From: Clostridia bacterium
Lineage (GTDB): Bacteria; Bacillota; Clostridia; Oscillospirales; CAG-272
DNA: 45,346 bases
Reading direction: 5' to 3'
Assembly (NCBI GenBank): GCA_017454525.1
Contig: JAFTCT010000131.1
Coordinates: 1 to 45,346, forward strand
This document shows positions 1-45,346 of this stretch, piece by piece (position 1 is the first letter of the stretch; the number at the start of each line of letters is the position of its first letter). The notes under the pieces were generated by a model, which was not told the origin of the DNA, ran no database searches, and saw only the letters and a program-made list of their open reading frames with translations. A program made the translations under genes and the position numbers.

Positions 1-141
1 TTGAGCCGTCGGCGTTGCCGTCGCTTCCGTAGTTTTATTGTCGGGCGTAGGGGTCGGCGTCGTTGTTCCCGTGCACGCGGCGAACGAGAGCAGCATGATC
101 ACGACCAGAACGAACGACATGATCTTGCAGAACGTTTTCAT
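1..141 (-). CDS. Lipoprotein N-terminus, cut by window edge
   Basis: Only the first 47 codons are in the window and the frame stays open to base 1. The peptide starts MKTFCKIMSFVLVVIMLLSF and reaches a lipobox FAAC at residues 20-23, so it is probably exported, cleaved by signal peptidase II and lipid-anchored. After the Cys comes a Thr/Pro-rich linker (TPTPTP), typical of surface solute-binding lipoproteins of Clostridia. The start is set by a GGAGG sequence just upstream (147-151) and by a consensus promoter at 178-206. The mature domain lies outside the window, so the ligand or function cannot be stated. An ABC transporter substrate-binding protein is a reasonable guess only. Confidence 0.8.
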   Translation of the reverse strand, partial: MKTFCKIMSFVLVVIMLLSFAACTGTTTPTPTPDNKTTEATATPTAQ

Positions 142-177
142 GTAAAACCTCCATAAAAAAATTTATACTGCCAGTAC

Positions 178-206
178 ATTATAGCACAATCGAAAACCGA
201 TGTCAA
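178..206 (-). promoter_or_regulatory. Consensus sigma-A promoter for the lipoprotein gene
   Basis: On the minus strand TTGACA (206-201) is followed after exactly 17 bases by TATAAT (183-178), with a TGC extension before the -10 box. Both hexamers match the consensus fully. Transcription would start near 171, about 30 bases before the ATG at 141, leaving room for the GGAGG ribosome binding site. Confidence 0.88.
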
Positions 207-280
207 CATTCTTCATACGTAAAGTTCATCGGCAATTCCGACAAAAAACGAAAAACTCTTTTGTGCGGTGTGATGAGCGG

Positions 281-1099
281 CTAACAAAACGGTACGAAAC
301 GTCCCCCGCGGAAAATGAGCAGACGCGGACGGTCGAGCGCGCGCAGAAGCGAGAGCGCACAGTCGTATCCGACGCCCAGAAGAGGCGCGCTGTGACAGTC
401 GCAGGTGATGATGAAGGAGGCGCCGCGTTCGTGCAGATAACGCAGGATCGGAGGCGCGGGATAGGGGCAGGGTCTGCCCGCGCGCGCCATTCCGCCGGTG
501 TTGATCTCAAAGATCATGCCGCCGCGTTTTTCAAGGATCCTGTCGGCCGCTTCAAAGGCGGGCGAGAGGAAACGCGGATCGTTTTCGTCAAAGAAACAGC
601 CGTCCCCGTTGTATTTCGTCACCAGATCGAAATGCGCCGCGACCGTGACCTCCGGACGGAGCGCCATTTCGGCGTACGCGGCGAAATAATCGCGGCAGAG
701 CGCGTAAAAATCGCCGCCGTAAAGTCTTCGGGCGACGTCGGCAAAGAGATCCCTTCTGTAATCGACGGCGAAGCGCTCGCCGTTTTTTTCGAGCGAGTGG
801 ACGGCGCCGATGACGTAATCCAGCCCGCCGGGACAGACCGGCGTGTCGGCGTCAAGTTCAATGCCCGCGTACAGTCCGATCCTGTCCCCGAATTCCTCCC
901 TGAGGCGGGAAAACTCCTCTCTGTACGCCTTATAACTCTCTTCGGTCAGCGCCCATCCGTTTTCGTAGGGAAGGACAGAGTGCGGCGAAAAACCGAGCGA
1001 TTCATAGCCCAGCGCGATCGCCCGCAGGATCATTTCGCGCATGGTCGATTTCCCGTCGCAATAGGGGGTGTGGGTGTGGATGCAGGACGGATAGTTCAT
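281..1099 (-). CDS. PHP-family phosphatase (HisJ/HisK-type histidinol phosphatase)
   Basis: A 272-residue protein of the polymerase and histidinol phosphatase (PHP) superfamily. Metal-ligand motifs are visible: HTHTPYCDGKST at about residues 8-19, a glutamate in YAGIELD, H in VAAHFD, and CDCHSAPLLG near the C-terminus. The N-terminal pattern is the one seen in HisJ-family histidinol phosphatases, which release phosphate from L-histidinol phosphate in histidine synthesis. No other his gene is nearby, so a different phosphoester substrate is possible. The frame opens upstream, but the start at 1099 (MNYPSCIHTHT) is preferred because family members begin a few residues before the HTHT motif and AGAGAGGC lies just upstream. 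It is divergent from the EamA gene. The superfamily is certain; the substrate is inferred. Confidence 0.85.
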   Translation of the reverse strand: MNYPSCIHTHTPYCDGKSTMREMILRAIALGYESLGFSPHSVLPYENGWALTEESYKAYREEFSRLREEFGDRIGLYAGIELDADTPVCPGGLDYVIGAVHSLEKNGERFAVDYRRDLFADVARRLYGGDFYALCRDYFAAYAEMALRPEVTVAAHFDLVTKYNGDGCFFDENDPRFLSPAFEAADRILEKRGGMIFEINTGGMARAGRPCPYPAPPILRYLHERGASFIITCDCHSAPLLGVGYDCALSLLRALDRPRLLIFRGGRFVPFC

Positions 1100-1127
1100 A
1101 CGTTGCCTCTCTTTTTTTGAAAAAGGG

Positions 1128-1155
1128 TTGCTTTTTTGTTGTTTTTGAGTATAAT
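1128..1155 (+). promoter_or_regulatory. Promoter for the EamA transporter
   Basis: TTGCTT (1128-1133), a 16-base spacer and a perfect TATAAT (1150-1155). Transcription from about 1162 gives a leader of about 100 bases before the ATG at 1264, and that leader contains a terminator-like hairpin. Confidence 0.65.
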
Positions 1156-1183
1156 GGTTATAGACATAACGTTTAACTGCGCG

Positions 1184-1214
1184 ATGCGGCAGCGGACACA
1201 CGCCGCATTTTTTT
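1184..1214 (+). terminator. Terminator-like hairpin in the EamA leader (candidate attenuator)
   Basis: ATGCGGC (1184-1190) pairs perfectly with GCCGCAT (1202-1208) across an 11-base loop and runs into a stretch of seven T (1208-1214). It lies between the promoter and the coding start, so it would stop transcripts before the gene. A competing pairing exists: CGGCAGCG (1187-1194) with CGCTGCCG (1218-1225). A 24-codon open frame (ATG at 1184, TAA at 1256-1258) covers the hairpin but has no visible ribosome binding site. Confidence 0.55.
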
Positions 1215-1263
1215 ACGCGCTGCCGGCAAAAGCCGGTCATTTTCAGAGGGAACAGTAAAAAAC

Positions 1264-2316
1264 ATGAAAAGAAAATCATCCTTAACGGGCACGCTGATGC
1301 TGCTGCTCGCCTCGTTTTTCTGGGGATCGACCTTCATCATCCAGAGCGACGGCGCGTCCAAACTGCCCACCTTTACGTTTCTGGCGTGCAGATCGTTCGT
1401 CGGCGCGGTCGCGCTCTGGATCATCGTCGCGCTGCGCGGCGCGATCCTGAAGGGGCGCGGGAAGCTGCCGGTGTGCGCAGACGCCGCAACGAAAAAAGCC
1501 AAAGTCAGGCACTATCTGATTTCCGGGCTGGCGGTCGGCGCCGTTCTGACCGTCGCCGCGATGTTCCAGCAGGAAGGGATCGCCCGCGGGGCGACCGCCG
1601 GGGAAGCGGGCTTCCTGACGGCGCTTTATATGTTCTTCGTGCCGCTCTACTGCTTCGTCCTTTACCGCAAAAAACTTCAGATGAATCTTTTCGCGGGCGC
1701 CGTGCTGATGGCGGCGGGACTGTATTTCATCTGTATTTACGAAAAAGGCTGGTCTTCGATCGGCGGGGGCCATATCTTCATCCTGATCAGCGCCGTCACC
1801 TATGCGGCGCACATCGTAATGATCGACCGCTTCAAGGACGTCGACGGCATGACGCTCTCTGCGATGCAGTTCACCGTCGTCGCGGCGATCAGCGGCGTCG
1901 CCGCACTGATCTTCGACCGGGGGATCGCCTTTACGCAGATCGTCTCGGCAAGCTTCCCGATCCTCTACGCGGGGCTGTTCAGCTCCGCCGTCGGCTTCAC
2001 GCTGCAGATCTACGGGCAGCAGAACGCGCCGCCGACGCTCGCGACGATCGTCATGTCGCTCGAGTCAGTCATCGCGCTGCTCTGCGAATGGGGCTGCGGG
2101 ATGCTCGGCATCCTCGGCGTTGAAAGAGGACGGGTCGAGCTGACGCCCGTCAAGATCGTCGGATGCCTGCTGGCGTTCGCCGGGATCGTCACGGCGCAGT
2201 TGTCCTTCGGGGCGTTTTTCCGTTCGACCGGCAGAAAAAAACGCGCCGCCGCGCCCGCGGAAAAAGCGGAAGGGGACGCGCCGGAAGCCGCGCGCGATCC
2301 GGCGGAAAAGGAATGA
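1264..2316 (+). CDS. EamA/DMT-superfamily permease
   Basis: A 350-residue membrane protein of the drug/metabolite transporter superfamily, with two EamA-type repeats and about ten hydrophobic segments. The N-terminal pattern GTLMLLLASFFWGSTFIIQS followed by a conserved arginine in FLACRSFVGA is typical, as is the second repeat's late ESVIALLCEWG segment. The C-terminus is a charged, Ala/Glu/Lys-rich cytoplasmic tail of about 40 residues. Members move small metabolites, often as exporters; the substrate cannot be read from sequence. AGAGGG lies 13 bases before the ATG, a long spacing, so initiation may be modest. The gene is alone on its strand, behind the leader hairpin, and converges on comM. 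Confidence 0.85.
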   Translation: MKRKSSLTGTLMLLLASFFWGSTFIIQSDGASKLPTFTFLACRSFVGAVALWIIVALRGAILKGRGKLPVCADAATKKAKVRHYLISGLAVGAVLTVAAMFQQEGIARGATAGEAGFLTALYMFFVPLYCFVLYRKKLQMNLFAGAVLMAAGLYFICIYEKGWSSIGGGHIFILISAVTYAAHIVMIDRFKDVDGMTLSAMQFTVVAAISGVAALIFDRGIAFTQIVSASFPILYAGLFSSAVGFTLQIYGQQNAPPTLATIVMSLESVIALLCEWGCGMLGILGVERGRVELTPVKIVGCLLAFAGIVTAQLSFGAFFRSTGRKKRAAAPAEKAEGDAPEAARDPAEKE

Positions 2317-2344
2317 GCGCATAATACGTCAAAAAGGTCGTTTT

Positions 2345-2485
2345 GCCGGCGCCGGCGCGCCGGAAACGGCCTTTTTTGCGCGCCGGAAACGGCTTTATTT
2401 TTGCGCCGGAAACGGTTCTGTTTGCGCGCCGGAAACGGCGTTTTTGTACGCCGGAAACGGCTTCGTTTGCGCGCCGCGGCGCCCG
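2345..2485 (+). repeat. Tandem array of GAAA-loop mini-hairpins, period 22-23 bp
   Basis: The 12-mer CGCCGGAAACGG recurs at 2358-2369, 2381-2392, 2404-2415, 2427-2438 and 2449-2460, with spacings of 23, 23, 23 and 22. A decayed sixth copy follows. Each copy contains GCCG-GAAA-CGG(C), a 4-bp stem capped by a GNRA-type loop, followed by a T-rich stretch (clearest after copies 1 and 2). The array starts with the palindrome GCCGGCGCCGGC (2345-2356). It begins 28 bases after the EamA stop, so part of it may act as a weak serial terminator. I see no gene in 2317-2710. Confidence 0.8.
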
Positions 2486-2531
2486 GCGGGGGCGGACGGC
2501 GCGCTTTGGTTTTCAAGGGTGCGCACGCGGG

Positions 2532-2632
2532 TTTTCCACAAGCGTTTCGCCCGAAAATATGGAAAAAAGCGGCTTTTTCTGTGAGTTTTCCAAATTCTTC
2601 ACACGGTTTTCCACAAGTGGGTGTGGAAAACC
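2532..2632. other. Cluster of DnaA-box-like 9-mers, including an inverted pair
   Basis: TTTTCCACA occurs at 2532-2540 and 2607-2615, its reverse complement TGTGGAAAA at 2622-2630, and TTCTTCACA at 2595-2603. The first three fit the relaxed DnaA box TTWTNCACA; the last has one mismatch. The two central boxes lie within an 11-bp perfect inverted repeat, GGTTTTCCACA (2605-2615) and TGTGGAAAACC (2622-2632), separated by 6 bases. Neither strand has a T-run after the hairpin, so a classic terminator is less likely. Binding by DnaA is inferred from sequence only. Confidence 0.5.
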
Positions 2633-2710
2633 GGGGGAAACCGTCCGGGCGCAATCTGCGGGGCGCAAAGCGCCCGCCGGGGGTGCGTGAGGCGCCGCAT
2701 TGAAGCGCCG

Positions 2711-4264
2711 TTACTGCCAGTATTTCCGGTCGAGCGACCGCAGTCTGATCGCCTCCGCGATATGGGGCGCGGAGATCTTCTCCGAGCCGTCGAGATCGGC
2801 GATCGTGCGCGCGACGCGCAGGATGCGGTCGTGCCCGCGCGCGGACAGTCCGAGGTTCTCAAACGCGGCGCGCAGCAGCGTCTGTCCCGCTTCGTCGGGC
2901 AGACAGTATTTCCGGACCTGCGCGGGTGTGAGCGCGGCGTTGGAACTGACGCCGTCGCCGCCGTCCGCACAGCGTTTTTCGGCGCGCTTCCGCGCCGCCG
3001 CCACGCGTGCGCGCACCTCCGCGGAGGTCTCGCAGCGCTCCTTTGACGAGAGGTCGTCAAAACTGAGCGCCGGCACCTCGACCTGGATGTCGATGCGGTC
3101 GATCAGCGGTCCGCTGATCCTGGACATGTATTTTTTGATGTCGTCGGGACGGCAGGTGCATTTTTTGAGCGGATTGCCGTAGTTCCCGCAGCGGCAGGGG
3201 TTCATCGCGCAGACCAGCATGAACTTCGTGGGGAAGGTGCAGCGCCCCATCGCCCGCGTGATCGTGATCTGTCCGTCCTCCATCGGCTGACGGAGGATCT
3301 CGGTGACCTGCTTGGGGAATTCCGGCAATTCGTCGAGAAACAGCACGCCGTTGTGCGCAAGCGAGACCTCTCCCGGCTTCGGCACGGCGCCGCCGCCCGC
3401 CAGGGCGACCTGCGACATGGTATGATGCGGAGAGCGGAAGGGTCTGTGCGAGAGCAGCGCCGTACCGGGCGGCAGGATGCCCGCGCAGGAGTGGATGGTC
3501 GTGCTCTCGAGCGCTTCGTTGAAGGTCATGGGCGGCAGGATGCCCGGAAGGCATTTGGCGAGCATGCTCTTTCCTGTGCCGGGAGGTCCGATGAAGAGCA
3601 GGTTATGCCCGCCCGCCGCCGCGATCTCCAGAGCGCGCTTGGCGATGCGCTGTCCCTTGACGTCGGAAAGATCGTTCGCCGCTTTTTCGACGGAGGAGAA
3701 GTAGTTTTCGCGGTCGAAAACGGCTTTTTCAAGAGGCGCCCTGCCCGATAAATGCCCGATGATCTTTTCCACGGAGTCCGCGCCGTAGACGTCTGTGCCT
3801 TCGACGACGGACGCCTCCGCCCTGTTCTCTTCGGGCACGAAGATCACCTTTCTGCCCGCGTCTTTCGCCGCCGTGACCATCGACAGTACGCCGTGTACGC
3901 CGCGCAGCGCGCCGGAGAGCGAGAGTTCGCCGATGAAGCAGCAGCCGTCAAGCGGCATATTCAACTGACTGTCCGCCGTCAGGATCGCCATCAGGATCGC
4001 GAGGTCGTAACTCGACCCCGCCTTCTTCCGGTCCGCGGGCGCCAGGTTGACGGTGATGCGCGCGTTCACGGGGAAAGTGAGACCGGAGGAGAGGATCGCG
4101 TTGCGCACGCGGTCCTTGGCTTCCTTCACGGCGTTGTCGGGCAGTCCGACCACGTCGAAAAAGCCCGTCGAATTATCACCCGTTATTTCATGCAGTGCGC
4201 ATTCGACGCTCACGGGAAAGCCGATCACGCCTTCCACGCCCGCCGTGTATACCGTTGTCACCAT
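2711..4264 (-). CDS. comM: ComM/YifB-family Mg-chelatase-like AAA+ ATPase
   Basis: A 517-residue protein with the three-part ComM/YifB layout. The N-terminal Lon-protease-like ChlI domain (about 1-170) carries FFDVVGLPDNAVKEAKDRVR. The AAA+ core has Walker A GPPGTGKS near residues 225-233 and Walker B LFLDELPEF. The C-terminal Mg-chelatase domain carries the cysteine-rich CRCGNYGNPLKKCTC segment. ComM is a hexameric helicase that promotes branch migration during natural transformation in Gram-negative bacteria; the role in Clostridia is less well studied. Length is normal. It starts 41 bases after pfkA on the same strand and is probably co-transcribed with it. GAAAGGATC precedes the ATG. No other competence gene is in the window. 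Confidence 0.92.
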   Translation of the reverse strand: MVTTVYTAGVEGVIGFPVSVECALHEITGDNSTGFFDVVGLPDNAVKEAKDRVRNAILSSGLTFPVNARITVNLAPADRKKAGSSYDLAILMAILTADSQLNMPLDGCCFIGELSLSGALRGVHGVLSMVTAAKDAGRKVIFVPEENRAEASVVEGTDVYGADSVEKIIGHLSGRAPLEKAVFDRENYFSSVEKAANDLSDVKGQRIAKRALEIAAAGGHNLLFIGPPGTGKSMLAKCLPGILPPMTFNEALESTTIHSCAGILPPGTALLSHRPFRSPHHTMSQVALAGGGAVPKPGEVSLAHNGVLFLDELPEFPKQVTEILRQPMEDGQITITRAMGRCTFPTKFMLVCAMNPCRCGNYGNPLKKCTCRPDDIKKYMSRISGPLIDRIDIQVEVPALSFDDLSSKERCETSAEVRARVAAARKRAEKRCADGGDGVSSNAALTPAQVRKYCLPDEAGQTLLRAAFENLGLSARGHDRILRVARTIADLDGSEKISAPHIAEAIRLRSLDRKYWQ

Positions 4265-4305
4265 GGCAGAGGGATCCTTTCAGAGAAGAATGAAGAGCGG
4301 GGAGA

Positions 4306-5370
4306 TCACTGGGAAATATCCAGCGCCTGATCGTAGAGCCGTTTGAAATCCGCCGCCTTTTTGATGCAGTAGCTGCGCATGTGCTGGATATCCAGAAGAC
4401 TGTATTTGTCGAGTTCTCCCGGTTTGAGTTTGCCCTTGTACATATGGTCGAGCGTGAGGGCGTACTCGATGTTCATGGCGTCGATATCGTCGCCGTGCAT
4501 ACAGATGACGAGATTGGATTTTCCCTCTAAGAGCAGGTCGACCGCCGTGATGCCCATGCGCGACGCGACCACACGGTCGCGCAGGGTCGGCGAACCGCCG
4601 CGCACGACGTGACCGAGCCGCGTGAAGCGGCTTTCGACCCCGGTCGTTTTCTCGATGCGCTCGGTCAGCGCTTCGGCGTAGCCTTGCACGCCCTCCGCGA
4701 CGAGGATGATGTAATGGCGTTTGCCGCGGCGTTTGCCCAGCATGATCTCCTCGAACATCCGCTCCTCGTCGAAGGGCATCTCGGCGACGACGATCTGCGC
4801 CGCGCCGGTCGCCAGTCCGACGTTGAGGGCGATATAGCCCGAATTTCTGCCCATGATCTCCACCACGTTGCAGCGGAAGTGCGATTCGCAGGTGTCGCGC
4901 AGGCGGTCGATCATCATGATCGCGGTGTTCATCGCGGTATCGTAGCCGATCGTATAGTCGGTCGAGGCGATATCGTTGTCGATCGTTCCGGGGATGCCGA
5001 TGCAGGGGATCCCGCGGCGCGAAAGATCGGTCGCTCCGCGGAAGGTGCCGTCGCCGCCGATGCAGACGATGCCCTCGATGCCGAATTTTTGGCAGGTGGC
5101 GACCGCCTTCTGCATACCCTCCTCGGTCTTGAATTCCGTCGAGCGCGCCGAATAGAGGATCGTGCCGCCGTGGTTGATGATGTTCGAAACGTCGCGCATA
5201 TCGAAGACCTTGACGTTGCCTTCGATCAGCCCCTTGTACCCCTCGTAAATGGCGACGACTTCGACGCCGTGGTCTCTCGCTTCACGGACGACGGCTCTGA
5301 CCGCCGCGTTCATACCTGGCGCGTCCCCGCCGGAGGTGAGAACGCCGATCTTTTTGAAATTCTGTGCCAT
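4306..5370 (-). CDS. pfkA: ATP-dependent 6-phosphofructokinase
   Basis: Phosphorylates fructose 6-phosphate to the 1,6-bisphosphate, the committed step of glycolysis, in the cytosol. The protein has 354 residues. It shows the N-terminal nucleotide loop TSGGDAPGMN (12-21), GGDGTFRGA (105-113), and the catalytic segment PGTIDNDIASTDYTIGYDTA, in which D131 aligns with the general base. Glycine follows the conserved GGDGT, which is typical of ATP-using rather than pyrophosphate-using enzymes. It is about 30 residues longer than the classic 320-residue bacterial enzyme, the excess being a C-terminal helix-rich tail. ACGGAGAA precedes the ATG. It lies between the flippase (stop 45 bases upstream) and comM, probably in one transcript. 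Confidence 0.95.
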   Translation of the reverse strand: MAQNFKKIGVLTSGGDAPGMNAAVRAVVREARDHGVEVVAIYEGYKGLIEGNVKVFDMRDVSNIINHGGTILYSARSTEFKTEEGMQKAVATCQKFGIEGIVCIGGDGTFRGATDLSRRGIPCIGIPGTIDNDIASTDYTIGYDTAMNTAIMMIDRLRDTCESHFRCNVVEIMGRNSGYIALNVGLATGAAQIVVAEMPFDEERMFEEIMLGKRRGKRHYIILVAEGVQGYAEALTERIEKTTGVESRFTRLGHVVRGGSPTLRDRVVASRMGITAVDLLLEGKSNLVICMHGDDIDAMNIEYALTLDHMYKGKLKPGELDKYSLLDIQHMRSYCIKKAADFKRLYDQALDISQ

Positions 5371-5414
5371 ATCAATTCTCCGTTCTGTAAATCATATCGT
5401 TTATCATCAGCCGG

Positions 5415-6959
5415 TCACGGTTCTCCGCCGGCAGAATGGTCGTTTTCAGCGCCGCGCTCCGGCGCTTTTTTCTTATTGTGCTCGATCAGTTTGGATCTGA
5501 GTATGCCCTTGCGCACCAGGATATTGTGGATGCGCACGTAAAGGATATTGAAATCGAGCATCAGGAGCGCCAGCCCGAATGCGATCGGGAGCAGGACGCA
5601 GAAGGGCGCGGGCAGGCGGTCGTAGGCGGTCATCGAGGCGATCTGTCCCGCCAGCAGGATACAGTTGAGCGACAGGAAGACGGGGTGCATCTCAAAGCGC
5701 ACCAGCCGCGTCGCGGTGAAGGCGCGCGCCAGAAAGACCGCGAAATAACTGGCGACCGTCGCGATCGCGGCGCCCGTCGCGCCGAGTCCCGCAAGGGTCA
5801 GCGATCCGATCGAAGAAGGGATCAGAAGGAGGTTCAGGACGATGTTCATCCCGGCGCCCAGGATCGAGGTCCACATGAGATAACTGCTCTTGAGGCGCAC
5901 CGTGTAGACGCTGCCGAGAAAATTGGAGAGCGCGCTGAAGACCGTCGCGCCGACGAGAAGCGGGATATAACGCGAGGCGTCGAAATAACTCTCGTCCATC
6001 ATGATCATCGTGATGATCCGCGAGAACGCCACGATCAGTGCCGCCATGACGAAGAGCAGACTGAAATAGAATATGAAGACGCCGGAATAGAAGTCCGAGC
6101 GCTCCTTCTCGTCGTTTTCGGCGACCGAGGAATAACTCCAGGACTGCGAGAAGACGGTGCAGAGCAGGGTGACCAGTGTCGGGATCTTATACGCCGCCGA
6201 GTAGCGGTCGGAAACGTTGGGGTCGGCGACGAAATAGCGCACCATATAGCGGTCGGAGACCGAGGTGATCCACCAGGAGACCGCCATGGGGATCAGCGGC
6301 GCCGCGTAACGGATCATCGTGACGTAGACCTCTTTCTCGATTTTTTTGGGGGAGACGAAGTCGCGCCACAGCCGTTCCTTGAGGAAAACGATGAAGAAGG
6401 TCACAAGATCGGCGATACAGACCGACAGCACGTATTCGTTGACGCCGAAGTGTCCGATCGCGTAGAACAGAATGTTCAAGAGCGCCACGAGCAGGGTGTT
6501 GATCACGCCCTGCAGCGAGAAAAAGGCGAAGTGATCCTTCGTGCGGATATACTGCGTCGCCAGAGAATGGAGGCAGGAGGTCAGCACGTATACGCCCACC
6601 AGCCAGAGATATTCGGAAAAGAAGCTGCCCATCCGGCTGAGGATGAAATACGCCGCGATCATGAGGGGGAGGAGCAGCGCGCAGCCGCCGCCGAAGATGA
6701 AAAATCCGGCGGTGAAGACCTTCTTGCGCTTCTCCTCATCCTTGTCCATGGCGAGCCGGAAAAGACCCTCTGTCAGACCCACCGCCGCAAACGGGATCAG
6801 AAGCCGCGCCGTCTGGCTGACGATGTCGGCTGTGTTGTAGTCGCCGCCCTTGAGCACCGCCGTATAGAGGCGCATGAGGATGAAGGGAAGGAGTTTGGAA
6901 CCGAAGGTCCCCAATGAAATCAATCCCGTGTTTTTTAACAACTTTTGATAACGGTTCAA
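5415..6959 (-). CDS. Wzx-type polysaccharide flippase (MOP superfamily)
   Basis: A protein of about 514 residues with some 12-14 hydrophobic segments from end to end. The opening NRYQKLLKNTGLISLGTFGSK is characteristic of oligosaccharide flippases of the MOP superfamily, which move lipid-linked sugar units across the membrane. No glycosyltransferase genes are nearby, so the cargo is unknown. No ATG fits. Two TTG codons are possible, at 6965 and 6959; I prefer 6959 because it gives MNRYQKLL, the usual family N-terminus, and leaves 10 bases after AAAGGGG, against only 4 for the other. The last 20 residues are charged and cytoplasmic. Probably the first gene of a flippase-pfkA-comM transcript. 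The 224 bases upstream to the cyclophilin promoter hold no gene. Confidence 0.87.
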   Translation of the reverse strand: MNRYQKLLKNTGLISLGTFGSKLLPFILMRLYTAVLKGGDYNTADIVSQTARLLIPFAAVGLTEGLFRLAMDKDEEKRKKVFTAGFFIFGGGCALLLPLMIAAYFILSRMGSFFSEYLWLVGVYVLTSCLHSLATQYIRTKDHFAFFSLQGVINTLLVALLNILFYAIGHFGVNEYVLSVCIADLVTFFIVFLKERLWRDFVSPKKIEKEVYVTMIRYAAPLIPMAVSWWITSVSDRYMVRYFVADPNVSDRYSAAYKIPTLVTLLCTVFSQSWSYSSVAENDEKERSDFYSGVFIFYFSLLFVMAALIVAFSRIITMIMMDESYFDASRYIPLLVGATVFSALSNFLGSVYTVRLKSSYLMWTSILGAGMNIVLNLLLIPSSIGSLTLAGLGATGAAIATVASYFAVFLARAFTATRLVRFEMHPVFLSLNCILLAGQIASMTAYDRLPAPFCVLLPIAFGLALLMLDFNILYVRIHNILVRKGILRSKLIEHNKKKAPERGAENDHSAGGEP

Positions 6960-7183
6960 AATCAAAGGTCCCCTTTATATATTCACAGATATTTTACCAC
7001 ATTTTTTGAAAAAGAGCAATAGAAAATCGAAAAAAACGGAAAAGCATAAGCCCGGCTGCCGCCGTGGGGCGCGCGGACGTGGGAATCGGCAGTAAAACGC
7101 ATAAAAGGCGCCGGATGCGGCGCGCCGGAGGATACGCGCCGAGCGGCTGAAGGATATGCGGATCCCGCGCGGCAAACGGCGGC

Positions 7184-7212
7184 TTGACAAGCGACGGACA
7201 ATTTGCTATAAT
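7184..7212 (+). promoter_or_regulatory. Consensus promoter for the cyclophilin-glpK operon
   Basis: TTGACA (7184-7189), a 17-base spacer and TATAAT (7207-7212) with an extended TGC. Transcription would begin near 7219. This rules out the in-frame ATG at 7156 as a start and supports the ATG at 7234, which follows CGGAGG at 7223-7228. Confidence 0.9.
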
Positions 7213-7233
7213 AGAAAAAAACCGGAGGCTATC

Positions 7234-7704
7234 ATGATCAGGATCGAAATGGAAAACGGCGGAGTCATCGAGATCGAGCTCTGCCCGGAAGCGGCGCCTG
7301 TCACGGCGGCGAATTTTGAAAAACTCGTGAAGGAAGGCTTTTACGACGGGCTGATCTTTCACCGCGTCATCCCCGGCTTCATGATCCAGGGCGGAGACCC
7401 GACCGGGACCGGAATGGGCGGCTCGAAAACGAGGATCAAGGGCGAATTCCGCGCGAACGGGATCAACAATCCCCTGAAGCATACGCGCGGCGTGATCAGT
7501 ATGGCGCGCTCTTCCGACCCCGACTCGGCGTCCTCGCAGTTCTTCATCATGCATAAGGACGCGCCGCACCTCGACGGACAGTACGCCGCCTTCGGACGCG
7601 TCGTCAGGGGCATGGAGGTCGTCGACGCGATCGCGGAAACGCCGACCGACCGCATGGACAGACCGAGGGTCGAGCAGAGGATCAGGAAGGCGACGGAGGA
7701 ATAA
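7234..7704 (+). CDS. Cyclophilin-type peptidyl-prolyl cis-trans isomerase
   Basis: A 156-residue cytosolic cyclophilin without signal peptide or extra domains. It catalyses cis/trans isomerisation of X-Pro bonds in proteins. The catalytic loop FHRVIPGFMIQGGDPTGTG includes the active-site arginine. Other family motifs are SMARSSDPDSASSQFFI, then HLDGQYAAFGRVVRGMEVVD. Length matches minimal bacterial cyclophilins. The start at 7234 is fixed by the promoter just upstream and by CGGAGG. It is followed after 38 bases by glpK on the same strand and probably shares its transcript. Confidence 0.95.
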   Translation: MIRIEMENGGVIEIELCPEAAPVTAANFEKLVKEGFYDGLIFHRVIPGFMIQGGDPTGTGMGGSKTRIKGEFRANGINNPLKHTRGVISMARSSDPDSASSQFFIMHKDAPHLDGQYAAFGRVVRGMEVVDAIAETPTDRMDRPRVEQRIRKATEE

Positions 7705-7727
7705 TTCGCAATTTGCAATTCGCAATT
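7705..7727 (+). repeat. Short GCAATT repeats between cyclophilin gene and glpK
   Basis: Directly after the cyclophilin stop the sequence repeats TTCGCAATT, TTGCAATT, TTCGCAATT in overlapping fashion. It is AT-rich compared with its neighbours. It sits just before the glpK ribosome binding site (CGGAGGG, 7731-7738). Its function is unknown. Confidence 0.5.
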
Positions 7728-7742
7728 AACGCGGAGGGATAT

Positions 7743-9218
7743 ATGAAGAACTACGTTCTCGCCCTTGACGAGGGCACGACCGGCGTGCGCGCGATCCTGT
7801 TCGACCGGGAGGAAAAGATCGTCGCGCAGGCGTATAAAGAGATCAAATGTACTTATCCGCAGCCCTCGTGGGTCGAGACCGACGCGGAGGCGATGTACGC
7901 CGCGCAGTACGGCGTGATGGCGGAGGTCGTCGCCCGTTCGGGCGTGGACGTGAAGGAGATCGCCGGCGTCGGCATCGCCTGTCAGCGCGAGACGACGGTC
8001 GTCTGGGACAAAGCGACGGGTAAACCGGTCTGCCCCGCGATCGTCTGGCAGTGCCGCCGGACGGCGCCCTACTGCGAGGAACTGAAAAAGCACGGGCTCG
8101 GCGATATGATCCGGCAGAAGACCGGACTTCTGCCCGACGCCTATTTTTCGGCGACCAAGCTGCGCTGGATCCTCGAGAATATTCCCGACGCGCGCGACCG
8201 CGCGGAAAACGGGGAACTGCTCTTCGGCACCGTCGACAGTTATCTCATCTGGCATCTGACCGGCGGAAAGGTGCACGCCACCGACCGCACCAACGCCTCG
8301 CGCACGATGCTCTTCAATATCGAAAAACTCTGCTGGGACAGGGAACTGCTCCGGCTCTTCGACATCCCCGAAAAGATGCTTCCGCACGTTCTGCCCTCGT
8401 CGGCGTATTACGGCGACATGACGGCGTTCGGCGTGAACATCCCGATCTGCGGCGTGGCGGGCGACCAGCAGGCGGCGCTCTACGGTCAGGGATGCTTTAT
8501 GGCGGGGCAGGTCAAGAACACCTACGGCACCGGCTGCTTCATGCTCATGCACGCCGGAAACAAGCCGGTATATTCGGATAACGGTCTGCTGACCACGCTG
8601 ACGGCGACCGACGGACAGTCGGTCGGCTACGCCCTGGAGGGCAGCGTCTTCACCGCCGGCGCGGTCATCAAATGGCTGCGCGATCAGCTCAAACTGATCG
8701 ATCACGCGTCCGAGACCGAAGAACTGGCGCGCAGCGTGCCCGACAACGGCGGGGTATACCTCATCCCGGCGTTCACGGGTCTGGGCGCGCCCTACTGGGA
8801 TATGTACGCGCGCGCCGCGATCGTCGGCATCGGCGTCGGCTGCACCAAGGCGCATATCGCCCGCGCGGCGCTGGAGGCGATGGCGTACCGCACGCACGAC
8901 CTCATCCACTTGATGGAGGAGGAGACCGGCATCGACATCGGCGAACTGCGCGTGGACGGCGGCGCCGTGCGCAACAACTTTCTGATGGAGTTCCAGGCGG
9001 ATATTTTAGGCATTCCGGTCTTCCGTCCCGACCAGAGCGAGCTGACCGCGCTCGGATGCGCGCGGCTGGCGGCAAAACACGTCGGACTGTTCGACGAAGC
9101 GAACGCCGATCTCGTTCCGAAGGGAACGCTCTTTGTCCCGAAAATGGAAGTGAGCGAGCGGATGCGGATGCTTCAGGGCTGGGAAGACGCGGTGAAGAGG
9201 GCGAGAAGCACCCTGTGA
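7743..9218 (+). CDS. glpK: Glycerol kinase
   Basis: A 491-residue FGGY-family kinase that phosphorylates glycerol to sn-glycerol 3-phosphate in the cytosol. The N-terminus YVLALDEGTTGVRAILFD is the classic ATPase-fold phosphate loop. Glycerol-kinase hallmarks follow: ACQRETTVVWDKATGKP with the substrate-binding R-E pair, CGVAGDQQAALYGQ with the catalytic aspartate, KNTYGTGCFMLMH, and the FGGY C-terminal motif GELRVDGGAVRNNFLMEFQADI. Length fits the family (about 500). The ATG at 7743 follows CGGAGGG at good spacing; the frame opens 10 codons earlier but that region is repeat sequence. No glpF or glpD is in the window. Confidence 0.95.
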   Translation: MKNYVLALDEGTTGVRAILFDREEKIVAQAYKEIKCTYPQPSWVETDAEAMYAAQYGVMAEVVARSGVDVKEIAGVGIACQRETTVVWDKATGKPVCPAIVWQCRRTAPYCEELKKHGLGDMIRQKTGLLPDAYFSATKLRWILENIPDARDRAENGELLFGTVDSYLIWHLTGGKVHATDRTNASRTMLFNIEKLCWDRELLRLFDIPEKMLPHVLPSSAYYGDMTAFGVNIPICGVAGDQQAALYGQGCFMAGQVKNTYGTGCFMLMHAGNKPVYSDNGLLTTLTATDGQSVGYALEGSVFTAGAVIKWLRDQLKLIDHASETEELARSVPDNGGVYLIPAFTGLGAPYWDMYARAAIVGIGVGCTKAHIARAALEAMAYRTHDLIHLMEEETGIDIGELRVDGGAVRNNFLMEFQADILGIPVFRPDQSELTALGCARLAAKHVGLFDEANADLVPKGTLFVPKMEVSERMRMLQGWEDAVKRARSTL

Positions 9219-9461
9219 GGCGTCAAGGCGCCGCGGCGCGGCGGAGGATCGATCAGACCGGATCTGCGGGGCGTAATGACGCTGCTCATTATGAAATGCT
9301 TCCGGTGCGCTCTGACCGTCGGCACGCCGATCATGATGGGCTGATACGTTACGTCTTCCGGCGCGCCCGGTATGAGAATGCAGTCGGACCGGTCGGGACA
9401 AAAGAAACGTCGGACAACCGTCAGTGAACGGAAAAAAGAATTACAACGGAAAGAAAGACTT

Positions 9462-10289
9462 ATGGAAAAGCCGAAGAAAAGATCGCTTCTGCGCGCAAAA
9501 TGCGGGATGTTCTACTACAAGACAAAGAGAAAAATGCTGTGGCTGCGTATGCGCGGAAAATTCGCCGTGAAGCGCAGTTGTGAATCCCTGCCGTATCTCC
9601 AGTTCACGCACCGCACGCCGCTTCTGCGCAAACTGCGCGACGTCGATATGGAATTGCAGTACAACAAGGTCACCAACCTCAAACTCGCCGCGGCGAAAGT
9701 CGACGGCGTGACCGTTTACCCCGGGCAGACCTTCTCCTTCTGGTATCTGGTCGGCAAGACCTCGGCGAAAAAAGGATATAAGGAAGGAATGATCCTGAAG
9801 AACGGGACGGTGCAGCGCGGCATCGGCGGCGGGATGTGTCAGATGACCAATCTCATCTACTGGATGACGCTCCATACGCCCCTGACCGTCACCGAACGCT
9901 ACCGCCACGGCTACGACGTCTTTCCCGACAGCGGGCGCACCCAGCCCTTCGCCAGCGGCGCGACCTGCTTCTATCCGCATCTCGATCTCATGATCCGCAA
10001 CGACACCGACCGTCCGTATCAGCTGAGGATCGAGGTCGGAGAGGAGTATCTGATCGGACAGTGGCGCAGCACGGAGGAGCCGCGCTATACCTACGAGATC
10101 GTCGAGAAGAATCACCGCATGGATCAGGAGCTCTGGGGCGGTTACAGCCGCCACAACGAGCTTTACCGCCGCGTTTTCGACCGCGAAGGACGCTTCCTCA
10201 AGGAGGAATTCATCGTCGCCAACGACGCGATCATGATGTACCCGCCCTTCCTGTCGTCGGGCGAGGGACACGAAAATTACGATAAATGA
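9462..10289 (+). CDS. VanW family protein
   Basis: A 275-residue protein of the VanW family, named after an accessory gene of the vanB vancomycin-resistance cluster; its biochemical role is unknown. The conserved core includes VTVYPGQTFSFWYLVGKTS, GIGGGMCQMTNLIYWMTLHT, and YRHGYDVFPDSGRTQPFASG. There is no signal peptide and the N-terminus is strongly basic. No van ligase, lactate dehydrogenase or VanX gene is present, so this is not evidence of glycopeptide resistance. The start at 9462 (MEKPKKRSLL) follows GGAAAGAAAG. An earlier in-frame ATG at 9372 adds 30 Arg/Lys-rich residues and lacks a good ribosome binding site. Bases 9219-9461 hold no gene that I can support. Confidence 0.87.
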   Translation: MEKPKKRSLLRAKCGMFYYKTKRKMLWLRMRGKFAVKRSCESLPYLQFTHRTPLLRKLRDVDMELQYNKVTNLKLAAAKVDGVTVYPGQTFSFWYLVGKTSAKKGYKEGMILKNGTVQRGIGGGMCQMTNLIYWMTLHTPLTVTERYRHGYDVFPDSGRTQPFASGATCFYPHLDLMIRNDTDRPYQLRIEVGEEYLIGQWRSTEEPRYTYEIVEKNHRMDQELWGGYSRHNELYRRVFDREGRFLKEEFIVANDAIMMYPPFLSSGEGHENYDK

Positions 10290-10312
10290 CGGTAGGTACC
10301 AAAGAACAGGCG

Positions 10313-10353
10313 GGGGCGTTTCATCAGCGTTTTTGTGCTGAATGAAACGCCCC
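10313..10353 (+). terminator. Hairpin terminator after vanW-like gene
   Basis: GGGGCGTTTCATCAGC (10313-10328) pairs with GCTG-A-ATGAAACGCCCC (10337-10353) around an 8-base loop, with one bulged A. It begins 24 bases after the VanW stop. The following bases are only mildly T-rich (a TTTT about 16 bases later), so termination may be partial. Confidence 0.65.
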
Positions 10354-10424
10354 TCCGCCGTTTTGCTTTTCGGCAGCGCCTTGCTTTTGTTATACGGTCA
10401 TACAAAACAATCAGCCGCCGGCGT

Positions 10425-10453
10425 TTGACAAAACGGAGAAACGATGATATAAT
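10425..10453 (+). promoter_or_regulatory. Consensus promoter for the BMP-fusion/phosphoesterase operon
   Basis: TTGACA (10425-10430), a 17-base spacer and TATAAT (10448-10453) with an extended TGA. Transcription from about 10460 leads directly into GAAAGGA and the ATG at 10485. This excludes in-frame starts upstream. Confidence 0.9.
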
Positions 10454-10484
10454 TGCGGTAACGACGCCTCCCGAAAGGAAAATC

Positions 10485-12440
10485 ATGTCAACCGAAAGAG
10501 AAGAGTATCTGCGCGCCATGCACATGGCGCAGAAAGAAAAGAAAAAACTGGAAGCGGAGGGCAAAACGCCCTTTCCGGCGGTGCTGGACGACGTTCTGCC
10601 GGACGCCGGCTTCTGTACGGGCGTCGATCTGCCGGTGCAGGAAATTCCGGCGGACCGGATCGTCGGAACGGCGTCAAGGAGCAGGATGAACGTCTTTTCC
10701 GCCTCTTTTCTGCCGCTGCCCGAGCCGGAGAGCGAGTTCGGCATGAAATGGATCGCCCTCTGCCGCGCGCATCTGTCGGACGTCGGGATCCGCGATCCGA
10801 TCGAGTGCGTAGAATATCTCGGAAACTTCTACGTACAGGAGGGCAACAAGCGCGCAAGCGTTCTGAAGTATTTCGGCGCGGTGCGCATCCCGGCAAAGAT
10901 CAGGCGCATCATGCCGTCGCACGGGGACGAAGCGCGCCTCGCCGCATACCGGGAATTTCTCGAATTTTATAAAAAGACGAAGCTGTACGACGTGCAGTTC
11001 AAAAAGCCGGGCGATTACGCGCGGCTGTACGCAGCGCTCAAAAAGAAGCGGGAGGACGACTGGAGCGAGGAGGAGAAGCGCAGGTTCTCCGCCGTCTATT
11101 ACAGTTTCTCGCAGGCGTTCGCGCAGCTGGGCGGCGCCGGGCGCGCGCTCCTGCCCGAAGACGCGTTCGTCCTGTTTCTGGAGGTGTATACCTACGAGCA
11201 GCTGTGCGCCATGCAGCAGCCGGAACTGCGGCGGGCGCTGGCGTCGCTTTGGGGCGACGTACAGACCGCCGCCGAGCCGTCTTCGATCAACGTGAAGACT
11301 ACGCCGGAGGGGGAGACGAAAAAAGGGGTGATCGGCAAACTGATCACCGTCGCCGGCGCGCCGAAGCATCTGAACGTCGCCTTCATATACCAGAAAAGCG
11401 AGGCGGAAAGCGACTGGACGAGCGGTCACGCAAAAGGGGCGGCGGAGATGCAGGCGGCGCTGGGAGACGCGGTCACCGTCCGCGAATACCGTCACGCCGA
11501 TTCGCCCGGGCAGGCGGAAGCGCTTCTTGCCGAAGCGGCGGGCGACGGCGCCGACGTGATCTTTACGACCACGCCGCCGCTCCTGCACGCGGCGCTGCGC
11601 GCGGCGGTCGCTTATCCGAAGATCACCTTTTTCAACTGCTCCGCCTGCAAACCGCTGTCGAGCGTGCGCAGCTATTACTGCCGCACGTACGAGGGCAAGT
11701 TCATCACGGGTCTGATCGCGGGGGCGCTCTCGGAGAACGGTCTGGTCGGGTACGTCGGATCCTATCCCATCCTCGGCGTGCCCGCTTCCATCAACGCCTT
11801 TGCGCGCGGCGCGCGCATGACCAATCCGCGCGCGAAGATCCTCCTTTCGTGGAGCTGCCTGCCGGGGGATCCCGTCGCCTCCCTCCGCGAACGCGGCGTA
11901 CGCGTGATCTCGAACCGCGATATCCCGCTTCCCGACGCGCTCTGCTCGTCCGGCGGGAACTACGGCGCCTTCCTTTACGGGGAGGACGGAAGACCGCGGC
12001 CGGTCGCTTCGCCCTGCTGGAAATGGGGAACGCTCTACGAGCACGTCGTCCGTTCGATCCTGAACGGCACCTTTGAGAAGAAGGATCAGGCGGAGGCGGT
12101 GAACTACTGGTGGGGGATGGACAGCGGCGTGATCGACGTGACGCTCACAAAGGACCTTCCGCCCGACTTGAAGAGCCTCGCGGACACTTTCACGGATCTC
12201 ATCCGGCAGGGGAAATACGATCCCTTTCAAACGAAAATGACCGCCCGGGACGGAAGCCTGATCTGCGACGGCGTAAAGAGCCTCACCTCCATGGAGATCC
12301 TAAAGATGGACCGTCTGTCCGACGCGGTGATCGGCGACATCCCCGGGTACGGGGAACTGCTCCCGATGTCCAGAGCGCTGGTGCGCGAGCTGTGTATTCC
12401 GGGATACGCGCTGCCGCCGGCGGGGGAGGAACCGATATGA
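10485..12440 (+). CDS. Cytosolic ParB/Srx-like domain fused to BMP (PnrA-type) ligand-binding domain
   Basis: A 651-residue protein with no signal peptide or membrane segment. The N-terminal part (about 50-140) resembles the ParB/sulfiredoxin fold: RSRMNVFSASFLPLP followed by IECVEYLGNFYVQEGNKRAS, where EGNKR takes the place of the usual G-x-RR/HR motif. A charged helical linker (about 145-290) follows. The C-terminal half (about 295-590) resembles the BMP/PnrA/TmpC nucleoside-binding lipoprotein domain: LNVAFIYQK, SDWTSGHAKGAAEM, RTYEGKFITGLIAGA, GLVGYVGSYPILGVPASINAF, and MTNPRAKILLSW. BMP domains are normally outside the cell; here the domain must be inside, which suggests a ligand sensor rather than a transport receptor. 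The ATGA overlap with the phosphoesterase gene implies coupled translation. Domain calls are by eye; the ligand is unknown. Confidence 0.75.
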   Translation: MSTEREEYLRAMHMAQKEKKKLEAEGKTPFPAVLDDVLPDAGFCTGVDLPVQEIPADRIVGTASRSRMNVFSASFLPLPEPESEFGMKWIALCRAHLSDVGIRDPIECVEYLGNFYVQEGNKRASVLKYFGAVRIPAKIRRIMPSHGDEARLAAYREFLEFYKKTKLYDVQFKKPGDYARLYAALKKKREDDWSEEEKRRFSAVYYSFSQAFAQLGGAGRALLPEDAFVLFLEVYTYEQLCAMQQPELRRALASLWGDVQTAAEPSSINVKTTPEGETKKGVIGKLITVAGAPKHLNVAFIYQKSEAESDWTSGHAKGAAEMQAALGDAVTVREYRHADSPGQAEALLAEAAGDGADVIFTTTPPLLHAALRAAVAYPKITFFNCSACKPLSSVRSYYCRTYEGKFITGLIAGALSENGLVGYVGSYPILGVPASINAFARGARMTNPRAKILLSWSCLPGDPVASLRERGVRVISNRDIPLPDALCSSGGNYGAFLYGEDGRPRPVASPCWKWGTLYEHVVRSILNGTFEKKDQAEAVNYWWGMDSGVIDVTLTKDLPPDLKSLADTFTDLIRQGKYDPFQTKMTARDGSLICDGVKSLTSMEILKMDRLSDAVIGDIPGYGELLPMSRALVRELCIPGYALPPAGEEPI

Positions 12441-13096
12441 AGATACTTGCCGTTGCAGACGAGGAATCGCCGGCGCTCTGGGACTACTACGTGCCCGGCA
12501 GACTGGACGGTTACGATCTGATACTGTCCTGCGGCGACCTGAAGGCGTCCTATCTCACCTTCCTTGTGACCATGGGGCGCGGCAGACTGCTGTATATCCA
12601 CGGAAATCACGACGAGCACTACGATTCCGCGCCGCCCGAGGGCTGCGAGGATATCGACGGGCATCTGGTGATCTATAACGGACTGCGCATCCTGGGGCTG
12701 GGGGGCTGTATGCTGTACCATCCCGCGAGGCATCAGTATACCGAGAAGCAGATGCGCAAACGCGTGCGCGCGCTGCGCCGCGCGATCAAAAAAGCGGGCG
12801 GCGTGGATATCGTGATCACGCACGCCCCGCCGAAGGGTCTGGGCGACCTGCCCGATCCGGCGCACGTCGGTTTCGAGGCGTTCGTCGACCTGATAAACGA
12901 GTATAAGCCGGCGCTCTTCCTGCACGGGCATACGCATCTGCGCTATAACGCCTCCATGCCGCGGGAGCGGACCGTCGGCGCGACGCGGATCGTCAACGTC
13001 TCCGAACGCTTTGTGTTCGACGTGCCGGACCGTCCCTATCCGCCGGAAAAGAAAAACGAACTGCTGTGGATCACGCGGCATAAGGAAACAAATTGA
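12437..13096 (+). CDS. Calcineurin-like metallophosphoesterase
   Basis: A 219-residue cytosolic phosphoesterase. Metal-binding motifs of the family are present in order: D of VADEES (degenerate DxH), LSCGDLKASYL, YIHGNHDEHYD, IVITHAPPKGLGD, and FLHGHTHLRYN. The first DxH motif is changed (VADEESPALW), though the following motifs are intact. This arrangement is common in small clostridial phosphoesterases of unknown substrate. The ATG overlaps the stop of the BMP-fusion gene (ATGA) and is preceded by GGGGAGGA, so the two proteins are probably made together and may act in one pathway. Its stop codon lies inside the left arm of the terminator that follows. Confidence 0.88.
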   Translation: MKILAVADEESPALWDYYVPGRLDGYDLILSCGDLKASYLTFLVTMGRGRLLYIHGNHDEHYDSAPPEGCEDIDGHLVIYNGLRILGLGGCMLYHPARHQYTEKQMRKRVRALRRAIKKAGGVDIVITHAPPKGLGDLPDPAHVGFEAFVDLINEYKPALFLHGHTHLRYNASMPRERTVGATRIVNVSERFVFDVPDRPYPPEKKNELLWITRHKETN

Positions 13097-13135
13097 GAGC
13101 AAGGGCGCGGAAGCCCTTGCTCTCAATTTGTTTTT
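13088..13135 (+). terminator. Strong intrinsic terminator (19-bp perfect stem)
   Basis: Bases 13088-13106 pair perfectly with 13113-13131 around a 6-base loop, and a T-run follows (13131-13135). The left arm contains the phosphoesterase stop codon. The convergent NUDIX-PsuG gene ends 20 bases further on, so the hairpin may also stop transcripts from the other side, though that side has no clear T-run. Confidence 0.92.
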
Positions 13136-13154
13136 ATGAAATCACAGGCGTCGG

Positions 13155-14510
13155 TCAGCCCTCCGCGAGCGCTTTCGCGGTTTTCGCCGCGAGCGCGGCG
13201 TTGTTCAGTACGAGTTGGATGTTGGAGTTAAGGGAATCGCCGCCGGTGAGCTCTTTGACCTTCGCGAGCAGGAAGGGCGTGGTCTCCTTGCCCTTGACGC
13301 CCTGCTTTCTGCATTCGTCCAAAGCCTTTTCGATCGCGGCGTTGATGATATCGGGATCCATCGAATACTCCTCGGGGATCGGGTTGGTCACGAGCATCCC
13401 GCCCTTCAGACCCATACCGAGCTTGGCGCGGAAGGCGGCGGCGAGTTCCCCGGGGGTATCGAGGCGGTAATCGACCTTAAAGCCGCTCTTTCTTGTGTAG
13501 AAGGCGGGCAGCTCGCCCGTGCCGTAGCCGATGACCGGCACGCCCTTGGTTTCAAGATATTCAAGCGTCAGCCCGAGGTCGAGGATCGACTTTGCGCCGG
13601 CGCAGACCACCATGACGGGCGTTGAGGCGAGTTCCTCAAGATCGGCGGAAATATCCATTGACGTTTCGGCGCCCCGGTGAACGCCGCCGATCCCGCCGGT
13701 GGCGAAGACTCTGATCCCCGCCATGGCGGCGATGATCATCGTGGCGGCGACGGTCGTGGCGCCGTCGGCTTTCTTGGCTGCCAGGACCGGCAGGTCGCGG
13801 CGCGACGCTTTGGCGACCGCCTGCCCCTTCTTCCCGAGGTATTCGATCTCTTCCTTCGTCAGCCCTGCTTTCAGTTTTCCGCCGATGATCGCGACCGTGG
13901 CGGGCACGGCGCCGTTCTGACGGACGACGTCCTCGACGCGCAGCGCCGTTTCGACGTTCTGCGGATAGGGCATGCCGTGGGAGATGATCGTCGATTCGAG
14001 CGCGACGACGGGCTTTCCCTCCTCAAGCGCTTTTTCTACTTCGGGGGACAGTGCAAGATATTCGTTCATCGGTTTTCTCCTGTTGATATTTTCCGGCGCT
14101 TCCGGCGCCTTTTTTTCATGCGCGTCCGAAACGATCCTTTCAAGGATCGTTTTGTCCGCGGGACAGAATTCGTAGAGGGGGATCTCGTCGGGCAGGATGA
14201 AGCGCAGGTCGGTGTGCTCCAGAAGCTTCGGCGTGCCCGAGGAGATCTTCGCTTTGTAGAGCGACAGCTCGGCCGTCAGGTCGGGATATTCATGCACGAC
14301 CGTCATGTAAAGGTCCCCGACCTCGATGTCCACGTCGAGTTCCTCCCGGCATTCGCGCGCGAGCGCTTCCTTGCCGGTCTCGCCTTCTTCGACCTTTCCG
14401 CCGACGAATTCCCAGAGTCCCCCGCGCGCTTTATACGGCGGACGGCGGCAGATCATAAATCTGTCGCCGTCGCAGATCAGCGCCGCGGAAACCTTCGTGA
14501 CCATTTCCAT
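13155..14510 (-). CDS. psuG: MutT-type NUDIX hydrolase fused in frame to pseudouridine-5'-phosphate glycosidase
   Basis: One uninterrupted frame of 451 residues joins two enzymes. Residues 1-140 are a MutT-like NUDIX domain: the box runs G38-x5-E44-x7-R52-E53-x2-E56-E57, with Asp at position 59 where Gly is usual. Residues 148-451 are a complete PsuG with ALESTIISHGMPYPQN, FATGGIGGVHRGAE, CAGAKSILDLGLTLEY, and LNSNIQLVLNNAA. PsuG splits pseudouridine 5'-phosphate to uracil and ribose 5-phosphate; MutT-type enzymes hydrolyse damaged or unwanted nucleoside triphosphates. The join carries its own AGGAGA and ATG (14069), so free PsuG of 304 residues may be made as well. The kinase PsuK is not nearby. 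The 5' end follows AGGAAG; the ATG at 14504 is an alternative start. It is the last gene of the minus-strand run. Confidence 0.88.
   Translation of the reverse strand: MEMVTKVSAALICDGDRFMICRRPPYKARGGLWEFVGGKVEEGETGKEALARECREELDVDIEVGDLYMTVVHEYPDLTAELSLYKAKISSGTPKLLEHTDLRFILPDEIPLYEFCPADKTILERIVSDAHEKKAPEAPENINRRKPMNEYLALSPEVEKALEEGKPVVALESTIISHGMPYPQNVETALRVEDVVRQNGAVPATVAIIGGKLKAGLTKEEIEYLGKKGQAVAKASRRDLPVLAAKKADGATTVAATMIIAAMAGIRVFATGGIGGVHRGAETSMDISADLEELASTPVMVVCAGAKSILDLGLTLEYLETKGVPVIGYGTGELPAFYTRKSGFKVDYRLDTPGELAAAFRAKLGMGLKGGMLVTNPIPEEYSMDPDIINAAIEKALDECRKQGVKGKETTPFLLAKVKELTGGDSLNSNIQLVLNNAALAAKTAKALAEG
14067..14081 (-). promoter_or_regulatory. Internal ribosome binding site and start for PsuG
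   Basis: Inside the fusion frame, AGGAGA (14081-14076) is followed after 6 bases by ATG (14069-14067), beginning MNEYLALSPEV, the usual start region of stand-alone PsuG. No stop codon separates the NUDIX part from this start. Either two products are made or the stop was lost recently. Confidence 0.7.
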
Positions 14511-14586
14511 TGCGGTCTTCCTTCCTGCGGCGTTTCGCCGCGCGCGGGGACCGCGGGGAAGGGGATCCCGGAAGTCTCCTGCGTGA

Positions 14587-15297
14587 TCATTTTCTCTTTT
14601 TCGCGTGGTCTTCCTCGATCGCTTTCTTCCAGGTGCGGGGCACGCTGCCCTTGCCTGCGCGCACTTCCTTCAGCGCGCAGGAAACCGCCTCGAAGTTGAC
14701 CGCCGTACCCTGCTCGTCGCAGGTATAGGTCGCGGCGCAGTCGGCGCCGATGCCGTACCGCCCCGCCGTTTCGACGGCGTCGATGTTTGCGCCCAAAAAG
14801 AGGAATTCCCATCCGGCTTCCTTCTGCGCTTCGATCAGTTTCTTTACGTCGGGCGCGGTATAGCGGCGGCTGGAGTTTTCATAACCGTCGGTGGTGATGA
14901 CGAAGACCGTTTTCGCGGGCACGTCCTCGGGACGGATATAGCGGTGGATATCCTTTACGTGTTCGATCGTCTGTCCGAGCGCGTCGAGCAGCGCCGTGCA
15001 GCCGCCGGGGACGTAGTCCTTTTCGGTGAGCTTCGGAACCTCTTCAAGCGGCAGCCGGTCGTGCACGGTTTTGAACGTCGTGTCGAAGAGGACGGTGGTG
15101 ACGAACGCCCTGCCTTCCTCGCTTTTCTGCTTGCCGATCATCGAGTTGAAGCCGCCGACCGTGTCCTTTTCAAGACCGGACATCGAGCCGCTCTTGTCGA
15201 GGATGAAGACCATCTCGACCGACGTGCCCTCTTTCTTTCCGGTTCCGGGGACGTTCTTCGTTTCTTTTTCCTGTTCTTTTTTGACTGTTTTTTTCAT
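14587..15297 (-). CDS. Cytosolic von Willebrand factor A (VWA) domain protein
   Basis: A 236-residue VWA protein of the TerY-like type. The metal-ion-dependent adhesion site is intact: D34-x-S36-x-S38 in FILDKSGSMSG, with a conserved threonine in GGCTALLDALG and aspartate in ITTDGYENSS. There is no signal peptide or membrane segment; the first 25 residues are a Lys/Glu-rich linker, so it acts in the cytosol. VWA domains of this kind act as Mg-dependent protein-protein docking modules. The start at 15297 (MKKTVKKE) follows GAAAGGAAGG; a further in-frame ATG lies 11 codons upstream. It lies directly behind an HTH-like protein of a family often found next to such VWA genes. The actual partner or process is unknown. 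Confidence 0.87.
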   Translation of the reverse strand: MKKTVKKEQEKETKNVPGTGKKEGTSVEMVFILDKSGSMSGLEKDTVGGFNSMIGKQKSEEGRAFVTTVLFDTTFKTVHDRLPLEEVPKLTEKDYVPGGCTALLDALGQTIEHVKDIHRYIRPEDVPAKTVFVITTDGYENSSRRYTAPDVKKLIEAQKEAGWEFLFLGANIDAVETAGRYGIGADCAATYTCDEQGTAVNFEAVSCALKEVRAGKGSVPRTWKKAIEEDHAKKRK

Positions 15298-15398
15298 GGG
15301 GTGTACCTTCCTTTCTTTTGTTGACGCCATTATACGGCAAAAGAAGAGGAAGGGGGTCGCCCGGCAGGCGACAAATCCGACCGCCCGAAACGGCGCGC

Positions 15399-16127
15399 CT
15401 ACGCGCCCAGCAGCGTCTGGTCGAAGGCGTAGAGCGCTTCGTTGATCTTGAAGATGTCAAAATCTTTTTTCTCAATGAAATAGGAGACGATGACGTCGAA
15501 AACCTGCGAGGGCGAAAAGGCGAAGCCCGCCTTCCGCATGAGCGCTTCGGTTTCGGCAAGGTCCAGGCGCAGCGCGACGGCGAAAGCGATCACCGTCGGC
15601 TTGGAGGGACGGTAGGACGGGTCGGAGCGGATCTTCGAGAAATGCTTCCGGTCGACGTTCGCGCGTTTGTAGCACTCCGCGTCGGTCATGCCCCGCTCGT
15701 CGATGAGGTGTAAGAGGGTGCGCGAAAAGCCCTCGTCGAGCTGCTTCAGCCGGTCTTCAAGCGCGTCGGGCGCGGGAGAAGGCGCCTTTTCGTAAGCCGG
15801 CGCGCCGTTAACGCCTGGCGCCGCAGGCGTTTTTTCGGGCAAAACGGCCGCCCGTTCGTCGTCCGGTTCGGGCGCACATCCGGCTCTTGCGATGAAAACC
15901 GCCTGTTCATCGGGCTTCGGGGCGGCTTTCGCCTCTTTGCGGACGGAAGAGCGCGCTTTTTTTCCGTTTTTGATACATATCGCGCCGAGCAGCGCCGGAG
16001 CGCGCTTCGCTTCGAGCATCGCCGTGTCCGCGCCGTCGGGGCGCTCCTCGTTATAAAGCGCCTTTGCCCTGTTTACGCGGACGAGCAGTTCGTCATATTC
16101 TTCCTTTGTGATGCGTTGGCGCGGCAT
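15399..16127 (-). CDS. HTH-like C-terminal domain protein with variable linker
   Basis: A 242-residue cytosolic protein. The N-terminus (1-30, [20 protein letters not shown]) is a short helix. The middle (about 40-120) is low-complexity and rich in Ala, Pro, Lys and Glu, including a GC-rich tract. The C-terminal 115 residues form a conserved clostridial module: [60 protein letters not shown], and [13 protein letters not shown]. The pattern (recognition-helix-like HFSKIRS plus a Lys-x-x-Val/Ile-Ala-Leu helix) resembles Xre-type HTH DNA-binding domains. I recall the same module fused to macro (ADP-ribose) domains and encoded beside VWA proteins, which points to a regulatory or signalling pair with the next gene. 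The start follows AAAGGAGC. Function unknown. Confidence 0.75.
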
Positions 16128-16144
16128 ACCGGCTGCTCCTTTTC

Positions 16145-17785
16145 TCATTCCGCGGAGATGATATACTTATAGACCGGCTGTCCGCCGCTGATCACCGTCA
16201 CGTCCGCCATGGGGAGCGTTTCTTCGATGATCGCGCCCAGTTTCTCGGCGCGCGCCGCGTCGGCGTCCTCTCCGTAAAAGAGGGTGACGGCGCAGGCGGA
16301 GGTCATGTCGGGCAGCATCAGTTTCAGACATTCCTCGTCGCTGTCGGCGTGATAGCGCACCTTGCCGTTATACAGCCCGAGACTCTGACCCTCACGGATA
16401 TCCATGCCGTCGGCGGTCGAGTCGTGCACGGCGTAGGTCATCGAGAAACTCTTCACCGTTCCGATCGCGTCGTTCATCGCGCGTTCGTTGTCCTCCGCCG
16501 ACGCCTCCGGATCGAAGGCGTAGAGCGAGGCGATGCCCTGCGGCACCGTTTTGGTGGGCAGAACGATCACCTTTTTGTTTTCGATCTCCTTCGCCGCCTG
16601 GGACGCCGCCAGATAGACGTTGCCGTTGTTGGGCAGGATGAAGACGCAGCGCGCCGGCACCGCGTCGACCGCCGTGATGATGTCCTCAAGACTGGGGTTC
16701 ATCGTCTGACCGCCGATGACCATCCGGTCGCAGCCCATGTCGGTGAACGCCGCGCAGATCCCGTCGCCCGCGGCGACCGAGACGAAGCCGTAGTCCTTCA
16801 TGTCCGCTTCGGACGTCTTCTCCTCCGGCTCCGCCGCCTTTGAGATGAGCGCGGTGTGCTGGCGGCGCATATTCTCGACCTTGACGGTCAGAAGCGCCCC
16901 GAAGACCTGCGCGAGCGACAGGACGATGCCGGGTTCGTTCGTGTGGATGTGGAGCTTGATGATCTCGTCGTCCTCGGCGAAGACCATGCTGTCGCCCATT
17001 TCCGAGAGCGTCCGTTTGAGACCGTCGATGCGCTCCTTCGAGCAGAGGCCCGCCTCTTTTTCGACGATGCATTCGGTGCAGTACCCGAAGGTGATGTCCG
17101 ACGCGTCGATCGCCGCGAAATCCGCGGAAGCCGCCGTCTGCGGCTTCGCGGGGGCAGCTGAAACGACGCCGTTGTTGTACAGCGCCGCGCGCATCCCGTT
17201 GAGGATGGCGACGAAACCGCTGCCGCCGGCGTCCACGACGTTGGCGCTCTTCAGGACCGGCAGCATTTCCGGCGTTTCCTCGAGCGTCTTGGTCGCGACG
17301 TCGAGCATATAGGACATCAGCCCCGCCGGGTCGTTCTTGAATTCGCCCTCGGCTTTCTCAAGTCCCTTTTCGGCGGATACGCGCATGACGGTGAGGATCG
17401 TGCCCTCGGCGGGGTTCATCACCGCGCCGTAGGCGCTCTCCACGCCGCTCTTGAACGCCTGCGCCAGACTGACCGAGTCGGCTTCGTCGCAGGCGTCGAG
17501 CGCTTTCGCCATGCCCTTGAAGAAGAGCGAGAGGATGACGCCGCTGTTGCCGCGCGCCGCCATGAGCATCATGCGCGAGATCTGCGCCGCGCAGTCCGAC
17601 AGTTTGTCGGGCAGACTCTCCGCCCTGTCGCGCACCACGCCGATCGTCATCGACATATTCGAGCCGGTGTCGCCGTCGGGTACGGGGAATACGTTCAGAT
17701 TGTTGATATCTTCCTTCTGGTTCTCCAGGGCGTTTGCCGCCGAGATCACCATATTGGAATACATTTTGCCGTCGATGCCCGCCAT
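16145..17785 (-). CDS. fakA: Fatty acid kinase FakA (DhaL/DAK2 domain)
   Basis: A 546-residue cytosolic kinase. The N-terminal DhaL-type ATP domain (about 1-200) has [19 protein letters not shown], where the aspartates bind Mg-ATP, and [16 protein letters not shown]. The central region has the zinc/active-site-like [10 protein letters not shown] and [11 protein letters not shown]. The C-terminal third is DegV-like ([25 protein letters not shown]). FakA phosphorylates fatty acids bound to FakB, feeding exogenous acyl chains into phospholipid. Its ATG overlaps the stop of the upstream degV/fakB gene by one base (TAATG), a strong sign of translational coupling and of a shared complex. Length matches the family (about 550). 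Confidence 0.93.
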
Positions 17786-18657
17786 TATCTCTTTCCTCCG
17801 ACGTAGAAGAGCGCCAGCGTGCCGGGACCGCTGTGCGAAGCGATCACGGGGCCGGTAAAGCCGATGACGACCTTTTTGAAGCCGTACTGTTCGACCAGGA
17901 TCTTCTTGAGCAGTTCGGCGTCCCCGATGCAGTCGCCGTGACAGATGAAGGCGACGTCGGAAGTGTAGTCGAAGGCGTTGCCCTTGAGCGAATCGGCGAG
18001 AGCGACGATCGAGGTCTTTCTGCCGCGGCATTTGCCGATCGAAATGAGATGTCCGTCATTGTCGACGTGCAGAAGCGGCTTGATGTTCAGAAGCCCCCCG
18101 ACGAGCGCCGTCGCGGCGCTGACTCTGCCGCCGCGTTTCAGGTATACGAGATCGTCGACCGTGAAGTAGTGGCAGATATTGAGCTTGATGCTTTCCGCAT
18201 AGTCGCGCACCGCGTCGGCAGACAGCCCCAGATCGGCTTTCTTCGCGCAGAGATAGACGAGCAGTCCCTGTCCGAGCGACGCCGCCAGGCTGTCGACCAC
18301 GTAGATCTCGGCTTCGGGATATTTTTCCTTCACAAGCTTCGCCGCCTGAACGCCGGCGTTGTAGGTGGTGCTCAATCCCGAGGAGAAAGCGACGTAGAGG
18401 ACCGGACGGCCCGCTTTGGCTTCCGTTAAGAAACGCTCTTCGATCTGACCGACCGATACGGCGCTGGTGGTGGGCGCTTCGCCCGAACGCATACGGTCGT
18501 AGAATTCCTTGAAGGTCATATCCTTCTCTTTTTTGTTGTCCTCGTATTCCGCGCTGCCGAAATAATAGTGCAGCGGGAAGATCTCCACGGACAGTTCTTT
18601 CAGCAGATCATAGGGCAGATCGCAGGAGCTGTCGGAAAAAAGAGTGAATTTTCTCAT
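17785..18657 (-). CDS. fakB: DegV-family fatty-acid-binding protein (FakB)
   Basis: A 290-residue DegV-fold protein that binds a fatty acid and presents its carboxylate to FakA. Family motifs are SDSSCDLPYDLL at the N-terminus, PTTSAVSVGQI, YVAFSSGLSTTYNAG, VVDSLAASLGQG, and YLKRGGRVSAATALVGGLLN; the C-terminal ends in SHSGPGTLALFYVG. It is the first of an overlapping fakB-fakA pair, an order seen in many Bacillota. GAAAGGAAG precedes the ATG. It begins 77 bases after the ABC ATPase stop and may be read from the promoter at 21846. Confidence 0.93.
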   Translation of the reverse strand: MRKFTLFSDSSCDLPYDLLKELSVEIFPLHYYFGSAEYEDNKKEKDMTFKEFYDRMRSGEAPTTSAVSVGQIEERFLTEAKAGRPVLYVAFSSGLSTTYNAGVQAAKLVKEKYPEAEIYVVDSLAASLGQGLLVYLCAKKADLGLSADAVRDYAESIKLNICHYFTVDDLVYLKRGGRVSAATALVGGLLNIKPLLHVDNDGHLISIGKCRGRKTSIVALADSLKGNAFDYTSDVAFICHGDCIGDAELLKKILVEQYGFKKVVIGFTGPVIASHSGPGTLALFYVGGKR

Positions 18658-18734
18658 ATTCTCAAATACTTCCTTTCGGTATGATGAATTGTCAGAATGA
18701 TATGATCAAAGAGGCGCGTTTATGCGGGCGGAGG

Positions 18735-19499
18735 TCAATTTTCCGCCGGGGCGCCGCCTCTGATGATTTTTGCCTTTTCCGCCGCGTCCTCAAAGGAATT
18801 GCGGCGGTATACGCCGTGTTCGTCGCGGAAGAGATAGAGTTTTCCGTCGGTCATACGGTAGATCTTGTCCGCTTTCTCCGCGATCGTCAGGTCGTGAGTG
18901 ACCATGACGATCGTCTGTCCGAGCGTTTTGCGGGTCTCTAACAGCAGTTCGAGCACCTCGTCGGCGTTCTCGCGGTCGAGATTGCCGGTCGGTTCGTCCG
19001 CGAAAAGGACCTGCGGACGGTTGATCAGCGCCCGCGCGATGGCGACGCGCTGCTGCTGACCGCCCGAGAGCTGCGAGGGCAGGTGGTTGAGCCGGTCTTC
19101 GAGCTTCAGCCCCGAGATCAGTTTCTTTAAGTGTTCCTCGTAGCGGATATCCTCCTTGTCGCACATCACCGTCGGAATGAGGATGTTCTCGAGCGCCGTG
19201 AACTGCGGGATGAGGTTATGGCGCTGGAACACGAAGCCGACGAAGCGTCCGCGGAAGCGGTTGAGTTCGTCGCTCTTCATTTTCGTGATGTCGTTGGAGC
19301 GGATCTTCACGGTGCCGCTCGTGGGACGGTCAAGCCCCGCCATGATCTGCAGCAGCGTGCTCTTGCCCGAGCCCGACGCGCCGATGATGGCGATGAATTC
19401 CCCGTCCTCCGCCGAAAAATCGACGCGGTTGACGGCGTAGAGTTTACTGTCCGCCTGAACGTAGAGTTTGATGAGATCTTTTGCCTCAAGGATCGGCAT
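18735..19499 (-). CDS. ABC transporter ATP-binding protein (MacB/LolD/FtsE type)
   Basis: A 254-residue ATPase with an intact catalytic set: Walker [10 protein letters not shown] (40-48), Q-loop [13 protein letters not shown], signature [15 protein letters not shown], Walker [13 protein letters not shown], and H-loop VTHDL. GNLD after the Walker B is typical of the MacB/LolD/FtsE class that drives FtsX-like permeases. The C-terminal 30 residues (after [12 protein letters not shown]) are specific to this protein. It starts 21 bases after the large FtsX-type permease and is its obvious partner. AAAGGAGC precedes the ATG. These systems act by mechanotransmission rather than classical import; the substrate is unknown. 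Confidence 0.93.
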
Positions 19500-19520
19500 G
19501 GCGTGACGGCTCCTTTCCTG

Positions 19521-21779
19521 TTATTCGTCGCCTGCGGCGAAATTCTTGGCGACGTGGTCGGACGCGGAACGCAGATAGAGAACGCCTGGCAGCAGGACGC
19601 CCGCGGCGGAGAAGACCAGCGTGAGCGTAAGCCCGACGGCAAAGGGCACGGGAGGGAAGAGCCGTCCGTAGATCTTCGCCCCCGTTCCGCCCGAGAAGAG
19701 GGCGGAGAAGCCCGAATTCAGAAACGCGGTGATGAGATAGGACGCGCCGTACGCGAGAAGCGCGTAGCACGCGCAGGAAGCCGCCGCCGCGACCAGCGCG
19801 TCGATAAGGAAGATCCTTCTCAAGACCTTTTTCGTGCCGCCCACCGCGCGCAGAACGTCGAATTCTCCCGCTCTCTTGCGGTAGAAGAGCATCTGCGAGA
19901 AGACGCCCGCCAGAGGCGATACGGCGAGGATGATGAGCGAGAGCGTCATGATCAGCCCCGGGCGGTTTTTGGCGGTCGCCGCCTCCTCGTTCACCGTCGC
20001 GTAGTTGCGCACGTATTCGATGCCGCCGTAGTCGGAGAGATAATCCTCGACCATCATCGCGGCGAGTTTCTCCTGATCCTCGCCCTCCACGTAGATGCGC
20101 GCTTCGGTGAAGAGCGGCGCGCTGCCCATGACGGCTTCATAAGCGCTGATCTCACCTTCCTTCGCCGTGACGGGAAGGTATACGAGCATTCCGTCAAGGT
20201 CCGCGTAGTTGTCGATGACCGCGGCGACCTTATAGGCGCGGAAAACGTACACGCCGTTTTCGCTCTTGGAAGCGGTGGACATCATATCGCCCTCGCCGCC
20301 GGCGCCCGGATAGGGATAGTAGTTGACCGAAAGGTAAACGCTGTCGCCCGGCTTCAGTCTGAGCGCCCGGCTGTTGGCGAAGGTCGAGGAGACGATCACG
20401 GCGTCGGGATCGGTGAGCGGCAGATCGGGATCGCCCGACCACGCGTAGCCGTAGACCTCGTCGATGCAGGCGCGCGCGTCGGCGTCGTAGGCGCGGATCT
20501 CGAGTTTGTCCGTCAGACCGTATTCTCCGTCGCTGCCCGCCAGTTCGTCAAAGAAACCGGGGACGGCGTCGGAAGCGCGCACCGCCAGCGCCGGCGGCTG
20601 ATCGTTTTCGCGCGCGCCGCCCTTTGAAAATGGGTTCGCGGCGCTCTTTTCGACCGTCGCCCCGACGCCGTTCGCCGCAGCGTTGGACTTGAAGAAGCCG
20701 ACGAAGGAGCGGTAGCGCTCCTCGCTTGTCGCCCTGACGGTGAAGGAGGGCGCGGCGATATCGTTATTGACGGTATAGGACTGCGCGATCGAAGCGCCGG
20801 CGAAGAAGAGCACGGCGAAACTGACGGTCGACAGCAGGAAGACCGCGAGGTATTTGCGGAAACGCCACATACCCAACAGTTCCGCCCGCACGGCGCTCTT
20901 CCTCAACAGGTCTGCGCTTTTGCGGGCGGACGATACGAGGTTCGAGTTGTCCTCCGCCTTGAGGACCTTCACGGGAGGCGTGCGCGCGAGCAGCGTGATC
21001 GGCGCCAGAAGCGCGAGCAGCGAAGAGACGAGCGACATGACGAGCGTGACCGGCAGACTTGCGAAATAGAAGCCGAAGGCGCTGCCGCGGGGCAGATAGA
21101 GAAGGGCGGCGCAGAGATAGGAGAGTACGATCGCCGCGGGGAAGGTCAGAAAGACCAGCAGCATCATCTCGTAGAACGCCGCCGAGAGCAGTTTCTTCCG
21201 GTCGGCGCCGTAGGTCATATAGACGCCGTAGGTGAATTTGAAATGGTTGAGCCGGATGCGGAAGAGCGCCATGACCAAGAAGTAGGCGAGCACCCCCGTG
21301 CCGCCCAGCAGCGGCAAAAGCAGCGTCCAGGCGCTGCCTGCGTCGCGGTCGTGCTCGTAGAGCGGCGTGGTCACCAGCGCGACGTGCATATAGCGGGCGT
21401 TCATCGACTTGACGGCCTCGGAAAAGACCTGATAGCAGGAGGCGTAGTTGTCAAGGAAGGTGATGCGGTATTCGCTGCCCGCGTGTTTGTATTCGAAATG
21501 CAGTTTGTCCTCGGTATCGCAGCGCTTCTTGATCTCCATGAGCAGATTGACGTCGGAGGCGTCCAGCCCGCCGATCGAGCAGTGGTAGTCGTATCCGCGT
21601 TCGGTATAGACCTTCTCTTCGATCTTCTGATCGTTCAGCACCGCGACGGTCAGCACGCAAAAGAGCATCTGCACCATCGTCAGCGCGATGATGAAGCAGA
21701 CGTACTCTTTGAAATTGCTCTTCACGGTCGTGAAGGCGGCTTTCATATTGCGCCGGAAGTTCATAAGGAATATACTCAT
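19521..21779 (-). CDS. Large FtsX-like ABC permease
   Basis: A 752-residue membrane protein with the two-module FtsX layout: one transmembrane helix near 27-48, three helices at about 165-190, 208-235 and 240-270, one at about 310-335, a long extracytoplasmic domain (about 340-600), then three helices to the C-terminus. The cytoplasmic coupling segment ARTPPVKVLKAED and the last module's FDVLRAVGGTKKVLRRI are typical of MacB/FtsX permeases. The outer domain has no recognisable motif. With the following ATPase it forms a complete exporter or mechanotransmission complex, perhaps for peptide-antibiotic sensing or lipoprotein/envelope work. It is the first gene after a consensus promoter. Confidence 0.88.
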   Translation of the reverse strand: MSIFLMNFRRNMKAAFTTVKSNFKEYVCFIIALTMVQMLFCVLTVAVLNDQKIEEKVYTERGYDYHCSIGGLDASDVNLLMEIKKRCDTEDKLHFEYKHAGSEYRITFLDNYASCYQVFSEAVKSMNARYMHVALVTTPLYEHDRDAGSAWTLLLPLLGGTGVLAYFLVMALFRIRLNHFKFTYGVYMTYGADRKKLLSAAFYEMMLLVFLTFPAAIVLSYLCAALLYLPRGSAFGFYFASLPVTLVMSLVSSLLALLAPITLLARTPPVKVLKAEDNSNLVSSARKSADLLRKSAVRAELLGMWRFRKYLAVFLLSTVSFAVLFFAGASIAQSYTVNNDIAAPSFTVRATSEERYRSFVGFFKSNAAANGVGATVEKSAANPFSKGGARENDQPPALAVRASDAVPGFFDELAGSDGEYGLTDKLEIRAYDADARACIDEVYGYAWSGDPDLPLTDPDAVIVSSTFANSRALRLKPGDSVYLSVNYYPYPGAGGEGDMMSTASKSENGVYVFRAYKVAAVIDNYADLDGMLVYLPVTAKEGEISAYEAVMGSAPLFTEARIYVEGEDQEKLAAMMVEDYLSDYGGIEYVRNYATVNEEAATAKNRPGLIMTLSLIILAVSPLAGVFSQMLFYRKRAGEFDVLRAVGGTKKVLRRIFLIDALVAAAASCACYALLAYGASYLITAFLNSGFSALFSGGTGAKIYGRLFPPVPFAVGLTLTLVFSAAGVLLPGVLYLRSASDHVAKNFAAGDE

Positions 21780-21817
21780 ACCGCAGTGCCTCTTGCGCCC
21801 AAGGAATAAGACAGTAT

Positions 21818-21846
21818 ATTATAACATACGATCCCCCCGTTGTCAA
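21818..21846 (-). promoter_or_regulatory. Consensus promoter for the permease-led minus-strand operon
   Basis: TTGACA (21846-21841), 17 bases, TATAAT (21823-21818) with an extended TGT. It is the only clear promoter between 21.8 and 13.1 kb on the minus strand, where gaps are at most about 100 bases. All seven genes down to the NUDIX-PsuG frame may therefore share it. Confidence 0.9.
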
Positions 21847-21952
21847 GGAAAACCGCTTTTCCGCCGTCGGGGGGATGAACGCCGGGTGTTTTTTTCGCTT
21901 TTTTCCGTCGGGAGGAGGGCTTTTCTTCCCGCCGGGAGGGCTTGACCGTCTT

Positions 21953-23227
21953 TCAGTATCTTTCGATATACGCTTCGCGCTCGGGTCCGACCGAGACGTA
22001 GCGGATCGGGCAGCCCACGAGTTTTTCGAGCGTCAGGACGTAGTTCCTCGCCGCCTCGGGAAGGTCGTCAAAGGAACGGGCGGAGGAGACGTCGCACTTC
22101 CAGCCGGGGAGGTATTCGATGACCGGTTCGGCTGAGTTGAGATCCTCGCCCGTCGGGAAGTCGGTGACGGTTTTTCCGTTGACCAGATAGGCGGTGCAGA
22201 CGGGGACGCGATCCATATAGGACAGAACGTCCATTTTCGTGAGGGCGAGGCAGTCGGCGCCCTGCATACGCACGCCGTACCTCGACGCGACGGCGTCAAA
22301 GGCGCCCACGCGGCGCGGTCTGCCGGTCGCGGCGCCGTATTCGCCGCCCGCTTCGCGCAGATCATGCGCTTCTCTGCCGTCCATTTCGACGGTGAAGGGG
22401 CCTTCGCCCACGCAGGAGGAGTACGCCTTCATGATGCCGACCGTGAGGTCGATCTTCCGTCCCGGTATGCCCGCGCCCACCGGTCCGTAGCCGGCGATGG
22501 TGGAAGAGGAGGAGGTGAAGGGGTAGATACCGAAATCAATGTCGCGCAGCGCGCCCAGCTGGGCTTCGAGCATCACGCGCTTTCCTTCCGTCAGGGCGGC
22601 GTCAAGGTAGGAGGAGACGTCGCAGATATAGGGCGTGAAGGGCATTCCGTAGGTTTTCAGCCATTCGTACATCGCGCCCGCCGTGATCTTTTCGCCGCCG
22701 TAGATCTTTTCGACGTTCATCGACTTGAAGGGCACGACGGTCTCCAGGCGCTCCTTCAGGTAGGCGGGGTGGAGCAGATCCCCCATACGGATGCCTTTTT
22801 TCATATATTTATCGCCGTAGACGGGGGAGATGCCCCGCCCGGTCGAGCCGAATTTCTTGTCCTTGAGGCGCGCTTCCTCCATGCGGTCGAGCATGACGTG
22901 ATAGGGCATACAGATATGCGCCTTGTCGCTGATCTTCAGGTTTTCGGGCGTGATCTTCACGCCGGCGTCGGTCAGTTTCTTCACTTCTCTTGAAAGGTGC
23001 TCGACGTCGATGACCATGCCGCTGCCCATGACGCAGACGACTTCCTCGCGCAGAATGCCCGAGGGCAGAAGATTCAGTACGAATTTGCCCAGATGGTTGA
23101 CCACCGTGTGCCCGGCGTTGTTGCCGCCCTGATAGCGCACGACGACGTCCTCGTCCCGCGAGAGCAGGTCTACCATTCTCCCTTTTCCTTCGTCACCCCA
23201 GTTGATGCCGACGATCGCCGTTAACAT
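21953..23227 (-). CDS. purA: Adenylosuccinate synthetase
   Basis: A 424-residue cytosolic enzyme that joins IMP and aspartate using GTP, the first step from IMP to AMP. The GTP loop INWGDEGKGRMVDLL at residues 8-22 is diagnostic. QGGNNAGHTVV, SSTIAGYGPVGAGIPGRKI, RPRRVGAFDAVASRYGVRMQ, and the C-terminal VSVGPEREAYI are also family motifs. In the first motif the usual Gln of GxQWGDEGKG is replaced by Asn (GINWGDEG), a variant that occurs naturally. The start at 23227 follows AAAGGGATG at good spacing; the ATG 18 bases upstream has no ribosome binding site. No purB is nearby. Confidence 0.96.
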   Translation of the reverse strand: MLTAIVGINWGDEGKGRMVDLLSRDEDVVVRYQGGNNAGHTVVNHLGKFVLNLLPSGILREEVVCVMGSGMVIDVEHLSREVKKLTDAGVKITPENLKISDKAHICMPYHVMLDRMEEARLKDKKFGSTGRGISPVYGDKYMKKGIRMGDLLHPAYLKERLETVVPFKSMNVEKIYGGEKITAGAMYEWLKTYGMPFTPYICDVSSYLDAALTEGKRVMLEAQLGALRDIDFGIYPFTSSSSTIAGYGPVGAGIPGRKIDLTVGIMKAYSSCVGEGPFTVEMDGREAHDLREAGGEYGAATGRPRRVGAFDAVASRYGVRMQGADCLALTKMDVLSYMDRVPVCTAYLVNGKTVTDFPTGEDLNSAEPVIEYLPGWKCDVSSARSFDDLPEAARNYVLTLEKLVGCPIRYVSVGPEREAYIERY

Positions 23228-23286
23228 ACCGTACATCCCTTTCATCTTTTTTTTCGGGGCGGCGCGCGCCGCTTCCGTACCCTCCC

Positions 23287-23315
23287 ATTATATACCTTTT
23301 TTTGCAGTTTGTAAA
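23287..23315 (-). promoter_or_regulatory. Promoter for purA
   Basis: TTTACA (23315-23310), 17 bases, TATAAT (23292-23287): one mismatch in total. Transcription from about 23280 gives a 5' leader of about 50 bases, too short for a known purine riboswitch. Confidence 0.8.
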
Positions 23316-23364
23316 GAGCAGATTCGCTTTTTTGACCGTTTCGGCACAAAAGAGGAAAAACGGC

Positions 23365-23392
23365 TTGACAAAACGGAAAAATGCGTTATAAT
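23365..23392 (+). promoter_or_regulatory. Promoter for the ABC exporter operon
   Basis: TTGACA (23365-23370), 16 bases, TATAAT (23387-23392). Transcription from about 23399 leads to GAAAGGGGGG (23417-23426) and the ATG at 23435. It is divergent from the purA promoter, with the two -35 boxes 50 bases apart. Confidence 0.86.
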
Positions 23393-23434
23393 ACACAATG
23401 AATTTATATGTTTTTTGAAAGGGGGGATCACGGG

Positions 23435-25411
23435 ATGAAGAAGTGGTTCAAATACATCAGACCTTACTGGCTCTATTTCGTTCTCGGACCGCTCTGCATG
23501 ATCGTCGAGGTGATCGGCGAGGTGCTGATGCCGAAATTCCTGTCGAACATCATCAATCTCGGCACCGCCTGGCAGAATCTGCCCGCCGCGCTCACGCGCG
23601 CGGAAGCGCTCGTCTCTGCCGGCGGTGAGGAACTGGCGGAACTGATAAGAAAGATCACCGCCTATATCGGATTTCTGAATGAGGAAACGCTGTCCTCGGC
23701 GGGACAGAAGATCTCAAGCGCGTTTTCCGCGGGGGACGGCGCGGGACTGACGGCGGCGCTCGGCAGCGCCGGAAACGCCTACGCCGCGCTCGAGAACACG
23801 CCCTTTATCTGGAACGTGATCGGGATCGCCGCGCTCATGGCGCTCGTCGCCCTCATTATGATGGCGGGCGGCATCGGCGGCGCCTATTTCGGCGCGAAGG
23901 CGTCGGTCAATTTCGCGGGCGACCTGCGTGCGGACCTGTATAAAAAGGTGCAGGGCTTCTCCTTTATGAGCATCGACAAATTCCGTACCGGCTCGCTCGT
24001 CACGCGTCTGACCAACGACGTGACGCAGATGCAGAACACCGTCAACATGATGCTCCGCATGATGCTCCGCTCCCCCGGAATGCTGATCGGCGCGCTCATC
24101 ATGGCGATCTCCCTGCAGGCGAAGCTGTCGGTAGTGCTCGCCGTGATCCTGCCGATGATGGCGGTCGCCGTGGTGATCCTGCTCGTCAAGGGCACGCCGC
24201 GCTTCGCGCGTATGCAGGAGAAGATCGACGCGCTCAACTCCACCGTTCAGGAGAACATCACCACCGTGCGCGTGGTCAAGAGTTTCGTGCGGGAAGACCA
24301 CGAGAAAGAGAAGTTCGGGCGCGCCAACGCCGACCTCAAGGCGGCGGGCTTCTCCGCGATGAAACTGATGATCTTCATCGGTCCGCTCATGACGATCTTC
24401 ATGAACGCCGCCGTGATCGCGGTGCTGTGGTTCGGCGCGCAGATCACCTGGGCGGGCGATATGCCTGTGGGCGACCTCTCGGCGTTCATCACCTACGTTA
24501 CCCAGATCCTGTCGTCGCTGATGATGGTCTCCTTCATGCTCGTCATGTTCTCGCGCGCCTCCGCCTCCGCCAAGAGGATCAACGAGGTCCTCGAGGAGAA
24601 GACCGACCTCACCGACGAGAACGCCGCGCACCGCGACGCGACGGTGACGAGGGGCGAGATCGTCTTTAAGGACGTCTCCTTCCGCTATTTCAAGAACAGC
24701 GAGGACCCGGTGCTCGAGAAGATCGATCTGACGATCCCCGCCGGAACGACGGTCGGCGTCATCGGTTCGACCGGCTGCGGCAAAACGACGCTCGTCTCGC
24801 TCATTCCCCGCCTTTACGATCCCGACGAAGGGCAGGTGTTCGTCGACGGCGTCGACGTGCGCGACTATTCGCTCTATAACCTGCGCGAGGGCGTGGGGAT
24901 GGTCTTACAGAAGAACGTGCTCTTCTCGGGCACGATCATGGACAATCTGCGCTGGGGCAGCGATACCGCCACCGACGCGGAAGTGAAGCACTTCGCACAG
25001 ATCGCGCAGGCGGACAAATTCATTTCCTCCTTCGCCGGGGGATATCAGACGGAACTCGATCAGGGCGGCACCAACGTGTCGGGCGGACAGAAACAGCGTC
25101 TCTGCATCGCGCGGGCGTTGCTCAAGAAGCCGAAGATCCTGATTTTGGACGACTCGACCTCCGCCGTCGACACCGCCACCGAAGCGCAGATCCGGCGCGC
25201 CTTCAGGGAGGAACTGAAGGAGTCGACCAAGATCATCATCGCCCAGCGCATCGGTTCGGTGAAGGACGCCGATATGATCGTCGTCATGGACGACGGGCGG
25301 ATCTGCGGCGTCGGCACGCACGAAACGCTGCTTGAAACGAGCGAGGAATACAGAGAGATCTACCATTCTCAAACGGACGGGAGGGATGCGTATGGCAAAG
25401 CGAACGCTTGA
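23435..25411 (+). CDS. ABC exporter half-transporter, degenerate-site subunit (BmrC-like)
   Basis: A 658-residue half-transporter: six membrane helices (about 10-370) and an ATPase domain. Walker A is GSTGCGKTT and the signature is NVSGGQKQRLCIARAL. Two catalytic positions are changed. After Walker B the usual Glu is Asp (LILDDSTSAVD), and the H-loop His is Gln (IIAQRIGSV). This is the pattern of the non-catalytic subunit in heterodimeric exporters such as BmrCD, LmrCD and TM287/288. A roughly 100-residue stretch between the first and second helices is unusually long and Ala-rich. The stop overlaps the next gene by 20 bases, so the subunits are made together. Such pumps export drugs, lipids or peptides; the cargo here is unknown. 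Confidence 0.93.
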   Translation: MKKWFKYIRPYWLYFVLGPLCMIVEVIGEVLMPKFLSNIINLGTAWQNLPAALTRAEALVSAGGEELAELIRKITAYIGFLNEETLSSAGQKISSAFSAGDGAGLTAALGSAGNAYAALENTPFIWNVIGIAALMALVALIMMAGGIGGAYFGAKASVNFAGDLRADLYKKVQGFSFMSIDKFRTGSLVTRLTNDVTQMQNTVNMMLRMMLRSPGMLIGALIMAISLQAKLSVVLAVILPMMAVAVVILLVKGTPRFARMQEKIDALNSTVQENITTVRVVKSFVREDHEKEKFGRANADLKAAGFSAMKLMIFIGPLMTIFMNAAVIAVLWFGAQITWAGDMPVGDLSAFITYVTQILSSLMMVSFMLVMFSRASASAKRINEVLEEKTDLTDENAAHRDATVTRGEIVFKDVSFRYFKNSEDPVLEKIDLTIPAGTTVGVIGSTGCGKTTLVSLIPRLYDPDEGQVFVDGVDVRDYSLYNLREGVGMVLQKNVLFSGTIMDNLRWGSDTATDAEVKHFAQIAQADKFISSFAGGYQTELDQGGTNVSGGQKQRLCIARALLKKPKILILDDSTSAVDTATEAQIRRAFREELKESTKIIIAQRIGSVKDADMIVVMDDGRICGVGTHETLLETSEEYREIYHSQTDGRDAYGKANA

Positions 25412-27353
25412 AGAACTGCAGAAGCAGTACGCGGGCGGCAAAGCCGGCGATCCCAAAAAGAGAATGGGTCCGGGCAGGGGCAGAGGCCCCGCCGTGCGCA
25501 TGGGCGGCAAGCCCAAGAATATGGGCAAAACGCTCGCGCGCCTGGCCTCCTACCTCAAGAAATACCGTCTGCGCCTCGTGACGGTCCTCGTGTGTATGCT
25601 GCTGTCGACGCTGACGTCGCTCGTCGGCGCCTTCCTCCTCTCACCGATCATCAACAATATCGCCGGGACGAAGATCGGATCCGACGCAGGCGTCTTCGTG
25701 CGCCTGGCGGACGACGCCTTCCGGGCGTTTTCCGAAACGCCCTTCATTTCTTCGATCCTGCAGGAGCGGGCGACGGCGATGGTCGCCTATCTGCTGGCGG
25801 CGCTGATCATCATGGCGCTCATCTACGTCTGCGGCGCGGGCTTCAATTACCTGCAGAGCCGCCTGATGCTCTCCATTGCCATGGGGACCGTCGAGACGAT
25901 CCGCAACGATCTGTTCTCCAAACTCCAGACCCTGCCGGTGCGCTATTTCGACGCGAACAGCACGGGCGAGATCATGAGCCGCTTCACCAACGACGTGGAC
26001 AACATCGAGACGATGATGCACAATTCCCTGACCAGTCTCGTCTCGGGGATCATCACCCTGGTCGGCACCTTCATCTTCATGATCACCACCAACTGGCGGC
26101 TGACGATCATCATCGTCCTGTTCATCCCGATCGTCGCCTTCCTCGGCGCGCTGATCGCCAAGAAGAGCACGAAATACTATAAGGGTCAGCAGGCGGCGCT
26201 GGGCGCCGTCAACGGCTATATCGAGGAAACGGTCACCGGGCAGAAGGTCGTCAAGGTCTTCAATCACGAGAACGTCTGCATCGAGGAATTCGACGCGCTC
26301 AACGACGATATGCGCGAGAAACAGTTCAAAGCGCAGTTCTTCGGCGGCATCATGGGACCGGTGCTGGGCAATACCTCCCAGATCACCTACGCCTTTACGA
26401 TCGGCGTGGGCGGCATCCTCATGTTCACCGGCGGCTTCACGCCGGGCGAACTGACGGTCTTCGCCAACTATTCCAGACAGTTCGGGATGCCCATCAATAT
26501 GATCTCTCAGCAGATGTCGTCGATCTTTGCGGCGCTCGCGGGCGCCGAAAGAGTGTTCGCCGTCATGGATACGCCCCCCGAGGACGCCGATCCCGCGGAC
26601 GCTTCGGATATGTCCGATATGAAGGGCTTTGTCCGTATGGAGCACGTCACCTTCGGCTACGTGCCCGAAAAGACGATCCTCCACGATATCACCCTCTACG
26701 CGAAGCCGGGACAGAAGATCGCCTTCGTCGGCTCCACGGGCGCCGGCAAAACGACGGTCACCAACCTTCTGAACCGCTTCTACGATATCGACGAGGGCAG
26801 CATCACGATCGACGGCGTCGATATCCGTTCGATCAAGCGGGAGGTCCTGCGCAGGAATATCGCCATGGTCCTCCAGGATACCCACCTCTTTACCGGCACC
26901 GTGATGGAGAATATCCGCTACGGCAGACCCGACGCGACCGACGAGGAAGTGATCGCCGCCGCGAAGACCGCCTCCGCCCACTCCTTCATCATGCGCCTTG
27001 AAAACGGCTATCAGACGATGCTGCAGGGCGACGGCGCCAACCTCTCGCAGGGACAGCGGCAGCTGCTGAATATCGCGCGCGCCGCCGTGTCCAAGGCGCC
27101 CATCCTCGTGCTCGACGAAGCGACGAGCTCCGTCGATACCAGGACCGAACGGCATATCGAGCACGGTATGGACCGCCTGATGAGCGACCGCACTACCTTC
27201 GTCATCGCCCACCGCCTCTCGACCGTGCGCAATTCCAACGCGATCATGGTGCTCGAAAAGGGCGTCATCATCGAGCGCGGTACGCACGACGAGCTGCTGG
27301 CGATGAAGGGCAGGTATTACGAACTGTATACCGGTAAAGCGGAACTGTCGTAA
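25392..27353 (+). CDS. ABC exporter half-transporter, catalytic subunit (BmrD-like)
   Basis: A 653-residue half-transporter and the partner of the preceding subunit. A 45-residue basic, Gly/Arg/Lys-rich N-terminal extension precedes the six-helix domain. The ATPase domain is fully canonical at the catalytic positions: Walker A GSTGAGKTT, Walker B ILVLDEATSSVD with the catalytic Glu, and FVIAHRLSTV with the H-loop His. Its signature is LSQGQRQLLNIARA rather than LSGGQ, a variant common in this class. The ATG at 25392 lies 6 bases after GGGAGGG; the ATG at 25386 abuts that site and is less likely. The two subunits together give one active and one degenerate ATP site. Confidence 0.94.
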   Translation: MAKRTLEELQKQYAGGKAGDPKKRMGPGRGRGPAVRMGGKPKNMGKTLARLASYLKKYRLRLVTVLVCMLLSTLTSLVGAFLLSPIINNIAGTKIGSDAGVFVRLADDAFRAFSETPFISSILQERATAMVAYLLAALIIMALIYVCGAGFNYLQSRLMLSIAMGTVETIRNDLFSKLQTLPVRYFDANSTGEIMSRFTNDVDNIETMMHNSLTSLVSGIITLVGTFIFMITTNWRLTIIIVLFIPIVAFLGALIAKKSTKYYKGQQAALGAVNGYIEETVTGQKVVKVFNHENVCIEEFDALNDDMREKQFKAQFFGGIMGPVLGNTSQITYAFTIGVGGILMFTGGFTPGELTVFANYSRQFGMPINMISQQMSSIFAALAGAERVFAVMDTPPEDADPADASDMSDMKGFVRMEHVTFGYVPEKTILHDITLYAKPGQKIAFVGSTGAGKTTVTNLLNRFYDIDEGSITIDGVDIRSIKREVLRRNIAMVLQDTHLFTGTVMENIRYGRPDATDEEVIAAAKTASAHSFIMRLENGYQTMLQGDGANLSQGQRQLLNIARAAVSKAPILVLDEATSSVDTRTERHIEHGMDRLMSDRTTFVIAHRLSTVRNSNAIMVLEKGVIIERGTHDELLAMKGRYYELYTGKAELS

Positions 27354-27430
27354 CGCGGAAGGGCGCGTCGCGCGGCGGGATCGCGGCTGACGGTTCTCTT
27401 GACGTTGAGGGCAAAAAACGAATAATGACT

Positions 27431-27458
27431 TTTACGGAAGTTTACTGTCTATTATAAT
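27431..27458 (+). promoter_or_regulatory. Probable promoter for lipoprotein gene
   Basis: TATAAT (27453-27458) with TTTACG (27431-27436) 16 bases upstream. The -10 box is perfect and the -35 box matches four of six. Transcription would start near 27465, just before GGGAGG and the ATG at 27488. Confidence 0.62.
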
Positions 27459-27487
27459 GACGTGAAGCGAGCACGGGAGGAAACGGG

Positions 27488-28786
27488 ATGATGAAAAGGA
27501 CGATCACGCGCGGTATCGCGCGGGCGGCGGCGGTATTGCTGGCGGCTTGTACGCTGATCGCGGCGCCGTCCTGCGGGAGCGGGAACGGGAACGCCGCGGA
27601 CACCGACGGCAGGGTGCGTCTCGCCGTTGTGACGGAGGGCGATTTTTCCTTGGCCTTCACCGAAGGTTTCAGCCCGCTCGCGGCGCAGAACGATCTGGAG
27701 TTTTCTCTCAGCAAACTGACCGCCTCCACCTTGATGCGCGAGACGGACGGCGGTTGGGAGAGCGTGTTGGGCACGATCAAGCTCTCCGAAAAGGACGGAA
27801 AAACGGTCGCCGATATCAGGATCAACGAGCAGGTCTACTACTCGGGACTCGATATGACGGCGACCGCCGACCGCTACATCGCGCTTCTGCAGACGCTGAC
27901 GTCGATCGAATGCGACGGGTATTATAAAGACTTCTTCAAAAACCCCATCGAGGGCGCCGTCGCCTACCGCTACGGCAAGATCGGATTGAGATTATCCGAC
28001 CTGCCCGATTTTGACGCGCTCGCCGAAGAGCGCGCGCGAGTCACGGACAGGGAGTCCTACGCGCGTCTGCTCGTCGAAACGTCCGTAACGGGTCTGTTCC
28101 GGGGCAATCTGGAGGACAGCTATCTTGACGGCAGGACCTACAGACAGATCCTTGAAGAGAACGGGGAAACCGTCTACGAGGACACGGAACTGGCGAAGAT
28201 GAGCGACGCGGAGAAGCTGGAGATCGTTTCTCTCGCGCTGTCGGGTCTGCCCGAGGCGTCGTGGATCGTCGACCGCATCTACGCCTCGATGCGCAAAAAG
28301 GTCGAGGTCGAATACCGCGACGTCTTCGTAAAAGACCGCAACAACCGCGTGCCCGAGGGGATCTCGGGCGTGGAGAAGACGAGCATCCGCGCGCTGCGCG
28401 TGCGCTTCAGCCGGAAAGTGGACGGCGATGAGGCGATGCGCATCCTCAATCTGCCGGTCATGTCGCAGAACGCCGGGATGCGCGCGGGCGCGTATATCTA
28501 TTCGGGCAGAGCGCGCGGCAACTCCGGCACGATCGCCGAGCTGCGCGAAAAAGGGAAGAGCAGCCGTTTTCTCGAGATCTTCCCGATCGACGCGGAAAGC
28601 ACGACGTCGACCGTGAAGCTCGGTCAGGCGACGGCGGCGCTCTTCTTTGAAGCGGCGGACGGCGCCAGGACGGAACGGTTCAAAAAAGAGGGACTGACGT
28701 ATGAGAAGATCGGGAAGGTCTGGGTCCTGTACGACGCCTCCGTCACCGACCGCGCCTTCCTTGCGGCGCTTGAATTCTGCTATTGA
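27488..28786 (+). CDS. Predicted lipoprotein of unknown function
   Basis: A 432-residue exported protein I do not recognise. The N-terminus has basic residues, then a hydrophobic stretch with two possible lipobox cysteines: LLAAC at residue 21 (better match) and APSC at residue 29. A short Gly/Asn/Asp-rich linker (CGSGNGNAADTDG) follows. The mature part is acidic with mixed helix/strand character and no repeats or cysteines of note. Motifs such as DMTATADRYIALLQTL and FKNPIEGAVAYRYGKIGL look substrate-binding-like (compare VYYSGLDMTA in extracellular solute-binding family 5 proteins), but the whole is too diverged to call. GGGAGG precedes the start; ATGATG gives two adjacent start choices. 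Confidence 0.75.
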   Translation: MMKRTITRGIARAAAVLLAACTLIAAPSCGSGNGNAADTDGRVRLAVVTEGDFSLAFTEGFSPLAAQNDLEFSLSKLTASTLMRETDGGWESVLGTIKLSEKDGKTVADIRINEQVYYSGLDMTATADRYIALLQTLTSIECDGYYKDFFKNPIEGAVAYRYGKIGLRLSDLPDFDALAEERARVTDRESYARLLVETSVTGLFRGNLEDSYLDGRTYRQILEENGETVYEDTELAKMSDAEKLEIVSLALSGLPEASWIVDRIYASMRKKVEVEYRDVFVKDRNNRVPEGISGVEKTSIRALRVRFSRKVDGDEAMRILNLPVMSQNAGMRAGAYIYSGRARGNSGTIAELREKGKSSRFLEIFPIDAESTTSTVKLGQATAALFFEAADGARTERFKKEGLTYEKIGKVWVLYDASVTDRAFLAALEFCY

Positions 28787-28791
28787 AGCGC

Positions 28792-28827
28792 AAAAAAACC
28801 GCCGCCTCCGGTTTGCGGAGGCGGCGG
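28792..28827 (-). terminator. Intrinsic terminator between convergent genes
   Basis: Twelve perfect base pairs: CCGCCGCCTCCG (28799-28810) with CGGAGGCGGCGG (28816-28827), 5-base loop. Read on the minus strand the stem is followed by seven T (28798-28792), so it serves the CBS-domain gene best. On the plus strand only a CTTT follows. Confidence 0.9.
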
Positions 28828-28836
28828 GCGCGCTCT

Positions 28837-30195
28837 TTACGCGTGTTCTTCGTCCTCGTCAGGTTTATTGACGCTGACGATCGCCGAAACGATGCGCCTG
28901 TCGGCGATCTTTTCGACCTTGATGTGCAGTCCCAGGGCGTCCACCTCGGGCGTCGATCCGTTTTCGGGAATGACGTCGAGTTTGCTGAAGACCAGACCCG
29001 CGAGCGTATCGAAATCGAGGTCGTCGGGCAGATTGAGCCCGAGCGTTTCAAAGAGGGTCTCGAGCTGCGCCGTACCGCTGACGCGGCAGGTGCCGTCCTC
29101 GAGCGGGACGATGTCGGCGTCTTCGGTCGCGGGGTCGTCGGTCTCGTCGTAGATATTGCCGACGATCTCCTCAAGCAGGTCCTCCATGGTGATGATGCCC
29201 GCCGTTCCGCCCCACTCGTCGACGACGACTGCCATGTGGATCTTGTTCTTCTTCATCTCGGCGAGCAGATTGGTCGCGTGTACCGTTTCGGGCACGAAAT
29301 GCGGTTCGTAGAGCAGTTCGCGCAGAGATTTGCGCTCGGGCGCCTTGTGCAGGCGGTTGAGAAGGTACAGCTTGGTGCTGAGGATGCCGACGATCTTATC
29401 GACGTCGCGGTCGTACACCGGGATCCTTGAATAGCCGGTCTCTTCGATCAGCGCCAGAAGGTCCTCTTCCGAAACGTCGAGCGGCACGGCGGTCATCGCG
29501 GTGCGGTGCGTGAGGATATCGCCGGCGGTGATGTCTGTAAAATCGAAAACGTTTTCGATCATTTCCTTTTCGCCCTGTTCGATTGCGCCGTTTTCCTCGC
29601 CCATATCCACGAGCGTCAGGATCTCGTCCTGCGTGACGTTTTCATCGAGCGCGTCTTTTCCGAAGCCGAGCATCCTGACGATCGCCCGGGTCACGAAATT
29701 GCACAGCGCCGAGAAGGGCAGCGAGATATAATAGAGCGTGCGCGCCAGACGCAGGCTGCGGTAGCGGACGGCTTTTCTGCCTTTCGCCTTGCCGAATGCC
29801 GCGAAAAAGCGGCGCACGAAGACGATGTACAAAAACGAAAAAACGAGCCCGCCGCAAAGATAGATCCCGACGTCGGTCAGTACGGAAGGGAATCCCGTGA
29901 GCGATCCCGCCGCGTGGACGTCGTCGGAAATATCGTGGCAAAGCACGCCGAAGATCAGCGCCTGGAAGGCGAGCAGCAGCATCTGCGCCGCCCAAAGCCC
30001 GTCGTTCAGGGGCTGCTCGTGCTCAAGGATATACCGAAGCAGCTTGCGCAGCGCCGGACTCTCGGCGTCCTGCGCGTCTCTTTCAAGTTTCTTGCTGTTC
30101 TGCGCTTCAAGATATCCGCGGGCATAGGAAACAACGGCGGAAAAGACCGCCAGAAGTGCGATAATGAGCAATCGTCGCGGACTGTCACCGGACAT
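28837..30195 (-). CDS. CNNM/CorC (HlyC)-type membrane protein with CBS pair
   Basis: A 452-residue membrane protein. The N-terminal region has about four membrane helices (starting near 9, 71, 110 and 155), fitting a DUF21/CNNM-like core. A tandem CBS module (about 215-345) includes [38 protein letters not shown], and [21 protein letters not shown] CorC/HlyC domain (about 365-445) starts at [15 protein letters not shown] and ends with VNKPDEDEE. Family members (YhdP, CorC, MpfA) affect Mg or other divalent-cation efflux; the old name hemolysin is misleading. The membrane part is shorter than in classic CNNM proteins. The ATG at 30195 follows AGAGGTGAT; an upstream GTG lies inside that ribosome binding site and is rejected. 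Confidence 0.88.
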
Positions 30196-30256
30196 TGTAA
30201 AGATCACCTCTCAAAAATCATGCAAATTCGCCGCAAGCGGCGTATGATCAATGGGT

Positions 30257-30285
30257 AGTATACACTTTTTTCAACGGTTTGTCAA
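30257..30285 (-). promoter_or_regulatory. Promoter for the CBS-domain gene
   Basis: TTGACA (30285-30280), 17 bases, TATACT (30262-30257). The 55-base leader contains a small hairpin with a CTTG loop (30229-30242) upstream of the ribosome binding site. Confidence 0.86.
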
Positions 30286-30323
30286 TAACAATTTACAGTT
30301 TTACCGAAAGGATGGGATCCTCT

Positions 30324-31844
30324 ATGAAAAATCGGAAAAGAACGGCGAAAATCTGCGCGCTTCTTTTGGCTCTGACGCTTCTGCTGCCGGTCGCGCTGTC
30401 GTCCTGCATCAAGGACGATCCGCCCGCGCCGACCGCTTCGACGTCCGGGGCGGTTTCCCCGGAAACGCAGGCCGCTCCGTCGACAGAGACCGCCTCTGTC
30501 CATACGCCGACGCTGCCGGACAACGCCGTGCGCTCGCTGCGCCTGAGCAAAAACGGGCTGACCCTGAAGATCAATACGAGCGAGCGTCTGTCGTTCACGG
30601 CGTCGCCTTCCGACGCGGATCTTTCGGTCCTTTTCTGGGAGAGCGACGATCCCGCGACCGTGGAGGTCGACGGCGACGGCAGGGTCACGGCGAAACAGCT
30701 CGGCAGCACGGTCGTGCGCCTCTCTACGCGCGACGGACGGCTGTCGGTAAGCTGCACGGTGGTGGTGACAGACGAGGAAATGACGGTGATCCCGGTGGTG
30801 AGCGTGAAGTTCGCCGAGCCGGTCGTCGTTCTGACCGAAGGCGAGAGCGCCGCCGCGCAGTACGCCGTCATGCCCCTCAACGCGACCAACCGCACCGTCG
30901 GTTTTTCAAGTGAGAACAGCGAGATCGGCGCGATCGACGCTGCGGGGAAAATCGAGGCGAAGGCGCCCGGTATGACGCGCCTGACCGTGCGCAGCGGACT
31001 TCTGACCGGCACCTGCGTGCTGATCGTCCGGCACAGCGACGGCTCTTTGCCCGCGGAAGCGCGCTCCACGCTGACCGTCACGCTCGGCAAATCGCGCAGC
31101 GCCGAGATCCCGATCGTGGAATTCAGCCGGATCGAAGGACTGAACTACGTTTCGACCGATCCCTCGGTCGCAGCGGCGGTCGACGGCATCGACAAGGGGA
31201 TCGTCAAGGGTACCGCCGCCGTGGACGTGAAGAATAAGGCGGGGATCGTGATCTACCGCTTCGACGTGAAGGTCGTCGGCGCGGACGAGCAGGAACTGCC
31301 GGTCGAGGGGATCGTGATCGATCCGTCCTCCGTCCAGCTCGAGGTCGGCGGACGCGTCAAGCTGAACGCCACGCTCCTGCCGGAGGGCGCAAAGAAACTG
31401 AAGGTCACCTGGATCTGTGAGAACAAGGAGCTTTATTCGGTCAGCGAGGACGGCGAGGTCATCGCCCTGAAAGCGGGCAATACCGTCGTGACGGCGTACG
31501 TACAGGACGGGGACAAGAGTTTTACGAAGACCTGCCGGCTCTACATCAGGACCAAGGACGCGCCCGAGATCGTGCGCGTGCTCGGCGTGACCGTGGTCAA
31601 CGACTCCTTCAAAATGAAGGTCGGCGAAACGGTGCAGATCGAATACGTCGTTCTGCCGAAGAACGCCACCGATCAGCGCGTGATCTTCATTATCGAACCG
31701 AGCGGCGACGATAAGGCGCGCGACTACGTTTCGGTCACCGACACCGGCCTTGTGACGGCTCTGCGCGCGGGCAAGGGTTATATCACCCTCTGCACCGCCG
31801 ACGGCAATAAGACCAAGGGCGTGTGGTTCACGATCACGGAATAA
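30324..31844 (+). CDS. Surface lipoprotein with about five Big2-type Ig-like domains
   Basis: A 506-residue exported lipoprotein. The signal peptide ends in a lipobox (ALSSC, Cys near residue 28), followed by a Thr/Ser/Pro-rich linker of about 40 residues. Repeating Big2-like modules follow, each with a start like VRSLRLSKNGLTLKINTSER or VEGIVIDPSSVQLEVGGRVK, a W/F...S/N position, and a closing VTAKQLGSTVVRL or VIALKAGNTVVTAYV strand. Four are clear; the third, around SRIEGLNYVSTDPSVAAAVD, is degenerate. Big2 domains form extended stalks or adhesive rods on the cell surface. No enzymatic or cell-wall-anchoring domain is visible. The start at 30324 (MKNRKRTAK) lies 11 bases after AAAGGA. It is divergent from the CBS-domain gene. 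Confidence 0.88.
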   Translation: MKNRKRTAKICALLLALTLLLPVALSSCIKDDPPAPTASTSGAVSPETQAAPSTETASVHTPTLPDNAVRSLRLSKNGLTLKINTSERLSFTASPSDADLSVLFWESDDPATVEVDGDGRVTAKQLGSTVVRLSTRDGRLSVSCTVVVTDEEMTVIPVVSVKFAEPVVVLTEGESAAAQYAVMPLNATNRTVGFSSENSEIGAIDAAGKIEAKAPGMTRLTVRSGLLTGTCVLIVRHSDGSLPAEARSTLTVTLGKSRSAEIPIVEFSRIEGLNYVSTDPSVAAAVDGIDKGIVKGTAAVDVKNKAGIVIYRFDVKVVGADEQELPVEGIVIDPSSVQLEVGGRVKLNATLLPEGAKKLKVTWICENKELYSVSEDGEVIALKAGNTVVTAYVQDGDKSFTKTCRLYIRTKDAPEIVRVLGVTVVNDSFKMKVGETVQIEYVVLPKNATDQRVIFIIEPSGDDKARDYVSVTDTGLVTALRAGKGYITLCTADGNKTKGVWFTITE

Positions 31845-31879
31845 ACGGCGCATAACACGGGAATATCGAGGGGCGGGAA

Positions 31880-31911
31880 GCCTTCTTCGGCGGGAGAAGG
31901 CGGCGCCTGCC
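31880..31911 (+). repeat. Dispersed repeat, copy A
   Basis: A 32-base element beginning GCCTTCTTCGGCGGGAGAAG matches 27 of 32 bases with copy B at 45123-45154. Its core forms a hairpin, CCTTCTt with GAGAAGG, around CGGCGG. It lies between the Big2 lipoprotein and the pseudogene; no gene is seen in 31845-31957. Confidence 0.6.
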
Positions 31912-31957
31912 CCCGCTTTGTGCGCGCATCCCGGAATGAAATGAACGGAGCAGAAAA

Positions 31958-32518
31958 ATGGAAAAACAAGACGGCAAAGCTGCCGCGCTTATCAATAACG
32001 CATTGAGCCGGCGCTCAAGACCTTCGTGTTCTTTCTGATCAGTCAGCCGCTCATCTATCTGTTTCAGGTCCCGTTTTCATGGATGGGCCGGGGGATCTTC
32101 AGGTACTGCTCCTACTGGTTCTTCTGGACGCTCGGGACCTTCCCGATGGCGTTCGTCGGCTGGTATATCAAGGAAAGAACCGGTTAAGCGTCCTGATCTT
32201 CGCGCCGGTGCTCGGCTTTCTCGGCTGCGTGACCCGCGAGGGGATGATCGCCGCGGTCGGCGCTTTCCCGCGTCTGCTCGTCACGGCGCTCTTCTGCATC
32301 CTGCAAACCGTCGTCTACGTGCCCGTCTTCATGCCGAAGGCGCGTCAGAGGGTCGTCGGCTTTGCGATCCCCGTCTGACGGCGGCGGTCTGCGTCCTTCT
32401 GCTCCTCTTCCCGCAAAGAGGAACGATGCGTTTCGAGCGGTATCTTCCCGACGTTTCAGTGCTCTCGGAAAACGCGACGGTGATCACGGAGGACGACGCC
32501 TCCGCCGGCTTTACGTAA
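31958..32518 (+). pseudogene. Frameshifted integral membrane protein
   Basis: Four consecutive reading-frame pieces add up to one membrane protein of about 187 residues. The first (MEKQDGKAAALINNA) runs to about 32001. The second (IEPALKTFVFFLISQPLIYL onward to FVGWYIKER) ends at a stop at 32185. The third (LSVLIFAPVLGFLGC to RQRVVGFAIPV) stops at 32376. The last (TAAVCVLLLLFPQRG to DDASAGFT) stops at 32516-32518. Each junction is a shift of one base in the same direction (loss of one base). About five hydrophobic segments remain. Codon use and GC match the neighbours. No long homopolymer lies at the junctions, so simple sequencing error is not the obvious cause. The family is not identified. 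Confidence 0.75.
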
Positions 32519-32522
32519 AACG

Positions 32523-32566
32523 AGGGACTGCTTCGTTCCGACGCGGGTGCGGAACGAAACAGTCCC
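32523..32566. terminator. Bidirectional hairpin after the pseudogene and SLOG gene
   Basis: AGGGACTGCTTCGTTCCG (32523-32540) pairs with CGGAACGAAACAGTCCCT (32549-32566) with one C/A mismatch. The minus side continues into CGTTTTAC, the plus side has no T-run. It separates two convergent units. Confidence 0.7.
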
Positions 32567-32588
32567 TTGATCTGTTCCGGGGTATGGA

Positions 32589-33143
32589 TCAGTTTTCCTC
32601 TTCGGCGACGTTGACGACCGTCAGCCCCTGTTTTTCGGCTTCCTTCACGGTATAGGCGGTGCCGCCCGACGCTTTGCGGCAATAGCAGATGCATCTGCCC
32701 GACCGGTCGACCATATAGCGGTTGCGCTGCTGAAAGCAGCCCTGAACGTACGCTCTTTCGAGGTAGACCGCCTCGTCCGCGCGCTTCAGGACCTCCGCGA
32801 AGACCAACTGCTCGCTTCTCTTCCAGCCGGCGTAGTGCCTGAAATAGGGAAGGACCAGCACGAGGCGCGCGCCGGGCAGTTCCGCTTTCATATTGAGAAA
32901 GGCGACCGACGCGAGCATATCGAAACCGACGGCGCCGCCGGCAAAGAAGGTGCGCGCTCCGGCGTCGTACGCGGCTCGGATCGCCGCGCCCGTGCGGGCG
33001 GAGATGCGCCCGGTCTGCCCGGACGGCAGGTCGCGGTGCCCGGTGAACAGACAGCAGCTCCCGCGCGGCGCGCGCTCTTCGTCCTGTTTACCGGCGCCGT
33101 CCGCCGCGCCTTCCGGAGAACGGATGCTTTTTTCTTCTGTCAT
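32589..33143 (-). CDS. SLOG-family protein (DUF1273/YspA-like)
   Basis: A 184-residue cytosolic protein of the SLOG (SMF/DprA-LOG) superfamily, DUF1273-like branch. After a 30-residue charged N-terminal tail the Rossmann-type core shows CCLFTGHRDLP, ARTFFAGGAVGFDMLASVAF, LVLVLPYFRHYAGWKRSEQ, and the conserved RNRYMVDRSGRCICYC. SLOG proteins bind or process nucleotides or nucleotide-derived signals; members are found in defence-signalling and stress contexts, but most stand-alone ones are uncharacterised. AGGGG lies 7 bases before the ATG. It stands alone between two terminators, downstream of glyA on the same strand. Confidence 0.85.
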   Translation of the reverse strand: MTEEKSIRSPEGAADGAGKQDEERAPRGSCCLFTGHRDLPSGQTGRISARTGAAIRAAYDAGARTFFAGGAVGFDMLASVAFLNMKAELPGARLVLVLPYFRHYAGWKRSEQLVFAEVLKRADEAVYLERAYVQGCFQQRNRYMVDRSGRCICYCRKASGGTAYTVKEAEKQGLTVVNVAEEEN

Positions 33144-33160
33144 ATCTTTTCCCCTGTAAA

Positions 33161-33204
33161 AGCGGGAGCCGCTTCCTCCGGTATACGCCGGGCAAAGCGG
33201 CTCC
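33161..33204 (-). terminator. Intrinsic terminator after glyA
   Basis: GGAGCCGCTT (33165-33174) pairs with AAGCGGCTCC (33195-33204); a smaller CCGG/CCGG stem lies in the loop. On the minus strand the stem is followed by GCTTTTAC. It lies 15 bases after the glyA stop. The SLOG promoter must therefore lie close to its start, and I do not see a clear one. Confidence 0.75.
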
Positions 33205-33219
33205 GTTTTATGATACTCT

Positions 33220-34476
33220 TCAGAGATCTCCCTCGTAAAGAGGATATTTTCTGCAGATCTCCGTGACCGCGGCGCGGATGGCGTCCGCGGAGTTTTCGAA
33301 ATCGGTCGCCGCCAGTTTGAACAGATGTGCGAGCGTCTTCATCTCTTCTTCCTTCAGACCTCTGGTCGTCACGGAAGGCGTGCCGACGCGGATGCCGCTG
33401 GTGACGGTGGGCTTCTCGGGATCGTCGGGGATGCTGTTCTTGTTGACGGTGATGTACACCTCGTCCAGACGCTTCTCGAATTCCTTGCCGGTCAGGGCGA
33501 AGGGGCGCAGGTCGACGAGCATCAGATGGTTGTCGGTGCCGCCCGAAACGAGACGGAAGCCCTCTTCAAGCAGCGCTTCCGAGAGGACCTTGGCGTTCTT
33601 AACGATCTGCTGCTGATACGCCTTGAATTCGGGCTTGAGCGCTTCGCCGAAGCAGACGGCTTTGGCGGTGATGGTGTGCATCAGCGGGCCGCCCTGCGTG
33701 CCGGGGAATACGCCCGAATTGACCTTCTTCGCCAGTTCCTCGCTGTTCGTGAGGATCAGACCGCCCCTCGGTCCGCGCAGCGTTTTGTGCGTGGTGGTCG
33801 TGACGATATCGGCGTAGGGTACGGGCGAGGGGTGCAGTCCCGCGGCGACCAGTCCGGCGATGTGCGCCATATCGACCATGAAGAGCGCGCCGACTTCGTG
33901 AGCGATGGCGGCGATACGTTCGAAATCGATGATGCGCGGATAGGCGGACGCGCCCGCGACGATCAGCTTCGGCAGGTATTCCTTCGCCTGCTTTTCAAGC
34001 GCGTCGTAGTCGATGCGTCCGGTCTCGGGAGAAACGCCGTAGCCTTCAAAATGATAGTATTTGCCCGAGAGATTGACGGGGGAACCGTGTGTCAGATGTC
34101 CGCCGTGCGCAAGACTCATGCCCAGCACCCTGTCGCCCGGCTCCAGGATCTTGAAATAGACGGCGCTGTTCGCCTGCGCGCCCGAGTGAGGCTGAACGTT
34201 CGCGAAGTTCGCGCCGAAGAGCTTCTTCGCGCGTTCGATCGCGATATTCTCCACGACGTCCACGCATTCGCAGCCGCCGTAGTAACGCTTTGCGGGGTAG
34301 CCCTCCGCGTATTTGTTCGTCAGCACCGTCGCGTTGGCGGCGAGCACCGCTTTTGAAACGACGTTTTCGCTGGCGATCAGCTCGAGCCCTCTCTGCTGCC
34401 GGTGATATTCCGCCTTGACCGCCTCGCCGACCTCAGGATCGACCTGCGAGAGATATTCCATATTTTCCTTGACCAT
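33220..34476 (-). CDS. glyA: Serine hydroxymethyltransferase
   Basis: A 418-residue PLP enzyme that interconverts serine and glycine with tetrahydrofolate, the main source of one-carbon units. Family motifs are [65 protein letters not shown], and the PLP-binding lysine in [14 protein letters not shown]. The C-terminal [19 protein letters not shown] contacts folate. Length is normal. AGGGAGG lies 10 bases before the ATG. It has its own promoter and terminator and appears monocistronic. Confidence 0.96.
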
Positions 34477-34508
34477 GATGCATCGACCTCCCTTGAAGGT
34501 TTTTTCTT

Positions 34509-34537
34509 ATTATACAACAAAGGCAAAAAAAAGTAAA
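34509..34537 (-). promoter_or_regulatory. Promoter for glyA
   Basis: TTTACT (34537-34532), 17 bases, TATAAT (34514-34509). Transcription from about 34502 leaves a 26-base leader, so no riboswitch fits. Confidence 0.72.
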
Positions 34538-34566
34538 TGGAAAAAACAATTTTTTTATTTCAAAAA

Positions 34567-34595
34567 TTGACATTTTTTGCCGGATGTGATATGAT
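34567..34595 (+). promoter_or_regulatory. Promoter for the YihY-family gene
   Basis: TTGACA (34567-34572), 17 bases, TATGAT (34590-34595) with an extended TGA. Transcription from about 34602 rules out the in-frame ATG codons at 34537 and 34591 and points to the TTG at 34657. Confidence 0.85.
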
Positions 34596-34656
34596 ATATT
34601 ATGTAGGGCTATATCTGTCAGAACTATACCGGCACGCCCCGGAGGGGGGGAGAAGC

Positions 34657-35481
34657 TTGCGCGCCCTGGTGTGTGCGGTCTTCCGGTATTTTCTTGACCG
34701 GGCGAAAACCAACCGTTGGGAGATCTACGCGTCGCACGCCGCCTTCTACGTGACGGTGTCGGCGTTCCCGATGCTGACCTTCTTTTTCGCCCTCTTCGCG
34801 CAGATCTCGCCCGAAGGGGCGCTGCAGATGCTGCGCGCGCTGCTGGGACGCCTGCCCAAAGACCTCGCCGCGGGAATCGGCGGGGAGCTGACGCCCGGCG
34901 GAAACGCCGCCTTCGTGCCCGTACTGTCATTTGCGGCGCCGGTACTGCTGTGGTCGGCGTCCAAGGGCTTCGGCGCGATCGGCGAAGGACTGCGCACCGT
35001 TTACGGAAACGGCGAGAGATCGACCTTTTTCGGCCGCTATGCGCGGGCGTTCGCCTGCACCTTCATTTTCGCCGCGGCGATCGCGGCGGCGCTCGCCGTG
35101 CCGGTGTTCGGCGAAACGGTCAGCGCGGCGCTTTCCGAGAGCCGGAGCGATTCCTTCGATCTCTTCTTTTTCATCACGCGCGTCGGGCGAGTCTTCTGCT
35201 TTTTCCTCTTTTTCTTCGTGTTCGCCCTCTTATACCGCTTCATGGCGGGGAAGGGGATCCCCTTCGTCGGGCATCTGCCGGGCGCCGCGCTGTCGTCGCT
35301 CGGATGGCTCCTGTTTTCGGCGGCGTTTTCGCTCTATCTGCGCTACGCCGCGCCCGCGGGACGCTTCCTTTACGGGAGCGTCGGCGCGATGCTCCTGCTC
35401 ATGCTCTGGGTGCGCGCCTGCATGGTGATCCTCCTCTTCGGCGCGGAGGTGAACGTCCTGATCACGGGGAAGACCGGGTGA
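34657..35481 (+). CDS. YihY/BrkB-family inner membrane protein
   Basis: A 274-residue membrane protein of the YihY/BrkB (formerly misnamed RNase BN) family. About six membrane segments are seen, with family motifs WEIYASHAAFYVTVSAFPML, PVLLWSASKGFGAIGEGLRTVY, FVGHLPGAALSSLGWLLFSA, and the end YGSVGAMLLLMLWV...LLFGAEVN. The function of the family is not established. No ATG fits: the promoter lies over the earlier ATGs. The TTG at 34657 begins MRALVCAVFRYFLDRAKTNR and follows a very strong GGAGGGGGGGAG. Length (274) is normal for the family. It is divergent from glyA. Confidence 0.9.
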   Translation: MRALVCAVFRYFLDRAKTNRWEIYASHAAFYVTVSAFPMLTFFFALFAQISPEGALQMLRALLGRLPKDLAAGIGGELTPGGNAAFVPVLSFAAPVLLWSASKGFGAIGEGLRTVYGNGERSTFFGRYARAFACTFIFAAAIAAALAVPVFGETVSAALSESRSDSFDLFFFITRVGRVFCFFLFFFVFALLYRFMAGKGIPFVGHLPGAALSSLGWLLFSAAFSLYLRYAAPAGRFLYGSVGAMLLLMLWVRACMVILLFGAEVNVLITGKTG

Positions 35482-35558
35482 CCTTGACCGCTTCGCGCGC
35501 CTCTCTGGCGGGAAGCGGAAAAACGGGGACGGCGCCCGCCGTTCGGCGTTTTCGCGTC

Positions 35559-35603
35559 AAAAAAGGGCTGCTCAAGCCCTTTGGCTCAAAACAGTCCCTT
35601 TTT
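35559..35603. terminator. Bidirectional terminator between YihY gene and spoVG
   Basis: AAAAAGGG near 35560-35567 pairs with CCCTTTTT (35596-35603), extended by a few pairs with a bulge; the interior holds GGGCT/AGCCC. T-runs are present on both strands, suiting the convergent genes. Confidence 0.65.
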
Positions 35604-35619
35604 ATGACGCGCTTCCTCA

Positions 35620-35931
35620 TCAGTCTTCCGGAGGCTTCCTGCCGTCCGTCAGAGATTCTTCGTAAACCGCCTGCGCGAGCGCTTCCTCATAGGCGGCGAT
35701 CACGGTGCTTTCGACGTAGCCGCGGAACTCCGCGTTGATCGGATGCACGATGTCGCGATAGGTGTTGTCCGGATTCTTTCTGCTGGGCATGACGACGAAG
35801 AGCTTTTCTCTTGCATAGATGACTTTGATGTCGTGCAGCGCCAACTGTCCGTCAAAGGTAACCGAAACGATCGCTTTCATCGGACCTTCGTCGTCAAACA
35901 GCTTTCTGACCTTTACATCTGTGATCTGCAT
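35620..35931 (-). CDS. spoVG: SpoVG-family regulator
   Basis: A 103-residue SpoVG protein: MQITDVKVRKL, KAIVSVTFDGQLALHDIKVI, LFVVMPSRKNPDNTYRDIVH, and PINAEFRGYVESTVIAAYEE match the family along its length. SpoVG is a small site-specific DNA/RNA-binding regulator of envelope, capsule and sporulation genes; it also occurs in non-sporulating bacteria, so it does not prove sporulation. The last 20 residues (after the core) are an acidic tail. GAAAGGAC lies 11 bases before the ATG. It is divergent from murC across a 308-base gap. No clear sigma-A or sigma-H promoter is visible for it. Confidence 0.94.
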   Translation of the reverse strand: MQITDVKVRKLFDDEGPMKAIVSVTFDGQLALHDIKVIYAREKLFVVMPSRKNPDNTYRDIVHPINAEFRGYVESTVIAAYEEALAQAVYEESLTDGRKPPED

Positions 35932-36107
35932 ACGGTTGACCAGTCCTTTCTTTTGGGTTGTGTTCTCGATATTTCAGGCGTTCCGGTTAGTTTTCGGCGC
36001 CGCTGTGAAGCGGTGCGATGACGCTGATAATGATATTCTCCTGAAAATAATCCAAGCAAACGTATTGTAATATGTAATTGTGGAAGATATTCAATCGAAA
36101 TGAAATA

Positions 36108-36173
36108 TGAACGTGAAATCTTCTTGATTTTTTTGTGACGGAATTGAACGTGAAGTGAACGTTGAGTGATAAT
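36108..36173 (+). promoter_or_regulatory. murC promoter region with three TGAACGT repeats
   Basis: The 308-base spoVG/murC gap is AT-rich and gene-free. TGAACGT occurs at 36108-36114, 36145-36151 and 36156-36162, all in the same direction; the last two are 11 bases apart, one helix turn. They overlap a probable promoter: TTGAAC (36144-36149), 18 bases, GATAAT (36168-36173). This looks like a regulator site at the promoter; which protein binds is unknown. Confidence 0.5.
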
Positions 36174-36190
36174 TATTAAAGAAAAGTGAC

Positions 36191-36225
36191 GGTTTTGTGA
36201 AGGCGGAAGCGCCGCCGGCAAAACC
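36191..36225 (+). other. Hairpin in the murC leader
   Basis: GGTTTTG (36191-36197) pairs with CAAAACC (36219-36225), and within it GGCG-GAAG-CGCC (36202-36213) forms a second stem. It lies just before the ribosome binding site GAAAGGAT, and has no T-run, so it is not a terminator. It could affect mRNA stability or translation. Confidence 0.5.
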
Positions 36226-36239
36226 TGAAAGGATCGGCA

Positions 36240-37589
36240 ATGAGCGAACGAATTCATTTTATCGGGATCGGCGGGATCAGTATGTCTACGCTCGCCATGA
36301 TGGCTTTGAAAAGAGGGGATACCGTGACCGGCTCCGACCGGGAGAAAAGTCCCTTGACCGACGCGCTTGAAAAGAACGGCGCGACGGTCTTCTGTCCGCA
36401 GAGCGAGGGCAACGTCGGGCGCGCCGACCGCGTGGTCTATACCGCGGCGATCGCCGAGGACAACCCCGAATACATAGAGGCGACGAGAAAATGCCTGCCG
36501 ATGCTCAGGCGCTCCGCCTATCTCGGCGAACTGATGAAGGATTACGAGGTGCGCATCGGCGTCTCGGGCACGCACGGCAAATCCTCGACGACGGGGATGC
36601 TCTCGTCGATCTTCACGCAAGCCGGCGTCGACCCGACGACCGCCTGCGGCGCGGTGCTGTCGGATCTCGGAAGCGCCTTCCGGCTCGGCGGCAAAAAGCA
36701 TTTCATCTACGAGGCGTGCGAGTATAAGGATTCCTTTTTGGACTTCTTTCCGACGGTCAGTCTGATCCTCAATATCGAAATGGATCATACCGACTATTTC
36801 AAGGATCTCGCACAGATGAAGACCTCCTATCTGCGCTCGGTCGAGAAGGCGAAAGCGGTCGTCGTCAACGGCGACGACAAGAACGCCCTCGACGTGGCGG
36901 GGGAGATCCGCGGCGCCTGGGTCGTGAAGGCGGGCGTCACCGGAAAGGACCTTGATTTTTCCGCCGCGGCGATCGAGCGGAAGGGCGGATATTGCTCCTT
37001 TGACCTGATGAAGGAGAACGCGAAGCTCGGCAGAGTCGTCCTACGCGTGCCGGGCGACCATCACGTCGGCAACGCCGTCTGCGCCGCCGCCGCCGCGTAC
37101 GTCTGCGGCGTCGATCCCGACGACATCGTAAAGGGGCTTTCGTCGTTCGGCGGCGTGGACAGACGCTTCCAGTTCCTCGGGACCTACCGCGGCGCGCGCT
37201 GCTTCGACGACTACGCGCACCATCCGACCGAGATCCGGGCGACCTTCCGTACGGCGCGCGCGCTGCTTGAGGACGGTCCCGGCAGGCTGTTCTGCGTGTT
37301 TCAGCCGCATACCTTCTCGCGCACCCATGAGTTTCACGCGGACTTCGTGAAGGAGCTTGCGGGCGCGGACAAGCTTTATCTTGCGCCGATCTATCCCGCA
37401 AGGGAGGAAAAGGATCTCGGAGAATCCTCCGAACAGATCGCAAGGGAGATCCCCGGCGCCGTCGCTCTGCCGGATTTCGACGCGATCGCTGCGCTGCTTG
37501 AAAAGGAACTGTCAGAGGGCGACCTGCTGCTGACGATGGGCGCCGGTTACGCTTATAAGGCGGCGCGCGCGCTGCTTGAGAAAGGATGA
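36240..37589 (+). CDS. murC: UDP-N-acetylmuramate-L-alanine ligase
   Basis: A 449-residue Mur ligase that adds L-alanine to UDP-MurNAc with ATP, the first peptide step of peptidoglycan precursor synthesis in the cytosol. It has the N-terminal IHFIGIGGISMSTLAMMALK Rossmann motif, the ATP loop GVSGTHGKSST (108-116), EACEYKDSFLDFFPTVSLIL with NIEMDHTDYF, and the central-domain DDYAHHPTEIRATF followed by FQPHTFSRT. All are MurC-specific. Length is normal. GAAAGGAT precedes the ATG. It is followed 4 bases later by rlmB. Confidence 0.96.
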   Translation: MSERIHFIGIGGISMSTLAMMALKRGDTVTGSDREKSPLTDALEKNGATVFCPQSEGNVGRADRVVYTAAIAEDNPEYIEATRKCLPMLRRSAYLGELMKDYEVRIGVSGTHGKSSTTGMLSSIFTQAGVDPTTACGAVLSDLGSAFRLGGKKHFIYEACEYKDSFLDFFPTVSLILNIEMDHTDYFKDLAQMKTSYLRSVEKAKAVVVNGDDKNALDVAGEIRGAWVVKAGVTGKDLDFSAAAIERKGGYCSFDLMKENAKLGRVVLRVPGDHHVGNAVCAAAAAYVCGVDPDDIVKGLSSFGGVDRRFQFLGTYRGARCFDDYAHHPTEIRATFRTARALLEDGPGRLFCVFQPHTFSRTHEFHADFVKELAGADKLYLAPIYPAREEKDLGESSEQIAREIPGAVALPDFDAIAALLEKELSEGDLLLTMGAGYAYKAARALLEKG

Positions 37590-37593
37590 ACTC

Positions 37594-38391
37594 ATGGGAA
37601 ATTACGTCAAACGGGATTTTCATGAAAAGAGAGAGAATAAAGGACCCGCCGATGCGCCCGAAGGCGTGATCTGCGGCAGGAACGCCGTACTGGAGCTTCT
37701 GCGCGGCGACAGAACGGTCGACCGCGTCTTCATTCAGAAGGGCGAGCGCGAGGGCTCCGCCCTGCTCATCGAAGCGCTGGCAAAAGAAAAGGGCGTTCCG
37801 GTCATTGACGCTGAGAAACAAAAGCTCGACGCGCTGTCCGGATCTCTCAAGCATCAGGGCGTGGCGGCGATCGCCGCGCAAAAGGAGTACGCTTCGCTTG
37901 ACGATATTCTGAAGATCGCCCGGGACAGGGACGAGGCGCCTCTGATCGTTCTCTGCGACGGCATCGACGATCCGGGCAATCTCGGCGCGGTCATCCGCTG
38001 CGCGGAGGGCGCGGGTGCGCACGGGATCGTCATTCCCAAAAGGCGGAACGTCGGTCTGACCGCCGCCGTCGCCCGGTCCTCCGCGGGCGCGCTCGAGCAC
38101 ATGGCGGTGGCGCGCGTGGCGAACCTCGTGGCGGCGATGAACGAACTCAAAGAGAAAGGGCTCTGGATCTACGGCGCGGAAGCCGACGGACAGCCCTACG
38201 ACAGGACCGATATGAAGGGCCCCGCCGTGCTCGTGCTGGGCGGCGAGGGAACGGGACTGTCGCGCCTGGTGCGCGAGAACTGCGATTTCATCGTTTCCAT
38301 CGGGATGTACGGAAAAGTCAATTCCTTCAACGTTTCCTGCGCGGCGGCGGTGCTGCTGTGCGAAGCGGCGAGACAGCGGCACGCGCATTGA
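37594..38391 (+). CDS. rlmB: RlmB-type SPOUT 23S rRNA 2'-O-methyltransferase
   Basis: A 265-residue SpoU/TrmH-family enzyme, expected to methylate the ribose of a G in 23S rRNA (G2251 in E. coli) using S-adenosylmethionine. The N-terminal RNA-binding domain begins GVICGRNAVLELLRG. The three SPOUT motifs are DGIDDPGNLGAVIRCAEGAG, LVLGGEGTGLSRLVRENCD, and IGMYGKVNSFNVSCAAAVLL, where Phe replaces the usual Leu in SLNVS. The start at 37594 (MGNYVKRDF) follows AGAAAGGA, 7 bases upstream; this site sits over the murC stop, so the two genes are coupled. Other TrmH-family targets cannot be excluded. Confidence 0.92.
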   Translation: MGNYVKRDFHEKRENKGPADAPEGVICGRNAVLELLRGDRTVDRVFIQKGEREGSALLIEALAKEKGVPVIDAEKQKLDALSGSLKHQGVAAIAAQKEYASLDDILKIARDRDEAPLIVLCDGIDDPGNLGAVIRCAEGAGAHGIVIPKRRNVGLTAAVARSSAGALEHMAVARVANLVAAMNELKEKGLWIYGAEADGQPYDRTDMKGPAVLVLGGEGTGLSRLVRENCDFIVSIGMYGKVNSFNVSCAAAVLLCEAARQRHAH

Positions 38392-38430
38392 GCGCGGCGT
38401 GCGCAGTACAAAGAAAGGATCATTTCAAAA

Positions 38431-41400
38431 ATGCCTCAGAAGAACAGTAACGATCTGACCGCCGAAGAACTGCTGCGAAAACTCCGTGAGAACTTCGGCG
38501 AGGACGCGCCGACGACCGGCACGCAGATGACGATCGAAGAGACCGCGGCCATTCAGAATAAGCGTAAGGTCTACCGGTATAAAAAGGAAAAGCCGGTCGT
38601 CGACGAGGAAGAGGAGCGCGAGGACGACGAGGTCTCCGCGCGCCTTGCGCGCAGCATCGAAAACGCCGAGAGGATCGTAGGTGCGATGCATTTCAAGGAC
38701 GACGAAGACGGCGCGGAGGACGCGGACGGCGCGGAGGAAGTACCGGAGGAAGCGCCGGAGGAAGCGGCGGGCGCGCCCTTTGACCCGGCGCCCGAAGAGG
38801 CGTTTGACGCGTCGACCGCCGAAGCTGTCGGCGAAACCGACGGCGAGACGGTAAACGAAGCCGGAGACGCCGACGGACAAACGCCGTCTGACGGCGGCGC
38901 CGTACGGTTTACCGGAGCGGTCGTCGGGGACTTCGCCGAAGAGCAGCCGGTCGAAGAAGAGCCGGTCGGGAAAGAACCGGTCGAAGAGGAACCGGTTGAG
39001 GAAGAACCGACTGAGGAAGAACCGGCTGAGGAAGAGCCAGTCGAAGAGGAGCCGGTCGAAGAGGAGCCGGTTGAGGAAGAGCCGGACGAAGAGGAGCCGG
39101 TCGAAGAGGAGCCGGTCGGAGAAAACGCCGTTGAGGAGGACCTCGCCGAAGAGGAGCCCGACGGCGAAAAGGAACCGGAAGACGAGACCTTCGACGATCT
39201 TGCCGGCGTGACCTTCCGCACGGCGGGCGCGCCGCGCGCCGGGGACGGCGAGAGCGGGGAATACGGCGATCACGGGGAATACGGCGAAAACGCGGAGGGC
39301 TCCGCTTTCGCGGAGGAGGACGGTTTCTTTGAGAGCGTCCTTGACGGCATCGAAGTTCCCGAAAGGACCGCCGCCGAAGAGCCGGACGGGGATGAGAGCG
39401 AAGAAACGCTCTCTTGTGCGGACGAAGAGCACGGCGAAGGGCTTGTGACGCTTCCCGAAAGATCCGGTAAAAACGAAATCACAGAGGACGGCGCGGAAAC
39501 GGACGGCGCGCCGGTCGAAGAAGCGATATCCGGAGAAGCGATATCCGAAGAGGCGATATCCGAAGAAGCGATATCCGAAGAGGCGATATCCGAAGAAGCG
39601 ATATCCGAAGAGGCAATATCCGAAGAAGCGGCGTCCGAAGAGACGGCGTCCGAAGAGACGGCGTCCGAAGAAAAGAGCGGGCTTTCGGTCGACGAGGAAG
39701 ACGAAGCGCAGCTCATGATGATCTTCGGCATGAACAAGGACCTGGAGAAGAAATTCGGCAAGGAAAAGGCGAAGGAGCTGCGCGGAAAGATCGACCGTCC
39801 GGAGGAACAGCCGAAGGACGAATACGAGTCGCCCGGTCAGAACGAAAAGATCTTCGCGGAGTTCAGGCGCGCCTACAGGGCGCTGAATATCCGCACGGTG
39901 CTTGCGCTGATCGCCCTTGCCCTGACCTTCGTGTTTGAAGCGCTGCCCGCGCTCGTTCCGGGCGGGACGCAGGCGGTCTTCCCCAGGGCGGTCGCGATGT
40001 TCCTTTCCAATCCCGTGTACGCGGCGCTTGTCAATATGCAATGGACGCTGATCCTGGCGGCGATCGGATATAAGGAGTTCTTTTCGGGAGTCCGGTCGAT
40101 CGGCAGCGGCCGCTCGACGCCCGAGATCCTGCTCTCGCTCACCGTTGTGCTCCATCTGATCTACGAGGGCGGTATGATCTACTGCCACAGCGTCAACGCG
40201 CAATACTATAATCTGCCGGTCGCACTCTGCGTCTGCCTTGCGCTCTTCTTTGCAAAAACCGAACTCAAGAGGAACCTGCTGTCCTTCAAGATCGTCAGCA
40301 GCAAGAAGACCAAATACGTCGTCACGCCCCTCGACGGCGACGCGATGACCCTCGAGAAGGAAGCGTTCGGCGACGCCGCGGGACAGGGCGCGGGCGTATA
40401 CGGCGTCAAGCGCACGAAGTTCGTTTCGGGCTTTGCCGCGCGCAGCGCAAAGGAGCCGAAGTATATGGGCGCGACGGGCATTTTCGCCACCGTCATCGTC
40501 GTGATCGCGCTGGTGTTCTTCCTGCTCGGCTTCTATTTCAGCAAGGAAACGACGGCGAAACTGCGGATCATGGCGGCGTTCAACCTCTCTATCCTCGCCG
40601 CGCTCTTCTGTATGCCGGTGTCCGCGCTCATCACCTTCTGCCTGCCGTTCTATAAAGCGGCGAGGAAGGCGTACGATATGGACAGCGCCATCATCGGCGG
40701 AAAATCGCTCGAGGAGTACGCCGACGCGACGGTCATTTCCTTTGAGGATAAGGACATCTTCCCGTCGGAAAACGTGCGCGTCCGTTCGCTCAAGCTCTAC
40801 GGCGACAGCCGGATCGATCACGTGCTCTTCGGCGTGGCAAGTCTCTTCAAAAAACTCGGCGGACCGCTTGAAGAGGTCTTCGCCGTCGCCACAAAGGAAT
40901 CGGGGGTCACCGGGGACGTCGATCTGCTGGAGATCGACCGCGACGGCGTCGAAGCGGCGGTCAAGGGCGTGAACGTTTACGTCGGTTCCTCCGCCTTCAT
41001 GCGCAGAAGAAACCTGCTCACCGGCGTGAGCGAGGAGGACGAAGCGCTCGAGCTCGAAGGAAAGATCCGCATCATGTACGTCGCCATCGGCAGGGAACTG
41101 TCCGCGAAGATGTATATCGAATATATTCCCGACAAGGAATTCCGCGGCGTGATGGCGTCGCTCTACCGGTCGGGGATGTGCGTCGGCGTGCGCACACTTG
41201 ATCCCAATATCGACGACCGGATGATGCAGCGGCACGTCGATCTCTCGAAATATCCCGTCAAGATCCTGCGCAGGGAGAAGGTCGACGACGAGGGCGTCAG
41301 CGAACGCGTGAACGCCGGCATCGTCTCGAAACGCGGCGCGAAGGGACTGCTCAAGAGTCTGTCGTTCTGCCGCAGAGTCCTGCAGGTCGTGCGCGCGGAA

Positions 41401-41571
41401 ACGGTTCTGAAGGTCGTGTCGATCGTCCTGGGCGCGGCGCTGGCAGTCCTCATCCTCGTGATGACCGGCATCGGAAAACTGAACGGCGCCTACGCCGTCG
41501 GCTCCTTCTGGACGACGCTGTACCAGCTCTGCTTCACGGCGCTTGCCGCGCTCATCGCCCTGATGTTCTGA
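38431..41571 (+). CDS. Large membrane protein: acidic repeat region plus degenerate P-type-ATPase-like core
   Basis: A 1046-residue protein. Residues 1-480 are highly acidic and low-complexity, with two 15-bp-periodic repeat tracts: twelve PVEEE-type units (173-232) and ten EAISE-type units (364-413). The C-terminal half has the layout of a P1-type ATPase: helices near 489-512, 530-550, 565-612, 680-704 and 712-740, a cytoplasmic part (about 745-985), and two closing helices (991-1012, 1020-1045). Where a P-type ATPase has CPC in the membrane, this one has C727-M-P. Where the phosphorylation motif DKTGTLT should be, it reads FEDKDIFP (771-778), with Glu772 at the Asp site. NVYVGSSAF and RGVMASLYRSGMCVGVRTLD resemble the nucleotide and hinge parts. 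No TGES is seen. It is likely a catalytically dead homologue with a sensing or scaffold role; the cargo or partner is unknown. Confidence 0.75.
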   Translation: MPQKNSNDLTAEELLRKLRENFGEDAPTTGTQMTIEETAAIQNKRKVYRYKKEKPVVDEEEEREDDEVSARLARSIENAERIVGAMHFKDDEDGAEDADGAEEVPEEAPEEAAGAPFDPAPEEAFDASTAEAVGETDGETVNEAGDADGQTPSDGGAVRFTGAVVGDFAEEQPVEEEPVGKEPVEEEPVEEEPTEEEPAEEEPVEEEPVEEEPVEEEPDEEEPVEEEPVGENAVEEDLAEEEPDGEKEPEDETFDDLAGVTFRTAGAPRAGDGESGEYGDHGEYGENAEGSAFAEEDGFFESVLDGIEVPERTAAEEPDGDESEETLSCADEEHGEGLVTLPERSGKNEITEDGAETDGAPVEEAISGEAISEEAISEEAISEEAISEEAISEEAISEEAASEETASEETASEEKSGLSVDEEDEAQLMMIFGMNKDLEKKFGKEKAKELRGKIDRPEEQPKDEYESPGQNEKIFAEFRRAYRALNIRTVLALIALALTFVFEALPALVPGGTQAVFPRAVAMFLSNPVYAALVNMQWTLILAAIGYKEFFSGVRSIGSGRSTPEILLSLTVVLHLIYEGGMIYCHSVNAQYYNLPVALCVCLALFFAKTELKRNLLSFKIVSSKKTKYVVTPLDGDAMTLEKEAFGDAAGQGAGVYGVKRTKFVSGFAARSAKEPKYMGATGIFATVIVVIALVFFLLGFYFSKETTAKLRIMAAFNLSILAALFCMPVSALITFCLPFYKAARKAYDMDSAIIGGKSLEEYADATVISFEDKDIFPSENVRVRSLKLYGDSRIDHVLFGVASLFKKLGGPLEEVFAVATKESGVTGDVDLLEIDRDGVEAAVKGVNVYVGSSAFMRRRNLLTGVSEEDEALELEGKIRIMYVAIGRELSAKMYIEYIPDKEFRGVMASLYRSGMCVGVRTLDPNIDDRMMQRHVDLSKYPVKILRREKVDDEGVSERVNAGIVSKRGAKGLLKSLSFCRRVLQVVRAETVLKVVSIVLGAALAVLILVMTGIGKLNGAYAVGSFWTTLYQLCFTALAALIALMF
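38947..39126 (+). repeat. 15-bp coding repeat (PVEEE units)
   Basis: Twelve in-frame 15-bp units, most encoding Pro-Val-Glu-Glu-Glu with changes at the second and third positions (PT, PA, PD, VGKE). Synonymous codons alternate (gaa/gag, ccg/cca, gtc/gtt), so the tract is old enough to have diverged, but its unit length is exact. Confidence 0.9.
39520..39669 (+). repeat. 15-bp coding repeat (EAISE units)
   Basis: Ten in-frame 15-bp units: seven EAIS(G/E), one EAASE and two ETASE. The DNA unit GAAGCGATATCCGAA is nearly identical in the central copies, suggesting recent expansion by slippage or unequal exchange. The rare codon ATA recurs in this tract, unlike the GC-rich usage around it. Confidence 0.9.
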
Positions 41572-41579
41572 AGCGTCCC

Positions 41580-41609
41580 GAAGCAGCCGCGTCAAAGCGC
41601 GGCTGCTTC
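41580..41609 (+). other. 12-bp hairpin upstream of the radical SAM gene
   Basis: GAAGCAGCCGCG (41580-41591) pairs perfectly with CGCGGCTGCTTC (41598-41609), 6-base loop. It begins 9 bases after the previous stop and ends 15 bases before the next ATG. There is no T-run, so it may be an mRNA processing or stability element rather than a terminator. Confidence 0.6.
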
Positions 41610-41624
41610 AGAAAGATAGAGACT

Positions 41625-43475
41625 ATGGATAGAAAAATCGAAGCGATATTAAAAAAAGTCAGCAAACCCGGCAGGTATATCGGCGGGGAGATCGGCGAGA
41701 TCATCAAGGATAAGGAGCGTATGAACTGCCGCTGGGCGTTCTGCTTCCCCGATACCTACGAGATCGGCATGAGCAATCTCGGTCTGCCGATCCTCTACGG
41801 CGCGCTCAATCAGATGGAGAACGTCTGGTGCGAGCGCTGCTACGCCCCCTGGCCGGATATGGCGGAGGAAATGAAAAAGGCGGGGCTTTTGCTGTGGGCG
41901 CTCGAGAGCGGCGATCCGCTTGTGAACTTCGATATCGTCGCCTTTACGCTCCAGTACGAACAGTGCTATTCAAACGTCCTGTATATGCTGAAACTCGCCG
42001 GCATCCCGCTGTACGCGGCGGAGCGCGGCGAGGAGTGGCCGATCCTCATCGGCGGCGGTCCAGCGACCTATAACCCCGAACCCGTCGCGCCCTTCTTCGA
42101 CGTCTTTTCGATCGGCGAGGGCGAGGAGGCGCTGCCCGAATTTGCGCGTCTCTATATAAAAATGAGGAAGGAAGGCGCCTCCAAAGAGCAGTTTCTCCAC
42201 GAGGCGGCAAAGATCCCCGGCTTCTACGTGCCCTCCCTCTATGAGTATACCTACAAGGAGGACGGCACGATCGCCGCGATCACGCCGAAATACGACGATA
42301 TCCCGAAAAAGATCGTCAAGCGAATCATCCGGGATCTCGACGGCGTGTATTATCCCACCCGCCCGGTCATCCCCTACATCGAAACGGTGCACAGCCGCAT
42401 CATGCTCGAGACCTTCAGAGGATGCATCCGCGGATGCCGCTTCTGCCAGGCGTGCAATATCTACCGCCCGGTCAGAGAAAAAAAGGCGAAGACCCTCGAC
42501 CGCTACGCGCGCGAGCTCTACGCCAATACCGGCTACGACGAGATCTCCCTGACCTCGCTCAGCATCTCCGACTATACCGAACTGCCCTGTCTGACGGACC
42601 TGCTGCTCTCCTGGACCGACGACGAAAAGATCTCGATCTCGCTGCCCTCGCAGCGCGTCGACGCCTTTACGAAAGAACTTATGGAAAAGATCTCCTCCGT
42701 GCGCAAGTCGGGGCTGACCTTTGCGCCCGAGGCGGGTACGCAGCGTCTGCGCGACGTCATCAATAAGTGCGTGAACGAGGAGGATCTGCTGCGCGCCTGC
42801 AACGTGGCGTTCGATTACGGCAAAAGTACCGTCAAACTCTATTTCATGAGCGGTCTGCCCACCGAGACCTTCGAGGATATCGAGGGCATCGCGCGTCTCG
42901 CCGAGAGCGTGGTCACGGCGTTCTACCGCAATCCCAACCGCCCGAAGACCGCGCCGATGGTGACGATCAGCGTTTCCTGCTTCATCCCCAAGCCCTTTAC
43001 GCCCTTTCAGTGGGAGAAGCAGGACGATATGGCGCTGCTCGAGGAGAAACAGGCGCACCTCGGCTCCTTCATCCGCGGAAAGCATATCCGCTATACCTGG
43101 CACGACGCGAAGCAGAGCCGCGTGGAAGCGGTGCTCGCCAAGGGCGACCGCCGTATGGCAAAGGCGCTTGTGAGAGCGTCGGAGCTCGGCGCGAAATTCG
43201 ACGCGTGGGATGAATTCTTCGACTACGATCTCTATATGCGCGCCTTTGAGGAAACGGGGATCGATCCCTCGTTCTACGCCAACCGGGAGATCGGCGAGGA
43301 CGAGATCCTCCCCTGGGATATCATCGACTGCGGCGTTTCCAAGAGTTTTCTTCTGCGCGAGCGCCATAAAGCGTACCGCGGCGAAACGACCGGCAACTGC
43401 GCCGAACATTGCGCCGGCTGCGGCGCGAACAAGCTCGGCGGCGACTGCACCTACTGTCCGAAGCCCCGTTCATGA
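41625..43475 (+). CDS. B12-binding-type radical SAM protein (TIGR03960)
   Basis: A 616-residue enzyme of the TIGR03960 radical SAM group. Residues 1-250 resemble a cobalamin-binding-like domain (FCFPDTYEIGMSNLGLPILY, ILIGGGPATYNPEPV, FSIGEGEEALPEFARLY). The radical SAM cluster motif is C267-x3-C271-x2-C274 in GCIRGCRFCQACNIYRP. SYTELPCL-like and LPSQRVDAF segments and the core FAPEAGTQRLRDVINK follow. The C-terminus has cysteines in CAEHCAGCGANKLGGDCTYC, possibly another cluster site. Its biochemical reaction is not established; the group is nearly always encoded beside the DUF2344 protein seen here downstream. The ribosome binding site is weak (GAAAGATAGAG). Confidence 0.92.
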   Translation: MDRKIEAILKKVSKPGRYIGGEIGEIIKDKERMNCRWAFCFPDTYEIGMSNLGLPILYGALNQMENVWCERCYAPWPDMAEEMKKAGLLLWALESGDPLVNFDIVAFTLQYEQCYSNVLYMLKLAGIPLYAAERGEEWPILIGGGPATYNPEPVAPFFDVFSIGEGEEALPEFARLYIKMRKEGASKEQFLHEAAKIPGFYVPSLYEYTYKEDGTIAAITPKYDDIPKKIVKRIIRDLDGVYYPTRPVIPYIETVHSRIMLETFRGCIRGCRFCQACNIYRPVREKKAKTLDRYARELYANTGYDEISLTSLSISDYTELPCLTDLLLSWTDDEKISISLPSQRVDAFTKELMEKISSVRKSGLTFAPEAGTQRLRDVINKCVNEEDLLRACNVAFDYGKSTVKLYFMSGLPTETFEDIEGIARLAESVVTAFYRNPNRPKTAPMVTISVSCFIPKPFTPFQWEKQDDMALLEEKQAHLGSFIRGKHIRYTWHDAKQSRVEAVLAKGDRRMAKALVRASELGAKFDAWDEFFDYDLYMRAFEETGIDPSFYANREIGEDEILPWDIIDCGVSKSFLLRERHKAYRGETTGNCAEHCAGCGANKLGGDCTYCPKPRS

Positions 43476-43509
43476 ATGCGCGGCGCTCCGGGAAAGGAAG
43501 TATAATACT

Positions 43510-43824
43510 ATGAAAAAAACATTTTGCGCGATCCTTGCGATCCTTGTGCTCTCGGCGTTTCTCGTTTCCTGCGCCGGCGATCCGCTCGTGGGCAAGTGGC
43601 ACAACGACGAACAGGGCTTTACCTTCGTCTTCAGAAACGACGGAACGGGCTATGCGATGTTCGGCTCCGTCAAGCCCCTGTCCTTCACGTATGAGGCGTC
43701 GGCGGGGTCTCTCACGGTCACCTTCCCCCTCTCGGGCGAGACCGAGACCTTTACCTACGCCTTCGTCGACGGAACGCTCGAACTGACGCAGAACGGCGTC
43801 ACCGACGCCTACGTCAGACAGTGA
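43510..43824 (+). CDS. Small lipoprotein, DUF5640-like
   Basis: A 104-residue predicted lipoprotein: signal peptide MKKTFCAILAILVLSAFLVS with lipobox LVSC (Cys21). The mature part GKWHNDEQGFTFVFRNDGTG, SFTYEASAGSLTVTF, and FAYVDGTLELTQNG-like strands resembles a small lipocalin-like or DUF5640 beta-fold family common in Clostridia. Function unknown; such proteins are often surface or binding proteins. GGGAAAGGAAG precedes the start at good spacing. It is placed between the radical SAM gene (34 bases upstream) and its DUF2344 partner (13 bases downstream), an unusual insertion into a normally tight pair. Confidence 0.82.
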   Translation: MKKTFCAILAILVLSAFLVSCAGDPLVGKWHNDEQGFTFVFRNDGTGYAMFGSVKPLSFTYEASAGSLTVTFPLSGETETFTYAFVDGTLELTQNGVTDAYVRQ

Positions 43825-43837
43825 TGCGGAGGCGCGC

Positions 43838-44482
43838 ATGATCGAAGGCAAAGTCCGGCTGAAATTCCATAAGACCGGAAAACTGAAATTCATTTCGCAC
43901 CTCGATCTTCAGCGTACGCTCAAGGGCGCGCTCGGAAGAGCAAAGGTGCCGCTCAAGTATACCGAGGGCTTCAACCCCCATCCGAAAATGGTGTTCGCCC
44001 TGCCGCTTCCCGTCGGCGCGGAGAGCGTCTGCGAGTACCTCGATATCACCCTCGTCTCCCCCTGCGACGAAGAGGAACTCAAAAACGCGATCAACGCGCA
44101 GTTGACGCGCGATCTGCAGATCATGAAGATCTACCCGCAGGAGCATTCCTTTCAGGAGATCACCGGCGCGGAATATGACTTTCTCTTCTATGACCTTACC
44201 GAAGAGGACCTCGAAAATGCCCTCTCGGGTGAACTGCCGATCGAAAAGAAGTCGAAAAAAGGGTTCGTCACCGTCGACCTTCGCCCTAAGATCGCAGGGT
44301 ACGGTATAGAAACAAAGGACGACTGCGTCCGTTTCCACGCCCTCCTCGGCGCCGACAGCGGCGACTTCGTCAACCCCGAACTGCTGGTGCGCGCGATCGA
44401 ACGCGCCCTCGCAAGACCCGTCGAGGACTACGCCGTGAAGAGACTGGAACTCTATACGGAGAACGGCGAAGCGTTTGCGTAG
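43838..44482 (+). CDS. TIGR03936/DUF2344 radical-SAM-linked protein
   Basis: A 214-residue protein of the DUF2344 family: VRLKFHKTGKLKFISHLDLQ, RAKVPLKYTEGFNPHPKMVF, and ALPLPVGAESVCEYLDI are family-specific. It is the usual partner of the TIGR03960 radical SAM protein, either as neighbour or fused to its C-terminus; the joint function is unknown, though the pair often lies beside ribonuclease G and L21/L27 genes. No such genes are seen here within the window. GGAGG precedes the ATG and the gene lies 13 bases after the small lipoprotein. Confidence 0.93.
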   Translation: MIEGKVRLKFHKTGKLKFISHLDLQRTLKGALGRAKVPLKYTEGFNPHPKMVFALPLPVGAESVCEYLDITLVSPCDEEELKNAINAQLTRDLQIMKIYPQEHSFQEITGAEYDFLFYDLTEEDLENALSGELPIEKKSKKGFVTVDLRPKIAGYGIETKDDCVRFHALLGADSGDFVNPELLVRAIERALARPVEDYAVKRLELYTENGEAFA

Positions 44483-44549
44483 TTCGGCGCCGCATCGGAT
44501 CGCGCCGCATGGGAACCCCGTAATACGATCAGCGTCTCAACGCCCCGCC

Positions 44550-44640
44550 GGCGCTTTCGGGAGTACGGGGGAGCACGAAGGACGCCCGGGGGCGCTTTTT
44601 GGGAGTACGAGGGAGTACGAAGGACGTCCCGGGGGCGCTT
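44550..44640. repeat. Tandem repeat, about 41-43 bp, 2.2 copies
   Basis: The unit starts GGCGCTTT, continues (T/C)GGGAGTACG, then GAGCACGAAGGACG or its GAGTACGAAGGACG variant, and ends CCCGGG. Starts lie at 44550, 44591 and 44634 (last partial). Downstream, CCCGGGCCC and short inverted GC arms could form a larger hairpin. It lies after the operon's end; I see no coding potential. Confidence 0.65.
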
Positions 44641-44703
44641 TTCGAGAAAGCTGCCCCCGGGCCCCCGCAAAAGCTTTCCTACTGTGAAAAGGGAATAAAA
44701 AAT

Positions 44704-44742
44704 GACGGATTTGCCGCCCGAAAGCGACGTCCGTCTTTTTTT
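44704..44742 (+). terminator. Intrinsic terminator of the murC-DUF2344 run
   Basis: GACGGA (44704-44709) pairs with TCCGTC (44730-44735), and seven T follow (44736-44742). The loop is long (20 bases) with some inner pairing. This is the first good terminator after 44482, so the transcript may read through the tandem repeat. Confidence 0.62.
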
Positions 44743-44750
44743 GTTGCGTT

Positions 44751-44897
44751 TTGAATTGAAATGCGGTTTACCCGTGCGGATTGCGTCCGCTATTTTGTTT
44801 TTTTGAATTGAAATATTGCTTTACCGCGCGCGGACTGCGTCTTTTGTTTTGTTGATTTGTTTTTGAAATCCACTTTGCCGCGCGCGGACTGCGTCCT
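44751..44897. repeat. Three degenerate copies of a 53-55 bp repeat
   Basis: Each copy joins a TTGAATTGAAAT-like AT-rich part to a GC-rich core close to ACCGCGCGCGGACTGCGTC. Cores are at 44770-44790, 44823-44841 and 44878-44897. The copies differ by substitutions and length and are too few and too varied for a CRISPR array. Confidence 0.65.
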
Positions 44898-44900
44898 CTA

Positions 44901-44922
44901 AAAGCCGCGCGGCGGCTTTTTT
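44901..44922 (+). terminator. Compact intrinsic terminator
   Basis: AAAGCCGC (44901-44908) and GCGGCTTT (44912-44919) form an 8-bp stem with a 3-base loop, followed by T to 44922. On the minus strand TTTT also follows, so it may act both ways. No gene ends directly before it on the plus strand. Confidence 0.7.
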
Positions 44923-45011
44923 CCGACCGGATCGGGGATATCCCGTTTCAACCCTCCGGCTTGCCCCGGAATATCCCCGCCCGCCCGGCGCGCGGGAAGA
45001 CTATCGGCAAA

Positions 45012-45248
45012 ACCGACAATATGAACAGAAAGTCACTGCTTTACCGGAACAATTGCGCGCGGAGCGCGAAGCAGCGGAGCGCCATGTTTAGGCGCCACCC
45101 TTTGTTAAAGGGTGGTGAAGGAGCCTTCTCCGGTGGGAGAAGGTGTCGCTTGCCGACGGATGAGGCTGAACACTACCGTTGGGCAATGATGTCGGCGACG
45201 CCGACGAAATGAATAGCAAATTACTGCTATGCCGGAACAATCGCGAGC
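45012..45248. repeat. Dispersed-repeat cluster (copy B, 49-bp direct repeats, hairpins)
   Basis: Two 49-base direct repeats (45012-45060 and 45200-45248) agree at about 38 positions by eye. Between them lie a 9-bp hairpin CCACCCTTT-GTT-AAAGGGTGG (45095-45115), the 32-base element shared with 31880-31911 (45123-45154), and the palindrome GTCGGCGACGCCGAC (45191-45205). The layout looks like a small non-coding mobile or structural repeat family. The rest of 44483-45346 holds no gene I can support; a TATAAT at 45301 lacks a good -35 box. Confidence 0.55.
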
Positions 45249-45346
45249 AAAGAATATAGGTTATTTACAACCAAACTGTCTGCTCCCGGATATCAAACCA
45301 TATAATAAAACAGACTGCAAACAACTTTTTTGAAAGAAAGAAAAAA

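Follow-up and report, generated by a model that had tools for sequence, protein, structure and literature searches.

A gene for an acidic, membrane-spanning protein lies next to rlmB

The window, meaning the whole 45,346-nucleotide stretch of Clostridia DNA analyzed here, carries at 38431..41571 (+) a gene for a protein of 1046 amino acids, in which an acidic disordered tail is joined to a pseudo-P1B-ATPase. The open reading frame (ORF) has the coordinates and length reported in the initial annotation, and its status as a gene is supported by its translation, by conservation of the product across the order, and by the dN/dS values given below. An antisense ORF of 1056 amino acids (38425-41595, −) spans the entire gene and reflects the base composition and repeats of this region. 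Because the plus-strand protein is the one that is kept across the order, we take the plus strand to carry the real gene. ORF callers that select the longest frame would pick the antisense ORF instead.

Immediately upstream, on the same strand, is rlmB (37576..38391, +; TIGR00186, E 5e-66). When we compared 20 loci of relatives from 17 families of the order, rlmB occupied this position in 18 of them. The gene had first been described as part of an operon after murC and rlmB; rlmB is indeed a conserved neighbor, but murC is local to the window and not general. The downstream neighbors vary among the 20 loci (a TIGR03960 radical SAM protein, an EF-G-like protein, and others) and provided no functional link for the family, and the TIGR03960/TIGR03936 pair found downstream in the window is not general among the loci. 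In the window, a small lipoprotein-like ORF (43498-43824, +) is located between TIGR03960 (41625-43475) and TIGR03936 (43838-44482), and at another locus (L091) these two genes are directly adjacent. The linkage to rlmB is old, and alone it is no proof of a role in ribosome maturation.

Residues 1-470 (38431..39840, +) make up an acidic, low-complexity cytoplasmic tail with EEEPV and EEAIS repeats. Asp and Glu account for 34% of these residues and Lys and Arg for 7%, and in the DNA that encodes the tail, 15-bp units are repeated in tandem (38937-39122 and 39516-39656), so the acidic repeat region of 480 residues that was initially noted is present, with 470 residues as its extent. Most relatives also have a hydrophilic, mostly acidic tail that varies in sequence and length. 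A short N-terminal motif, LTAEELLRKL (residues 9-18; 38455..38484, +), recurs in the tails of 19 of 61 relatives, compared to 0.1 expected from shuffled sequences, and takes the form FSIDDILAEF or FSLEDILAEF in distant families. From its sequence, this motif looks like a docking motif. The lone strong-looking Pfam match, Extensin_1 on the tail repeat, was rejected as a low-complexity match under the cut-off of that model. In the same genome, a second long ORF (L002, G000:C111:5988-6164; 555 amino acids) carries an acidic repeat of the EEEPV type that matches the tail at 53% identity across 59 residues (E 3e-4).

The membrane region has the fold of a P1B-type ATPase

Residues 471-1046 (39841..41568, +) are predicted to form eight membrane helices and a cytoplasmic head. 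The AlphaFold model of these C-terminal 576 residues has a pLDDT of 93.1 and a pTM of 0.88, and its best match among solved structures is LpCopA (3rfu), with a VIA Z score of 21.9 over 489 residues and an rmsd of 8.7. The best Foldseek matches of the model are P1B copper pumps (E 2.5e-20). A profile built from 61 family sequences matched LpCopA 3rfu by hmmsearch (E 5e-37) and six true heavy-metal (P1B) pumps by hhalign (probability 99.8, E 9e-29). In addition, the AlphaFold model of a relative that is 14% identical to the window protein (pLDDT 90.6 from a 22-row alignment) gave a Z score of 24.3 to 3rfu. Since single-sequence searches with the window protein against Pfam, NCBIfam, and PDB sequences returned nothing usable, this homology must be remote; NCBIfam scans gave weak P1B matches for 37 of the 61 relatives and none for the window protein.

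In the model, the order of elements is two extra helices, M1-M2, an A-like insert of ∼55 residues, M3-M4, the P/N head, and M5-M6. The P-type architecture, with MA and MB plus six core helices and with A, P, and N domains, is therefore present in the model, with the A and P domains reduced. The secondary structure of the model and a gapped alignment column place a shrunken actuator (A) domain that lacks TGES between M2 and M3, at residues ∼623-676 (40297..40458, +). The initial annotation had recognized a P-type ATPase in the C-terminal half of the protein, and the profile searches, AlphaFold, Foldseek, and VIA all point to the same fold and, within it, to CopA-type pumps. We found neither an unrelated predicted fold nor orthologues with an intact DKTG in an adjacent segment.

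Catalytic and metal-binding motifs are lost across the family

We scored motifs in an alignment of the 61 family sequences (A1) against true pumps. The DKTGT phosphorylation motif is present in 0 of 61 sequences (the window protein has EDKDI), so its loss extends to the orthologues. The column for TGES, the dephosphorylation motif of the A domain, is gapped in all 61, and the GDGxND Mg2+ hinge loop is missing from all 61 along with the end of the P domain. The His of the N-domain HP dipeptide is also found in 0 of 61: in the window protein, GGPL (residues 810-813; 40858..40869, +) replaces xHPL and puts Gly811 at this site, which is occupied by Gly, Ser, or other residues elsewhere in the family. 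The motif-III Lys is unconserved. At the M4 metal site, which reads CMPV in the window protein (residues 727-730; 40609..40620, +), the cysteines of CPC-type sites are gone across the family and Pro alone is conserved (55/61). The earlier reading of CPC as CMP is partly correct, as CMP (residues 727-729) aligns with the CPC region, but the residues that stand at C-P-C are Met728-Pro729-Val730. Similarly, the losses first listed (the Asp motif, TGES, and the CPC cysteines) all hold, but the list lacked GDGxND, the HP His, and the motif-III Lys. The loss of catalytic motifs in the family is well supported by the alignment, and because five sequence motifs of active P1B pumps are absent, the family falls outside that group.

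The phosphorylation loop is replaced in the window protein by FEDKDIFP (residues 771-778; 40741..40764, +), of which EDKDIFP (residues 772-778) aligns gap-free with the DKTGTLT of true pumps. This gapless profile alignment places Glu772 at the Asp site, as the initial annotation had it, but Glu is not conserved there: the column contains D in 22, E in 11, S in 9, N in 4, and R in 4 of the 61 sequences, plus others. Because the column is variable, the conserved trait is the loss of the motif and not the Glu. Conservation is instead found at Asp773, which occupies the old Lys site (55/61), at residue 775 (D or E in 48/61), at Phe777 (52/61), and at Pro778 (48/61), which together give a new family motif, xDx[DE]xFP. 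In place of TGDN, the window protein has TLDPNI (residues 922-927; 41194..41211, +), and the Asp of TGD, Asp924, persists in 60 of 61 sequences within T-x-DPNI. Gly852 and Tyr898 are each conserved at 98%. In the model, a strand ends at Glu772 (model residue 302) and Asp773 (model residue 303) opens the next helix, so the model agrees with the register of the alignment.

These conserved residues bear on the alternative that the protein is still a transporter or enzyme. Under this reading, Asp773 (DxD/E) would stand in for the phospho-Asp, shifted by one residue, soft metals would no longer be the substrate, and the protein would work in a manner comparable to the claimed Mg2+ pump ERMA/TMEM94. 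The near-invariance of Asp773 and Asp924, the acidic residue at position 775, and the retained M4 Pro are in line with this proposal, as is the claim that ERMA is active despite its loss of TGES and GDGxND (PMC13322241). The presence of Asp at the old site in 22 of 61 sequences and the adjacent Asp773 in a DxD/E arrangement like that of HAD enzymes may point to residual or altered chemistry and count against a dead ATPase. However, the high-confidence alignment assigns the Asp site to a variable residue, the strand/helix boundary of the model concurs, and GDGxND, the motif-III Lys, and the HP His are all gone, so that ATP and Mg2+ would need another binding mode. We consider this alternative unlikely.

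Another proposal, that the protein is a passive channel or a lipid-binding or lipid-moving protein, would have the P1B core uncoupled from energy and the head acting as a gating or regulatory domain. The eight-helix core and the helix-breaking Pro of M4 are kept, and in TMEM94 the corresponding gorge holds a lipid (PMC12134183), but we recognized no conserved polar site in M4 to M6, where a Gln in M6 (42 of 61 family sequences) is the sole polar candidate and where the residues that bind metal in M4 and M5 of the pumps have for the most part given way to small or hydrophobic ones. We view this as quite improbable.

The family is near-universal in one order and under purifying selection

A first search returned matches in 57 of 59 genomes of the same order; true pumps account for a few of the lowest-scoring matches in this count (L064 and L065, for example). 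In a profile search, the family was found in 184 of 197 sampled genomes of the order (E < 1e-60), usually as a single copy per genome, and in samples of the class (245 genomes) and the phylum (299 genomes), its members occurred only within the order. The best matches outside the order scored ≤123 bits and covered only model positions 204-485 (M3 to motif II), and the four that we read were all intact DKTGT pumps. The five relatives that have names are Clostridiales or Clostridia metagenome-assembled genomes. In an unrooted tree with long inner branches, the family and true pumps are split with 100/100 support. For close pairs of homologues, dN/dS is ∼0.05 to 0.19, an approximate range since dS is near saturation, and these sequence comparisons show purifying selection on the family.

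In at least four fairly complete genomes from the order (G096, G122, G136, and G164), we found no full-length match to the family (best E between 1e-17 and 1e-30), which reflects either true losses or assembly gaps. One genome (G015) has two closely similar members, L024 and L068, whose differences at the three codon positions are 0.14/0.08/0.44 and which either arose by recent duplication or stem from a mixed assembly. One orthologue (L049, G056:C38:4887-6545) contains a single in-frame TGA that could be due to sequencing error, decay, or read-through.

The protein could also be a regulatory partner, or dominant pseudo-subunit, of active P1B pumps in the same cell, since it shares their fold and its own genome encodes two intact ones. 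Two other genomes (G132 and G189, 94% and 97% complete, respectively) have a family member, but no full-length P1B pump was found in either, and no pump recurs as a neighbor in the 20 loci. Because of these two genomes, the family is not simply an accessory of a P1B pump, and we consider a role as subunit of a resident pump very unlikely. Finally, a decaying pseudogene or a chance resemblance, for which one could cite the lost catalytic motifs, is refuted by the low dN/dS, the order-wide presence and conservation of the family, its separation in the tree, its new conserved motifs, and its strong fold.

A probable non-pumping role for a P1B-derived protein

Since the pump motifs are lost yet the protein is under strong selection across the order, its function is probably a new one that does not involve pumping. 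We think that the protein probably derives from a P1B (CopA-type) heavy-metal ATPase, is catalytically dead, and now functions as a ligand- or protein-binding switch, scaffold, or sensor. The CopA fold and the conserved absence of the Asp motif from orthologues support the dead P-type ATPase first proposed for this gene.

In the model that we propose, the family would have arisen in or before the ancestor of the order from a P1B (CopA-type) pump and been retained since. With the phosphorylation motif, TGES, GDGxND (Mg2+), the HP His (ATP), and CPC (metal) all gone, a normal Post-Albers cycle would not take place. What remains is a membrane core of eight helices together with the N/P head, which have gained a conserved set of their own (D773/F777/P778, GGPL, G852, Y898, and T-x-DPNI). 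The head would serve as a membrane-anchored switch that binds a ligand or a protein, with a cleft that bears the new conserved acidic site, and the long acidic disordered tail and its short N-terminal motif would recruit cytoplasmic partners. Sequence and predicted structure show the fold, the motif losses, the conservation, the confinement to the order, the linkage to rlmB, and the purifying selection, from which we infer that the protein lacks ATPase activity, that it is a scaffold or sensor, and what its partners would be; for the role, it is the composition of the tail and a weak sequence motif that are suggestive.

We also judge it reasonably likely that these proteins constitute an undescribed, order-defining family of pseudo-P1B-ATPases, that is, near-universal, single-copy, non-catalytic membrane scaffolds or sensors with an acidic disordered tail and a new xDx[DE]xFP/T-x-DPNI site. 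The initial annotation called the form of this protein unusual, and we also met no described family like it, but the form is common to the whole order and not unique to its own genome.

Relation to known P-type ATPases

By descent, the closest family is the P1B-type ATPases (CopA/LpCopA 3rfu, ATP7B, and ZntA). Both arrange their membrane helices in the same order (six helices preceded by two extra ones at the N terminus) and share an A-like insert, the cores of the P and N domains, the N-domain glycines, the M4 proline, and the motif-II Asp. In contrast to these pumps, the family lacks DKTGT, TGES, GDGxND, the HP His, and CPC, its A domain is shrunk to ∼55 residues, the second half of its P domain is truncated, and it has no metal-binding domain, in place of which the window protein has its 470-residue acidic tail.

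By situation, the closest family is TMEM94/ERMA of eukaryotes, which also has a P-type architecture without TGES and GDGxND and whose status as an ATPase is contested: one group found no ATPase activity (PMC12134183), and another described an active Mg2+ pump that depends on its Asp (PMC13322241). TMEM94 has ten helices, keeps the Asp in DKQGI, and is closest in structure to the Ca2+ pump SPCA (PMC12134183, PMC13322241), whereas the bacterial family has eight helices in the model, P1B pumps as its nearest structures, and, with EDKDI in the loop of the window protein, has lost the Asp-Lys-Thr motif altogether. Because of the ten helices and DKQGI of TMEM94, we regard the bacterial family as a separate, more complete loss.

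The superfamily fold is shared with classes P1 to P6 of the review "P-type ATPases: Many more enigmas left to solve" (PMC10654040), and the parts of that review reached by keyword look-up contained no pseudo or inactive class. Among open-licence PMC papers, we found none on pseudo or inactive bacterial P-type ATPases or on this family. Pseudoenzymes among P-type ATPases are almost unknown, and TMEM94, the one discussed case that we found, is disputed. With all tested catalytic motifs lost and sequences available from well over 100 genomes, this family shows directly which parts of the fold persist without ATP. Its near-universal presence in one order, together with its absence outside that order in the class and phylum samples, makes it a candidate for a core function that is specific to the lineage and that no current database model names.
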